From an uncultured Opitutia bacterium (GTDB taxonomy: Bacteria; Verrucomicrobiota; Verrucomicrobiia; Opitutales; Opitutaceae): a DNA stretch of 44,128 nt. The DNA lies in contig CAIPAH010000012.1 in the NCBI GenBank assembly GCA_903862955.1, forward strand, positions 1-44,128, read 5' to 3'. The position numbers were made by a program, and so were the translations under genes. A model generated the notes under the pieces. It was given only the letters and a program-made list of their open reading frames with translations, was not told the origin of the DNA and ran no database searches. Of this stretch, positions 1 through 44,128 are shown piece by piece (positions within the stretch are counted from its first letter, which is position 1; each line of letters begins with the position of its first letter).

Positions 1-59
1 CCGATCTCGTAGCCTTGGCGACGTCGTAGACAGCCGCAGCTCTAGCGAAGATAGGGCCT

Positions 60-93
60 GCCCGCCGTAGGCTCGGCGAAGGCGGGCTTTTTT
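60..93 (+). terminator. Rho-independent terminator-like hairpin built from a dispersed repeat
   Basis: A 7-bp stem (60-66 GCCCGCC, 81-87 GGCGGGC) encloses a 14-nt loop GTAGGCTCGGCGAA and is followed by six T residues (88-93). It would end transcription of a gene lying left of the window. The same loop recurs inside the ABC ATPase gene near 32727 and in hrpA near 40804, so this terminator appears to be one copy of a dispersed palindrome. Bases 1-59 hold no gene I can support. Confidence 0.7.
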
Positions 94-153
94 GCGGAGA
101 GATAACGCGTTCCGCGCTTTCCTTCCCCTCCGCCGCGCTTATCCGTGTAAGTC

Positions 154-2505
154 GTGGCTGCACCTCCGTCCGTTTCGCTCACCGGCGTCCTCGAGCGCAT
201 CATCTTTTTCAACGAGGAAAACCATTACACCATCGCGGAATTCCGGCCCGATGCGGCCAGTCCCAAGGACGCCGAGGCCAAGGTCACGATCGTCGGCGCC
301 CTGCCGGGCGTGGAATGCGGCGAAACCCTTCACCTCTCCGGCGAGTGGACCAAGCACGCGCAGCATGGCGCGCAGTTCAAGGTCACCGGTTTCAAGTCGG
401 AGCTCCCCGCTTCCGTCTACGGCATCCGCAAATACCTCGGCAGCGGCCTCGTGCCCGGCATCGGCAAGGTCTACGCCAACAAGATCGTCGACGCGTTCGG
501 CACCGACACGTTCCGCGTGCTGAGCGAGGAGTCTGGCCGGCTGCGCGATGTCGAGGGCATCGGCCGGAAGCGCGCCACGTCGATCAAGCAGGCGTGGGAC
601 GAAAAACGCACCGAGCGAGAACTCTACATTTTCCTCCAAACTTACGGTGTCACGCCCTCGCAGTGTGTGAAGCTCGTCCGCCACTTCGGCCCGCAGGCCA
701 AGCAGGTCCTGATCAACGAACCCTATCGCGTCGCCCGCGAGATTGACGGCATTGGCTTCAAGACCGCCGATCGCATCGCGATCAATCTCGGCTTCGCCAA
801 CGACGCCCCGCCGCGGCTCGACGCCGGCCTCATCTACGCGCTCGAGACGCTGCAGGAGGAGGGCCACACCGCGTTCACCGAGGCCGGCCTTGTCGAATAC
901 TCGTCCAACCAGCTCGAGACCGACTCCAAGCTCGTCGAGGCGCGCATCACCGCGCTGGTCGAATCCAAGGCGCTGATCCGCCATCTCCCCGCCGGCGTGG
1001 CCAATCCCCTGCCTGGCTCTGCCTTGCTGCAGCTTCCGCTCAACGATCGCGCCGAGCAGAAGATCGCCGACGTGGTGCGGCGGCTCAATCGCGTCGGCAG
1101 CGGCCTCCCGCCGATCAAGGCTGAGGCCGCCGTGAAGTGGGCGGAGGACAAGGCCGGCTTCACCTTTCACGAGCTGCAGCGCACCGCGGTGCGCCACGCG
1201 CTCACGCACAAGTTCACGATCCTCACCGGCGGACCCGGCACGGGCAAAACGACCATCCTCCGCGCGCTCGTCGAGATCCTGAAGGCCAAAAAGGTCCGCG
1301 TGCACCTCGCCGCGCCCACCGGCCGCGCCGCCCAGCGCCTCGCGGAGACAACCGGCGGCTTCGCTTCGACCATCCACCGCCTGCTGAAGTTCGACCCGGC
1401 CGGCGGCGGTTTCACGACCAACGAGTCCCAGCCGCTCGCCACGGATTTTCTCGTGGTGGACGAGGCCTCCATGCTCGACGCCCGCCTCGCGTCCGCGCTG
1501 CTGCAGGCCGTCCCCGCCAAGGCGCACCTACTCCTGGTCGGCGACACCGACCAACTCCCCAGCGTCGGCGCCGGCAACGTGCTGAAAGATCTCATCGCCG
1601 CGAGCGCGGCGATGGGAGATGGGCGATGGGCCAAAGGCGATGGGTCTTTGTCAGGAAGCAAACCGATTCCAGCTGGAGAATCCGATCAACGCCCATCGCC
1701 CATCGCCTCTCGCCTCTCGCCTCCAATCACGATTCCCGTGACGAGATTGTCCGTCATCTATCGCCAAAAGGAACAGAGCGGCATCGTCACGACGGCGCAC
1801 GCCATCAACGCCGGCGATGCCTCGCTGCCGCCCACGGTGGACGACGTCGCGAAGATCCAGGCGTGGAGCGACCTGACGTTTGTCGCCGCCACCGACGCCG
1901 AGGATTGCCTCTGCAAGGTCACCGCCCTCTGCACCGAGTTCATCCCGAAACTCTGGAAGTGGTTCGATCCCGTCACGGACGTGCAGGTGCTGGCGCCGAT
2001 GCACAAGGGCGTCGCCGGGGTGGCCAACCTCAACGCCACGCTGCAGGCCGCCCTCAATCCGCACGCGCGCGGCCTGCGCGGGTTAACCGCGGAATACCGG
2101 CCGGGCGACAAGGTCATCCAGCTGCGGAACAACTACGACAAGAACCTCTTCAACGGCGACATCGGGACGGTGACCGCGATCGACGCCACCGCCGGGACGC
2201 TCGAGGCGAAATTCGACGGCGAGCGGCACAACTTCGATCGCGGTGAGTTCGGCGACCTCGCGCTCGCCTACGCCATCAGCATCCACAAGTCGCAGGGCAG
2301 CGAGTATCCCGTCGTCATCATCCCGCTGCTCAAGGGTCATTTCATGATGCTGCAGCGCAACCTGCTCTACACCGCGATCACGCGCGGGCGGAAGAAGGTT
2401 CTCATCGTGGGCGAACCCGCCGCCTACGCCATGGCCGTCCGCAACAGCGAGTCGAAGCAGCGCATCACCCATCTCCAGCAGAAGATCGCGGCCACGACGG
2501 CTTGA
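154..2505 (+). CDS. recD2: RecD2-type ATP-dependent DNA helicase
   Basis: This is a 5'-3' superfamily 1B DNA helicase of the RecD2/RecD-like type, which acts on DNA repair and recombination without RecBC. The N-terminal part has an OB-like region and helix-hairpin-helix motifs (VEGIGRKRA, IDGIGFKTADRIA). The helicase core has Walker A GGPGTGKTT (about residue 359), Walker B VVDEASM (about 434), motif III GDTDQLPSVGAGNVL, and the C-terminal motif SIHKSQGSEYPVV (about 708). The chosen start is GTG at 154, the first in-frame start before SLTGVLERI. The odd feature is about 40 extra residues (486-525) between motif III and the following RLSVIYRQ motif, encoded by a palindromic GGGCGATGGG/CCCATCGCCC repeat (1609-1724) that keeps the frame open. 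The gene ends 15 bp from the convergent TonB receptor gene. Confidence 0.93.
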   Translation: MAAPPSVSLTGVLERIIFFNEENHYTIAEFRPDAASPKDAEAKVTIVGALPGVECGETLHLSGEWTKHAQHGAQFKVTGFKSELPASVYGIRKYLGSGLVPGIGKVYANKIVDAFGTDTFRVLSEESGRLRDVEGIGRKRATSIKQAWDEKRTERELYIFLQTYGVTPSQCVKLVRHFGPQAKQVLINEPYRVAREIDGIGFKTADRIAINLGFANDAPPRLDAGLIYALETLQEEGHTAFTEAGLVEYSSNQLETDSKLVEARITALVESKALIRHLPAGVANPLPGSALLQLPLNDRAEQKIADVVRRLNRVGSGLPPIKAEAAVKWAEDKAGFTFHELQRTAVRHALTHKFTILTGGPGTGKTTILRALVEILKAKKVRVHLAAPTGRAAQRLAETTGGFASTIHRLLKFDPAGGGFTTNESQPLATDFLVVDEASMLDARLASALLQAVPAKAHLLLVGDTDQLPSVGAGNVLKDLIAASAAMGDGRWAKGDGSLSGSKPIPAGESDQRPSPIASRLSPPITIPVTRLSVIYRQKEQSGIVTTAHAINAGDASLPPTVDDVAKIQAWSDLTFVAATDAEDCLCKVTALCTEFIPKLWKWFDPVTDVQVLAPMHKGVAGVANLNATLQAALNPHARGLRGLTAEYRPGDKVIQLRNNYDKNLFNGDIGTVTAIDATAGTLEAKFDGERHNFDRGEFGDLALAYAISIHKSQGSEYPVVIIPLLKGHFMMLQRNLLYTAITRGRKKVLIVGEPAAYAMAVRNSESKQRITHLQQKIAATTA
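1609..1724. repeat. Palindromic GATGGG repeat inserted in frame in recD2
   Basis: The left arm at 1609-1630 consists of GCGATGGGAGATGGGCGATG-type units and the right arm at 1691-1724 of the complementary CCCATCGCCCATCGCC followed by CTCGCCT units. The two arms could fold into a long hairpin. The element lies exactly where RecD2 proteins normally pass directly from GNVLxDLI to the RLxxIxRQ motif, and it encodes a Gly/Ser/Pro-rich linker. Confidence 0.8.
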
Positions 2506-2520
2506 GATCGCCCGCCTTTC

Positions 2521-5349
2521 TTAGAACTCAAACTTGCCTTCCAGATATACGAGCCGGCCGATGGGGCTGTAGGTGCCGGTATCGGCATTGGTGGAGGGAA
2601 ACGATCCCCCGCTGTAGGGCGGCATCCGGTTGAAGACGTTGTTCACGCCCGCGTGGAGGGTCAGCCGTCGGAGCCACTTCTGGTGCAGGTCGATGGTGCA
2701 GGAGACGCCGACGTCGATCGCGTCGTAGTCCTTGGTTTCATACGGCCTCCGGTCAGTGCCGTCGCCCAGGGGATCCGTGACGCCTGGGATGTGCTGCCAG
2801 TTGAGGTTCGCGCGCCAGCGGCCGAGGCTCCACCCGGCGGCGACGTTGCTCTGCCAGCGGGGCAGCGTGCCGTTAAAATCGGTGACGAGACCCACGGATT
2901 TCTCCGGCGCAATGCTGGGCAGCGCCTGGAAGGTGTAGCTCTGGTAGCTCGTCACCGCCAAGCTGGTGTCGAACCGGCCGGCCGCCGCCGTGCCTCGGTG
3001 ATACTCGGCTTTCACGTCCACGCCCCGGAGCTTGAGATTGGCGACGTTGACCAGGGTGTCGGTCACATACGCGTTGCCGGTGGTGTCGGCGCTGAGCTGG
3101 CCCGGCGCCGTGATGGCCGCGCCGTTGTAGGCTCCCATCTTGACGAACTGCGCGTAAGGCGAAGCCGGGCCCTTCAGTTCAACGTCCTGGATGGTTGTGT
3201 CCGAGCCGATGTCGCCCACGAGGTCGGTCTGCTCGATGTTGAAATAATCCACCGTGAGGGAAAAGCCCTTCACGGCGCGCGGCGACCAGACAAAGCCGGC
3301 GGTCTTGTTGACCGAGTGCGAGGGCAACAGGTTGGGATTGGCGCCGCTGCGGATGTGAAAATCCCGCGCCACCTGGCCTCCCCCCAGCTGGGTGAAGACA
3401 GCCGTGTCTCCATCCGTCTCGCTGGTGGGCCCGAACAGCTCGTACAGGGTCGGCGCCACGAAGGATTTCGAGTAGGTCGCCCGCAGCAGGAGCTCATCTC
3501 CTCCCGGATGCCACGCGAGGCCCACTTTGGGCACGGTCGTGCTGCCGGCGTCACTGTAGTGCTCATAGCGCACGGCGCCGCTGAATTCGAGCGACCGGAC
3601 CATCGGCACGTCCTGCTTTTCGCCTAGCAGCGGCATGCGCACTTCGGCGAAGCCGGAATAAATATGTCGGGTATGTTCGAAGGGATAAATCATCACGCCG
3701 GAGTCCCAGTTGAACGTGGCGGCCTGGGAATTGATGTCGGCGTCCTGCTTGAGCGACTCGACGCGATATTCGGTACCCACGGCGAATCCGGCCGGCCCGG
3801 CGGGCAGGGTGGCAAAGTCACCCGAGACACGGGCATCGGCGGTCGTCAGGCTGGAATTGGCCTTGCCCCACGCGGTCCCGAAAATGCCGGAGGCCTCGAT
3901 CGCCCCGGGCGCCTGCTCGCGCGCGGCCAGGTCGAGAAGGCCCTGGGCAATGGCCGCGGCGCGCTGGGTGGAATTCACGAGGTTCCGGTTGGTGTAGTCC
4001 TGGCTGATGACGTTGCGGTCAATCGCCCCCTCCCACTTGAAGTCGGACCCAAACGTCCCCCGCGCGCCGGCGATCCCGCGGATACTGGTGGAATCGTAGT
4101 AGAACAACCGCGGGTAGTCCACGAAACGGTTGCGGACCACCATGGTCTGGGTCGTCGGGTTGGAAGAATTCGACGCCGACAGCGAGGGCGAGAGGGGTTG
4201 GGCGTTGAGCTGGCTGAAGGTGTGGGTGGCGGCATAGATGACATCGCCGAAGAACATGAGCTGGTCGTTCACCCGGTGTTCGAGATTTAAGGTGGCGCTG
4301 CGCCGCTCGTTCCGCTGCAGCAGCTTGGTGTAGCGGGCGAGATCGAAGGCGTATTGCTGCTCGGCGCCCTGACCCGCGGAGAGATGGTTGGGGTCGACGG
4401 GGATGTAGACGCCCGCCGCCACCAACGTCGCCAGGTCCGTGTGTCCCGGCGGCGGCGCACCCAGGGATGGATTCAACACATAAAACTGGGGCACGACGTT
4501 AGGGACGCGGGTGTTGATGACGCCGGCAAAGGAGGCCGTGCCGTAGGAAGGTGAGGCAAAATCGCGTTGGAACTGCGGCAGTGCGTCAGAGCGCGCCAGC
4601 TCCGCGGAATAGGTGATCTCGGTTGCCCCGCGGCCCGTGCCGCCCACGAGGGAATACAGGCTTTCCGCATAATGCCCCGGATTGGTCGAGATGCCCTCGC
4701 GCGCACTCACCTCGGCGCCCTGGTAGTTGGTCTTGAGGATGATGTTCACGACCCCCGCCACAGCGTCCGTGCCATAGGTCGCGGACGCGCCGTCCTGCAG
4801 TACCTCGACGCGCTCGATCGCCGAAAGCGGAATCAGATTCACATCAACAAACTGGAGCCCGCCGGCGGCGAGGCCAGGCGCATAGGCCATGCGTCGGCCG
4901 TTGACGAGCACGAGGGTCTGCACGTTGCGGAACTGCAAACTCGAGCCACCCGCCGTGAAATTCAGGTTGGCACCCGAGTTGGCATTGCCGATGTTGCCGC
5001 TGCCGGAAAACTGCGGCGCGACTTTGCGCAGCACGTCGAGGAGATTGGTCGCAATGCCGCTATCGTCGATGGCCTGCGCGTCGAAGACCGTCAGCGGCAG
5101 CGCCGTTTGCGTGCTGGCAAACGGGATGAACGAGCCCGTGACTTCAAATTTCTCCAACTTCACCGGTTTCTCCGCGGGGCCGGAGCCTCCGGCCACCGCC
5201 GTCGCCGATGGGACAGCTGGCTGTTCCGCCGTCGGGCCGGAAGCTGCGGACGTGGACTGCGCCGCGGCGATCGCCGCCGATGCGCCAAACGCAACCAGGC
5301 CCAGGAGGATGGCAGTGAAGGTCTTCATTGTCCGGGTCCGCAGCCTCAT
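2521..5349 (-). CDS. TonB-dependent receptor, coupled to ECF sigma/kinase genes
   Basis: An outer-membrane TonB-dependent receptor of about 940 residues. It has a signal peptide (TILLGLVAFGASAAIAAAQ), a Pro/Ala-rich linker, the motif KLEKFEVTGSFIP that starts the plug, plug segments (LPLTVFDAQAI, VLVNGRRMAY, IERVEVLQDGASATYGTDAVAGVVNI), a long beta-barrel region, and a C-terminal phenylalanine (EGKFEF). The first start at 5349 overlaps the stop codon of the upstream kinase gene (ATGA), which suggests translational coupling; ATG 5328 (MKTFTAILL) is an alternative start directly at the signal peptide. The substrate cannot be read from the sequence. The plug type resembles the large receptors used for oligosaccharides, peptides or metal complexes. 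Confidence 0.93.
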   Translation of the reverse strand: MRLRTRTMKTFTAILLGLVAFGASAAIAAAQSTSAASGPTAEQPAVPSATAVAGGSGPAEKPVKLEKFEVTGSFIPFASTQTALPLTVFDAQAIDDSGIATNLLDVLRKVAPQFSGSGNIGNANSGANLNFTAGGSSLQFRNVQTLVLVNGRRMAYAPGLAAGGLQFVDVNLIPLSAIERVEVLQDGASATYGTDAVAGVVNIILKTNYQGAEVSAREGISTNPGHYAESLYSLVGGTGRGATEITYSAELARSDALPQFQRDFASPSYGTASFAGVINTRVPNVVPQFYVLNPSLGAPPPGHTDLATLVAAGVYIPVDPNHLSAGQGAEQQYAFDLARYTKLLQRNERRSATLNLEHRVNDQLMFFGDVIYAATHTFSQLNAQPLSPSLSASNSSNPTTQTMVVRNRFVDYPRLFYYDSTSIRGIAGARGTFGSDFKWEGAIDRNVISQDYTNRNLVNSTQRAAAIAQGLLDLAAREQAPGAIEASGIFGTAWGKANSSLTTADARVSGDFATLPAGPAGFAVGTEYRVESLKQDADINSQAATFNWDSGVMIYPFEHTRHIYSGFAEVRMPLLGEKQDVPMVRSLEFSGAVRYEHYSDAGSTTVPKVGLAWHPGGDELLLRATYSKSFVAPTLYELFGPTSETDGDTAVFTQLGGGQVARDFHIRSGANPNLLPSHSVNKTAGFVWSPRAVKGFSLTVDYFNIEQTDLVGDIGSDTTIQDVELKGPASPYAQFVKMGAYNGAAITAPGQLSADTTGNAYVTDTLVNVANLKLRGVDVKAEYHRGTAAAGRFDTSLAVTSYQSYTFQALPSIAPEKSVGLVTDFNGTLPRWQSNVAAGWSLGRWRANLNWQHIPGVTDPLGDGTDRRPYETKDYDAIDVGVSCTIDLHQKWLRRLTLHAGVNNVFNRMPPYSGGSFPSTNADTGTYSPIGRLVYLEGKFEF

Positions 5350-8042
5350 CGCCCCGCCGCCGGCTTGTTGGCATACACCGGGGCGTTGTTTACCGGGTTG
5401 TCCAGCACGGCCCCGAACGCCGGGTCGCCCTGCAGCGGAAAGGAGAAGAGCGAGGTGCGCAGCTCGTGCGCAAAGGAATGGTTGGTCGCCGACAGGCTTT
5501 TAAGCCGCAGGTCAATCTCCGCCGCCGCCTCCGCCTTTTCGCCGGCCCACCCCCGCCAGAGCGCATTATAAAACCTGACGGCGGGCCGGAAAGCGGCGTA
5601 GTCCGGGTCGGATTCCAGCAGCTCACGCACGTGCGCCAGCGTGGCCCGCGCCTCGGCTGTTTCGCCCAGCATGGCCTGCGACAAACCGAGCAGGTTCCAC
5701 CGCGGGATCACTTTCGGATTCCGTGCGACGACGGACCGGCAGTAATCGCGCGTTTTCTCCAGCAGCGGCCGCGCCGCGGCCGGGTCGTGCAAGGCCAGGA
5801 AGGCCATGGCGACGGAGATGTCTGCGAACACGCCGCCTTCCTCGAAGACCCAGCGCGGACCGGCCTCGCGCCAGAGTTGGACGAAGCCGGCCGCATCGCC
5901 GAGCATGAAAAGCGCCTGCGCCCGAAAGGACGTGAGGTTGCTGTCGGCAAAATCCGGGTTGGGTGGAAGCCGGGCGAGGAATGACTTCAGCTCGGCGGTC
6001 GAGCCGGTGTGCCGTAGCGCCACCGCGGCCTGGTGGAAGTCCAGCTCCAGGAGGTCCGGCTCCAAAGCGCGGTGGGCCTGCAGCACCGCCGTCAGCTCGT
6101 CATAACGGCGGAGCGTTTCCAGCAGCTCCTCCATGTTCCCCAGCAGTTCCGGATTGTGCGGATCGAGCGACCGCGCCTCGCGGTAGGCCGCCAGTGCGTC
6201 CTCCCAGCGCTCCTCGTAGCTCGCCGTCAGTCCCGCCGCGTATCGCGCTTCGGCGCGGTGCGGGAACAGCTCGGCGATCCGCTGTCGCCGGCGGTTGACC
6301 ATCGGACGGTCCTTCAGGATCGCGCCGAGGTTCGCCCCGGCCACCAGCACGACATAGTTGTCCGGATCCAGCTGGTCCGCCCGCGCCAGGGCCGCACGGG
6401 CCTTGTCCAACTGCACGGGCGAAAGTCCCTCGAATGCGTCCCCAACGGTCTCCGGCATGATTTCACTGAGCCGGGCCCACGCCTCCGCATAGTTCGGGTC
6501 GAGCTCCACCGCCTGCTCATAAAGCGCCAGCTCCTGTTGCCGCGCCGCGCGGTCCGTCGTGTGCCGCTGGAGCGCCCGCGCTCGCTGGTAAAGATCGTAG
6601 GCCGCCAGGCTCGTGGTCGGCCGGTGTGCGAGCCGCGATTCGTCGGCCGGCGAGAGCGCGCTGTTCAAGGCGGCGGCGATCTCGTGTGACAGCTCCGACT
6701 GGATGGCAAAGACGTCCGTCAGGTCGCGGTCGTAGGTGTTGGCCCAGACGTGCTCGTCCGTCGCGGCGCGGATCAGCTGGCCCGTCACCCGCACCTTGTT
6801 GCCGGCGCGGCGCACGCTGCCCTCGAGCACGTAGGCCACCCCCAGCTCGGCTCCGATCTGCCGGATGGACTTCGTGGTCGCCCGGTATTGCAGCATCGTC
6901 GTGCGCGAAATGATCCGGAGCGCACTGAGATTGGCCAGGTTCGTGAGGATGTCATCGTAAACACCGTCCGCAAAAAACCCATTTTCCTTGTCGGCGGAAT
7001 AATTCTCAAACGGCAGCACAGCGATCGAGTGCGGGGAAATCAATTGGACCGGAGCCACGAGCGCCACCGGCGCCACGGGTGGGCCGGATCGCGACTTCCA
7101 CCAAACCAGTGCGGCCCCCACGGCCATCGTCACTCCCACGGCCGCCAGAGCCGCCCCGTGCCAGCGGGCCCGGGGCCGCGCCGATCCTTTCCGCTGTAGC
7201 GTCAACAAATTCTCCAGCATCGCGCCGCCATCGCTGTAGCGCTGCCGGGCCACGGGATCGCACGCGCGCAGGATGACTTCGTTCAACTCGAGCAGCAGCG
7301 CATGGTCGGGCAGCCGGGTGAGATCCGCCGGCAGTTGCGGGAACTCCTGGCGATCGAGCCCGGTGCTGAGTTCGTAGAGCACCTTGCCAAGGGCGTAGAC
7401 GTCCGCCGCCGGACGGCCCGGCCCCTCCGGCGGCACAAAGCCCTCCGTGCCGACGAAGGTCAGCGCCGTGGACGTCGGCGCCACCAAACCGATGTCCGCC
7501 AGCTTGGGCACGCCGCCCACCAGGATGACGTTCGATGGCTTGATGTCCCGGTGCACCAGCCGGCGCGCATGCAGCCCCGCGAGCACGCGGGCCAGCTCCA
7601 CGCCGAACCGCACGCAATCCGCCGCGGGCAGGCGCCCGCGCTTTTCGCAGAGGCCCGCCAGCGTCAGCGGGACATAGGTGGCCGGGTCGATGTCGCGGCC
7701 GCGCGCCACGTCGTCCGCCAGCTCCATCACGTAATAGAAAAATCCCGCCGCGTCGTCGCGCCCCACGTGCAGCAGCGCCAGCTGGACGCTTTCGCCGAGC
7801 GAGATGCTCGCGAATTCCTTCAGGCCCTTGAACTCGCGCTCAAACGGACCCGCCTCGCGGAAGGACGCGCGCCGGACGATCTTGATCGCCCGGTAAATCC
7901 CCGTCACGCCCCGCGCGAGCCACACTTCGCCGTAACTGCCGCGGCCGATCAGCCTCAGCAGTTCGTAGTCCGGCAAGTGCGGCGCCGGCAACGCGCCTTC
8001 GTTTTCAAGCGCGCGTACGTTCGGGTGAGGCTCCGGAGGCAC
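5346..8042 (-). CDS. Transmembrane Ser/Thr kinase with TolB-like and TPR regions
   Basis: An 898-residue protein. Residues 26-280 form a Hanks-type kinase: Gly loop GRGSYGEV (33-40), ATP-binding Lys in AIK (54), catalytic HRDIKPSN (164-171, D166), Mg-binding D183 in ADIG where the usual Phe of DFG is Ile, and PPEG in place of APE. A membrane segment lies at about 297-315. The distal part begins with SIAVLPFENYSADKENGFFADG (split motif: IAVLPF, then a TolB-N-like fold as in adenylate-cyclase-type regulators) and continues into TPR-like helices to the C terminus (for example ELDPNYAEAWARL, SLDPHNPELLGN). The start is GTG at 8042. The gene follows the ECF sigma gene by 100 bp and overlaps the TonB receptor gene by ATGA. 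It probably senses something through the C-terminal half and signals to the sigma factor (inference). Confidence 0.88.
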   Translation of the reverse strand: MPPEPHPNVRALENEGALPAPHLPDYELLRLIGRGSYGEVWLARGVTGIYRAIKIVRRASFREAGPFEREFKGLKEFASISLGESVQLALLHVGRDDAAGFFYYVMELADDVARGRDIDPATYVPLTLAGLCEKRGRLPAADCVRFGVELARVLAGLHARRLVHRDIKPSNVILVGGVPKLADIGLVAPTSTALTFVGTEGFVPPEGPGRPAADVYALGKVLYELSTGLDRQEFPQLPADLTRLPDHALLLELNEVILRACDPVARQRYSDGGAMLENLLTLQRKGSARPRARWHGAALAAVGVTMAVGAALVWWKSRSGPPVAPVALVAPVQLISPHSIAVLPFENYSADKENGFFADGVYDDILTNLANLSALRIISRTTMLQYRATTKSIRQIGAELGVAYVLEGSVRRAGNKVRVTGQLIRAATDEHVWANTYDRDLTDVFAIQSELSHEIAAALNSALSPADESRLAHRPTTSLAAYDLYQRARALQRHTTDRAARQQELALYEQAVELDPNYAEAWARLSEIMPETVGDAFEGLSPVQLDKARAALARADQLDPDNYVVLVAGANLGAILKDRPMVNRRRQRIAELFPHRAEARYAAGLTASYEERWEDALAAYREARSLDPHNPELLGNMEELLETLRRYDELTAVLQAHRALEPDLLELDFHQAAVALRHTGSTAELKSFLARLPPNPDFADSNLTSFRAQALFMLGDAAGFVQLWREAGPRWVFEEGGVFADISVAMAFLALHDPAAARPLLEKTRDYCRSVVARNPKVIPRWNLLGLSQAMLGETAEARATLAHVRELLESDPDYAAFRPAVRFYNALWRGWAGEKAEAAAEIDLRLKSLSATNHSFAHELRTSLFSFPLQGDPAFGAVLDNPVNNAPVYANKPAAGR

Positions 8043-8142
8043 CCGCAGCAGAATGGTAATTACGTTGCGCCCGGCGATACGAAAAACGGGCTGAACGGCT
8101 GCTTTTTTGCCGCCAACGCCGCCTGACCGGAGGCAACGACTC

Positions 8143-8772
8143 TCAGCCCAATTGCTGCTGCAGCTTCGCCACCTCGGCCTTGAGCAGCTTCGTCAGCCGG
8201 TGGCTGATGACATAGACCGAGGCCGGGTTGACCTTCAGGTGCGAGGCCACCTTCAGCACCGGCCACTGCTGACGCACGTAGAGTTCGAATACCTGGAAGT
8301 GTTGCGCCTTCACCTGCCGCGCCAGCCGCTCGATCCCCGCGGCCAGCAGGTGCTCCTGCCACTCGCGGTCCCATTCGTCTTCTTCCTCCTCCGGGCTCGG
8401 CACGCGCTCGATCGTGGCGGTGCGCGGACCCGCGTCGGCGCTCGGCACCGAGGGCGGCTTGATGGGCACGCGGCCGTTGCTCTCGAATCGGTCGGCAATC
8501 CGCCAGTGTGTGAGCTTCATCAGCCAGCCGCGGAACGAGCCACGCTCGGGGTTGAGGTCGAATTCTGAGATCGTCTCGGCCACGCGCTTGAACACGTCCT
8601 GCGCCACATCCTCGGCGTCGGCATGCGACAGGCCGGAGCGCCGCGCCCGCCCGTAAATCAGCCGCCGATACAGCCGGTGAAATTCCTCCCAGCTCGCCGG
8701 ATCCGACGATTGTTGCACCCGGAAAAGCAGCGTCGGCCGCGTGCGCAAGGTGTCTCCGGGATGCTTGCTCAT
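8143..8772 (-). CDS. ECF-type RNA polymerase sigma factor
   Basis: A 209-residue sigma-70 family protein of the ECF type. Region 2 is visible as EFHRLYRRLIYGRARR, then HADAEDVAQDVFKRVAE and GSFRGWLMKLTHWRIADRF, with the acidic DAED segment preserved. A long acidic linker follows (PSPEEEEDEWDREWQEH), then a region 4 helix-turn-helix (VFELYVRQQWPVLKVASHLKVNPASVYVISHR, here split by function: recognition helix PASVYVISHRL). I chose ATG 8772 over a TTG three codons upstream. It is the first gene of the sigma, kinase and receptor run, and no anti-sigma factor gene is seen beside it. The kinase downstream is the likely regulator, as known for kinase-linked ECF groups (family knowledge). Confidence 0.88.
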   Translation of the reverse strand: MSKHPGDTLRTRPTLLFRVQQSSDPASWEEFHRLYRRLIYGRARRSGLSHADAEDVAQDVFKRVAETISEFDLNPERGSFRGWLMKLTHWRIADRFESNGRVPIKPPSVPSADAGPRTATIERVPSPEEEEDEWDREWQEHLLAAGIERLARQVKAQHFQVFELYVRQQWPVLKVASHLKVNPASVYVISHRLTKLLKAEVAKLQQQLG

Positions 8773-8887
8773 GGTAATCAAGCCTTTGCGTCAGCGCTTC
8801 GGCCTCGGCCAGTTGTCGCAGGAAGCCGCCCCAAAATAAATCTCATTTTTTTGAAAGAACCAGGTGGGCGCGCGGGTGAAGCGCCCC

Positions 8888-9649
8888 ATGCACCTCAACC
8901 GCTTCCTCCGCCTCGCCTCGCTCACGTTCACGCTGGCCGTCCTCGCCGCCCCCGCCGCCTCGGCCGCCACGCTCTCCGCCCCGCCCGCCTACCCCGACGC
9001 CACGCACGTCCTCAATGGCTGCCACCTGTCTTCCATCCGGTTCCTCAACCGCTTCCTCGCCGACTATCCCGCCGAGCACGGCCAGACGCTCGTCGTCACG
9101 ATGCGCAACGCCGACGGCTCGGTGCAGGCGCATACGATCGCGCTGGTCAGCTGGCAGGGCCAGGCTTGGTGCCGCGACGAGTACTACGGCGTGTTCTCCC
9201 TCGACTGCGCTGCCGAGGCGCGGCCGAACCTCGACCGCCTCAGCGCCCGCGCCGAGCGCAAGCTTGAGCGCCACGCGCAGCTGATGGTTCGCACCGGCCA
9301 GGCTGCGGCCCGCCGGGAACACCCCGCGCAGCTCTCCGCCGAGGACAACCTCCGCGACGTCACCACCGCCACGACGATCATCCCCTACGCCACGACGATC
9401 TACTGGGTCCGCTGCGGCCACCACGAGATCCCGATGGCGTTCTTCCGCCCGGCGGCGAACCGCATCGCGGTATACGACCCGGTCCACGGCACCAGCACGG
9501 CCAACTGCTCCTGCCCCGACGACGCCAAGGTCGTCCAACTCGTCGCCGCCCGCCTCGGCTACCGCGCGGACCGGGTTCACGCCGAGCTCTCCACGACCAC
9601 CGGCACGCTGCTGGCCCTCAATTCCACCTCCAACACCTCCGCCCAATGA
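8888..9649 (+). CDS. Secreted protein, possible papain/C39-like fold
   Basis: A 253-residue exported protein with a signal peptide (FLRLASLTFTLAVLAAPAASA). No family was recognised with certainty. A Cys at the start of a helix (NGCHLSSIRFLNRFL, C45) is followed by two His/Asp pairs on predicted strands: AHTIALVSW with H82 and a later D97, and RCGHHEIPMAFF with H178/H179 and VYDPVHG with D197. This order (helix Cys, strand His, strand Asp) is that of papain-like cysteine peptidases such as C39-like proteins, but it is an inference from spacing only. There are five further Cys residues. ATG 8888 was chosen because it opens the signal peptide. The stop codon overlaps the start of the LytTR regulator (ATGA), so the two are translationally coupled. 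Confidence 0.75.
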   Translation: MHLNRFLRLASLTFTLAVLAAPAASAATLSAPPAYPDATHVLNGCHLSSIRFLNRFLADYPAEHGQTLVVTMRNADGSVQAHTIALVSWQGQAWCRDEYYGVFSLDCAAEARPNLDRLSARAERKLERHAQLMVRTGQAAARREHPAQLSAEDNLRDVTTATTIIPYATTIYWVRCGHHEIPMAFFRPAANRIAVYDPVHGTSTANCSCPDDAKVVQLVAARLGYRADRVHAELSTTTGTLLALNSTSNTSAQ

Positions 9650-10398
9650 ACCGCCCACTCTCATTCACCACTCCCGCTACCATGAATCACACCGGCCTCA
9701 GAATCCTCGCGGTGGACCACGACCCCGCCTCACTCCAGTTGCTCGAGCAACATTGCCACGCCATCCTCGGCCAGCGCCTGCAGCAGTTCGCGACCGCGGA
9801 CTCCCTCGCGATGGCCGCCACGCGCCTCGCCGCCACGTCGTTCGATGTGATCCTGCTGGAAGCCCGGTGGCCCGAGGGCCCGGGGCTGTCCCTGCTCGAG
9901 AGCCACCCGCAGATCGCCGGACAGACTATCGTGGCGTCCCGGCACATCGAACTGGCCCTGCGCGCCTACGATCACGGCGTGCGCGACTTCGTGCCTAAGC
10001 CCGTGACGCGCGAGCGCCTGGCGCGCGCGTTGCAGCGCGTGGTCCTGCCGCCGCCGGGGCCCGCGGCACACCGCGACGAGTTCATCGCCGTGCGCCGCCT
10101 GGGCCGCATCGACTTCGTGCCGGTCGACGACCTGCTCTACGTCGAGGGCGCGGACAAATACTCCGAGCTCGTGCTGCTGAACGGCCAGCGGAACTTCCAC
10201 GACAAGTGCCTCGGGCGGGTCGAGGCCGTGCTGCCGCATTCCTTCATGCGCATCCACAAGTCCTACCTCGTGCGTTTCGCGATGGTCGCGCGGCTCCACG
10301 TGCAACGCGGCAGCCGGTATTTCGCGGAGTTGAAGAACGGTCTGCGCCTGCCGGTCGGGCGCTCGCATTACGCACAGGTGAAATCGCGGCTGCTTTGA
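9646..10398 (+). CDS. LytTR-family response regulator with Glu at the phospho-acceptor site
   Basis: A 250-residue regulator with an N-terminal receiver domain (about 17-130) and a C-terminal LytTR DNA-binding domain (about 145-250; FVPVDDLLYVEGADKYSEL, HSFMRIHKSYLV, LPVGRSHYAQVK). The receiver keeps the acidic pocket (D24, D26 in AVDHDP), the switch Ser98 and Lys118 (VPKPV), but the phospho-acceptor position in FDVILLEARWPEGPG is Glu72 instead of Asp. Glu often mimics a phosphorylated state, so the protein may be constitutively active (inference). No histidine kinase is adjacent. The start at 9646 overlaps the upstream stop codon; ATG 9682 (MNHTGLRIL) is an alternative start closer to the domain. 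Confidence 0.9.
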   Translation: MNRPLSFTTPATMNHTGLRILAVDHDPASLQLLEQHCHAILGQRLQQFATADSLAMAATRLAATSFDVILLEARWPEGPGLSLLESHPQIAGQTIVASRHIELALRAYDHGVRDFVPKPVTRERLARALQRVVLPPPGPAAHRDEFIAVRRLGRIDFVPVDDLLYVEGADKYSELVLLNGQRNFHDKCLGRVEAVLPHSFMRIHKSYLVRFAMVARLHVQRGSRYFAELKNGLRLPVGRSHYAQVKSRLL

Positions 10399-10418
10399 AT
10401 TGTGCGTTCCTCGCGGGA

Positions 10419-10441
10419 CTCCGCCCGGCCGCCGGGCGGAG
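10419..10441. other. Hairpin downstream of the LytTR gene
   Basis: A perfect 10-bp inverted repeat (CTCCGCCCGG / CCGGGCGGAG) with a 3-nt loop lies 20 bp after the LytTR stop codon. There is no T-run, so it may only attenuate or stabilise the transcript. Confidence 0.5.
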
Positions 10442-10553
10442 ATCGAGGGGCGTGTTGTGCAAAGGGACGCGGGGTCGGGGACGTCGCGAGACGTCCGCCG
10501 GCCCCGCGCCTCCTGCCGCGCCTGTCGCTGGTCATTCGCGCCCAAGTGAGTCG

Positions 10554-10583
10554 TTGGCTCCCGCCCGGAGTGATTGACTCCCG
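10554..10583 (+). promoter_or_regulatory. Candidate LytTR operator (two direct repeats, 20-bp period)
   Basis: TTGGCTCCCG (10554-10563) and TTGACTCCCG (10574-10583) are direct repeats differing at one base, with starts exactly 20 bp apart. They end 39 bp before the next gene. LytTR dimers bind pairs of direct repeats about two helical turns apart (family knowledge). The sequence itself does not match the published low-GC consensus, so this is only a candidate. Confidence 0.35.
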
Positions 10584-10622
10584 GAGCCTCGCCGTTGGCG
10601 CCGGGCCGCGGTCAACAGGAGC

Positions 10623-11225
10623 ATGGACCTGACAGCGACCCATCCAACCGAAGTGGCGGCGTCCGCCCGTTTCCGGCTGGTCTGGCTGGTTGCCGCCCTC
10701 CTGCTGGGCGTGCTGCCGGCGCGCGCGGACCTGAGGATTGTCGCGCCGTCCGGGATGCCGCCGGGCAAGACAATCTCCGCCGAAAAGCTCTGGCAGGAAT
10801 TCGATCGCACGCTGCCCCCCGGCGTCTGGGTGTCTCCCCTCGAGAGCCGCGAGTATGCGGTGATTTCCGCCCAATGGCTGCGGCGCGCCTTCCTGCCCGC
10901 GCTCTCGGAGCAGATGAAGACGCTCTGGGCCCACGGCATTCCCGAGGAGGACACCGCAGGCAACTGCAGCGGCTTCGCGCTCGTCTGTCGTCTCATGCTC
11001 GGCCTGTCGGCGATGGAGGCCCACGCACGCGCGCCGGCCACCGCGACGGTGATCGTCCACCAGGATCGTCCCTTCGGCGGCCTCTCCGCCACGAAGGAGG
11101 ACCACTGCGTCGCCTACGTGCTGACCGACGAGGGCCCGTGGATCATCGAGGCGCAGAGCGGCGCCCATGTGGCCGTCGCCGACTACCCGAACCGTGCCAC
11201 CATCAAACTGGTGAGCGTCCACTGA
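10623..11225 (+). CDS. Exported transglutaminase/papain-like protein
   Basis: A 200-residue protein with an N-terminal signal or anchor (LVWLVAALLLGVLPARA, about 19-35). The C-terminal half carries TAGNCSGFALVCRLML, with C115 at a helix start, EDHCVAYVLTDEGPW with H161, and WIIEAQSG with E176. This Cys-His-acidic arrangement resembles bacterial transglutaminase-like cysteine proteinases, though the family was not confirmed. The AGGAG at 10617-10621 is only one base from the ATG, unusually close. It follows the LytTR gene by 224 bp, with candidate operator repeats between, and precedes a small secreted peptide gene by 32 bp, probably in the same operon. Confidence 0.75.
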   Translation: MDLTATHPTEVAASARFRLVWLVAALLLGVLPARADLRIVAPSGMPPGKTISAEKLWQEFDRTLPPGVWVSPLESREYAVISAQWLRRAFLPALSEQMKTLWAHGIPEEDTAGNCSGFALVCRLMLGLSAMEAHARAPATATVIVHQDRPFGGLSATKEDHCVAYVLTDEGPWIIEAQSGAHVAVADYPNRATIKLVSVH

Positions 11226-11257
11226 CCCCGGAATTTGCCCGCAACCCAAACCTAACC

Positions 11258-11518
11258 ATGAAAAATACAATCGTCCTCATCGCGGGGCTGGCCTTGGCCT
11301 GCGCCGCTGCGGCGCAGGTGGATCCCACCCGCCCCATGCTCACCGGCCGTGGCAACGTCAACGCGCGCCCGGACAAGTCCATCGTCACGAACGCGACCGC
11401 CGACACGACCACGACCCCGCCCGCCGCCAAGTCCGACCAGCCGGTCGAGCTCGGCCGCTTCGAGGTCACCGGTTCACTCCTGCCGCACGCCCCCGCCGCC
11501 AAGCCCGGCGTGAAGTAA
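11258..11518 (+). CDS. Small secreted peptide with TonB-receptor N-terminal motif
   Basis: An 86-residue protein: signal peptide MKNTIVLIAGLALACAAAAQ, a Thr/Pro/Ala-rich linker, then VELGRFEVTGSLLPHAP (residues 63-79) and the end AAKPGVK. The motif matches VKLEKFEVTGSFIPFAS of the TonB-dependent receptor at 2521-5349 and is the usual beginning of the receptor plug, yet no plug or barrel follows. A strong terminator begins 34 bp after the stop codon. It is either a real standalone peptide or the remnant of a receptor gene whose body was deleted. It has no recognisable Shine-Dalgarno sequence, as is common in this window. Confidence 0.65.
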   Translation: MKNTIVLIAGLALACAAAAQVDPTRPMLTGRGNVNARPDKSIVTNATADTTTTPPAAKSDQPVELGRFEVTGSLLPHAPAAKPGVK

Positions 11519-11552
11519 CCCGTCAGTTTGTGTTGAGTGGGAGCCATCCCAG

Positions 11553-11583
11553 CGCCCGCGGGTTCGCCCGCGGGCGTTTTTTT
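11553..11583 (+). terminator. Strong rho-independent terminator
   Basis: A perfect 10-bp GC stem (CGCCCGCGGG / CCCGCGGGCG) capped by a TTCG tetraloop is followed by seven T residues. It closes the peptidase-like/small-peptide operon. The rest of the gap up to 11780 holds no gene that I can support. Confidence 0.92.
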
Positions 11584-11780
11584 CTTGGCGCGGGCGGTGT
11601 CGCCGAGCCCGGCCGGAGACTGGGGTGATCCGAATGTGGCCGAGCCGGGACGGCGTTGCCCTTGCAACTCAACGCCCACTTATCCCGCGCGGGGGCCACT
11701 GGACCCGCTTTACGGCAATTTATCGCATCCGGCTTGGCGAAAGGGCCGGGTTGAGTCACCTTGCGCGCTTCCCTCCACGC

Positions 11781-13196
11781 ATGAAACATCGACTCACTTA
11801 CCTCCTGTCCGTTCTCCTGCTGCTCCCGGGCCTGCGCGCCGCGGACGTCACTCCCCCGACCGCCGCCCCTGCGCCCGTTCCGGGTTTCACCTTCGTCAAA
11901 ACCGTCGGCGCGGTCTCCGAATACACCCTCGACGCCAACGGCCTCCAGGTCCTGCTCCTGCCGGATCACTCCGCGCCCGTCGTGACCTACATGGTCACCT
12001 ACCACGTCGGCTCCCGCAACGAGGTCACCGGCACCACCGGCGCCACGCACCTGCTCGAGCACCTGATGTTCAAGGGCTCCGTCAATTTTAACCGCACCAA
12101 GGGCAACGGCTTTGACCAGGCGCTCGACCCGATCGGCGCCACCAACAACGCCACCACCTGGCTCGACCGCACCAATTATTACGAGACCTTCGGCAGCGAG
12201 CACCTCGACATGATCACTGCCATGGAGGCCGACCGCATGCGCAACCTCCTCTTGCACGAGGAAGACCGCCGCCCGGAAATGACCGTCGTGCGCAACGAAT
12301 TCGAGCGCGGTGAGAACTCGCCGTTCTCGGCCCTGATCAAGGAAATCTTCTCCGCCGCCTACGTCGCGCATCCCTATCACCACCCGACGATCGGCTGGCG
12401 CTCGGACATCGAGAAGGTCTCGATCGAGAAGCTCCGCGCGTTCTACGACACGTTCTACTGGCCCAACAACGCCACCGTCACGATCGTGGGTGACATCACC
12501 CCCGCGACGGCGCTGCCGCTCGTCGCCAAATATTACGGCGGCATCTCCCGCTCGCCGCACCCGATCCCGCAGCTCTACACCGAGGAGCCCGACCAGAGCG
12601 GCCCGCGCCGCGTCACCGTCCGCCGCGCCGGCCAGCTCGGCGTCGTCGCCCTCGCCTTCAAGATCCCCGCGCTCACGCACCCCGACGCTCCTGCCGTCGT
12701 CATCCTCAGCGCCATCCTCACCGACGGCAAAAACAGCCGGTTATACAAGACCATCACGGACCAGAGCCTGTCCACAGGCGTCTCCGGATTTCCGTTCCCG
12801 ACGCACGATCCGTCCCTGGACTTCACCTTCATCCCGCTCGCGCCCGGCGTGACCCACGAGGCCGCCGAGAAGATCGCGCTGGAGCAGATCGAGAAGCTCA
12901 AGACGGACGGCGTGACCGACGCCGAGGTGCAGGCCGCGATCGCGAAATACCTCGCCGACGCCGCCTACCAGCGCGACGGCACCTATGCCATCGCGAGCAA
13001 CATCAACACCGACATCGCCGTCGGCGACTGGACGCTCTACTACACCTTCGACGAGGCGATCAAGAAGGTCACCGCCGCCGAGGTGCAGCGCGTCGCCCAG
13101 AAATATTTCAACGTCAACCAGAGCACCACCGGCTGGTTCGTGCCACTCCTCCCGGCCGGCCCCCACGCCGCTCCCCACGCTCCCGCCGCCAAGTGA
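11781..13196 (+). CDS. M16 family zinc peptidase (catalytic subunit)
   Basis: A 471-residue exported metallopeptidase of family M16 (pitrilysin/MPP-like). It has a signal peptide (LTYLLSVLLLLPGLRA), the inverted zinc motif HLLEH (90-94), and the downstream acidic segment VVRNEFERGENSP that supplies the third ligand. The second half contains the usual non-catalytic repeat (LSAILTDGKNSRLYKTI). The ORF is open far upstream, but ATG 11781 opens the signal peptide. It forms an operon with the inactive partner that follows. In this family the pair assembles into a clamshell that degrades short unfolded peptides, here probably in the periplasm. Confidence 0.93.
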   Translation: MKHRLTYLLSVLLLLPGLRAADVTPPTAAPAPVPGFTFVKTVGAVSEYTLDANGLQVLLLPDHSAPVVTYMVTYHVGSRNEVTGTTGATHLLEHLMFKGSVNFNRTKGNGFDQALDPIGATNNATTWLDRTNYYETFGSEHLDMITAMEADRMRNLLLHEEDRRPEMTVVRNEFERGENSPFSALIKEIFSAAYVAHPYHHPTIGWRSDIEKVSIEKLRAFYDTFYWPNNATVTIVGDITPATALPLVAKYYGGISRSPHPIPQLYTEEPDQSGPRRVTVRRAGQLGVVALAFKIPALTHPDAPAVVILSAILTDGKNSRLYKTITDQSLSTGVSGFPFPTHDPSLDFTFIPLAPGVTHEAAEKIALEQIEKLKTDGVTDAEVQAAIAKYLADAAYQRDGTYAIASNINTDIAVGDWTLYYTFDEAIKKVTAAEVQRVAQKYFNVNQSTTGWFVPLLPAGPHAAPHAPAAK

Positions 13197-13216
13197 AGCT
13201 TCAACCTTCCACTCCC

Positions 13217-14551
13217 ATGAAACGTGTTCTTCTCTTCCTTTCGGTTTTCACCCTCGCTGCGTCCGTGCTGAGCGCCCAGATCGCGCCCAAGGTCATCCGG
13301 TCCCAGATCTCCGGCACCGACGTCATCATCTATCCCACCGGCGTGCAGGATGTCGTCACCATCAAGGGCTCGCTGCCCGCCGGCGACGCCATGGCGGGTG
13401 AAGGCAACATCGCCGTGCCCACGCTCTGCGGCATGCTGCTCGACCAGGGCACCACCAAGCAGGACAAGTTCGCCATCGCCAACAAGCTCGAGGCCGTCGG
13501 CGCCACGATCGACTTCAACGTCGGCACGCAGCTCGTCGACATCAGCGCGAAGTGCCTGAAAAAGGACGTGCCCCTCGTCATCAGCCTGATCGCGGAGCAG
13601 TTGCGCTCGCCCGCGTTCACGCCCGAGGAGTTTGCCAAAGCCCAGGCCCAGTATGCCGGCAGCCTCCAGCGTTCGCTGGAAAGCACGGACTACCGCGCCA
13701 CCGACGCATTCACGCGCGCCGTCTACCCGCTTGGCCATCCGAACCGCCAGCCGCCCACCGACGAGCTGCTCGCCGCCGTCCAGTCGGCCAAGCTCGATGA
13801 AGTGAAGGCATTCCACGCGAAATACTACGGCCCAGCCCATCTCACGCTCGTGCTGGTCGGCGATGTCGATGTGCCCGTGATCCAGCGCGAGGCCGCCGCG
13901 GCCTTCGCCGGCTGGACCGGCGGCACCGACGTCATTCATCCCGCCAAGGCCACCAGCACCGACGCTCCCCGCGAGCAGACCGTGTTCATGGCGGACAAGA
14001 CCAGCGTCACCGTCATCATGGGCCAGGCGAGCGGCCTGCGCTACCGTGACGCGGATTACCAGGCGCTGAAGACCGCGACCGCGATCCTCGGCAGCGGCTT
14101 CACCGGCCGGTTGATGGGCAATGTTCGCGACAAGGAAGGTCTCACCTACGGCATCGGCTCCCGCCTCGCCAACGACGAGGAGAGCGACGGCGACTGGCGC
14201 ATCTCCGCCACGTTTGCGCCCGCGCTGTTGGAGAAGGGCATCGCCTCCACCCGGCGCCAGCTCACCCTTTGGTATAACGAAGGCGTGACCGACAAGGAAG
14301 TCGCCGACCGCAAGACGAACCTCGTGGGCTCGTTCAAGGTGGGCCTCGCCACGACCGACGGCATGTCCGCCGCCCTGATTACCGCCGTGCACCGCGGACT
14401 GGATGTCACCTGGCTCGACGAGTATCCGAAGAAGATCGAGTCGCTCACGACCGCGGAGGTGAACGCCGCCATCAAGCAACACCTCAAGCCGGAAACGATG
14501 TATCTGATCCAAGCCGGCACCGTGCCCGGCGTTGCGGCCCCCGCCAAGTAA
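13217..14551 (+). CDS. M16 family peptidase-like protein (non-catalytic partner)
   Basis: A 444-residue exported M16 homologue (signal MKRVLLFLSVFTLAASVLSA). No HxxEH motif is present; the aligned region reads VPTLCGMLLDQGT. The C-terminal half keeps the R/Y-type motif NVRDKEGLTYGIGS that contacts substrate in the partner subunit. A GTG at 13193 overlaps the upstream stop codon, but ATG 13217 starts the signal peptide and is preferred. Expected to pair with the upstream catalytic subunit. Confidence 0.92.
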   Translation: MKRVLLFLSVFTLAASVLSAQIAPKVIRSQISGTDVIIYPTGVQDVVTIKGSLPAGDAMAGEGNIAVPTLCGMLLDQGTTKQDKFAIANKLEAVGATIDFNVGTQLVDISAKCLKKDVPLVISLIAEQLRSPAFTPEEFAKAQAQYAGSLQRSLESTDYRATDAFTRAVYPLGHPNRQPPTDELLAAVQSAKLDEVKAFHAKYYGPAHLTLVLVGDVDVPVIQREAAAAFAGWTGGTDVIHPAKATSTDAPREQTVFMADKTSVTVIMGQASGLRYRDADYQALKTATAILGSGFTGRLMGNVRDKEGLTYGIGSRLANDEESDGDWRISATFAPALLEKGIASTRRQLTLWYNEGVTDKEVADRKTNLVGSFKVGLATTDGMSAALITAVHRGLDVTWLDEYPKKIESLTTAEVNAAIKQHLKPETMYLIQAGTVPGVAAPAK

Positions 14552-14573
14552 GCGGCCCAATCTTCAAAAAAAA

Positions 14574-14604
14574 GCCGGGGCAGAGGATCGCTCCCCTGCC
14601 CCGG
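14574..14604. terminator. Bidirectional terminator hairpin
   Basis: The stem GCCGGGGCAG / CTGCCCCGGC has eight A residues on its left, which on the minus strand read as a T-run directly after the hairpin. It ends the small minus-strand gene at 14618-14872 efficiently, and the M16 operon on the plus strand with only a weak T tract (GTTGTTT). Confidence 0.85.
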
Positions 14605-14617
14605 CGTTGTTTGCTAT

Positions 14618-14872
14618 TTAAGCCGAAGCGACAGGCTTGGCTGCCTGACGCCACAGCGGCTGACGAACGAGACGGCTCCACACCTTGGCCAGATGCTTTG
14701 CCGCCTGCACCCCAGGGCGCTGCGGGCTCTCGCATCGTTCGGCCGGTTGATCCTCAGGCAAATAGTCGCTCGCGCGCTGGTAAGGGTCTTCCCCCGAATC
14801 CCAGCTTACGAACGCCATGCCCGGGGAAACACCCGGACTGATGACGTAGTGCTGTCTTGTCCTATTTTTCAT
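14618..14872 (-). CDS. Small hypothetical protein
   Basis: An 84-residue, basic, soluble protein (MKNRTRQHYVISPGVSPG at the start, then MAFVSWDSGEDPYQRASDYL). No family was recognised. Support for it being real is the minus-strand terminator directly after its stop codon and a protein-like composition unlike the shadow frames. The start is ATG 14872; an upstream in-frame start at 14935 adds a Trp/Arg-rich stretch that looks non-coding. No signal peptide or membrane segment is seen. Confidence 0.55.
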   Translation of the reverse strand: MKNRTRQHYVISPGVSPGMAFVSWDSGEDPYQRASDYLPEDQPAERCESPQRPGVQAAKHLAKVWSRLVRQPLWRQAAKPVASA

Positions 14873-15026
14873 GATCAGAAGGAGACTTCGCCGCAACGGG
14901 CGGCAACGCCTCCAGGCCGACCACGAAAGTGCCAAAGAACTGCGGCAAGCTGCTGACTACGGCCCGGCGGTCAAGAAATTGAACCGTCAAAAATCGGAAA
15001 CTATGGCCTTACCCTCTATTGGTTGG

Positions 15027-15620
15027 TCACTTGCCCAGTTTTTTTAGAGCCTTATTAATCTTCTCCAGCTCGCAGTTTTCAGGGCTGTAATCCGGCCCCA
15101 GCCACTCCAGCCATTCGCGTCCCAAGTCGGTGTGCGGCTCCTTGATGCAGGCCAGCATATCATTGAAGGCCTCCAGCCCCCCGCAGTCCTCCGGCGGCCC
15201 GGCCCGCTCCCCGGCCACGCAGAGGGGGTAAGTGGCGCCTTTTTCGAGGACGCCCACCTTCTCGACCTTGATTTCGACCGACCAGCCTTCGCCGAAGTTG
15301 TAGTCGTAGGTGAAGCGCGCCCGGTGTTCCAAGTCCAAGTCCGCCAACGGCACGTCGCGGTCGTCCTCGATGCTCAAGTCCTCGTGTTTCAGCGGGTTCC
15401 CAAAATGCAGGTCATCGAGGTTGAAGGCGTGGGTCTGATAGTCGAACCAGTCGAACAGCACCTGGATGCTGTCGTGCAGCCGCGACAGCCACATCGACTC
15501 GCGCACAAGCAGCCGCCGCCAGATGCGCGGCTGGCATCCCACGACGGAAAGGCGGAGCGAAAAGACCCGCTCGGGGGCCTTCTTCGCCGGTGTCCCCTTG
15601 CCTTCATGAAGCCCGATCAT
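15027..15620 (-). CDS. Plasmid pRiA4b ORF-3 family protein
   Basis: A 197-residue soluble protein of the pRiA4b ORF-3-like family. Typical segments are FSLRLSVVGCQPRIWRRLLV, LSRLHDSIQVLFDWFDYQTHAF, RARFTYDYNFGEGW, and PPEDCGGLEAFNDML. The molecular function of the family is not established. I chose ATG 15620 because the ORF upstream of it runs into a dispersed CACGAAAGACCCGAAAC-type repeat. It is followed by convergent-looking repeat DNA only on its upstream side; downstream it ends 155 bp before the small hypothetical gene. Confidence 0.85.
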   Translation of the reverse strand: MIGLHEGKGTPAKKAPERVFSLRLSVVGCQPRIWRRLLVRESMWLSRLHDSIQVLFDWFDYQTHAFNLDDLHFGNPLKHEDLSIEDDRDVPLADLDLEHRARFTYDYNFGEGWSVEIKVEKVGVLEKGATYPLCVAGERAGPPEDCGGLEAFNDMLACIKEPHTDLGREWLEWLGPDYSPENCELEKINKALKKLGK

Positions 15621-15680
15621 GCCGGAGGTTTTACCACGAAAGACCCGAAACACACGAAAACAAAACCTCCCAAAACCCCG

Positions 15681-15773
15681 CCCGCGAATTGCGCAAATGC
15701 ACGCGAATGGTTCAGCGGAATATGATCGGGTCCCCTGGTCGATCCTTCGCGTCCATTCGCGTCATTCGCGGGC
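15681..15773. repeat. CGCGAAT-type long inverted repeat, copy 1
   Basis: The left arm CCCGCGAATTGCGCAAATG and ACGCGAATGG (15681-15710) pairs with GCGTCCATTCGCG and TCATTCGCGGGC (15749-15773). It begins 10 bp after the TonB receptor stop codon on the minus strand. Two related copies lie at 26183-26277 and 37354-37426. Confidence 0.8.
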
Positions 15774-15782
15774 AAATCCGGC

Positions 15783-18134
15783 TTAGAACTTGATTTTGAA
15801 ATACCCCTCCATCCGGAACGGCAGCTCCGGGAAGATCAATTCGCTCGCAGTGTAAGCGTCGCCATTGTGGATCCAGTTGCGCTGATCGGTGAGGTTCAGC
15901 AGGTCGAGGTTCACCGACCAACGCTTCGCCTCGTAGAACAGCGAGCCGTTGAGCGTGTATTGCGCCGGGATGTGCCACTGGTTGTCGAGGTTGCCGCGCT
16001 GCCAGCTCTGCCACTGCACGTTGAGCCCGGCGCCGAAGCCGTTTTCCCAGCGATAACGCACACTGCCGTTGAGCATGACTCTGGAGAATCCCAACAACGG
16101 CCAGTCGCCGGGGTCCACTTGGTTGGCATACGGATCGTAAGCCACGGTGCCCGTCCCCAACCCACCCGGGCCGCGGCCCAGCGCATACGCGTCGTAAATC
16201 GACCGGCCGCCAAACTGGAACGGCGCGGAGTTGACGTAGTGCCCATCCTGGAACGTCGCATTCGCCGTCGCGCTGAATCGCGTGTTGGGCTGATACACGG
16301 CCTCCAGTTCCAGTCCGCGAATGAGAATGTCGTTGTGCTCGCCACCGAGCCCGATCTCCGTGCGCCGTTGATCAAAGAGCGTCGCCGCCGCGAACAGCTG
16401 GTGGTCGAGCAGAGAAAATTTCGCGCCGACTTCCGCGAGGTCGCTGCGGTTGCGGAAATCGTCGTGGTTCAACGCGCCCGTGCCCGTCCCCGGATCCTTC
16501 AGGATCAGCCCGCCGCCCGCGAGGTTGCCCGTGACGGCGCGAATGCGCTGGTAAGTCGCATAGACCGACGTCGTCGGCGTCACGCGGTAGATGAGGTTCG
16601 CCGTAGGCGAGAACGTCCCCACGTCCGCGCGATCGTGCCATGGCGGCGTGCTGCCGTCCGGCAGCGGGTCGCGCGCGGCGCCGCGATATAGGTCGCCGCG
16701 CAGGCCGGCGATGAACGAGAGCTGCGACGTGAATTTCAGCTCGTGCTGCCAGAACGCCGCGAGGTTCCAGAGCGTGCTGTTGTCCGTCTCCGGGCTGCCC
16801 CACGCCGCCGGGAAAAACGGCCGGCCGCCGGGCCCGATGATGCCCGGGTAGTAGGAATTCGGGTATTGCTCCGCCTCGTTGAACACGCGCGACGGATCCG
16901 TGAGGTCGAAGTTGTAGATGTATTCGTTGAAATAGTTCTCGTAGCTCAGCGTGTGTGCATACCGCACGGTGACGCCGCCCACGGCCGATTGCGGCAGGAC
17001 GGCGTCGTTCCAGTCGAGGTGCAACTCGGTGCGGTTCTCGAAGGTGTGCTGCGTGACGTATTCTGCGTACTCGAACTGCTGGAAGCGTCGGCGGTTCACG
17101 TATTCGAAGAGCGTGCGGTTCACGAGCGTCAGCCCCGGCGAGAACACGTGCGTCGCGATCAGCTGCGCACGCACGACGTTCGCGTTTGAAAAATCGCCCT
17201 TCGAGAACAGCGTGGCTTCCCACGGCAGCTTCACCGTGCCCGTCGCCGGGATCGGGCCGGGAAACGGGTAATTGTCGGCGGATGCGCCCGTGTAGTAGAG
17301 CTCGTGCCAGATGAGGTCCTGGTTGACGCGGTTGACGCCGAGCGTCTCGGGCGGGTTCTGCCAGAAATATTGCGCGCTGAAATCCAGCGTCGTCGCGCCG
17401 GTCGGTTTCCACGTGACCGCCGCAAACACATCCTGCCGGCTGTCCGGCGCGTCGTTGCGGCGGAAAAACGTGTCGCCGCCCTTCCCCTCGTAGCTGAACC
17501 GCCACGCGCCGCGGTCGTTGACGGGTGCGGTCGTGTCGATCTGAACCGAGCCGTTGAGATACGAAACCTGCCCCGGCGCCCACGTGCCAAGCCGCGTCGT
17601 CACGGTCGTCTCGGGGCCGGAGAACTTCGGCTGCTTGGTGACGTAGTTCACATAGCCGCCCGTGAAATAGCCCGCGCCAAACACGGCCGAGCCCGGTCCG
17701 CGCACGAGATCGACGGCCTCGACGCCGTTGAACGAGGGGAAGTAGCCGTAATAATTGTAGCTGAGGCGCTGGCCGTTGAGGTAGGTCTCGGCGAGGTCGC
17801 CGCGCAGGTTTGGCATCGTGATGTTGCCGTAAGCCGCGCCCACGTACGCGCTCGGCGAGTAGAGCAGAATTTCCTGCACGCCGTGGATCTGCCGCTCGTT
17901 GAAGAGCGCCGTCGTGATCGTGCTGACGCCGCGTGGTGTCTCGAGTGGATCCCGCGCGTCGCCCATCACCGCCGAGCTCGTGCGCGTGAGCGGGTTGACA
18001 GACTGTTCGACCGGCACGCCAGTAACGACGAAGCGGGAGAGCTCGGTGACGTCCGGCGTGGTCTGCGCGCGGACTTCAGCCAGGACGAAGAACGCGCTCG
18101 AGGCGGAAAGAAGGAAGCGGGCCGGGATTTTCAT
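15783..18134 (-). CDS. TonB-dependent receptor under TPP riboswitch control (predicted thiamin importer)
   Basis: A 783-residue outer-membrane receptor: signal peptide FLLSASSAFFVLAEVRAQ, the segment ELSRFVVTGVPVEQS, plug motifs (DPLETPRGVSTIT, YLNGQRLSYN, VEAVDLVRGPGSAVFGAG, GGYVNYVTKQP) and a barrel ending in FKIKF. The plug is of the siderophore-receptor type. ATG 18134 starts the signal peptide; a start ten codons upstream is less likely. The 5' leader contains a clear TPP aptamer, so expression should fall when thiamin pyrophosphate is plentiful. The likely substrate is therefore thiamin, a phosphorylated thiamin or a pyrimidine/thiazole precursor (inference from regulation). No inner-membrane thiamin transporter gene lies next to it. 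Confidence 0.93.
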   Translation of the reverse strand: MKIPARFLLSASSAFFVLAEVRAQTTPDVTELSRFVVTGVPVEQSVNPLTRTSSAVMGDARDPLETPRGVSTITTALFNERQIHGVQEILLYSPSAYVGAAYGNITMPNLRGDLAETYLNGQRLSYNYYGYFPSFNGVEAVDLVRGPGSAVFGAGYFTGGYVNYVTKQPKFSGPETTVTTRLGTWAPGQVSYLNGSVQIDTTAPVNDRGAWRFSYEGKGGDTFFRRNDAPDSRQDVFAAVTWKPTGATTLDFSAQYFWQNPPETLGVNRVNQDLIWHELYYTGASADNYPFPGPIPATGTVKLPWEATLFSKGDFSNANVVRAQLIATHVFSPGLTLVNRTLFEYVNRRRFQQFEYAEYVTQHTFENRTELHLDWNDAVLPQSAVGGVTVRYAHTLSYENYFNEYIYNFDLTDPSRVFNEAEQYPNSYYPGIIGPGGRPFFPAAWGSPETDNSTLWNLAAFWQHELKFTSQLSFIAGLRGDLYRGAARDPLPDGSTPPWHDRADVGTFSPTANLIYRVTPTTSVYATYQRIRAVTGNLAGGGLILKDPGTGTGALNHDDFRNRSDLAEVGAKFSLLDHQLFAAATLFDQRRTEIGLGGEHNDILIRGLELEAVYQPNTRFSATANATFQDGHYVNSAPFQFGGRSIYDAYALGRGPGGLGTGTVAYDPYANQVDPGDWPLLGFSRVMLNGSVRYRWENGFGAGLNVQWQSWQRGNLDNQWHIPAQYTLNGSLFYEAKRWSVNLDLLNLTDQRNWIHNGDAYTASELIFPELPFRMEGYFKIKF

Positions 18135-18216
18135 GGTAGGGAGTGAGGCCCATCCCAAAACCAATCCCCGGCGAATCGAGCGGCGTGGTCCGCCCGGTGG
18201 CGCTAACCGCGCCTGC

Positions 18217-18306
18217 TGTTTCCTTCGTCGGCATGATCCGTTTCAGGTTCGAAGGGTCGAGCAGCCGGTCGCGCCGCAATCTCAGCCCTCCGCGGAGGAC
18301 ACCCCT
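18217..18306 (-). promoter_or_regulatory. TPP (thiamin pyrophosphate) riboswitch
   Basis: Read on the minus strand, the leader contains GGGGTGTCC, then GGCTGAGA, then GACCCTTCGAACCTGA, then ATGCCGACGAAGGAAA, in the order and spacing of the THI-box aptamer. The aptamer ends 82 bp before the receptor ATG. A GC-rich stretch between them (GCGCGGTTAGCGCC and GGGCGGACC) could form the expression platform. No T-run follows, which favours control of translation over termination. Confidence 0.93.
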
Positions 18307-18385
18307 ACAGGCAAGACCCGTGAAAGCGCCCCGCCGTCCGCGGCGCAAGCCAATCTTTCCCATCCGCGACGCACCTCGAACCCCT

Positions 18386-18490
18386 AAAACACAAGAGCCG
18401 CCCTTTCGGGCGGCTCCCTGACCTAACACCAAACAAACCTTAGAACTTAACTACAAACACTCACCGTCTTACCAGGACGATGTTGACTAC
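18386..18490 (-). ncRNA. Tandem small RNA unit A
   Basis: A predicted transcript of about 105 nt. On the minus strand it runs from GTGTAGTCA (18484-18492) through GTTTGTAGTT (18449-18458) and a 21-base block (18419-18439, ending GTGTTAGGTCA) to a 9-bp terminator stem GAGCCGCCC/GGGCGGCTC with a GAAA loop (18395-18416) and a TTGTGTTTT tail. All conserved blocks recur in unit B. It contains no ATG-initiated ORF. Confidence 0.7.
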
Positions 18491-18495
18491 ACGGG

Positions 18496-18525
18496 GATAG
18501 ATGCGCCGTTCGACGAAACGTTCAA
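18496..18525 (-). promoter_or_regulatory. Predicted promoter of small RNA unit A
   Basis: On the minus strand TTGAAC (18520-18525) and TCTATC (18496-18501) are separated by 18 bp. The same two boxes with the same 18-bp spacing precede unit B although the spacer sequence differs, which suggests a -35/-10 pair. Confidence 0.55.
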
Positions 18526-18564
18526 AAAATGTTTTCCCCAAAAATCCCGCCCCACCGACGCCGG

Positions 18565-18650
18565 AAACACAAGAGCCGCTCCCTTGCGGGAGCGGCTCGA
18601 GTGACCTAACACCAAGCAAACCGTAAGAACTACAAACAATCTCTGACTAC
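18565..18650 (-). ncRNA. Tandem small RNA unit B
   Basis: A predicted transcript of about 86 nt, paralogous to unit A. It shares GTGTAGTCA (18644-18652), GTTTGTAGTT (18628-18637) and the 21-base block (18602-18622, one difference). Its terminator stem is 11 bp, GAGCCGCTCCC/GGGAGCGGCTC with a GCAA loop (18573-18598), and the tail is TTGTGTTT. Stem bases differ from unit A but stay paired, and both loops are GNRA tetraloops on the minus strand, which fixes the orientation. Confidence 0.7.
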
Positions 18651-18655
18651 ACTCA

Positions 18656-18685
18656 GATAGACGGGGCCGATGCCGAAATGCTCAA
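18656..18685 (-). promoter_or_regulatory. Predicted promoter of small RNA unit B
   Basis: On the minus strand TTGAGC (18680-18685) and TCTATC (18656-18661) are separated by 18 bp, matching the arrangement before unit A. A T-rich stretch precedes the -35 box in both units. The remaining gap to 18820 is AT-rich (for example TTTTAATTAATTAC near 18733) and probably also holds the promoter of the next plus-strand gene. Confidence 0.55.
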
Positions 18686-18820
18686 AAAAAGATCGGGGAA
18701 ATTGTGAACAAGTATCTCATGATGTAACTCTCTTTTAATTAATTACTAGCGTGTTGTGAATGACTTGGGGTGGACACCCCGGGAGGACAGGAAGAGGGCT
18801 GTTTCGACCCCTCTTTTCCC

Positions 18821-19564
18821 ATGGAAAACTCCTCCACCCGTCCCCACCTGTTCGGCCTCCTCGCAGGCCTGTTTCTCGCCGCCGGCCTCTGCTTTGCCTC
18901 CATCGTCTTCACGCGCACGTGGACCCGCCTCCACGAGTCCCAAGTCATCGAAGTGACCGGCTCCGCGCGAAAAAATGTCGAGTCCGACCTCGTGGTCTGG
19001 CGCGCCAGCTTCGCCGTCGAGGACGAGTCCCTGCTCAGCGCGCACACGAAGCTCAAGGCCGACCTCGCCACCGTGTCCTCCTTCTTGCGCGCCAAGGGCG
19101 TGAAAGATTTTACGCTCCTGCCCCTGCAAATCCGCGAAATCACCGCGCGCACGAAAACCGACGGTGAGGAGACGGTCTCGAAACGCATCGGGTACCGCCT
19201 CACGCAACGCATCGAGATCCAATCGACCGACATCGCGCCCACCACCCGCCTCGGCGCGGAGTCCGCTGCGCTGCTGGAACAGGGCATCGCCCTCGTGTCC
19301 GAGGGACTCGACTTCATCTACACCAAGGCCAGTGAAGCCAAGGTCGAGATGATGGCCGAGGCGACCCGCGACGCCCGCGCCCGCGCCGAACAGATCGCCC
19401 GCCAGGGCGGCCGCCGGCTCAAGGAGCTGCGCACCGCGCGCATGGGCGTCGTGCAGATCAACCCGCTCTATTCCAGCGCGACGAGCTGGGAGGGAAACAA
19501 CGACAACTCGTCGTTCGAAAAAACCATCATGACCACCGTCAGCGCGACCTTCTCGCTGGACTGA
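18821..19564 (+). CDS. SIMPL domain (DUF541) protein
   Basis: A 247-residue protein with one N-terminal membrane anchor (LFGLLAGLFLAAGLCFASIVF) and a SIMPL/DUF541 domain: VIEVTGSARKNVESDLVVWRA, with the typical 'G.a...v..D.a.....v' start, then KGVKDFTLLPLQI, and a C-terminal RARAEQIARQGGRRLKEL. The domain forms periplasmic oligomers in characterised relatives; its role is unclear. ATG 18821 begins just before the anchor. Confidence 0.88.
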   Translation: MENSSTRPHLFGLLAGLFLAAGLCFASIVFTRTWTRLHESQVIEVTGSARKNVESDLVVWRASFAVEDESLLSAHTKLKADLATVSSFLRAKGVKDFTLLPLQIREITARTKTDGEETVSKRIGYRLTQRIEIQSTDIAPTTRLGAESAALLEQGIALVSEGLDFIYTKASEAKVEMMAEATRDARARAEQIARQGGRRLKELRTARMGVVQINPLYSSATSWEGNNDNSSFEKTIMTTVSATFSLD

Positions 19565-19591
19565 CGCGTTCGCGAGCGATCCCGCCCGACA

Positions 19592-20815
19592 TCACTCACG
19601 CCCGGCACCCGGAATCGGGTGCGCGTGCGGATGTGCGTGCGGCGGGCTCGGCACGTCGGCCGGCGTCTTGTTCGGGACCGGCGTGCTCTTGAGCGGGTAA
19701 ACGAACCGCTGGCCCTCGTAATTGCGGAAAATCACCTCGTCGTCCGTGACACTCTCCACGTAGTCCGGGTTGATCGGCACCTTGCCGCCGCCACCCGGGG
19801 CGTCGATGACGTATTGCGGCACCGCATAACCCGTCGTGTGGCCGCGCAGCGCGCGGATGATCTCAATGCCCTTCTGGACGCTCACCTTGAAGTGCGCGCC
19901 GCCGGTGATGAGGTCCATCTGGTAAAGGTAGTAGGGCCGCACGCGCATCCGCAGCAGGCGGTGCACAAGTGCCTTCATCACGTCGGCATCGTCGTTCACG
20001 CCCTTGAGCAGCACGCTCTGGTTGCCCAGCGGCACGCCCGCAAACGACAGCCGCTCGCAGGCCGCCTTGAGCTCCGCCGTGCACTCCTTCGGGTGGTTCA
20101 CGTGGATGCTCATCCAGATCGGGCCGTATTTCTTAAAAACTTCGCACAGCTCCGGCGTGATCCGCTGCGGCAGGAAAACCGGGATGCGCGAGCCGATGCG
20201 GATGAACTCCACGTGCTTGATCGCCCGGAGCCGGCTCAGCAGGTGCTCGAGTTTCTTGTCCGAGAGCAGCAGCGGGTCGCCGCCCGAGAGCAGCACGTCC
20301 CGCACTTCGGGATGCCCCTCGATGTAGCGCAGCGCCTGCTCGTATTCGGGGTGAAAATTGTAGTCCTGCGCGTTCGAAACGAGCCGGCTGCGGGTGCAGT
20401 AGCGGCAATACGACGCGCAACGATCCGTCACCAGGAACAACACGCGATCGGGATAACGATGCACCAGGCCCGGCACCGGCGAATGTTCGTCCTCGCCCAG
20501 CGAATCCAGCTGCTCTTCCACCGACAGCTGCATCTCGCCCGCCCGGGGAATGACCTGCAGCCGGAGGGGGCAGTTCGGGTCGTTGCGGTCGATCAGGTTA
20601 AAGAAGTACGGGGTGATCGCGAGCGAGAGCTTGTGGTCGGCAAAATAGCACCCGGCTTTCTCGTCCGGCGTCAGCGTCATGAACTGCTCCAGCTGGGCGA
20701 CGCTCGTGATGCGATTCTTCAGCTGCCAGGTCCAGTCCTGCCACTCGCTCGCCGGCACGTGCGACCACAGGCCTTGCCCTTCGAACCAGGCGGAGCGGTC
20801 TTCGGTGTAGGGCAT
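19592..20815 (-). CDS. kamA: Lysine 2,3-aminomutase (KamA family radical SAM enzyme)
   Basis: A 407-residue PLP-dependent radical SAM enzyme that converts L-lysine to L-beta-lysine. The [4Fe-4S]/SAM motif is CASYCRYC (C133, C137, C140). The PLP lysine is K345 in APGGGGKVPINP, and the two substrate-binding Asp residues of clostridial lysine 2,3-aminomutase fall at D301 (YQMDL) and D338 (VIDAPGG), all shifted by eight positions. This points to a true lysine aminomutase more than to an EF-P modifying EpmB. The C terminus carries a His-rich tail (PPHAHPHAHPIPG). It is transcribed divergently from carA. No beta-lysine acetyltransferase gene is next to it. Confidence 0.92.
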   Translation of the reverse strand: MPYTEDRSAWFEGQGLWSHVPASEWQDWTWQLKNRITSVAQLEQFMTLTPDEKAGCYFADHKLSLAITPYFFNLIDRNDPNCPLRLQVIPRAGEMQLSVEEQLDSLGEDEHSPVPGLVHRYPDRVLFLVTDRCASYCRYCTRSRLVSNAQDYNFHPEYEQALRYIEGHPEVRDVLLSGGDPLLLSDKKLEHLLSRLRAIKHVEFIRIGSRIPVFLPQRITPELCEVFKKYGPIWMSIHVNHPKECTAELKAACERLSFAGVPLGNQSVLLKGVNDDADVMKALVHRLLRMRVRPYYLYQMDLITGGAHFKVSVQKGIEIIRALRGHTTGYAVPQYVIDAPGGGGKVPINPDYVESVTDDEVIFRNYEGQRFVYPLKSTPVPNKTPADVPSPPHAHPHAHPIPGAGRE

Positions 20816-20934
20816 CGGTTAAGCGGTAATTGGTAAGGGGCCTAACCAGTCCTGTCAAATGACCGCTTAAAATAGCCCCGGGGCCGAGGTTTGCCCTTGG
20901 CAGACCATGGCGGACGCCTTTTCGTCAGGCTTTA

Positions 20935-22107
20935 ATGTCCACGCCCAAGCCCGCAATTCTCGCCCTTGAGGATGGTTCTGTCTTCCGGGGGCTCGCCTTC
21001 GGCGCCGACGCCACCATCGCCGGCGAGTGCGTGTTCAACACCTCAATGACCGGCTACCAGGAGATCCTCACCGACCCCTCCTATTTCGGCCAGATCGTCA
21101 CCATGACCGCCGTGCAAATCGGCAACTACGGCGTGAACGCCGAGGACACCGAGGCCGCCACGCCGAAGTGCTCCGGCTTCGTCGTGCGGGAACTCTCCCC
21201 CATCGTCAGCAATTGGCGCAGCCAACAGTCGCTTCACGACTACCTCCGCCAGGCCGGCATTCCCGGCATCAGCGAGGTCGACACGCGTGCGCTCACCAAA
21301 AAGCTCCGCGTCGAGGGCGCCATGAAATGCTGCCTCAGCACCCTGCCCCTCGGTGACGCCGAGGCGATCCAGCGCGCCCGGTCCTGGCGTGACATGGCGG
21401 GCGCCGACTACGTGAAGGACGTCACGTGCAAGACGCCCTACCTCTGGCGCGCCGACGACCCCGCCAACCACAACACGCCCTATTTCCCCGTCGGCACCAC
21501 GATGAACGCCCCGGGCATCCCCGAGAAAAAATTCCGCGTGGCCGCCTTCGACTACGGCGCCAAGCACAGCATTTACCGCAAGCTCGTGCGGCACGGCTTC
21601 GAGGTGCAGGTCTTCCCCGCCACCGCGACCCATGAGGAGGTTCGCGAGCACAAGCCCGACGCCGTCTTCCTGTCCAACGGCCCCGGCGACCCCGCCGCCT
21701 TGCCCTACATCCACCAGACGGTCACCGGCCTGCTGCCCGATTACCCCATTTTCGGCATCTGCCTCGGTCACCAAATGATCACGCACGCGCTGGGTGGCAC
21801 CACCTTCAAGCTCAAGTTCGGCCACCGCGGCGGCAACCAGCCGGTGAAGAACCTCGATACCGGCAAGGTCTCCATCACCGCGCAGAATCACGGCTTCGCC
21901 ACCGACCCGAAATCCCTCGCCGACCGCGGCGCGCGCGTCACCGAGATCAATCTCAACGACCAGACCGTCGAGGGCCTGCGCCACACGAAGCTCCCCGTGT
22001 TCAGCGTGCAGTATCACCCCGAAGCCGCCCCCGGCCCGAACGACGCCGACCCGCTCTTCGTGGATTTCTACCGGATGGTCGAGCAGCGCAAAGCCGGGAA
22101 GATTTGA
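20935..22107 (+). CDS. carA: Carbamoyl-phosphate synthase small subunit
   Basis: A 390-residue glutamine amidotransferase subunit that supplies ammonia to CarB for arginine and pyrimidine synthesis. The N-terminal domain begins AILALEDGSVFRGLAFG and contains CVFNTSMTGYQEILTDPSY. The class I amidotransferase domain has the nucleophile C276 in FGICLGHQ, and the catalytic His/Glu in YHPEAAPGP. Full length. carB is not adjacent. Confidence 0.97.
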   Translation: MSTPKPAILALEDGSVFRGLAFGADATIAGECVFNTSMTGYQEILTDPSYFGQIVTMTAVQIGNYGVNAEDTEAATPKCSGFVVRELSPIVSNWRSQQSLHDYLRQAGIPGISEVDTRALTKKLRVEGAMKCCLSTLPLGDAEAIQRARSWRDMAGADYVKDVTCKTPYLWRADDPANHNTPYFPVGTTMNAPGIPEKKFRVAAFDYGAKHSIYRKLVRHGFEVQVFPATATHEEVREHKPDAVFLSNGPGDPAALPYIHQTVTGLLPDYPIFGICLGHQMITHALGGTTFKLKFGHRGGNQPVKNLDTGKVSITAQNHGFATDPKSLADRGARVTEINLNDQTVEGLRHTKLPVFSVQYHPEAAPGPNDADPLFVDFYRMVEQRKAGKI

Positions 22108-22110
22108 ACC

Positions 22111-22208
22111 TCGGAGATGGAGCGCGTTGTCCCTAACGCGCTGAGAGCCTCCGCCCGCTGTCGGCTACGACGCAGCCAAACCACGCGTTGAGGACAGCGC
22201 GTTCCACC
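22111..22208. repeat. Palindromic GCGCGTTGTCC repeat
   Basis: TGGAGCGCGTTGTCC near 22118 and GGACAGCGCGTTCCA near 22191 are imperfect inverted copies (pairing through G-T) enclosing TAACGCGCTGAGAG and CCACGCGTTGA. The element sits between the convergent carA and glycosidase-like genes and could act as a bidirectional transcription stop. Confidence 0.6.
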
Positions 22209-22209
22209 T

Positions 22210-24420
22210 TCAGATCAACCGCTGCTCCGCGGGTCCCGGAATCTCCAGCACCCTGTCCTGCCCGAGGTGCCTGATGCGCACCGTCGCCGGCAGCGCGGAA
22301 GCCGGCAACACCGGCTTCGCCGTCACCCCGGCAAACGTCAGCTCGATCCCCAGCAACCAGCGCGGGAGCGCGCAGGCGACCAGCCCTTGGTCCGCGAGAA
22401 ACGGCTCCGCGGCGATCAAATCATAGGAGGGAAACTCTTTCGGAATCATCACTTCCTCGACCACGGTCCGGCTCGGCTCGCCCTGGAAATCCCAATAATT
22501 GGACCCTTCAACGAGCGACGTCTGCGCCACCCGCGCCATGAACTTCCGCCACTCTGCCAGCGCCACGTCCTCGCGGCCCACCTTCACGAGCGCGCCGATC
22601 CATTGGTAATTCCACGACGCCAAACAGCCGCCGTTCATCGTCTCGCCGAAGCGCGTCACGTCGGCGTTGAACTTCCGCTTCATGAACGAGAACTCCTCCG
22701 CGTCGTAAAGATTGGTCTGGATCGACCAACAATTCTCCCACGCCGGCCCGAGCTCCTTCCGCCGCGCGATCACCGCGTCCACCACGCGCCGCGCGCGGTG
22801 CGCCGGTACCATGCCCGCGCAGATCGCCATGAATTGCGGTGGTCCATAGAGGTAAAACCGCGGCACGCCTTCCACATCAACCCAGTCGGCATAAAACCCG
22901 CGCTCCTCGCTCCAGAAATCGCGGTCGTATTTCTCCCGCACGACCTCGGCCTGCGCCGCGAGCGCGGGAATTTCACTCTCGTGCCCGAGCCATTCCGCCA
23001 CCTCGACCGACGCGCGGAGCGCCATCCACGCCAGCACATTCACGTAGCCGATGTGGCCATTGCGCGAAATCCAGTCCCAGTAGTCGTTCCCTTCCTCCCG
23101 CGTCGTGAAAATCATCCCGCGGCCGTCCGCAATCTGCCGGTTCAACCGGACCAGCGCCCGGCGTGCACCCCGCCACAACCGCTCGCCCAGCTCCCGGTCA
23201 CCCGTCAGCAGGAGCACGTCGCGCATGCACAGGAGATACGAGGTGAAAAGATCCAGCGAGGTCGTGCTCTGGTAGCCCGGGCCGACCGTGTCGTCCTGCA
23301 CGAGATGACCCGCCATGCGGATGACCTCGTCGATCAACACCCGCTGCAGGTCGGTGCTGTCGGGCCCGAGCGGCTCCCGCTTCACCCCGAACTTCAGCAT
23401 CTCGGCATGCATGTGCCGGCACAACAGCGCGACATACCCCGACGGTGAATTCCCGATGCGCCAGTCATGCGTGTCCGCCATCAGCCCGCAGTTCGCATAC
23501 GTATCAAAAAACCGCCGGTTCACTGCCGACTCGCCCTGCAGTGGCCCGCGCAAATTCACGTCGAGGGCCACGCCCGTCTCCGCCGTCACAAGTTCCAAGG
23601 TCAGCGTGGCTTCAATGACCTCACCCGCCCGCATCGTCCGCGGACCCGCGGCATCGCACCACGGGCTCTGTGCCAGCACAGACGAAAAATTCTGGATCTC
23701 ACCCTTCTTCAGGTGATGCGAGGTCGTCACGCGCCAGTCACCGTTGGGACCTGCGCGCGACAGCAGCTTGGCGATCGCCCACCCGCCCGCCGTGGTCCGG
23801 GTGTGCCGGGTCGTCAGCGTCTGGCATTCGGGCCCCAGGATGCTGCCCGAACCGTAAAACGCGTCCTTCGTCATGCCGCGTTCCCACAACATGAACACCG
23901 TCGGCTCGCCCCACGGGGTCTGCGCGGAGAAGAACAATCCCGGCGCAAACGCGTCCGCCACCACCGTCTCCCGCTGCCACTCTTGCCGGATCGTCCAGGT
24001 CAGCTTCGGTCCGGCCAGGCGCAGCTGCCACCGCTCCTCGACCGCGCCATACCGGATGCCGCCCATCTCCACTTCTGTCCCGCTCCCCGGCCCAACCGCC
24101 GGCGGGGCCGACGCTGAGCTCAGCTGCCAGTTTCCCGCCCCGTCCACATAACCGCTCTGCCCGCCACAGGGTCCGGTCAGCGGCAGGTGCGAGCTGCGCG
24201 GCGCAGCGGTCTTCAGCAAGTTGGCACACCAGCGCGATGTACCCGTCCCATCAAAGCCCAGCGCGATCAGCCGGGGCCGGCTGGAATCCAGGCTGATTTG
24301 CCAGAACGGGTTTCGCAGTTGGATCGGCACAGTGGTCGCCAATCGGAAGAGGAATCGTTCCAACTTCAAGTCCGCTTCCGCCGCCTTCTGGAAAATCGCG
24401 CATCGTTTCCAGATTCCCAA
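22210..24420 (-). CDS. Six-hairpin glycosidase-like protein
   Basis: A protein of up to 736 residues. The N-terminal 300 residues look like a beta-sandwich, and the rest has the helix-rich pattern of an (alpha/alpha)6 barrel, with Trp/Tyr/Asp-rich segments typical of glycoside hydrolases (EEGNDYWDWISRNGHIGYVN, YDRDFWSEERGFYADW, ENCWSIQTNLYDAEEF, GGCLASWNYQWIGALV). The exact family and catalytic residues are not recognised. No signal peptide is present, so it is probably cytoplasmic. The start is uncertain: the first codon is TTG at 24420, and GTG 24330 is an alternative. It is divergent from the gene at 24464. Confidence 0.75.
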   Translation of the reverse strand: MGIWKRCAIFQKAAEADLKLERFLFRLATTVPIQLRNPFWQISLDSSRPRLIALGFDGTGTSRWCANLLKTAAPRSSHLPLTGPCGGQSGYVDGAGNWQLSSASAPPAVGPGSGTEVEMGGIRYGAVEERWQLRLAGPKLTWTIRQEWQRETVVADAFAPGLFFSAQTPWGEPTVFMLWERGMTKDAFYGSGSILGPECQTLTTRHTRTTAGGWAIAKLLSRAGPNGDWRVTTSHHLKKGEIQNFSSVLAQSPWCDAAGPRTMRAGEVIEATLTLELVTAETGVALDVNLRGPLQGESAVNRRFFDTYANCGLMADTHDWRIGNSPSGYVALLCRHMHAEMLKFGVKREPLGPDSTDLQRVLIDEVIRMAGHLVQDDTVGPGYQSTTSLDLFTSYLLCMRDVLLLTGDRELGERLWRGARRALVRLNRQIADGRGMIFTTREEGNDYWDWISRNGHIGYVNVLAWMALRASVEVAEWLGHESEIPALAAQAEVVREKYDRDFWSEERGFYADWVDVEGVPRFYLYGPPQFMAICAGMVPAHRARRVVDAVIARRKELGPAWENCWSIQTNLYDAEEFSFMKRKFNADVTRFGETMNGGCLASWNYQWIGALVKVGREDVALAEWRKFMARVAQTSLVEGSNYWDFQGEPSRTVVEEVMIPKEFPSYDLIAAEPFLADQGLVACALPRWLLGIELTFAGVTAKPVLPASALPATVRIRHLGQDRVLEIPGPAEQRLI

Positions 24421-24463
24421 CCCCTGCTTGCCTCGTCCGTGAATTTGGCCGAGATGGTCCCCC

Positions 24464-25054
24464 GTGAAGAAATTCCTCCTGCTCGTGGTGCTCGTCGTCG
24501 CGGGCTGGGTTTATTTTCACGAACCCGCCGCCGCCTGGCGCGGAATCCCGGCCCCGAAAGACCCGGTGCAGCTCGGGACGGATCTCCCCGCGCCTTTCGT
24601 CCACGAGGGCTACACCATCACGCCGCTGGCCCGCTACTCGATCACGGCCATCGTGCTCAGCCGGGAACGCTATCGCAACGACCGCGAAGCCGATCTCTCG
24701 CCTATCGACCTCGCGCTCGGCTGGGGACCCATGTCGATCGCGTCCGTCATCAACGAACTCAAGGTCTCCCAAGGCGGCCGCTGGTATGAATACACCTACC
24801 AGGAGCCGCCACTCGAACAGCGCCAGATTGAAACTCATTCCGCCAACACGCACTGCCTGCCCGCCGACGACGCCGTGCGCCGCGAGCTGCTCGCGGTGAA
24901 ACGCCACGAACTCGTCACGCTGGAGGGCTATCTCATCGAGGCCACCAGCGCCGACGGCAGCTACCACTGGCATTCCTCACTCACGCGCGAGGACACGGGC
25001 GCGCACGCCTGCGAGGTGATGTGGATCACCCGCGTCAGTCATCGCGCGCCCTAG
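24464..25054 (+). CDS. Conserved hypothetical membrane-anchored protein
   Basis: A 196-residue protein with a short N-terminal anchor ([17 protein letters not shown]). It carries the segments [48 protein letters not shown] and [18 protein letters not shown], which I recognise as a conserved uncharacterised family seen in proteobacteria too. The start is GTG at 24464. It ends converging on kdsB, overlapping it by 4 bp. Confidence 0.8.
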
Positions 25055-25794
25055 CCGAGCCACTGCTCGAACTTCACCGCGTCCTCCGGCGTATCGACGC
25101 CGATCGTCGGATCCTCGGTCACGCCGCACGCAATGTCGTAGCCGTTCTCCAAGGCGCGCAGCTGCTCCAGCTTTTCCGCCTGCTCGTAGCGGCCCAGGGG
25201 CAGTTTCGCAAAATTCTCCAACAAATCCGCCTGGTAGGCGTAAAGCCCGAGATGCTTGAAGCAGGCATTGGCCTGCACCCAGGCGTCGTCCACGACCCCG
25301 CCTTTTTCCCGCGGGAACGGCATCATTGACCGCGAAAAATACAGCGCCCGGCCGTCCCGCCGCATCACGACTTTCACCTGGTTGGGGTTGGAATAATCCT
25401 CCGCCCGCCGGAAGGGCGTCGCCAGGGTCGCCATCGGCGCCCCGCTGGCCAGCAACGCTGCCAGCGCCCGAATCTGCCCGCCCGTGACCAGCGGCTCGTC
25501 CGCCTGCACGTTGATCACCCGCTCCGCTCGCACCGTCCGGTTCGCCTCCGCGATGCGGTCCGTGCCACTTTGATGTGCCGGATCGGTTAAGATCGCCTTG
25601 AAACCCTGCCCGGCCACGCATTCGCGCAAAAGTTCATGATCCACCGCGAAATACAAAGGAAACTCCGGCGCCTGCCGGCTGATCCGCTCCGCCACCCACG
25701 CCAAAAGCGGACGCCCCTTGATCTTATGTAAGAGCTTGCGCGGGAACCGCGTAGATTCCAGCCGGCATGGCACGATGATTGCAGTTGCGGGCAT
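25051..25794 (-). CDS. kdsB: 3-deoxy-manno-octulosonate cytidylyltransferase
   Basis: A 247-residue CMP-Kdo synthetase that activates Kdo for lipid A inner-core synthesis, evidence for an LPS-bearing outer membrane. It has the nucleotide-binding start [29 protein letters not shown], the metal-binding [11 protein letters not shown], and the C-terminal [15 protein letters not shown] 25794 fits the family start; the ORF extends 12 codons further upstream without support. It is divergent from the HPr gene. Confidence 0.95.
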
Positions 25795-25876
25795 CTCGTG
25801 ACAGAATGCCATCTGGTTTTTAGGTTGCAAGCCGGGGCCTCATCCCGGATTTAGGCCGGTCTCTCCGGACCCTTCC

Positions 25877-26176
25877 ATGAACAAAAGCGACGCCACCTCT
25901 GCCAACCCCCAGCTCATCAAGGAGCTTTTGGTGCAGAACAAGATGGGCATTCACGCCCGCCCGGCCGCCATGATCGTCCGCATTACCAACAAGTTCAAAG
26001 CGGACGTGTTCGTGGAAAAGGACGAGGAGCAGGTCAACGGCAAGAGCATCATGGGCCTCATGATGCTGGCCGCCGGCAAGGGCTCGAAGGTCAAGTTCCT
26101 GGCCACCGGCGACGACGCCGCCCCGATGCTCGAGGAACTCGAGCAGCTCTTCGCCCGCAAATTCGACGAGGCGTAA
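25877..26176 (+). CDS. ptsH: HPr family phosphocarrier protein
   Basis: A 99-residue HPr. The phospho-acceptor His is H26 in GIHARPA, and the regulatory Ser is S57 in NGKSIMGLM, 31 residues later as between His15 and Ser46 in the classical protein. There is an extra N-terminal extension of about ten residues (NKSDATSANP). With the Ser present, HPr kinase regulation is possible. No other PTS gene is seen in the window, so it may serve in regulation (inference). Confidence 0.93.
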   Translation: MNKSDATSANPQLIKELLVQNKMGIHARPAAMIVRITNKFKADVFVEKDEEQVNGKSIMGLMMLAAGKGSKVKFLATGDDAAPMLEELEQLFARKFDEA

Positions 26177-26182
26177 GAAGCC

Positions 26183-26277
26183 GCCCGCAAATTGCGCGAA
26201 TGACGCGAATCTGAGAATCGGCTACCGCCGTTCCGGTCTCTTTCCGAACATTCGTTTGATTCGCGTGATTCGCGGGC
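26183..26277. repeat. CGCGAAT-type long inverted repeat, copy 2
   Basis: The left arm (26183-26210, GCCCGCAAATTGCGCGAATG then ACGCGAAT) pairs with the right arm (26250-26277, ending GATTCGCGGGC). It fills the gap between the convergent HPr and TatD genes, starting 7 bp from one stop codon and ending 4 bp from the other. Confidence 0.85.
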
Positions 26278-26280
26278 AAC

Positions 26281-27078
26281 TCAGAGTCCGAAAAACCTCC
26301 GCGCGTTCGCCGTGGTGACGGCCGCGAGTTCGTCGTAGCTCACGCCAAAGACTTCCTTCGCCGCATACTCCGCCGTGTGCCGCACGTAAGCCGGCTCGTT
26401 CGGTTTGCCGCGATTGGGCATCGGCGCCAGATAGGGCGCATCCGTCTCGACCATCAGCCGTGCCAACCCCTGCGCCTTCGCCGCTGCCCGCACATTCGGC
26501 GCATTTTTGTAGGTGAGGATGCCGGTAAACGATGCCAGCCCACCGCGTTCGTTCAGCACTTTCACCTCGGCCTCGCCCTCGGCAAAGCAGTGAAACACGA
26601 TCTTCTTCCAGTCCACGCCGCTGGCATCGATCATCGCCACGCACTCCGCGAAGGCGCCCCGCGAGTGGATCACCACCGGACAGCCCAGCCGTTTCGCCAG
26701 CGCCAGGCCCTCGGCAAACGCCGCGCGCTGACGCGCAAAGACCACCTCCGCCTCCGCCGGCTCCTTCGGCAGGTGAAACCGATCCAGCCCAATCTCGCCC
26801 AACGCGACGGGCCGCATGGCTACATCCCAAAATCCCGCCACCTGCGCCTGCGCGGCCTCCCACCCGGCCTCCACCTCGCACGGATGCTGACCCACCGTGT
26901 AGTGCACGAAACCAGCATGCTCGCGGGCCAGGTCGTGATTGAGCGTCCAGTCGTCCGGCGCCGTCCCAATCGCGATCATCGCCTCCAGCCCCGCCGCGCG
27001 CGCGCGGTCGAGCACGCCCGGCAGCGTGCCGGCCCGCAGAAATCCGTCGAGGTGCGTATGCGTGTCGATCAGGACCAT
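26281..27078 (-). CDS. tatD: TatD family metal-dependent hydrolase
   Basis: A 265-residue TIM-barrel deoxyribonuclease/hydrolase. Metal ligands are visible in DTHTHLD at the N terminus, GEIGLDRFH (Glu), VIHSRGAF (His) and VETDAPYLAP (Asp). PNRGKPNEPAYV is the usual late motif. ATG 27078 directly precedes LIDTHTHLD; a TTG two codons upstream is less likely. It lies 40 bp downstream of the M32 carboxypeptidase gene on the same strand. Confidence 0.93.
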   Translation of the reverse strand: MVLIDTHTHLDGFLRAGTLPGVLDRARAAGLEAMIAIGTAPDDWTLNHDLAREHAGFVHYTVGQHPCEVEAGWEAAQAQVAGFWDVAMRPVALGEIGLDRFHLPKEPAEAEVVFARQRAAFAEGLALAKRLGCPVVIHSRGAFAECVAMIDASGVDWKKIVFHCFAEGEAEVKVLNERGGLASFTGILTYKNAPNVRAAAKAQGLARLMVETDAPYLAPMPNRGKPNEPAYVRHTAEYAAKEVFGVSYDELAAVTTANARRFFGL

Positions 27079-27093
27079 GGGCAATTTCGTAGG

Positions 27094-27110
27094 TCGGGCT
27101 TCACGCCCGA
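27094..27110. repeat. Short palindrome TCGGGCTTCACGCCCGA
   Basis: A 7-bp arm inverted repeat in the gap between two minus-strand genes, preceded by GTAGG. It resembles a very common short dispersed palindrome of PVC-type genomes. Confidence 0.55.
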
Positions 27111-27118
27111 TATTCAGT

Positions 27119-28618
27119 TCAACTCAGGTAAAGCGCGCCATACCGTTCCCGCAAATAGCGCAGCAGCGCCTGCGGCGACAGCGGCTCGCCCGTCACCCGC
27201 TGCGCCAGCTGCAGCGCGTCGAACCGCCGGCCCTGCGTGTGCACGTTCTCCCGCAGCCAGTTCAGCAGCCAGGAAAAGTCCCCGCGCGCGAAATCCTCCT
27301 CCAGCGCCGGCCGCAGCGCCAAGGCGCGATACCACAGCTGCGCCGCGAGCATGTTGCCGAGGCAATAGCTGGGAAAATACCCGAAGGATCCGTCGCTCCA
27401 GTGGACGTCCTGCAGCACGCCCACGCGATCCGTGGACGGCGTCAATCCGAGGAGTTCCTGCGCCGCCGTGCGCCACGCGCCCGGCAGGTCATTCACCGCG
27501 AGTTCGCCGGTGAAGAGTTTCTTCTCCAGTTCAAAGCGCAGGATGATGTGCAGGTTGTAGGTCACCTCATCCGCATCGACGCGGATCAGCGTCGGCTCCA
27601 CGGCGTTGATGGCGAGATAGAGTTCCTCCGTCGACACGCCCGCCGTCTGTGCCGGAAACACCGCCCGCAATCGCGGCTCGAAACACCGCCAAAAGCCGCG
27701 GCTGCGCGCGACCTGGTTCTCCCACATCCGGCTCTGTGACTCGTGCACCGCCATGCCCGCGTGCATCCCCAGCGCCGTGCCCAGCTGCGCCACCGGCAGG
27801 CCCTGCTCATACATGCCGTGACCCGTTTCGTGGATCGCGCTGAACAGCGAGTCGAGCGGCTCGTGCTCCTTGAACCGCGTCGTCATGCGCACGTCCGAAC
27901 CCGTCCCGCTGCAGAACGGGTGCAGGGAAATGTCGATCCGGCCCCGGTTGTAGTCGAAGCCCAGTCGCTCCGTCACCTCGCGCAAGAACAACTTCTGCCC
28001 TTCGACGGAAAAGCCCCGCAGCGCATCCGCCCGCGGCTTCACCTTTGACGCCGCGATCTCGCGCACCAGCGGCACCAGCCCGCGCTTCAGCTCATCGAAC
28101 AGCCGCCCGATGACTGCCGCCGTCATCCCCGGGTCGTTCTTGTCGATCATGTAGTCGTATTCGCGTCCGCCCCAGCCGAGGTAGCCCGCCTCGCGTTTCG
28201 CAAACTCCAGGTTCTTCGCCAGCACCGGCGCGTAACCCGCAAAATCATCCGCCGCCCGCGCCTTGGCCCACGCATGGTAACCGCGGCTGCCCTGCACGGC
28301 CTTCTCGCGCACGAAATCCGCCGGCAGTTTCGTCGCCTTGTCGAAGTCCTTGCGCGCCTGCTTCACCACCGTGCGCTGGTCCTCGCTCAGTCCCGCCACA
28401 CCTGCTTCCAGCTCCGCCAGCCAGCCGCCGATCCGCGCGTCGCTGGCCGCCGCATGCTGCGCCCCGGCGAGCGCCGCCGACTGCCCGGCGCGCTGCTCAG
28501 CCGCGCCGGACGGCAGGTTCACCTGCTCATCCCAGCCAAGCAACTCCCCCACCGTGCCGAGCGCGTGCGCCCGCTTGAGCGCCGTCGTCAGTTCCGCCAA
28601 GGCCGTTTCCGTTTTCAT
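27119..28618 (-). CDS. M32 family metallocarboxypeptidase
   Basis: A 499-residue zinc carboxypeptidase of the Taq type. It has the HExxH variant HETGH in SAIHETGHGMYEQGLP, the distal Glu in MAVHESQSRMWEN, and the family segments HPFCSGTGSDVRMTTR and DEVTYNLHIILRFELEK. Full length for the family, cytoplasmic, no signal peptide. Confidence 0.96.
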   Translation of the reverse strand: MKTETALAELTTALKRAHALGTVGELLGWDEQVNLPSGAAEQRAGQSAALAGAQHAAASDARIGGWLAELEAGVAGLSEDQRTVVKQARKDFDKATKLPADFVREKAVQGSRGYHAWAKARAADDFAGYAPVLAKNLEFAKREAGYLGWGGREYDYMIDKNDPGMTAAVIGRLFDELKRGLVPLVREIAASKVKPRADALRGFSVEGQKLFLREVTERLGFDYNRGRIDISLHPFCSGTGSDVRMTTRFKEHEPLDSLFSAIHETGHGMYEQGLPVAQLGTALGMHAGMAVHESQSRMWENQVARSRGFWRCFEPRLRAVFPAQTAGVSTEELYLAINAVEPTLIRVDADEVTYNLHIILRFELEKKLFTGELAVNDLPGAWRTAAQELLGLTPSTDRVGVLQDVHWSDGSFGYFPSYCLGNMLAAQLWYRALALRPALEEDFARGDFSWLLNWLRENVHTQGRRFDALQLAQRVTGEPLSPQALLRYLRERYGALYLS

Positions 28619-28668
28619 GCGGCCACTCCAATCACCGCCGCGGCCCTTGGCCAGTGCGATATGAGGCG

Positions 28669-28710
28669 GCGGCGGAATCCGCCGCTGGCGAGCGGGGTCA
28701 CTGACCCCGC
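28669..28710. repeat. Two adjacent short palindromes
   Basis: GCGGCGG-AAT-CCGCCGC (28669-28685) and GCGGGGTCA-C-TGACCCCGC (28692-28710) are perfect inverted repeats lying 6 bp apart between two minus-strand genes. They look like members of dispersed palindrome families. Confidence 0.7.
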
Positions 28711-28762
28711 CTGCTTGAAAGGTGGGCGTCGTTCTCTGATCGCCGCGCCGCCCAAACGCGCG

Positions 28763-29704
28763 TCAGCGCGTTTGAACGACCACGTCGCCGCCGCTGGAGC
28801 GGAGCTTCAGCAGGGGCCCGCCGCCGTTGACCTTGCCGGACAACCGGCTCCGGCCCGCGCCGCCTTTTTCAATCGTGATCGTCAGGCCGCTGGCATCGAC
28901 GTCGCCGCCGCTGGTCGAGGCGTCGAGATCGAACGCCACGCCCTTGTCCACGACGACCTTCACGCGCCCGCCGGACGTCGAAAGCTTGCAGTCGCCCTTG
29001 AGCGGGCCCGCAAAGCCGGCGCGCACGTCGCCGCCGCTCGTGGCCGCGCACAGGGTGTTTTCCACCGACTTGATTTCGATGTTCCCGCCCGAGGTGCCGA
29101 GATCCGTCGCGCCCACGGCCCGGCCGACGCTGATGTCGCCGCCGGACGTCCCGAGCTTCACTTCGCCCAAGCCCTCCTCAAGGCGAACATTGCCGCCCGA
29201 GGTGCCCGCATCGATCGCGCCGGAAATCCGGCCCAGCGTGACGTCGCCGCCGGAAGTCCGCGCGTCGACCTTGCCGACCAGGTCACCCACGGTCACATCG
29301 CCGCCCGAGGTGTGGAGCTGGACATTGTAATGCGCGGGCACCGTCACGGTGAAATCCACCTGCACCGGCGGCCACGAGCCCCAGTGGAAGCCCGGCAGCT
29401 GCTTCTCGTATTTCGCCGCCGCCGACACGCCGCCCGGCTGTTGTTCGATCGTCAACGTGAGCTTCTTCAAAATTTCATCCGCCTCCGCGTCGCTACTGGC
29501 GCGGATCCGCTCATGGGCCACTACCTTGACGGTGGAGTCGGCGGACGTGACCACCGAGATGTCGCCGCCCTGGGTCTCGACCTTGAGGACACCGTCGGGC
29601 TGGACCGTGAACGTTTTCTCAACCACGCGCTCGATCTTGGCGTGCGCGGAAAGCGAGGTCAGGGCCAGCAAGCCGGCCGTCAGGAGCAGGGTATGGTATT
29701 TCAT
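28763..29704 (-). CDS. Exported DUF4097-like beta-helix protein
   Basis: A 313-residue exported protein (signal LLLTAGLLALTSLSAHA). From about residue 125 it consists of about nine repeats of 17-22 residues, each carrying TSGGDV or TSGGNI (for example TSGGDVTVGDLVG, TSGGDVTLGRISG, TSGGNVRLEEG), the pattern of the DUF4097 putative adhesin or beta-helix. Earlier there is QGGDISVVTSADST. It probably sits in the periplasm or at the surface; no function is established. It follows the PDZ gene by 95 bp on the same strand. Confidence 0.88.
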   Translation of the reverse strand: MKYHTLLLTAGLLALTSLSAHAKIERVVEKTFTVQPDGVLKVETQGGDISVVTSADSTVKVVAHERIRASSDAEADEILKKLTLTIEQQPGGVSAAAKYEKQLPGFHWGSWPPVQVDFTVTVPAHYNVQLHTSGGDVTVGDLVGKVDARTSGGDVTLGRISGAIDAGTSGGNVRLEEGLGEVKLGTSGGDISVGRAVGATDLGTSGGNIEIKSVENTLCAATSGGDVRAGFAGPLKGDCKLSTSGGRVKVVVDKGVAFDLDASTSGGDVDASGLTITIEKGGAGRSRLSGKVNGGGPLLKLRSSGGDVVVQTR

Positions 29705-29799
29705 GGAGGATTAGCCCAAAAACCCCGCTCCGGCACAAAAGTTACAGGAAACCTCCGCCCAACCGCTGGTCGTCCAGGCCGGCAATCAGCCGATCGAGC

Positions 29800-30684
29800 C
29801 TAGCTGCTGCTCAGTGTCGCAGCCATTCGGGTCGCCTTCCCACCCTCGAAGAGCACTTGGATGTCGTAGGCCCGCACCGTGGGCGCCCCGGATTTGGCCC
29901 TTGCCGGCAGGCCGATGGTTTTTGTCGGGCTGTCTTCGGCCTTCTTCCCGCCCGCCGCCGACTCCAGGGTGAGAATGGCGTCCTCAAATCCCCGGATCGT
30001 TTCCGGATCCGGAAAACTCTTCCGATAGGTCCACAGCTCGATCTGATTTTCGCCCTCGCCCTTCGAAGCCCGGTCCGTGGGTTCTCCCAACGCTAGGTAA
30101 ACCATGTCAGGCGTAAATCCCGCGGCGATGCCTCCGCCGTCGATGCATTTCTTCTCCCACTTCTTCAGGCCTTCGTAGAGCTCGGCCTTTTCCTCGACGC
30201 GCAGCGCGACGCCACTGGCGGGGGCTTTCGTCCGGATCGTCACCTTGAAACCCTGCTCGTTTTCCAAAGTGACGAACTCCGCTTTGTGGTGCCCCGGCTT
30301 GACGACTTCCAGCGTCACCCGGTCGCCTTTTGGGCGATTCACAAACAAGGCGTTCAATTCACTGCCGGCGGAGAATGTCGCCTGGAAATTGTAGATTTCC
30401 CGGCCATTGATCCCGTAAATCCGGGTGCCGGGGATCACGCCTACCTGCTCGGCCATGCCGCCCTCCTGCACGCCCGTCACGTGCATCTCCAGCACGCGCC
30501 CACTGCTCTTTTCCTCCCAGAGGCTGATGGCGACGCCAAACGACAACAGGTGTTTGTCGTTCACGACAAACCGCTCCATCTGCGCCGGCTCCTCCGCTCT
30601 GGCCCGCACCGCCAGTGTCACCATGGCTGCCACGATCTCCACGACCGCCGTGACCAAAAACCATCCGACGCGGGAGAATTTCAT
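29800..30684 (-). CDS. Exported PDZ-domain protein
   Basis: A 294-residue protein with an N-terminal membrane segment (FLVTAVVEIVAAMVTLAVRA) and a PDZ-like region: VQEGGMAEQVGVIPGTRIYGINGREIYNF (motif GMAEQVGVIPG) about residues 70-140. The C-terminal part contains GFTPDMVYLALGEPTDR, which resembles SmpA/OmlA-type 'lxlGxPxxv' segments, and ends in a strand-rich piece. No protease domain is attached. The start is ATG 30684; the ORF upstream is probably not translated. Confidence 0.78.
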   Translation of the reverse strand: MKFSRVGWFLVTAVVEIVAAMVTLAVRARAEEPAQMERFVVNDKHLLSFGVAISLWEEKSSGRVLEMHVTGVQEGGMAEQVGVIPGTRIYGINGREIYNFQATFSAGSELNALFVNRPKGDRVTLEVVKPGHHKAEFVTLENEQGFKVTIRTKAPASGVALRVEEKAELYEGLKKWEKKCIDGGGIAAGFTPDMVYLALGEPTDRASKGEGENQIELWTYRKSFPDPETIRGFEDAILTLESAAGGKKAEDSPTKTIGLPARAKSGAPTVRAYDIQVLFEGGKATRMAATLSSS

Positions 30685-30775
30685 TTTGGAGTGGGCCGGA
30701 CAGAAGGCCCGAGGTGGAGGACCGGGCAGAAGCAAACCTGACCCGACCTAGACCGTCAAGGGGTAAGCTGGCGCC

Positions 30776-31036
30776 TCACACCTTGGCGCTGTTGTCACAG
30801 ACGTAGTGCACCTTGCTGCGGCGGTAGGCGTAGGTGCGGGCGGCGGATTCCTTCGCGCCGTCCTTCGATTTGATGAGATGACGCGTGCCGGCCAGCGCGG
30901 CCGCTTCCTCCGCCGCCGCGATCGCAGCCAGGCACACCAGCGTCTCGGCCTTGGGCGCCAGGCGGCTCGCGGGGACGCGCGCGTGCGCAGCCAGCCAGCG
31001 CACGGTGTTGGAAAGAGGATCGGGAGACAACGCCAT
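30776..31036 (-). CDS. Small hypothetical protein, third gene of the ArsC-like operon
   Basis: An 86-residue soluble protein (MALSPDPLSNTVRWLAAHAR, later RTYAYRRSKVHYVCDNSAKV). Not recognised. It starts 9 bp after the preceding gene and therefore belongs to the arsC-like operon. A GTG two codons upstream is an alternative start. Confidence 0.65.
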   Translation of the reverse strand: MALSPDPLSNTVRWLAAHARVPASRLAPKAETLVCLAAIAAAEEAAALAGTRHLIKSKDGAKESAARTYAYRRSKVHYVCDNSAKV

Positions 31037-31045
31037 GGCCACAGA

Positions 31046-31600
31046 CTACGCGCCCGGCAGCACGAGGCGCACGCTCATTCGCGCAAGGCGCCGAAACAGC
31101 GCCCTTTCCTCCTGCAGGGGCCACCAGTCGTAGAGAAAGATTTCCAACGGCCGCCACATCGCCACCCAGCCCACGATGACCAGGCCTTCCTTCGCCACCG
31201 CCGAGAACGCTCCCCCGCCGAGGTGCCCAAACACGAGACCCAACACGTGACCCAAAGCATAGCAGGCGATCACGAAGAGGATTCCCGCCACGAGGCTGAT
31301 GCGGCCTTTCCGCAACAGCTGGCGGAGTTCGCGGCCTTTCATCTCCGCCCGGCTCGAAAAATAGCCCCGCACGGCACCTTCCGCTCCCGCCACCCGGTCT
31401 GGCGCCGGCGGCACTTCAAGTCGAACCACCAGTTCGAACTCATGCGTCGCCGGCAGCTCCTGCGCCCAGCCCACGATGAATTCCTCCGCGTCCCGGTCCA
31501 GGTCACGGTCCACGAACGGCGACGGATCCATCGAATTGAACAACTGCGCCAGCTCGCGCAGCCGCAGCTCCATGTGGGCGGGTTCGTCGTGGGGTTTCAT
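31046..31600 (-). CDS. Conserved hypothetical membrane protein
   Basis: A 184-residue protein with an N-terminal soluble part containing LFNSMDPSPFVDRDLDRDA and EEFIVGWAQEL, and two membrane segments (ISLVAGILFVIACYALGHVL, GLVIVGWVAMWRPLEIFLY). I recognise the N-terminal signature as a conserved uncharacterised family. The start ATG 31600 overlaps the stop codon of the ArsC-like gene (ATGA), so they are coupled. Confidence 0.8.
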   Translation of the reverse strand: MKPHDEPAHMELRLRELAQLFNSMDPSPFVDRDLDRDAEEFIVGWAQELPATHEFELVVRLEVPPAPDRVAGAEGAVRGYFSSRAEMKGRELRQLLRKGRISLVAGILFVIACYALGHVLGLVFGHLGGGAFSAVAKEGLVIVGWVAMWRPLEIFLYDWWPLQEERALFRRLARMSVRLVLPGA

Positions 31601-31974
31601 TTCTTCAACACTGTCGCCGCCCAAGCCTTCTCGTCAAAGCCCACCAGCGCCACCTTGTCGCCGAGTAAAAACGGCCGCTTCACCAGGTTGCCATTGCCCG
31701 CCAGGAGAGCGAGCGCGGCTGACTCCCCCAGCGCCGGCAGCTTCTCGCCCAGCTTCTGGTCGCGGTAGTCCTTGCCCGACGTGTTGAACAGCCGCCGCAA
31801 CTCCCCGCCCTGCGCCGCCAGCATCGTGCGCAGCTCGGCCGGCGTCGGCGGCGTCTCGCGAATCGCCCGCTCGTCAAACGCCAGCCCATGGGCCCGCAGC
31901 CATTTCACGGCTTTGCGGCAGGTGTCACAGTTCGCGTAGGTGTAAATTTTGAGTGCGCTCACGCCGGCATTCAT
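31597..31974 (-). CDS. ArsC/Spx-family thioredoxin-fold protein
   Basis: A 125-residue protein with the CxxC motif CDTC (C16, C19) in YANCDTCRKAVKWL, then ETPPTPAELRTML, LFNTSGKDYRD, and VKRPFLLGDKVALVGFDE. These are typical of the ArsC/Spx/YffB family. The true arsenate reductase Arg triad cannot be judged here, so an arsenate reductase, a YffB-like or a Spx-like role are all possible. First gene of a three-gene operon, divergent from the ABC ATPase gene. Confidence 0.85.
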   Translation of the reverse strand: MNAGVSALKIYTYANCDTCRKAVKWLRAHGLAFDERAIRETPPTPAELRTMLAAQGGELRRLFNTSGKDYRDQKLGEKLPALGESAALALLAGNGNLVKRPFLLGDKVALVGFDEKAWAATVLKK

Positions 31975-32021
31975 GACCAGCGACCGCGCTGCGGCAACCT
32001 CTCAGGCGAAAACCGAAGATT

Positions 32022-32076
32022 TTAAGCCGGAAGCCAGGAAACCATGAAGCGGATCGATTCCTGGCTTCCGGCTTAA
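32022..32076. repeat. Perfect 19-bp inverted repeat
   Basis: TTAAGCCGGAAGCCAGGAA (32022-32040) and its exact reverse complement (32058-32076) enclose a 17-bp spacer. The element lies between the divergent ArsC-like and ABC ATPase genes, where their promoters should be, and has no T-run on the plus side. Confidence 0.85.
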
Positions 32077-32138
32077 CCCACTCCTCTTACTTCCGCCCTT
32101 GCCGGCCCCGGCGAATATCCCCGGAATCCGCTCGCGGC

Positions 32139-32954
32139 ATGAAACCCATCCTCGAAGTCACCGGCCTGCGCGTGGAACGCGGACGCACCACGATCCTCGA
32201 CGACGTGGCGTGGTCGGTGCACCGCGGCGAGCATTGGGTCATCCTCGGCGCCAACGGCTCCGGCAAGACTTCCCTGCTCAAGACGCTCACGGGCTTCCTC
32301 ACGCCCACCGCCGGCGAGATTGCCGTCCTCGGCCAGAACTACGGCGACAGTGACTGGCGCGCGCTCCAGCTGCACATCGGCGTCGTCACCAGCATGTTTG
32401 CCGCCGCCATCCCGCTCGCCGAAACCGCGCTCGACACGGTCATGAGCGGGAAATTCGCCCAGCTCGATCTCTGGAAAACCACCACCCGCGCCGATCGCGC
32501 CGAGGCCATGCGCCTGCTGCGGCTCGTCGACGCCACCGCTCTCGCCCGACGCGAATGGGTGCATTTTTCCCAAGGCGAACGCCAGCGTGTGCTCATCGCG
32601 CGCGCCCTGATGGCCCGGCCCAAGCTCCTCATCCTCGACGAGCCGTGTGCGGGCCTCGATCCGGTGGCGCGCGAACACTTCCTCAGCTTACTCGACAAGC
32701 TCGCCCGCCGGCGCGGCTTGTCCGCCGTAGGCTCGGCGAAGGTGAAAGCGCCGTGCCTCGTGCTCGTCACGCATCACGTCGAGGAAATCACCCCGGCCTT
32801 CACCCACGCCCTCCTGCTGCGCGGCGGCCGCGTTGTGGCCTCCGGCCCCCGCCGCGCGTTGCTCACGTCGCGCCGCCTCTCCGCCGCCTTCGGGCATCCG
32901 CTGCGCGTCGTTCGCGACGGCGCCCGCCTGCGGCTGGCCGTGTCCCGCCCGTGA
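32139..32954 (+). CDS. ABC transporter ATP-binding protein
   Basis: A 271-residue ABC ATPase resembling the YlmA/ModF-like group. Walker A GANGSGKTSLL, Q-loop region IGVVTSMF, signature FSQGERQRV, Walker B LLILDEPCAGLDP and the switch His in LVTHHVEE are all present, so it should hydrolyse ATP. About residues 192-205 (GLSAVGSAKVKAP) are an insertion encoded by a dispersed repeat just before the strand that leads to the switch His. It overlaps the downstream exchanger-like gene (GTGA). No permease of the usual ABC type is adjacent. Confidence 0.92.
   Translation: MKPILEVTGLRVERGRTTILDDVAWSVHRGEHWVILGANGSGKTSLLKTLTGFLTPTAGEIAVLGQNYGDSDWRALQLHIGVVTSMFAAAIPLAETALDTVMSGKFAQLDLWKTTTRADRAEAMRLLRLVDATALARREWVHFSQGERQRVLIARALMARPKLLILDEPCAGLDPVAREHFLSLLDKLARRRGLSAVGSAKVKAPCLVLVTHHVEEITPAFTHALLLRGGRVVASGPRRALLTSRRLSAAFGHPLRVVRDGARLRLAVSRP
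32721..32746. repeat. CCGCCGTAGGCTCGGCGAAGG-type repeat inside the ABC ATPase gene
   Basis: TCCGCC, the 14-base loop GTAGGCTCGGCGAA, then a decayed right arm GGTGAA. It matches the terminator-like hairpin at 60-87 and the copy in hrpA near 40804. Confidence 0.75.
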
Positions 32955-33973
32955 ATCCGCTTTCCGAGACCCTTGACACGCTCGGCTGGGCCAATGTCTG
33001 GAGCTACGTCGCGATCTTCCTCGGCGCCTCGTTGCTGATGATCTGGCGCCTCGAGGCGCTGCTGGACCACGGCTTGGAAGGCACCGCCCTCGGCACGCTC
33101 GTGATGCCCTACTGCTCCGGGCTCGGTAACCTGATCTTCGTCGCCATCGTCGTCGGCCGTCACGGCCAGTCCCAGGAGGTGCTGACCAACTGCCTCGTCA
33201 ACAACGTCACCAATCTCACGCTCGTCCTCGGCCTGCCAGCCCTCCTCTGGGGCTTGAACCTCCGGGCCGAGTCGAAGCTCAAAAAGAAGAAGGGCGCGCG
33301 AAAGAAAGGCGGCGACACCGCGGAGACCGAGCAGAAGATCAACCGTCTCTCCCTCCTCCTCACGCTCGCCGCTGTCGCGTTTTTTAGCGGTGTGACGTGG
33401 GCGCTGGGCGCCGACGGCAAGCTCGACGCCAACGACGGCATGGTCCTCATCGGGCTGTTCCTCTTCTGGCAATGCTTCCAGGTGTTCGACGTCCTCAAGC
33501 ACAACGTCCGCCGGAAAAAGTCGTTCGGCGCATTCTTCTATCTCGACCTGGCCGTCGTGATCGTCGCGGCCTACGGCATCTACGTGAGCATCGACTGGCT
33601 GGTGACCTGGCTGTCGGCGGAAAAAACCGGTTTCGTCAGCGCCGCCAACCTCGGCTGGCTCAGCGGCTGGCTCATGGTCCTGCCCAACGCCCTCATCGCG
33701 TTCTACTACGCCGCGAAGCGCCGGGCCGACATCGCCTACGCGTCGCAGGTCGGCGATGGCCACATCTGCATTCCCCTCTGCATCGGGTTGTGCGCAGTCG
33801 TGACGCCCCTCCCAGTGCCGAAATTCTTCGAGACCGGCATGGCAATCCTCGTCGGCGCGGCGGTGATCCACGCGCTCTGCGTCCTGCTCGCCGGTGGCCT
33901 CCCGCGCTGGATGGGCTGGCCGCTCCTCGCCGCCTACGCCTGGTTCGTCAGCGCCGGCCTCATGGGCGCGTGA
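32951..33973 (+). CDS. Sodium/calcium exchanger-like membrane protein
   Basis: A 340-residue polytopic protein with about ten membrane segments. Two related regions resemble NCX alpha repeats: CSGLGNLIFVAIVVGRHG with TNCLVNNVTNLTLVLGLP, and later NLGWLSGWLMVLPNALIAF. The usual GNxxGSNxxN is changed to NNVTNLT, so it is a divergent member and the ion is uncertain. A Lys-rich cytoplasmic loop (SKLKKKKGARKKGGD) separates the halves. The start is GTG 32951, overlapping the ABC ATPase stop codon, which implies coupling. Confidence 0.75.
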   Translation: MNPLSETLDTLGWANVWSYVAIFLGASLLMIWRLEALLDHGLEGTALGTLVMPYCSGLGNLIFVAIVVGRHGQSQEVLTNCLVNNVTNLTLVLGLPALLWGLNLRAESKLKKKKGARKKGGDTAETEQKINRLSLLLTLAAVAFFSGVTWALGADGKLDANDGMVLIGLFLFWQCFQVFDVLKHNVRRKKSFGAFFYLDLAVVIVAAYGIYVSIDWLVTWLSAEKTGFVSAANLGWLSGWLMVLPNALIAFYYAAKRRADIAYASQVGDGHICIPLCIGLCAVVTPLPVPKFFETGMAILVGAAVIHALCVLLAGGLPRWMGWPLLAAYAWFVSAGLMGA

Positions 33974-33980
33974 GCGCGCC

Positions 33981-34056
33981 AGTTGAAAGTTGAAGGCCAG
34001 AGTACCTATTCAGCCGTTCAAGGCCCCCAGGCCGCCCGGTCCATCACTTTTCAACT
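33981..34056. repeat. Imperfect inverted repeat at convergent gene ends
   Basis: AGTTGAAAGT (33981-33990) and ACTTTTCAACT (34046-34056) pair with one bulged base. The right arm contains the stop codon of the minus-strand gene at 34051. Confidence 0.5.
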
Positions 34057-34470
34057 AACCAACGGGTCACTGCGGAACTTCTCGCTCAGGTCGACAAACG
34101 CCGCCTGCGCCTTCAGCCAGCGCGGGTCGGAACGGATCTCGCCCATCGACTTCGCCGTGTTGTTGCAGACGAGGTAGCTGCCGTTGCCGAGCTTGAGCAG
34201 CACGTCGTGCCGCGTGCCGTCGCCATCGATCGTAAACTCAAAATCGCCCACTTCCAGTTTCTGCCCGCCCACCTGCGCGAGCAGCGGCTCGGCATCGCCC
34301 GCCAGGTTCTTGCGGAATTCCTCCACCCGCGGACCCACATAGGCGAGGATTCCACCCGCCTTCGCGCCCGGGGACAGGATCACCCACTCGTCAAACACCG
34401 GCTTGAAATAGAGCGCGCGCATGCGCTCAAAGCACTCCTCAATCGACTTGCGGGCGGCGGCGAGATCCAT
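34051..34470 (-). CDS. Small conserved hypothetical protein
   Basis: A 139-residue soluble protein (MDLAAARKSIEECFERMRAL, then YFKPVFDEWVILSP, DFEFTIDGDGTRHDVLLKLG, NGSYLVCNNTAKSMGEIR). The alternating strand pattern is protein-like, but no family was recognised. ATG 34470 is preferred over upstream starts that lie within the dienelactone hydrolase gene. It follows that gene by 53 bp on the same strand. Confidence 0.7.
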   Translation of the reverse strand: MDLAAARKSIEECFERMRALYFKPVFDEWVILSPGAKAGGILAYVGPRVEEFRKNLAGDAEPLLAQVGGQKLEVGDFEFTIDGDGTRHDVLLKLGNGSYLVCNNTAKSMGEIRSDPRWLKAQAAFVDLSEKFRSDPLVS

Positions 34471-34523
34471 GGCGCAGAGGAAGGCGAAACTCCGGCGCGA
34501 GGCAAGCCGCCGCCGGGCTCCGG

Positions 34524-35327
34524 TCACTTCTTTTCCGTAAAAATCTCCGCAAAAAACACCTGCATGTGCGCCCACGAGCGGTGATCGGCCGCGGCGTTGT
34601 AGCCAATGAGATCCTGCATGCCGTCGGCGACCGCCATCCGGTCGGCCTCGGGATTCGTGAACGCGTGCCGCGCGCCGGCGTAGCTGATGAGCTGGTAGTC
34701 GAATTTTCCGGCGTTCATCGCCTGGCTGAAGCTCTCCACGGCCTTCGCCGGCACCGACGGGTCAATCGCGCCCGTGCAGATCAGGATCTTCGCCTTCGTT
34801 TTCGCCGCCGCATCCGCCGGCACCGGGATCAACCCGCCGTGGAAACTCACGATCCCTGCCAGCGGCGCACCGGTGTAGGCCAGCGCCTGCACCGTCGACC
34901 CGCCGAAACAGTAGCCGATCGCCGCCACCCGCGCCGGATCCACCAAGCCCGTCGCCAACAGCTGGTCCAGTCCCGCCCGCGCGCGTTCCGCCCTCAAGGG
35001 CTTCCCGAAAAATTGTCCCGCCCACGCCCCCGCCTGCTTCGCGTCCGTCGTGCTCTGCCCGCCGCCATACATGTCCACGGCGAAGGCCACATACCCCAGC
35101 CGCGCAAGCTGCTCGGCGCGGCCCTTCGCATAGTCGTTGAGGCCCCACCACTCCGGGACGATCAGCACGCCGGGAATCTTGCCCGCGGACGTCCGGGCGT
35201 CGTCGTAGGCGAGGTAACCCTGCAGTTTCACGCCCGCGTGCTCGTAGGCGACCGGGCGGGTGACGACGGCAGCCGAGACGGGAAGCGCGGCTGCGAGAAG
35301 AACTAGGCAGGCCAGGGGAGCGTTCAT
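34524..35327 (-). CDS. Exported dienelactone hydrolase family protein
   Basis: A 267-residue alpha/beta hydrolase with a signal peptide (LACLVLLAAALPVSA). The DLH residues are E59 (PEWWG), nucleophile C140 (GYCFGG), D189 (GAIDP) and H221 (ARHAFTNP). The natural substrate is unknown; export suggests action in the periplasm. Confidence 0.92.
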   Translation of the reverse strand: MNAPLACLVLLAAALPVSAAVVTRPVAYEHAGVKLQGYLAYDDARTSAGKIPGVLIVPEWWGLNDYAKGRAEQLARLGYVAFAVDMYGGGQSTTDAKQAGAWAGQFFGKPLRAERARAGLDQLLATGLVDPARVAAIGYCFGGSTVQALAYTGAPLAGIVSFHGGLIPVPADAAAKTKAKILICTGAIDPSVPAKAVESFSQAMNAGKFDYQLISYAGARHAFTNPEADRMAVADGMQDLIGYNAAADHRSWAHMQVFFAEIFTEKK

Positions 35328-35458
35328 GGTGCGCCCAGTTTCGCGCGGATTCGCCCGCCGTCAAATCGCGCCTAAGCCCGGCGTCCATTACAACCTAGGC
35401 TCAACCTTCGAACCGCTGGCCCCTTGCGCCGCGGGCCGGGCCGGATATCGTCCCTGTC

Positions 35459-36097
35459 ATGAGCTTCGGCAAAATCCTCCTCGCCGTCATCGGCGCCCTC
35501 GTGGTCCTGGTCCTCGTCGTTGGCCTCGCCATCAGCGGCATCTACAACCGCCTCGTCACCCTCCAGCAGGGCACCGACGCCGCCTGGGCGCAGGTGCAGA
35601 ACGTCTACCAGCGGCGCGCGGACCTCGTGCCCAACCTCGTCAACACCGTGGCGGGCGCCGCCAACTTCGAAAAATCCACGCTCACCGAGGTCACCAACGC
35701 CCGCGCATCGGTTGGCCGCGTGTCCCTCCCGGCCAGCGGGGCCCCGACCGACCCCGCCCAGCTCGCCGAATTCGAGCAGGCCCAGGCCAAGCTCGGCGGC
35801 GCGCTGTCCCGGCTGCTGGCCGTTTCCGAGAATTACCCGAACCTGACCGCCACCGCCGGCTTCCGCGACCTGCAGGCCCAGCTCGAGGGTACGGAGAACC
35901 GCATCTCGGTGGAACGCGGCCGCTTCAACGACGCCGTGCAGGCCTACAACACCGCGCTGCGCACCTTCCCCGCCGTGCTCTTCGCCGGCATGTTCGGGCA
36001 CACTGCGCGGCCGTATTTCGCCGCCACCGCCGGCAGCGACAAGCCGCCGACCGTGCAGTTCGACTTCAATTCCAAGCCCGCGCCCGCCAAGCCGTAA
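35459..36097 (+). CDS. lemA: LemA family protein
   Basis: A 212-residue protein with an N-terminal membrane segment (ILLAVIGALVVLVLVVGLAI) and the LemA signature YNRLVTLQQGTDAAWAQV, QRRADLVPNLVNTV, ENYPNLTA and ENRISVERGRFNDAV, followed by YNTALRTFP. First gene of a lemA-TPM-TPM operon, a widespread arrangement of unknown function that is linked to membrane proteins or stress. Confidence 0.95.
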   Translation: MSFGKILLAVIGALVVLVLVVGLAISGIYNRLVTLQQGTDAAWAQVQNVYQRRADLVPNLVNTVAGAANFEKSTLTEVTNARASVGRVSLPASGAPTDPAQLAEFEQAQAKLGGALSRLLAVSENYPNLTATAGFRDLQAQLEGTENRISVERGRFNDAVQAYNTALRTFPAVLFAGMFGHTARPYFAATAGSDKPPTVQFDFNSKPAPAKP

Positions 36098-36127
36098 GCG
36101 GATCGCCCCGGTCCGCTTTCCCCACCC

Positions 36128-36889
36128 ATGCGCTGGCGCCTGTTGCTTCCCCTGCTCGGTGCCTGGCTGCTCTGCAGCCTGGGCCTGCGCGCCGCCGAGG
36201 TGATCCCGCCCGCGCCGCCGGATCATTTCAACGACTACGCCGGGATCGTCCCGGCCGCCACCGCGCAGTCGCTCGACGCCGAGCTCACGCAGTTCGAACG
36301 CACCACGTCCAACCAGCTTGTCGTCGCGATCTACCCGCACATGCAGTCGGACTCCTCGATCGAGGACTACACCGTGCGCGTCGCCCAGTCGTGGCGCGTC
36401 GGCCAGAAGGATAAAAAGAACGGCACCGTCCTCTTCATCTTCAGCCAGGACCGGAAACTTTACATCCAGGTCGGCTACGGCCTCGAGAGCGCGCTGCCCG
36501 ACGCGCTCTGCAAGCAAATCATCGCCAACGAAATCACCCCGCATTTTCGGCAAGGTGACTACGTCGGCGGCGTGACCGCCGGGGTGCACGCGATCATGGC
36601 CGCGACCCGCGAGGAATATCACGGCACCGGACGCGCCGTGGCGGATCGCCGAGGCAACGGAAACTCCCTCAACCCCGTCGTCATCGTCTTCCTCATATTT
36701 TTCATCGTCGTCGTATCGGTCATCCGCCGCCGGGCCACGACCGTGTATGGCCGCGGCGGGCGCATCATCACCTATGGAGGCGGCGGATTTTTCGGCGGCG
36801 GCGGTGGTGGATTTTCGGGCGGTGGCGGCGGAAGTTTTTCCGGTGGCGGGGGCAGCTTTGGCGGTGGTGGCGCGGGAGGAAGTTGGTGA
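36128..36889 (+). CDS. TPM domain protein with Gly-rich tail (YgcG-like)
   Basis: A 253-residue protein: signal peptide (LLLPLLGAWLLCSLGLRA), a TPM domain (FNDYAGIVPAATAQSLDAEL, SWRVGQKDKKNGTVLFIF, VGYGLESALPD), a membrane segment (VVIVFLIFFIVVVSVI) and a Gly/Ser-rich C terminus (GGGFFGGGGGGFSGGGGGSF). The TPM domain is probably periplasmic. Located 30 bp after lemA. Confidence 0.93.
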   Translation: MRWRLLLPLLGAWLLCSLGLRAAEVIPPAPPDHFNDYAGIVPAATAQSLDAELTQFERTTSNQLVVAIYPHMQSDSSIEDYTVRVAQSWRVGQKDKKNGTVLFIFSQDRKLYIQVGYGLESALPDALCKQIIANEITPHFRQGDYVGGVTAGVHAIMAATREEYHGTGRAVADRRGNGNSLNPVVIVFLIFFIVVVSVIRRRATTVYGRGGRIITYGGGGFFGGGGGGFSGGGGGSFSGGGGSFGGGGAGGSW

Positions 36890-36893
36890 CCCC

Positions 36894-37331
36894 ATGAGCA
36901 TCTTCACTCCACTGCCCAAGATCGACCATGCCCGTGTCGTCGCGGCGATTGCCGCCGCAGAGGCGAAAACCTCCGGCGAGATCCGTGTCGTCCTCGCCCG
37001 CCATCCGGCGTCCGACCCGGTCGCCGCCGCGACGAAGCACTTCGAGCGCCTCGGCATGACCCGCACGCGGCATCGCAACGGCGTGCTCATCTTCCTCGCG
37101 CCGCGTTCCCGCACGTTCGCCGTCATCGGCGACACCGCGGTCCATGAAAAATGTGGCGACGCCTTCTGGCGGCTCCTCACCGCCGCGATGAGCCTCCATT
37201 TCAAGCGCGGCGAGTTCACCGAGGGACTCGTCCACGGCATCGAGAAAGCCGGGCACTTGCTCGCCGAGCACTTCCCCCGCGGCGCCGACGACCGCAACCA
37301 GCTGCCGGACCAGGTCGAAGAGGCCGACTGA
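36894..37331 (+). CDS. TPM domain protein, second copy
   Basis: A 145-residue TPM-domain protein without a signal peptide (KIDHARVVAAIAAAEAKTSGEI, TRTRHRNGVLIFLAPRSRTFAVI, GDTAVHEKCGDAFW). ATG 36894 lies 4 bp after the stop codon of the upstream gene. Last gene of the lemA operon. Confidence 0.92.
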   Translation: MSIFTPLPKIDHARVVAAIAAAEAKTSGEIRVVLARHPASDPVAAATKHFERLGMTRTRHRNGVLIFLAPRSRTFAVIGDTAVHEKCGDAFWRLLTAAMSLHFKRGEFTEGLVHGIEKAGHLLAEHFPRGADDRNQLPDQVEEAD

Positions 37332-37353
37332 GATTTAGCTGTGCGGGTTTTCC

Positions 37354-37426
37354 AACCGCGAATGAACGCGAATCCAGAGGAATCTTTGCTGTGAACCCTA
37401 TTTCGAATTCGCGTCCATTCGCGGTT
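37354..37426. repeat. CGCGAAT-type long inverted repeat, copy 3
   Basis: AACCGCGAATGAACGCGAAT (37354-37373) pairs with ATTCGCGTCCATTCGCGGTT (37407-37426), 19 of 20 bases exact and the last a G-T pair. It separates the convergent TPM and hrpA genes, and its right arm contains part of the hrpA stop codon (37425-37427). Confidence 0.9.
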
Positions 37427-40400
37427 AACTATGGGGAAACAGCTTGTCGAGGGACCCGAGATTCTTGAGCGGCGCGGTTTTCTTGTCCCGCACCTGCGCC
37501 ACCACGATCGGCTTCGCCGCCACCGCCGCCGGCGCTTCCCGCACCAGCCCCTTGCCCGCCTGCACTTCCGCCAGCACGCGGTCGAGTTTCACCGCGGACA
37601 CCGGTTCGGAGGTCCCGAGTTCCTGCGCAAAGAGGCTCACCCGAAACTCCTCGATCAGCCACCGCAGCGCCTCGCCGCCTTCGCGATCACGCAGCTTGGC
37701 CGCCGCCGTCGCATACGGGGCCAGCTGCGCCACCCGCTCGGCGTCCTTCGCGGGATTTTTCTTCCAACGGTCCGCGCGCATTTTCATCGCCTTGAGGTAA
37801 CGCGGAAACTGCGCGAGCTGAGCATAAGGCGTCGCCCGCAGGAAATCCGGCGCCAGCAGCGCCGCCAGCTCGCGCTCGAGCCCGGACGGCGGCGTCGGGT
37901 GCACCAGCAGGGCCTGCCGCAGGGTGAGAATCTCGCGCAGCAAATCCACCAGCCGCGGCACCAGCCCGCGCAGGTCCGCCTTGGACCTCTCCAGAGCCGA
38001 AGCGAAGGCGACAGCGGATAAGTGGTGCAGGCGGGACGCCTGCGCTACTCTCTCCGGCTCGCACACCCAGCGGCGAATCGACTCCAGCGCCTGCGCCTGC
38101 AACTCCGCCACCGGCATCAGCGTCGCCGTGAGCGTGCCCAACTCGCGCAGGGCCCGCAGGTCGCGCTCCAGCCAGCTGAGGTCGGAGCCCAGCTGCCGCT
38201 CCAGCAACGCGGCGAGCCCGCGCCGCGTCTCCGCCTGCGCTTCCTCCGGCGTCTTGAACAGGCGGAGTTCAATGCCGTCCTTGGCCACCCGCAGCCCGGG
38301 AAAAGCAAACACCGGCACGCCCGCAGTCTCGGTCACGCGCACCTGCTCCGGGAGGTCGCCAAAATTCCAAGCCGTCTGCGCGGGCTTCTCCCACTTCGCG
38401 CGGGCGGCCCGCCACGCCGCCGGATCCTCCCGGGCCACGCTCGCGCTGGCGTGCCGTGATTGCAGGTGCAGCGCCTGACGGATTTCCTCGAGGTTGCGAC
38501 TCGCGGCCAATTCCCGGCCTCCGGCGTCGACGACGCGGATGCGCACCCGCAGGTGATCGGGCAGCGGTTTGTCCGCCCACTGGGCCGGGTCCACCGTCAC
38601 GCGGAATCGTTCCGCAATCTGCGCCGCCAACGCCTCGGTCAGCGACTCCCGGCGGTCCGTGAGCCGGTCGCGCGCCGCCACTTGCGCGGCCAGGCTCTTG
38701 GCCGTCTCCGCGAGCGGGACAAACGCGCGGCGCAATTCCTTCGGCAGCGCCCGCAGGTAATGCTCGACCTTAGCCTCCAGGTGACCCGGCACCGCCCAGT
38801 CGAGCGCCGCCGGCGTGAGCTGCTCCGCCTCGCGCAAGCTGACATCGAGCGTCACGCCATCATCCGCCTGCCCGGGCTTGTAGGCGTAGTTGAGCGGCAG
38901 CGCCGTGTTGGCCAGCGGCAGCTCGGCCGGAAAAGCCGCGGCGTCGTGCTCCATCGCCTCGGGGTCGCGCAGGTCATCCGGCTCCATCATCAAAAACTTT
39001 GGTTCGGCCCCGCGGCGCTCGCGCACGAGATCGACCAGTTCGCCCACGGAGGAAACCGGCGTTTCCGCCAGCTGCGCCGCATAAAAACGATACGCCGCTT
39101 CGTCGAGATTAAGATAGCCGGTGTCGCGCGTGCGCGTGAGGACGACCTCGACCTGCTCCCGCACGCGGCGGTTGTGGGCGATGAAATCCAGCGGAAACAC
39201 GATTGTGTCGTTCACCAACCCCTCGCGGATGAAAATCTCCGTCGCGTGGCTGGGGTTGATCCGGCCGTAGCTGACGGCCTTGGTCTCCAACTCGAGACCG
39301 TAGAGCCGCGTGCGCTGCTTCACCAGCACCCGGCCGCCCTCCTCGTTCCAAAACGGTTCGCTGTGCGACCGGCGCACCAAGTGGGCTCCGAGGTCCAACG
39401 CCCAAGTTGGGTCGAGCCGCGCGCAGGTCCGCGCGTAGAGCCGCGTGGTTTCCATGATCTCCGACGCCATGAGCCAAGGCGGGGCGCGTTTATCGCGCCT
39501 CGCCTTGTCCTCCGAAGCCTTGGCGAAGGAGGACTTCTTTTTCGGATCGTCCCGCACGAACAACACCGAACCCGGAAACAGCGTCACCCGCCGGTCGTGC
39601 GTCGCCTTGTAGCCGCCCTGTTCCTCGTCGCGGTGCGCGATGTTACCCAGCAGGCCGGCGAGGATGCTGCGGTGAATCGCCCGATACGGCGGCGTGCCGA
39701 ACGCCATGGACTTCGCCGCGTCGGTCTTCACGCCGGCCAAGGCCGAACTCAGCTTGAAGCCTTCGCGTTCCGACAGCACGTCCAGCAGCTGCGCGTGGAT
39801 GTCGCGCCACTCGCGCATGCGCGTATAGCTGAGGAAGTGGTCGCGGCAAAAACGGCGCAATTTCGACTGCGCCATCGTCTCGAACTGCTCGTGGTAGGTC
39901 TCCCAGATGTTGAGCAGGGTCAGGAAATCCGAGTCCGCATGCGCGAAGCGCCGGTGCGCGGCGTCGGCCTGGGCCTGCTTGTCCATCGGCCGCTCGCGCG
40001 GGTCCTGGATCGACAGGCCGGCGGCGATGACGAGCACCTCGCGCAGCGCCTTCTCCGCGCGCGCCTGCAGGATCATCCGCCCCACCGTCGGGTCCACCGG
40101 CAGTCGGGCCAGTTCGCGGCCCACCGGCGTCAGCTCACGCCCCGCGCCGGCCGCTGACTCGGTCTCCTCGATCGCGCCGAGCTCCTCCAGCAGCGCATAA
40201 CCCGCGCGGATGGACTTGGTCGCGGGCATGTTGATGAACGGGAAGCGCTCGATGTCGCCCAGGCCGAAGGCCTTCATGCGCAGGATGACGTCGGCAAGGT
40301 TGGCGCGCTGGATCTCCGGCTGGGTGAAGCGCGGGCGCTCGAGGTAGTCGGCCTCCGAATAAAGTCGGACGCAGACGCCGTCAGCCACGCGGCCGCAGCG

Positions 40401-41498
40401 TCCCTTGCGCTGGTCGGCGCTCGACTGCGCGATCGGCTCAATCGGCAGGCGGCGCGTGCGCGCCTGCGGCGAGTAGCGGCTCAGCCGCGCCAGGCCCGTG
40501 TCCACGACGAACCGGATGCCCGGGATGGTGAGCGAGGTCTCGGCGATGTTCGTGGCGATGACGATCTTCCGGTGCGGCGTTGGCGCAAAGACGCGCTGTT
40601 GCTCGGCGTTCGACAGCCGGCCGAACAGCGGCACGAGTTCGTTCTGCTGGCCCGCCGAACGCAGCCTTCCCGCCAGCAGGTCGGCGGCCTCGCGGATGTC
40701 GCGTTCGCTCGGCATGAAAACGAGGATGTCGCCCGCCGTGCTGTCGCGGACAATGCGTTCGACGGCCTCCACCGCGCCGTCGATGTAGTGCAGCGCCTCA
40801 GCCTTCGCCGAGGCTACGGCGGACTTGTCCGCTTTTTCCTCATTCTGATCCTCGGGGGTGTAATCGCTGCCCAGCGAATCGAGCGGCGCGTAGATCACCT
40901 CGACGGGATACGTACGGCCCTCGACCTTGATCACGGGGGCGTCGTCGAAGGCCGCGCTGAACATCGCGGTGTCGATCGTCGCCGAGGTGATGATGATCTT
41001 CAGCTCCGGCCGCCGGTGCCGCAGGGTGCGCAGGTGGCCGAGGAGAAAGTCGATGTTGAGCGACCGCTCATGCGCCTCGTCGATGATCAGCGTGTCGTAT
41101 TCGCGCAGCATCGGGTCGCCCTGCACCTCGGCCAGCAGCATGCCGTCGGTGAGGAACTTGATGACGGTCGCCGACGTGGTCTGGTCGTTGAAGCGGATCT
41201 TGCAGCCCACTTCCCGGCCCCAGGTCACGCTCAACTCCTCAGCCACGCGGCGGGAGATCGACAGCGCCGCCACGCGCCGCGGTTGCGTGCACGCAATGCG
41301 GCCAACCGTGCCGCGACCGGCGGCGAGGCACATTTTCGGGATTTGCGTCGTCTTGCCCGACCCCGTCTCGCCGGCGAGAATTACCACCGGATGCGCCTGG
41401 ATGGTCGCGACAATCTCCTCCGCCCGGCTGCTGATGGGCAGCTCGGGCGGGAATTCGAGGCGGAAACGAAAGGGCGGATTTTTGCGGGAGGCAGACAC
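37425..41498 (-). CDS. hrpA: HrpA-type DEAH-box ATP-dependent RNA helicase
   Basis: A helicase of about 1357 residues, the usual HrpA length. It has Walker A GETGSGKTTQ (about 43), DEAH in IIDEAHERSLN (about 140), SATIDTAMFS, the motif VI QRKGRCGRVADG, the ratchet/OB-fold regions, and the HrpA C-terminal extension (DUF3418-like). HrpA unwinds stalled ribosomal complexes in bacteria (family knowledge). GTG 41498 is chosen; the ORF is open to 41681 but would cross a repeat and overlap the divergent gene. Three repeat-encoded insertions are seen: KSAVASAKAEA (about 225), SFAKASEDKARRDKR (about 655-670), and VAQASRLHHLSAVAFASALE (about 1149-1171). Confidence 0.93.
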   Translation of the reverse strand: MSASRKNPPFRFRLEFPPELPISSRAEEIVATIQAHPVVILAGETGSGKTTQIPKMCLAAGRGTVGRIACTQPRRVAALSISRRVAEELSVTWGREVGCKIRFNDQTTSATVIKFLTDGMLLAEVQGDPMLREYDTLIIDEAHERSLNIDFLLGHLRTLRHRRPELKIIITSATIDTAMFSAAFDDAPVIKVEGRTYPVEVIYAPLDSLGSDYTPEDQNEEKADKSAVASAKAEALHYIDGAVEAVERIVRDSTAGDILVFMPSERDIREAADLLAGRLRSAGQQNELVPLFGRLSNAEQQRVFAPTPHRKIVIATNIAETSLTIPGIRFVVDTGLARLSRYSPQARTRRLPIEPIAQSSADQRKGRCGRVADGVCVRLYSEADYLERPRFTQPEIQRANLADVILRMKAFGLGDIERFPFINMPATKSIRAGYALLEELGAIEETESAAGAGRELTPVGRELARLPVDPTVGRMILQARAEKALREVLVIAAGLSIQDPRERPMDKQAQADAAHRRFAHADSDFLTLLNIWETYHEQFETMAQSKLRRFCRDHFLSYTRMREWRDIHAQLLDVLSEREGFKLSSALAGVKTDAAKSMAFGTPPYRAIHRSILAGLLGNIAHRDEEQGGYKATHDRRVTLFPGSVLFVRDDPKKKSSFAKASEDKARRDKRAPPWLMASEIMETTRLYARTCARLDPTWALDLGAHLVRRSHSEPFWNEEGGRVLVKQRTRLYGLELETKAVSYGRINPSHATEIFIREGLVNDTIVFPLDFIAHNRRVREQVEVVLTRTRDTGYLNLDEAAYRFYAAQLAETPVSSVGELVDLVRERRGAEPKFLMMEPDDLRDPEAMEHDAAAFPAELPLANTALPLNYAYKPGQADDGVTLDVSLREAEQLTPAALDWAVPGHLEAKVEHYLRALPKELRRAFVPLAETAKSLAAQVAARDRLTDRRESLTEALAAQIAERFRVTVDPAQWADKPLPDHLRVRIRVVDAGGRELAASRNLEEIRQALHLQSRHASASVAREDPAAWRAARAKWEKPAQTAWNFGDLPEQVRVTETAGVPVFAFPGLRVAKDGIELRLFKTPEEAQAETRRGLAALLERQLGSDLSWLERDLRALRELGTLTATLMPVAELQAQALESIRRWVCEPERVAQASRLHHLSAVAFASALERSKADLRGLVPRLVDLLREILTLRQALLVHPTPPSGLERELAALLAPDFLRATPYAQLAQFPRYLKAMKMRADRWKKNPAKDAERVAQLAPYATAAAKLRDREGGEALRWLIEEFRVSLFAQELGTSEPVSAVKLDRVLAEVQAGKGLVREAPAAVAAKPIVVAQVRDKKTAPLKNLGSLDKLFPHS
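37984..38054. repeat. Composite repeat inside hrpA (GCAGGC palindrome plus CGAAGCGAAGGCG unit)
   Basis: GCAGGC-GGGAC-GCCTGC (38027-38043) is a palindrome of the type found as a dispersed GTAGCGCAGGCGTCCCGCCTG element. It is joined to CCAGAGCCGAAGCGAAGGCG and encodes VAQASRLHHL and SAVAFASALE on the hrpA strand. Confidence 0.65.
39504..39534. repeat. GTCCTCC-N14-GGAGGAC repeat inside hrpA (FAKASEDK element)
   Basis: The arms GTCCTCC (39507-39513) and GGAGGAC (39528-39534) enclose the 14 bases GAAGCCTTGGCGAA. On the hrpA strand it encodes FAKASEDKA. The element interrupts the stretch that in HrpA proteins normally runs from a Gly/Lys-rich turn into the WxMAxExxETTRLYAR motif. Confidence 0.8.
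40798..40823. repeat. CCGCCGTAGCCTCGGCGAAGG-type repeat inside hrpA
   Basis: On the hrpA strand TCCGCC, the loop GTAGCCTCGGCGAA and GGCTGA, one mismatch from a perfect 6-bp stem. It encodes SAVASAKAE in a charged linker. Confidence 0.75.
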
Positions 41499-41550
41499 GG
41501 AAGGGAAGAGAGCTCGGCGCGGGCCCAGGGAAGGCAGGCAGGAGAAAGAG

Positions 41551-41587
41551 GCTTGAGATTCCGCGTCCCAGCGGGAATGACAAACCT
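41551..41587. repeat. ATTCCCGCTGGGACGCGGAAT-type palindrome between hrpA and its neighbour
   Basis: ATTCCGC and CGGGAAT flank GTCCCAG, forming an almost perfect palindrome immediately before the start of the plus-strand gene. It marks the upstream limit of the true hrpA reading frame. Confidence 0.55.
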
Positions 41588-41590
41588 TCC

Positions 41591-42094
41591 ATGCAGCCCC
41601 CTCTCCTTTCCGAAGAAGTCCTGTCCCGCGTGCTCCGGCTCGCGCGGGCCGACGGCTTGGGCGTGCTGACGTTTGCGACATTCTTCGCCGTGTCCTGCGC
41701 GGGGGTGCGCGACATCCCGGGCGCGGTCGTCTGGCTGCTCGTCGCGGGCGCGGGCGCCATCGCGCTGCACGGCGTCACCCTGCTGCGCGAATACGAGCCC
41801 CGGGGACTGAGCTGGGTCGTGGGCAGCCAGTATCTGTTCCTCGCCGTCGTGCTGGCCCACTGCGCGGTGCGGCTCGGGCACTATGATCCCACGTCGCTGC
41901 GCGAGGCGCTCACGCCCGAGATGAAGACCACCCTCGCGCAAGCCAACTACGACGAGGAGGAGTTTCTCCACACGGTCTACGTCACGACCTACGCCGCCAT
42001 CGCCGCGGCCGTTTTCCTCTACAAGATCAGCCTCGCGGTCTACTTTCAGCGGCGGCGCACTGCCGTCACGACGGCCCTGCTCACCGAGGAGTGA
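41591..42094 (+). CDS. Hypothetical membrane protein
   Basis: A 167-residue protein with about four membrane segments (GLGVLTFATFFAVSCAGV, AVVWLLVAGAGAIALHGV, WVVGSQYLFLAVVLAHCAVR, TYAAIAAAVFLYKISLAVYF) and a charged loop (PEMKTTLAQANYDEEEFLH). Not recognised. ATG 41591, divergent from hrpA, and convergent with the MobA-like gene. Confidence 0.78.
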   Translation: MQPPLLSEEVLSRVLRLARADGLGVLTFATFFAVSCAGVRDIPGAVVWLLVAGAGAIALHGVTLLREYEPRGLSWVVGSQYLFLAVVLAHCAVRLGHYDPTSLREALTPEMKTTLAQANYDEEEFLHTVYVTTYAAIAAAVFLYKISLAVYFQRRRTAVTTALLTEE

Positions 42095-42115
42095 GGGTGC
42101 CGCGACCCACCCGCT

Positions 42116-42697
42116 TCAGGTCGGCTCGTTCCAGTTCGTGAAGAACGGCTTCTCGCCGTCGCCGATCTCGCGCACCCGCAGCAATCCCTGCGCGACCCCC
42201 GCGGCGAGCAGTTTTTGCAGCGACAACTCCCGGCGCTCGAGCGCGGCTTGCGCCAGCGGCAGCAGCTCGCGGGGATAAATCGCGGCCAGCGGTTCGAAAA
42301 ACTGGCCGTTGCGTCCCACCGCGCCGACGCCCGGTGCGCAGTGCTTGTGCAACTCCGCGAACCAATCCGCCCGCATGTGCGGCAAATCCACCGCCAGCAC
42401 AGCCAGGTGCCCCTCCCCGCAACGCTCCAACGCCGCCGTGATCCCGCCCAGCGGGCCGGCATTCGGTACGGCGTCGCGCACGACTCCGGCGAATCCCTCG
42501 GCGGTCTCCGCCCATGCCTGGTCGGCGCGCGCCGACAGGAAAATCTCCCCTGCGCCGGTCTGCTGCAGCAGCGCGAGCTGGCGCCGCCACAGGACTTGGC
42601 CGCCTTCCTCGAGCAGCGCCTTGTCGCGGCGCATGCGGATCGAATGCCCCGCAGCGAGCAAGACCGCGCTGAAGCTTGGGGCAGCCACGGCCGTCAC
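42116..42697 (-). CDS. MobA-like nucleotidyltransferase
   Basis: A 193-residue GT-A fold transferase. The signature AVLLAAGHSIRMRRDKALL corresponds to the (L)AGGxSxRMGxDKAL motif of MobA/MocA; NAGPLGGI and LAVDLPHM (metal Asp) are also present. Likely attaches GMP or CMP to a molybdopterin, but the first Gly of the loop is Ala and the usual RMG is RMR, so the substrate is uncertain. The start is GTG 42697, overlapping the symporter stop codon (GTGA), an unusual pairing. Confidence 0.85.
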   Translation of the reverse strand: MTAVAAPSFSAVLLAAGHSIRMRRDKALLEEGGQVLWRRQLALLQQTGAGEIFLSARADQAWAETAEGFAGVVRDAVPNAGPLGGITAALERCGEGHLAVLAVDLPHMRADWFAELHKHCAPGVGAVGRNGQFFEPLAAIYPRELLPLAQAALERRELSLQKLLAAGVAQGLLRVREIGDGEKPFFTNWNEPT

Positions 42698-44004
42698 GAC
42701 TTCACCGCCGCATCGCCAAAATTCGCCTCGGCCTTCGCGTCGTCGAATTCACCTTCCCAGCGCGCCACGACGACGCTGGCTAGGCAGTTGCCGACCACGT
42801 TCACCGACGTGCGCGCCATGTCGAGCAGGGCGTCCACGCCGAGGATCATCGCCGCGCCCTCGAGCGGGAGGTTGAACGACTGCAATGCCGCAATCAGCAC
42901 GACCAGCGACGCGCGCGGGACGGCCGCCACGCCCTTCGACGTGAGCATGAGCGTGATCATCATCGTGAGCTGCGCGCCGAGGCCGAAGTGCACGCCCGAG
43001 GTCGCCTCCGCCGCTTGCGCCACGAAGACCGACGCCACCGCCAGGTGCAGCGTGGAGCCGTCGAGGTTGAACGTGTAGCCCGCGGGCAGGACGAAGCCGA
43101 CGATGCCGCGCGGCACGCCGAGCTTTTCCATGCGCGCAAACGCGTCCGGCAGCGCCGCCTCGCTGTTGGCGGTCGCAAAGGCCAGCGCGAAGGGCTCGCG
43201 CACGGCGCGAACGAACGGCTTGAGCGGGACCTTTGTGATCCAGATGACGGCCCCGAACACGACCACCACGAAGATCACCAGCGCGAGGTAGAGCGTAAGG
43301 ACGAGCTTGCCCAGGTTGACCAGCACGCCGAGGCCCTGGTGACCCACCGTCACCGCGATGGCCGCGCCCACGCCGTAGGGCGCGAACTTCATGATGAGGC
43401 CGGCGAACTTGAACATCACCTGCGTGAGGCTCGCGCAAAACGTGAGCACCGGCTTGCCCGCGTCTCCCGCCGCGATCACCGCGGTCGCGAAAATCACCGA
43501 AAACGCCACGATCTGCAGCACGTCATTGCGCGCCATCGCGTCGAAGAAGCTCGTGGGAAAGATGTGCAACAGCGTCTCCACCAGCGTGAGTGGCTTGGTC
43601 ACGGCGCCCAGCCCCGCGGCGGTCGCGGGCAGCTTCACGCCGACGCCGGGCCCCACGAAGTTCACCACGGCCAGACCGACGACAAGCGCGGCGGTGGTGA
43701 CGATCTCGAAATACAGCAACGCCTTCACGCCGATGCGGCCGACTTTCTTGATGTCACCGGTGCCCGCGATCCCCTGCACGATGCTGGCGAAGATCAGCGG
43801 CGCGATCATCGCCTTGATCAGGTGCAGGAAGATGTCGCGCAGCAGCGTCATCCACTCGTCCCACGTCTCCTTCGAGGCGGCCGGCATGCGGCTCATCCAC
43901 CAGCCGAGCACGCTGCCCACGACCAGCCCCAGCATGATCTGCTGCGTCAGGGTGAAGCGATACCAGGGCCGGCGCGCGGCGCCGGTGGCGGAAGAACTGG
44001 ACAT
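42694..44004 (-). CDS. Dicarboxylate/amino acid:cation symporter (DAACS family)
   Basis: A 436-residue symporter of the GltP/DctA family. Signatures are FATANSEAALPDAF (HP1 region), FNLDGSTLH, TSKGVAAVPRAS (HP2) and the last substrate/ion site DMARTSVNVVGN. It moves C4-dicarboxylates or glutamate/aspartate with Na+ or H+; DMARTSVNV with Arg favours an acidic side chain. ATG 44004. Confidence 0.95.
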   Translation of the reverse strand: MSSSSATGAARRPWYRFTLTQQIMLGLVVGSVLGWWMSRMPAASKETWDEWMTLLRDIFLHLIKAMIAPLIFASIVQGIAGTGDIKKVGRIGVKALLYFEIVTTAALVVGLAVVNFVGPGVGVKLPATAAGLGAVTKPLTLVETLLHIFPTSFFDAMARNDVLQIVAFSVIFATAVIAAGDAGKPVLTFCASLTQVMFKFAGLIMKFAPYGVGAAIAVTVGHQGLGVLVNLGKLVLTLYLALVIFVVVVFGAVIWITKVPLKPFVRAVREPFALAFATANSEAALPDAFARMEKLGVPRGIVGFVLPAGYTFNLDGSTLHLAVASVFVAQAAEATSGVHFGLGAQLTMMITLMLTSKGVAAVPRASLVVLIAALQSFNLPLEGAAMILGVDALLDMARTSVNVVGNCLASVVVARWEGEFDDAKAEANFGDAAVKS

Positions 44005-44012
44005 GGGCGGAA

Positions 44013-44128
44013 GTTACGAGGGACGAGGGACGAGTGACGAGACCAGAAATCCGCGAACGCATTGCGCGCCGGCGTGGCACGGGTCTCCGGCCCGTGAGGT
44101 AGCTCGGAGAATTCGAATCACGGGCCGG
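44013..44128. repeat. GACGAGG direct repeats and CACGGG palindromes at the window edge
   Basis: GGGACGAGGGACGAGTGACGAG is a set of 8-base direct repeats (44013-44041). It is followed by CACGGGTCTCCGGCCCGTG (palindrome near 44077-44095), and the window ends with CACGGGCCGG, an inverted copy of GGCCCGTG. The promoter of the symporter gene should lie here, but I cannot pick it out. Confidence 0.55.

Follow-up and report, generated by a model that had tools for sequence, protein, structure and literature searches.

The two tandem units read from the minus strand of the window (the whole stretch of 44,128 nucleotides analysed here) at positions 18685-18565 (unit 1) and 18525-18387 (unit 2) appear, from their sequence, to be siblings in a lineage-specific small-RNA family that is confined to the Opitutaceae within the genomes searched. 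We hold with moderate confidence that they represent a multicopy, independently transcribed regulatory RNA with an ECF-like promoter, acting in trans via a G/U-rich linear core. The family, which has no match in Rfam and no description in the literature searched, is a new one and belongs to a kind of RNA that is already known. What we say of the family, its promoter and spacing, its helices, its synteny and its distribution rests on sequence comparison. We infer that each unit is transcribed from its own ECF-like promoter, read by an ECF sigma factor, and that each transcript terminates at a hairpin of its own. The RNA would then expose a long G/U-rich linear stretch that hardly varies and that, in most of the members sampled, is flanked by two covarying hairpins; this stretch most likely pairs in trans, without Hfq, with A/C-rich parts of several mRNAs. 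In this way the RNA would probably regulate other genes, and it probably serves as the noncoding branch of a stress response. An earlier note on this DNA had proposed two independently transcribed paralogous small RNAs, and this remains the best reading of the sequences, with the promoter spacing shared by 137 of 149 homologous units and both partners changed at 18 of 21 stem pairs.

All elements that had been described for the two units, i.e. the TTGARC-18-TCTATC promoter, the shared blocks and the GNRA-capped terminator, are present in both (Table 1). The 21-base block of unit 2, GGTTTGTTTGGTGTTAGGTCA, differs from that of unit 1, GGTTTGCTTGGTGTTAGGTCA, at one position, and in both units it ends with GTGTTAGGTCA. 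The single offset of 178 bp given earlier has to be replaced by three values, 160 between the promoters, 183 between the cores and 180 between the terminator stems, which are unequal because unit 2 possesses an extra 5' hairpin, absent from unit 1. Both terminators do have the tails described, but these are only moderately U-rich (TTGTGTTT). Similarly, the statement that neither unit contains an ORF with a start codon holds for ATG, which is absent from both RNAs, although unit 2 is overlapped by a TTG-started frame of the mechanical kind. The 5' end of the unit 1 RNA is predicted at or adjoining the conserved G at 18652. With the covariance model described below, unit 1 scores 94.8 bits (E 3.8e-20; a unit of this locus belongs to the model) and unit 2 scores 86.6 bits (E 3.8e-18; unit 2 is itself one of the model's 53 rows), and the folding z-scores are -3.45 and -2.51, respectively. 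No tRNA or tmRNA was found in the window.

Table 1. Features of the two putative small-RNA units and of their surroundings (window positions)
Feature	Position	Strand	Sequence or remark
Unit 1 promoter boxes	TTGAGC 18685-18680; TCTATC 18661-18656	minus	18 bases between the boxes; from sequence
Unit 1 promoter	18656-18685	minus	TTGAGCATTT, 12 bases, CGTCTATC; score 18/18
Unit 1 conserved boxes	18652-18644; 18637-18628; 18622-18602	minus	GTGTAGTCA; GTTTGTAGTT; GGTTTGCTTGGTGTTAGGTCA
Unit 1 linear core	18602-18637	minus	GTTTGTAGTTCTTAC + GGTTTGCTTGGTGTTAGGTCA
Unit 1 terminator stem	18598-18573	minus	GAGCCGCTCCC-GCAA-GGGAGCGGCTC
Unit 1 terminator, full	18568-18603	minus	11-pair stem, GCAA loop, outer CAC/GTG pairs
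Unit 1 small RNA (predicted)	18565-18652	minus	about 86-88 nt, without 5' hairpin
Unit 2 promoter boxes	TTGAAC 18525-18520; TCTATC 18501-18496	minus	18 bases between the boxes; from sequence
Unit 2 promoter	18496-18525	minus	TTGAACGTTT, 12 bases, CATCTATC
Unit 2 conserved boxes	18492-18484; 18458-18449; 18439-18419	minus	GTGTAGTCA; GTTTGTAGTT; GGTTTGTTTGGTGTTAGGTCA
Unit 2 5' hairpin (helix 1)	18462-18482	minus	CATCGTCCTGGTAAGACGGTG; absent from unit 1
Unit 2 linear core	18419-18458	minus	4-base insertion after GTTTGTAGTT
Unit 2 terminator	18393-18418	minus	GAAA-capped stem
Unit 2 small RNA (predicted)	18387-18492	minus	about 105 nt
kamA-like radical-SAM gene (LAM_C)	19592-20815	minus	Pfam; outside the RNA
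SIMPL/DUF541 gene	18770-19564	plus	Pfam; between kamA and the RNA
TPP riboswitch	18203-18316	minus	upstream of a TonB-dependent receptor gene
Sigma-70 family gene	8143-8781	minus	10 kb from the RNA

The earlier note recognised no known family in these units, in agreement with the search of Rfam release 15, in which no family came near its cut-off for either unit, whether the gathering cut-off or E values up to 10 were used. The best match over the units reached 21 bits versus a gathering score of 50, and the TPP riboswitch is the sole Rfam match in the window at the gathering cut-off. Likewise, no description of such an RNA was found in the titles and abstracts of the literature on small RNAs of Opitutaceae and Verrucomicrobia (a search whose scope left aside preprints and most subscription papers). 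For the whole Planctomycetes-Verrucomicrobia-Chlamydiae group, eight distinct annotated small RNAs are given in the table of a review (PMC9029176). The Opitutaceae, for which we found no described small RNA in that literature, gain a well-supported and easily testable candidate.

At the level of DNA, a search of 95 genomes (the source genome and its relatives) returned strong matches in the source genome, in all 11 other genomes of its genus and across many further genera of Opitutaceae, and no match at E <= 0.001 in the rest of the order. An exact search for the core in the genome collection found at least 118 stretches; among the matches listed (80), the carriers are assigned to Opitutaceae or its genera, to Opitutae, Opitutia or Opitutales, or to Verrucomicrobia, Verrucomicrobiota or Verrucomicrobiia without a family, and a record of Ereboglobus (Opitutaceae; L109) is one of the core carriers. 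The covariance-model search that had been proposed was carried out with a model (R1) built from 53 units, and it recovered the family: the model matched 187 of 252 genomes of the Opitutaceae, in 33 of 49 genera. In a sample of 387 genomes from the phylum it matched 30, 28 inside the family and two outside, the latter being marginal (E 0.005 and 0.0096); for searches of many genomes the filters were stricter, and weak matches are lost at these settings. Carrying genomes have from one to five matches, at least two in 80 and at least three in 26 of the 187, and in genomes with multiple matches the copies are found in tandem or elsewhere, not all of them in tandem. In the window and 40 further loci, the model found 53 matches.

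The structure of the RNA was studied on an alignment of 53 rows (A1), picked from 83 rows of the length typical of the hairpin-bearing class among 115 non-redundant ones, thereby excluding the short members and some rows with a different-looking 5' hairpin. Two helices were drawn by hand on these rows, which leans the counts of covariation towards that structure; the structure proposed by RNAalifold itself missed helix 1, as we think due to the register of the alignment. With this structure, 91.9% of the cells pair versus 83.0% in shuffles, both sides change at 18 of the 21 stem pairs (seven of eight in helix 1), and there are 148 double-change cells versus 42.9 in shuffles. None of 500 shuffles reached the real value on any of the five measures used, and sliding the partner by one to three columns reduces the pairing to 41-56%. 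Both helices thus covary, which points to a conserved structure with compensatory changes, and the remark that the stem bases of the two units differ yet stay paired extends to their homologues.

Helix 1 is variable in sequence and missing from some members, including unit 1 of the window, and in the shortest members the promoter is followed almost immediately by the core. The stretch between the helices, on the other hand, is almost invariant and linear, with GTTTGTAGTTCTTACGGTTTGCTTGGTGTTAGGTCA as its commonest form; its conservation in our set of 149 rows is partly circular, because these rows were selected by a motif inside the core. A single helix is predicted within the core itself, and none of its pairs shows changes in both partners. 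In 123 of the 149 rows, TAGTT precedes the core by no more than about 50 bases. A short subtype of the RNA, whose terminator loop contains AGGGGT where the window units have GNRA loops, was seen at L039, L041, L062, L074, L081, L085, L114, L188 and other loci.

Conservation of the promoter lies outside the selecting motif, although the boxes used for scoring were drawn from the same 149 rows. A score of at least 16 out of 18 is reached by 138 of these 149 homologous units and by none of 447 base-shuffled upstream regions; the remaining 11 real rows score 15, a value that 13 of the 447 shuffles attain as well. If the spacing is left free, 137 rows settle on one value. The boxes of these rows have mean pairwise identities of 0.81 and 0.85, and the spacer one of 0.37, in line with the earlier observation that the spacers diverge between boxes whose sequence and distance are preserved. 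A G is conserved in 130 of the 137 rows, roughly at the expected transcription start. The 14 most diverged or unusual copies, inspected by eye, also keep the promoter boxes. Loss of boxes, spacing and pairing in homologues had been named as evidence that would speak against the proposal; what we find is that they are kept (spacing in 137 of 149 rows, both-side changes at 18 of 21 pairs). Each unit is therefore predicted to have its own promoter and its own intrinsic terminator, both conserved in homologues.

The boxes do not form a textbook sigma-70 promoter, because a generic sigma-70 scan found none at the units. Their shape, with TTGA[A/G]CGTTT at -35, CGTCTATC at -10 and 16 bases between AAC/AGC and CGTC, resembles a promoter of ECF sigma factors. 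According to a review, the triplets recognised by ECF sigma factors are AAC in the -35 and CGT in the -10 region, and the -35 box of SigW is ATTGAAACCTTT (PMC8103513). Among the 137 rows with the commonest spacing, the -10 triplet is CGT in 104, CAT in 31 and AGT in two; the -35 triplet is AGC in 81, AAC in 42, AAT in 13 and ATC in one, so that the AAC hallmark is present in only a minority of 42.

Nearly all occurrences of the promoter in the DNA scanned accompany this RNA. Of 173 sites with a score of at least 16 in 1.68 Mb of DNA (enriched for RNA loci), 160 are followed by the core, seven by a variant core (L024, L038, L075, L084, two at L186, and L200) and one by a sibling RNA without the core, while five are chance-like; several of the chance-like sites lie inside genes. 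Only two sites in the window score at least 15, the promoter of unit 1 among them, and a search of the source genome with up to two mismatches returned the two units and one site that is likely due to chance. A search throughout the genus agrees with this, as 20 of 29 promoter matches are RNA genes; the other nine, one of which is a sibling RNA, compare with 14 in a reversed control, and such a scarcity of matches away from the RNA is odd for an ECF regulon.

Several of the sites encountered in these scans deserve description. The sibling at L231 (from base 1499, plus strand, G007:C23) has the same promoter, a hairpin and TTTGTTTGTAGTTTC, lacks the GGTTTGCTTGGTGTTAGGTCA core, and carries a terminator-like hairpin directly after TTTGTTTGTAGTTTC. 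At L038 and L075, copies neighbouring the RNA on the upstream side have a similar promoter and a G/U-rich sequence of the GGTGTTTT type in place of the core (AGGTGTTTTAGGTGTTTTGG at L038). At L247 (G003:C209), GAACCTTT-N12-CGTCTAT precedes a run of T and, before it, a hairpin whose loop is AGGGGT, and may represent another small RNA with a related promoter.

The near-exclusive occurrence of the promoter with the RNA in the DNA scanned provides a handle on which of the 16 genes with sigma region 2 in the source genome reads it. The sigma-70 family gene of the window is one of the 16. No sigma gene with the same promoter was found, as none of the 16 sigma loci scanned contains a site scoring 17-18; there are four sites with a score of 15-16, in three loci. 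One of the four, GGGAACAATT-N12-CATCTGAC at L283 (approximately 1374-1403, plus strand), is a related site (GGGAAC...TCTGAC) located a short distance 5' of a sigma region 2 match, and it is a candidate for an autoregulatory ECF promoter of the same spacing. One may go further and envisage a self-contained promoter-RNA module, in which the near-consensus promoter of a dedicated sigma factor or activator would serve almost only the copies of one Hfq-independent RNA; a few copies of this RNA would act as a family-wide stress or growth switch, its 36-base, near-invariant core working by a mechanism not yet described. We consider this improbable.

The units sit between the SIMPL/DUF541 gene and the TonB-dependent receptor gene with the TPP riboswitch. 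The earlier note had placed them just upstream of this receptor gene, which is correct for the window, but the conserved neighbour is a kamA-like gene upstream on the same strand, found in 37 of 41 loci (L192: partial match), and not the receptor. At L189, L194 and L204, the RNA was placed by its match to the covariance model. The loci without kamA are L188, L191, L201 and L205, of which L188 is a second locus in a genome whose other locus does have kamA. The gene is also present in 14 of 15 genomes that were taken from among those of the family without a match to the model, and the promoter is absent from the flanks covered at all 14 of these non-carrier kamA loci (downstream of L294, L297 and L300, the flank covered is only about 0.8-1.0 kb). 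A KamA tree was calculated from 48 rows, comprising 34 of the 41 carrier loci and the 14 non-carriers; the seven carrier loci off the tree lack a full, stop-free match. When the tree is drawn open, all carriers fall into one group of 41 rows (support 91/93), which excludes seven of the 14 non-carriers; of the seven inside, five form one cluster, and L294 and L295 each stand alone beside carriers. The carrier label changes four times on this tree versus 12.4 times in shuffles. A single gain of the RNA with later losses fits this pattern, with reservations on the tree.

Since kamA, the RNA and the receptor gene follow one another on one strand, the RNA could be regarded as a cis-acting leader or attenuator of whichever gene comes next (the riboswitch-bearing TonB receptor gene in the window), or as a product of the 3' end of kamA. 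We find this very unlikely: each copy in the window has its own promoter and terminator, the SIMPL gene was matched between kamA and the RNA in 14 of the 41 loci and, being on the opposite strand, separates the two, and the largest cluster of same-strand downstream genes comprises just 11 of the 41 loci. Tandem copies bearing hairpins are reminiscent of a palindromic element, repetitive or mobile, that has no function as RNA, but carrying genomes have only one to five matches, carriers show a clustered pattern on the kamA tree, and the promoter is conserved along with compensatory changes in the stems; together, the synteny with kamA and the covariation largely refute this reading, which we regard as hardly tenable. 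We give equally little credence to a small peptide encoded in the core. One frame of unit 1 reads FVVLTVCLVLG, and the sole common difference in the core, C/T, would be synonymous in it. However, 59 of the 149 rows have no ATG, GTG or TTG in frame upstream of the core (ATG is found in only 32), in 90 rows the frame remains open to the end of the 84 bases examined, beyond the terminator, and in unit 2 the 4-base insertion places a stop in that frame just before the core.

A different matter is a real, independently transcribed RNA that would act by binding a protein, as a decoy or as part of a ribonucleoprotein, and not by pairing with mRNA. A pairing seed would not need the length and invariance that the linear stretch has (in rows selected by the core motif), Hfq (PF17209) was found in none of 57 genomes of the family and the order (G000-G036 and G061-G080; it was detected in five of 14 control genomes, and a divergent Hfq could escape), and complements of the core were not enriched in four tests for targets. 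Near-perfect complements (up to two mismatches, 12 genomes) number 22 outside the RNA itself, and the control has 30; the mean duplex energy at 290 predicted start regions is -21.5 for the core versus -21.0 for shuffled cores (sd 0.8), by a method that saturates on GC-rich DNA; at 16 TonB receptors, the pairing of the core is matched by 37 of 100 shuffles; and in 444,128 bases there are six exact 10-mers of the core outside the RNA versus 14 for shuffled cores. The scans for imperfect sites covered about 12% of the source genome and the 16 receptor genes. On the other hand, the sole helix predicted in the core lacks both-side changes and so gives no hint of a conserved fold in this part of the RNA. 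We judge protein binding to be rather unlikely and pairing with mRNA the likelier of the two, and we infer either step. The promoter of the RNA also provides a handle on how a bacterium without detected Hfq uses small RNAs.

The preferred reading, a trans-acting RNA that pairs with mRNAs, has several parallels. MicA and RybB of enterobacteria are ECF-dependent small RNAs with an ECF-type promoter and similar pairing regions. Region R1 of GcvB is single-stranded and rich in G and U, and it probably pairs with mRNA sites rich in C and A; the core described here is likewise G/U-rich, but it has no Rfam match and its complementary sites are not enriched. FoxI and FoxJ of Fusobacterium demonstrate that ECF-driven small RNAs exist outside Proteobacteria, and they are among the nearest by function, since their genes have promoters of the ECF type and one genome carries more than one such RNA, with similar pairing regions; however, their pairing region is a C-stretch and not a G/U-rich core, and sequences were compared via Rfam only (PMC11005410). 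The csRNAs of Streptococcus pneumoniae are also several highly similar small RNAs, with their expression under one regulator, but they belong to a different phylum and this regulator is CiaR (PMC4507080; sequences compared via Rfam only). The sibling small RNAs of Neisseria form a comparable regulatory pair, likened here by description (PMC5362039, PMC9973317). As to targets, AACTACAAAC, a perfect 10-base complement of GTTTGTAGTT, is located upstream of the chosen start codon of a TonB receptor (L339, G000:C30:184584); by a rough estimate, chance would produce such a site about once per 25 such sets, and we regard it as a lead only.
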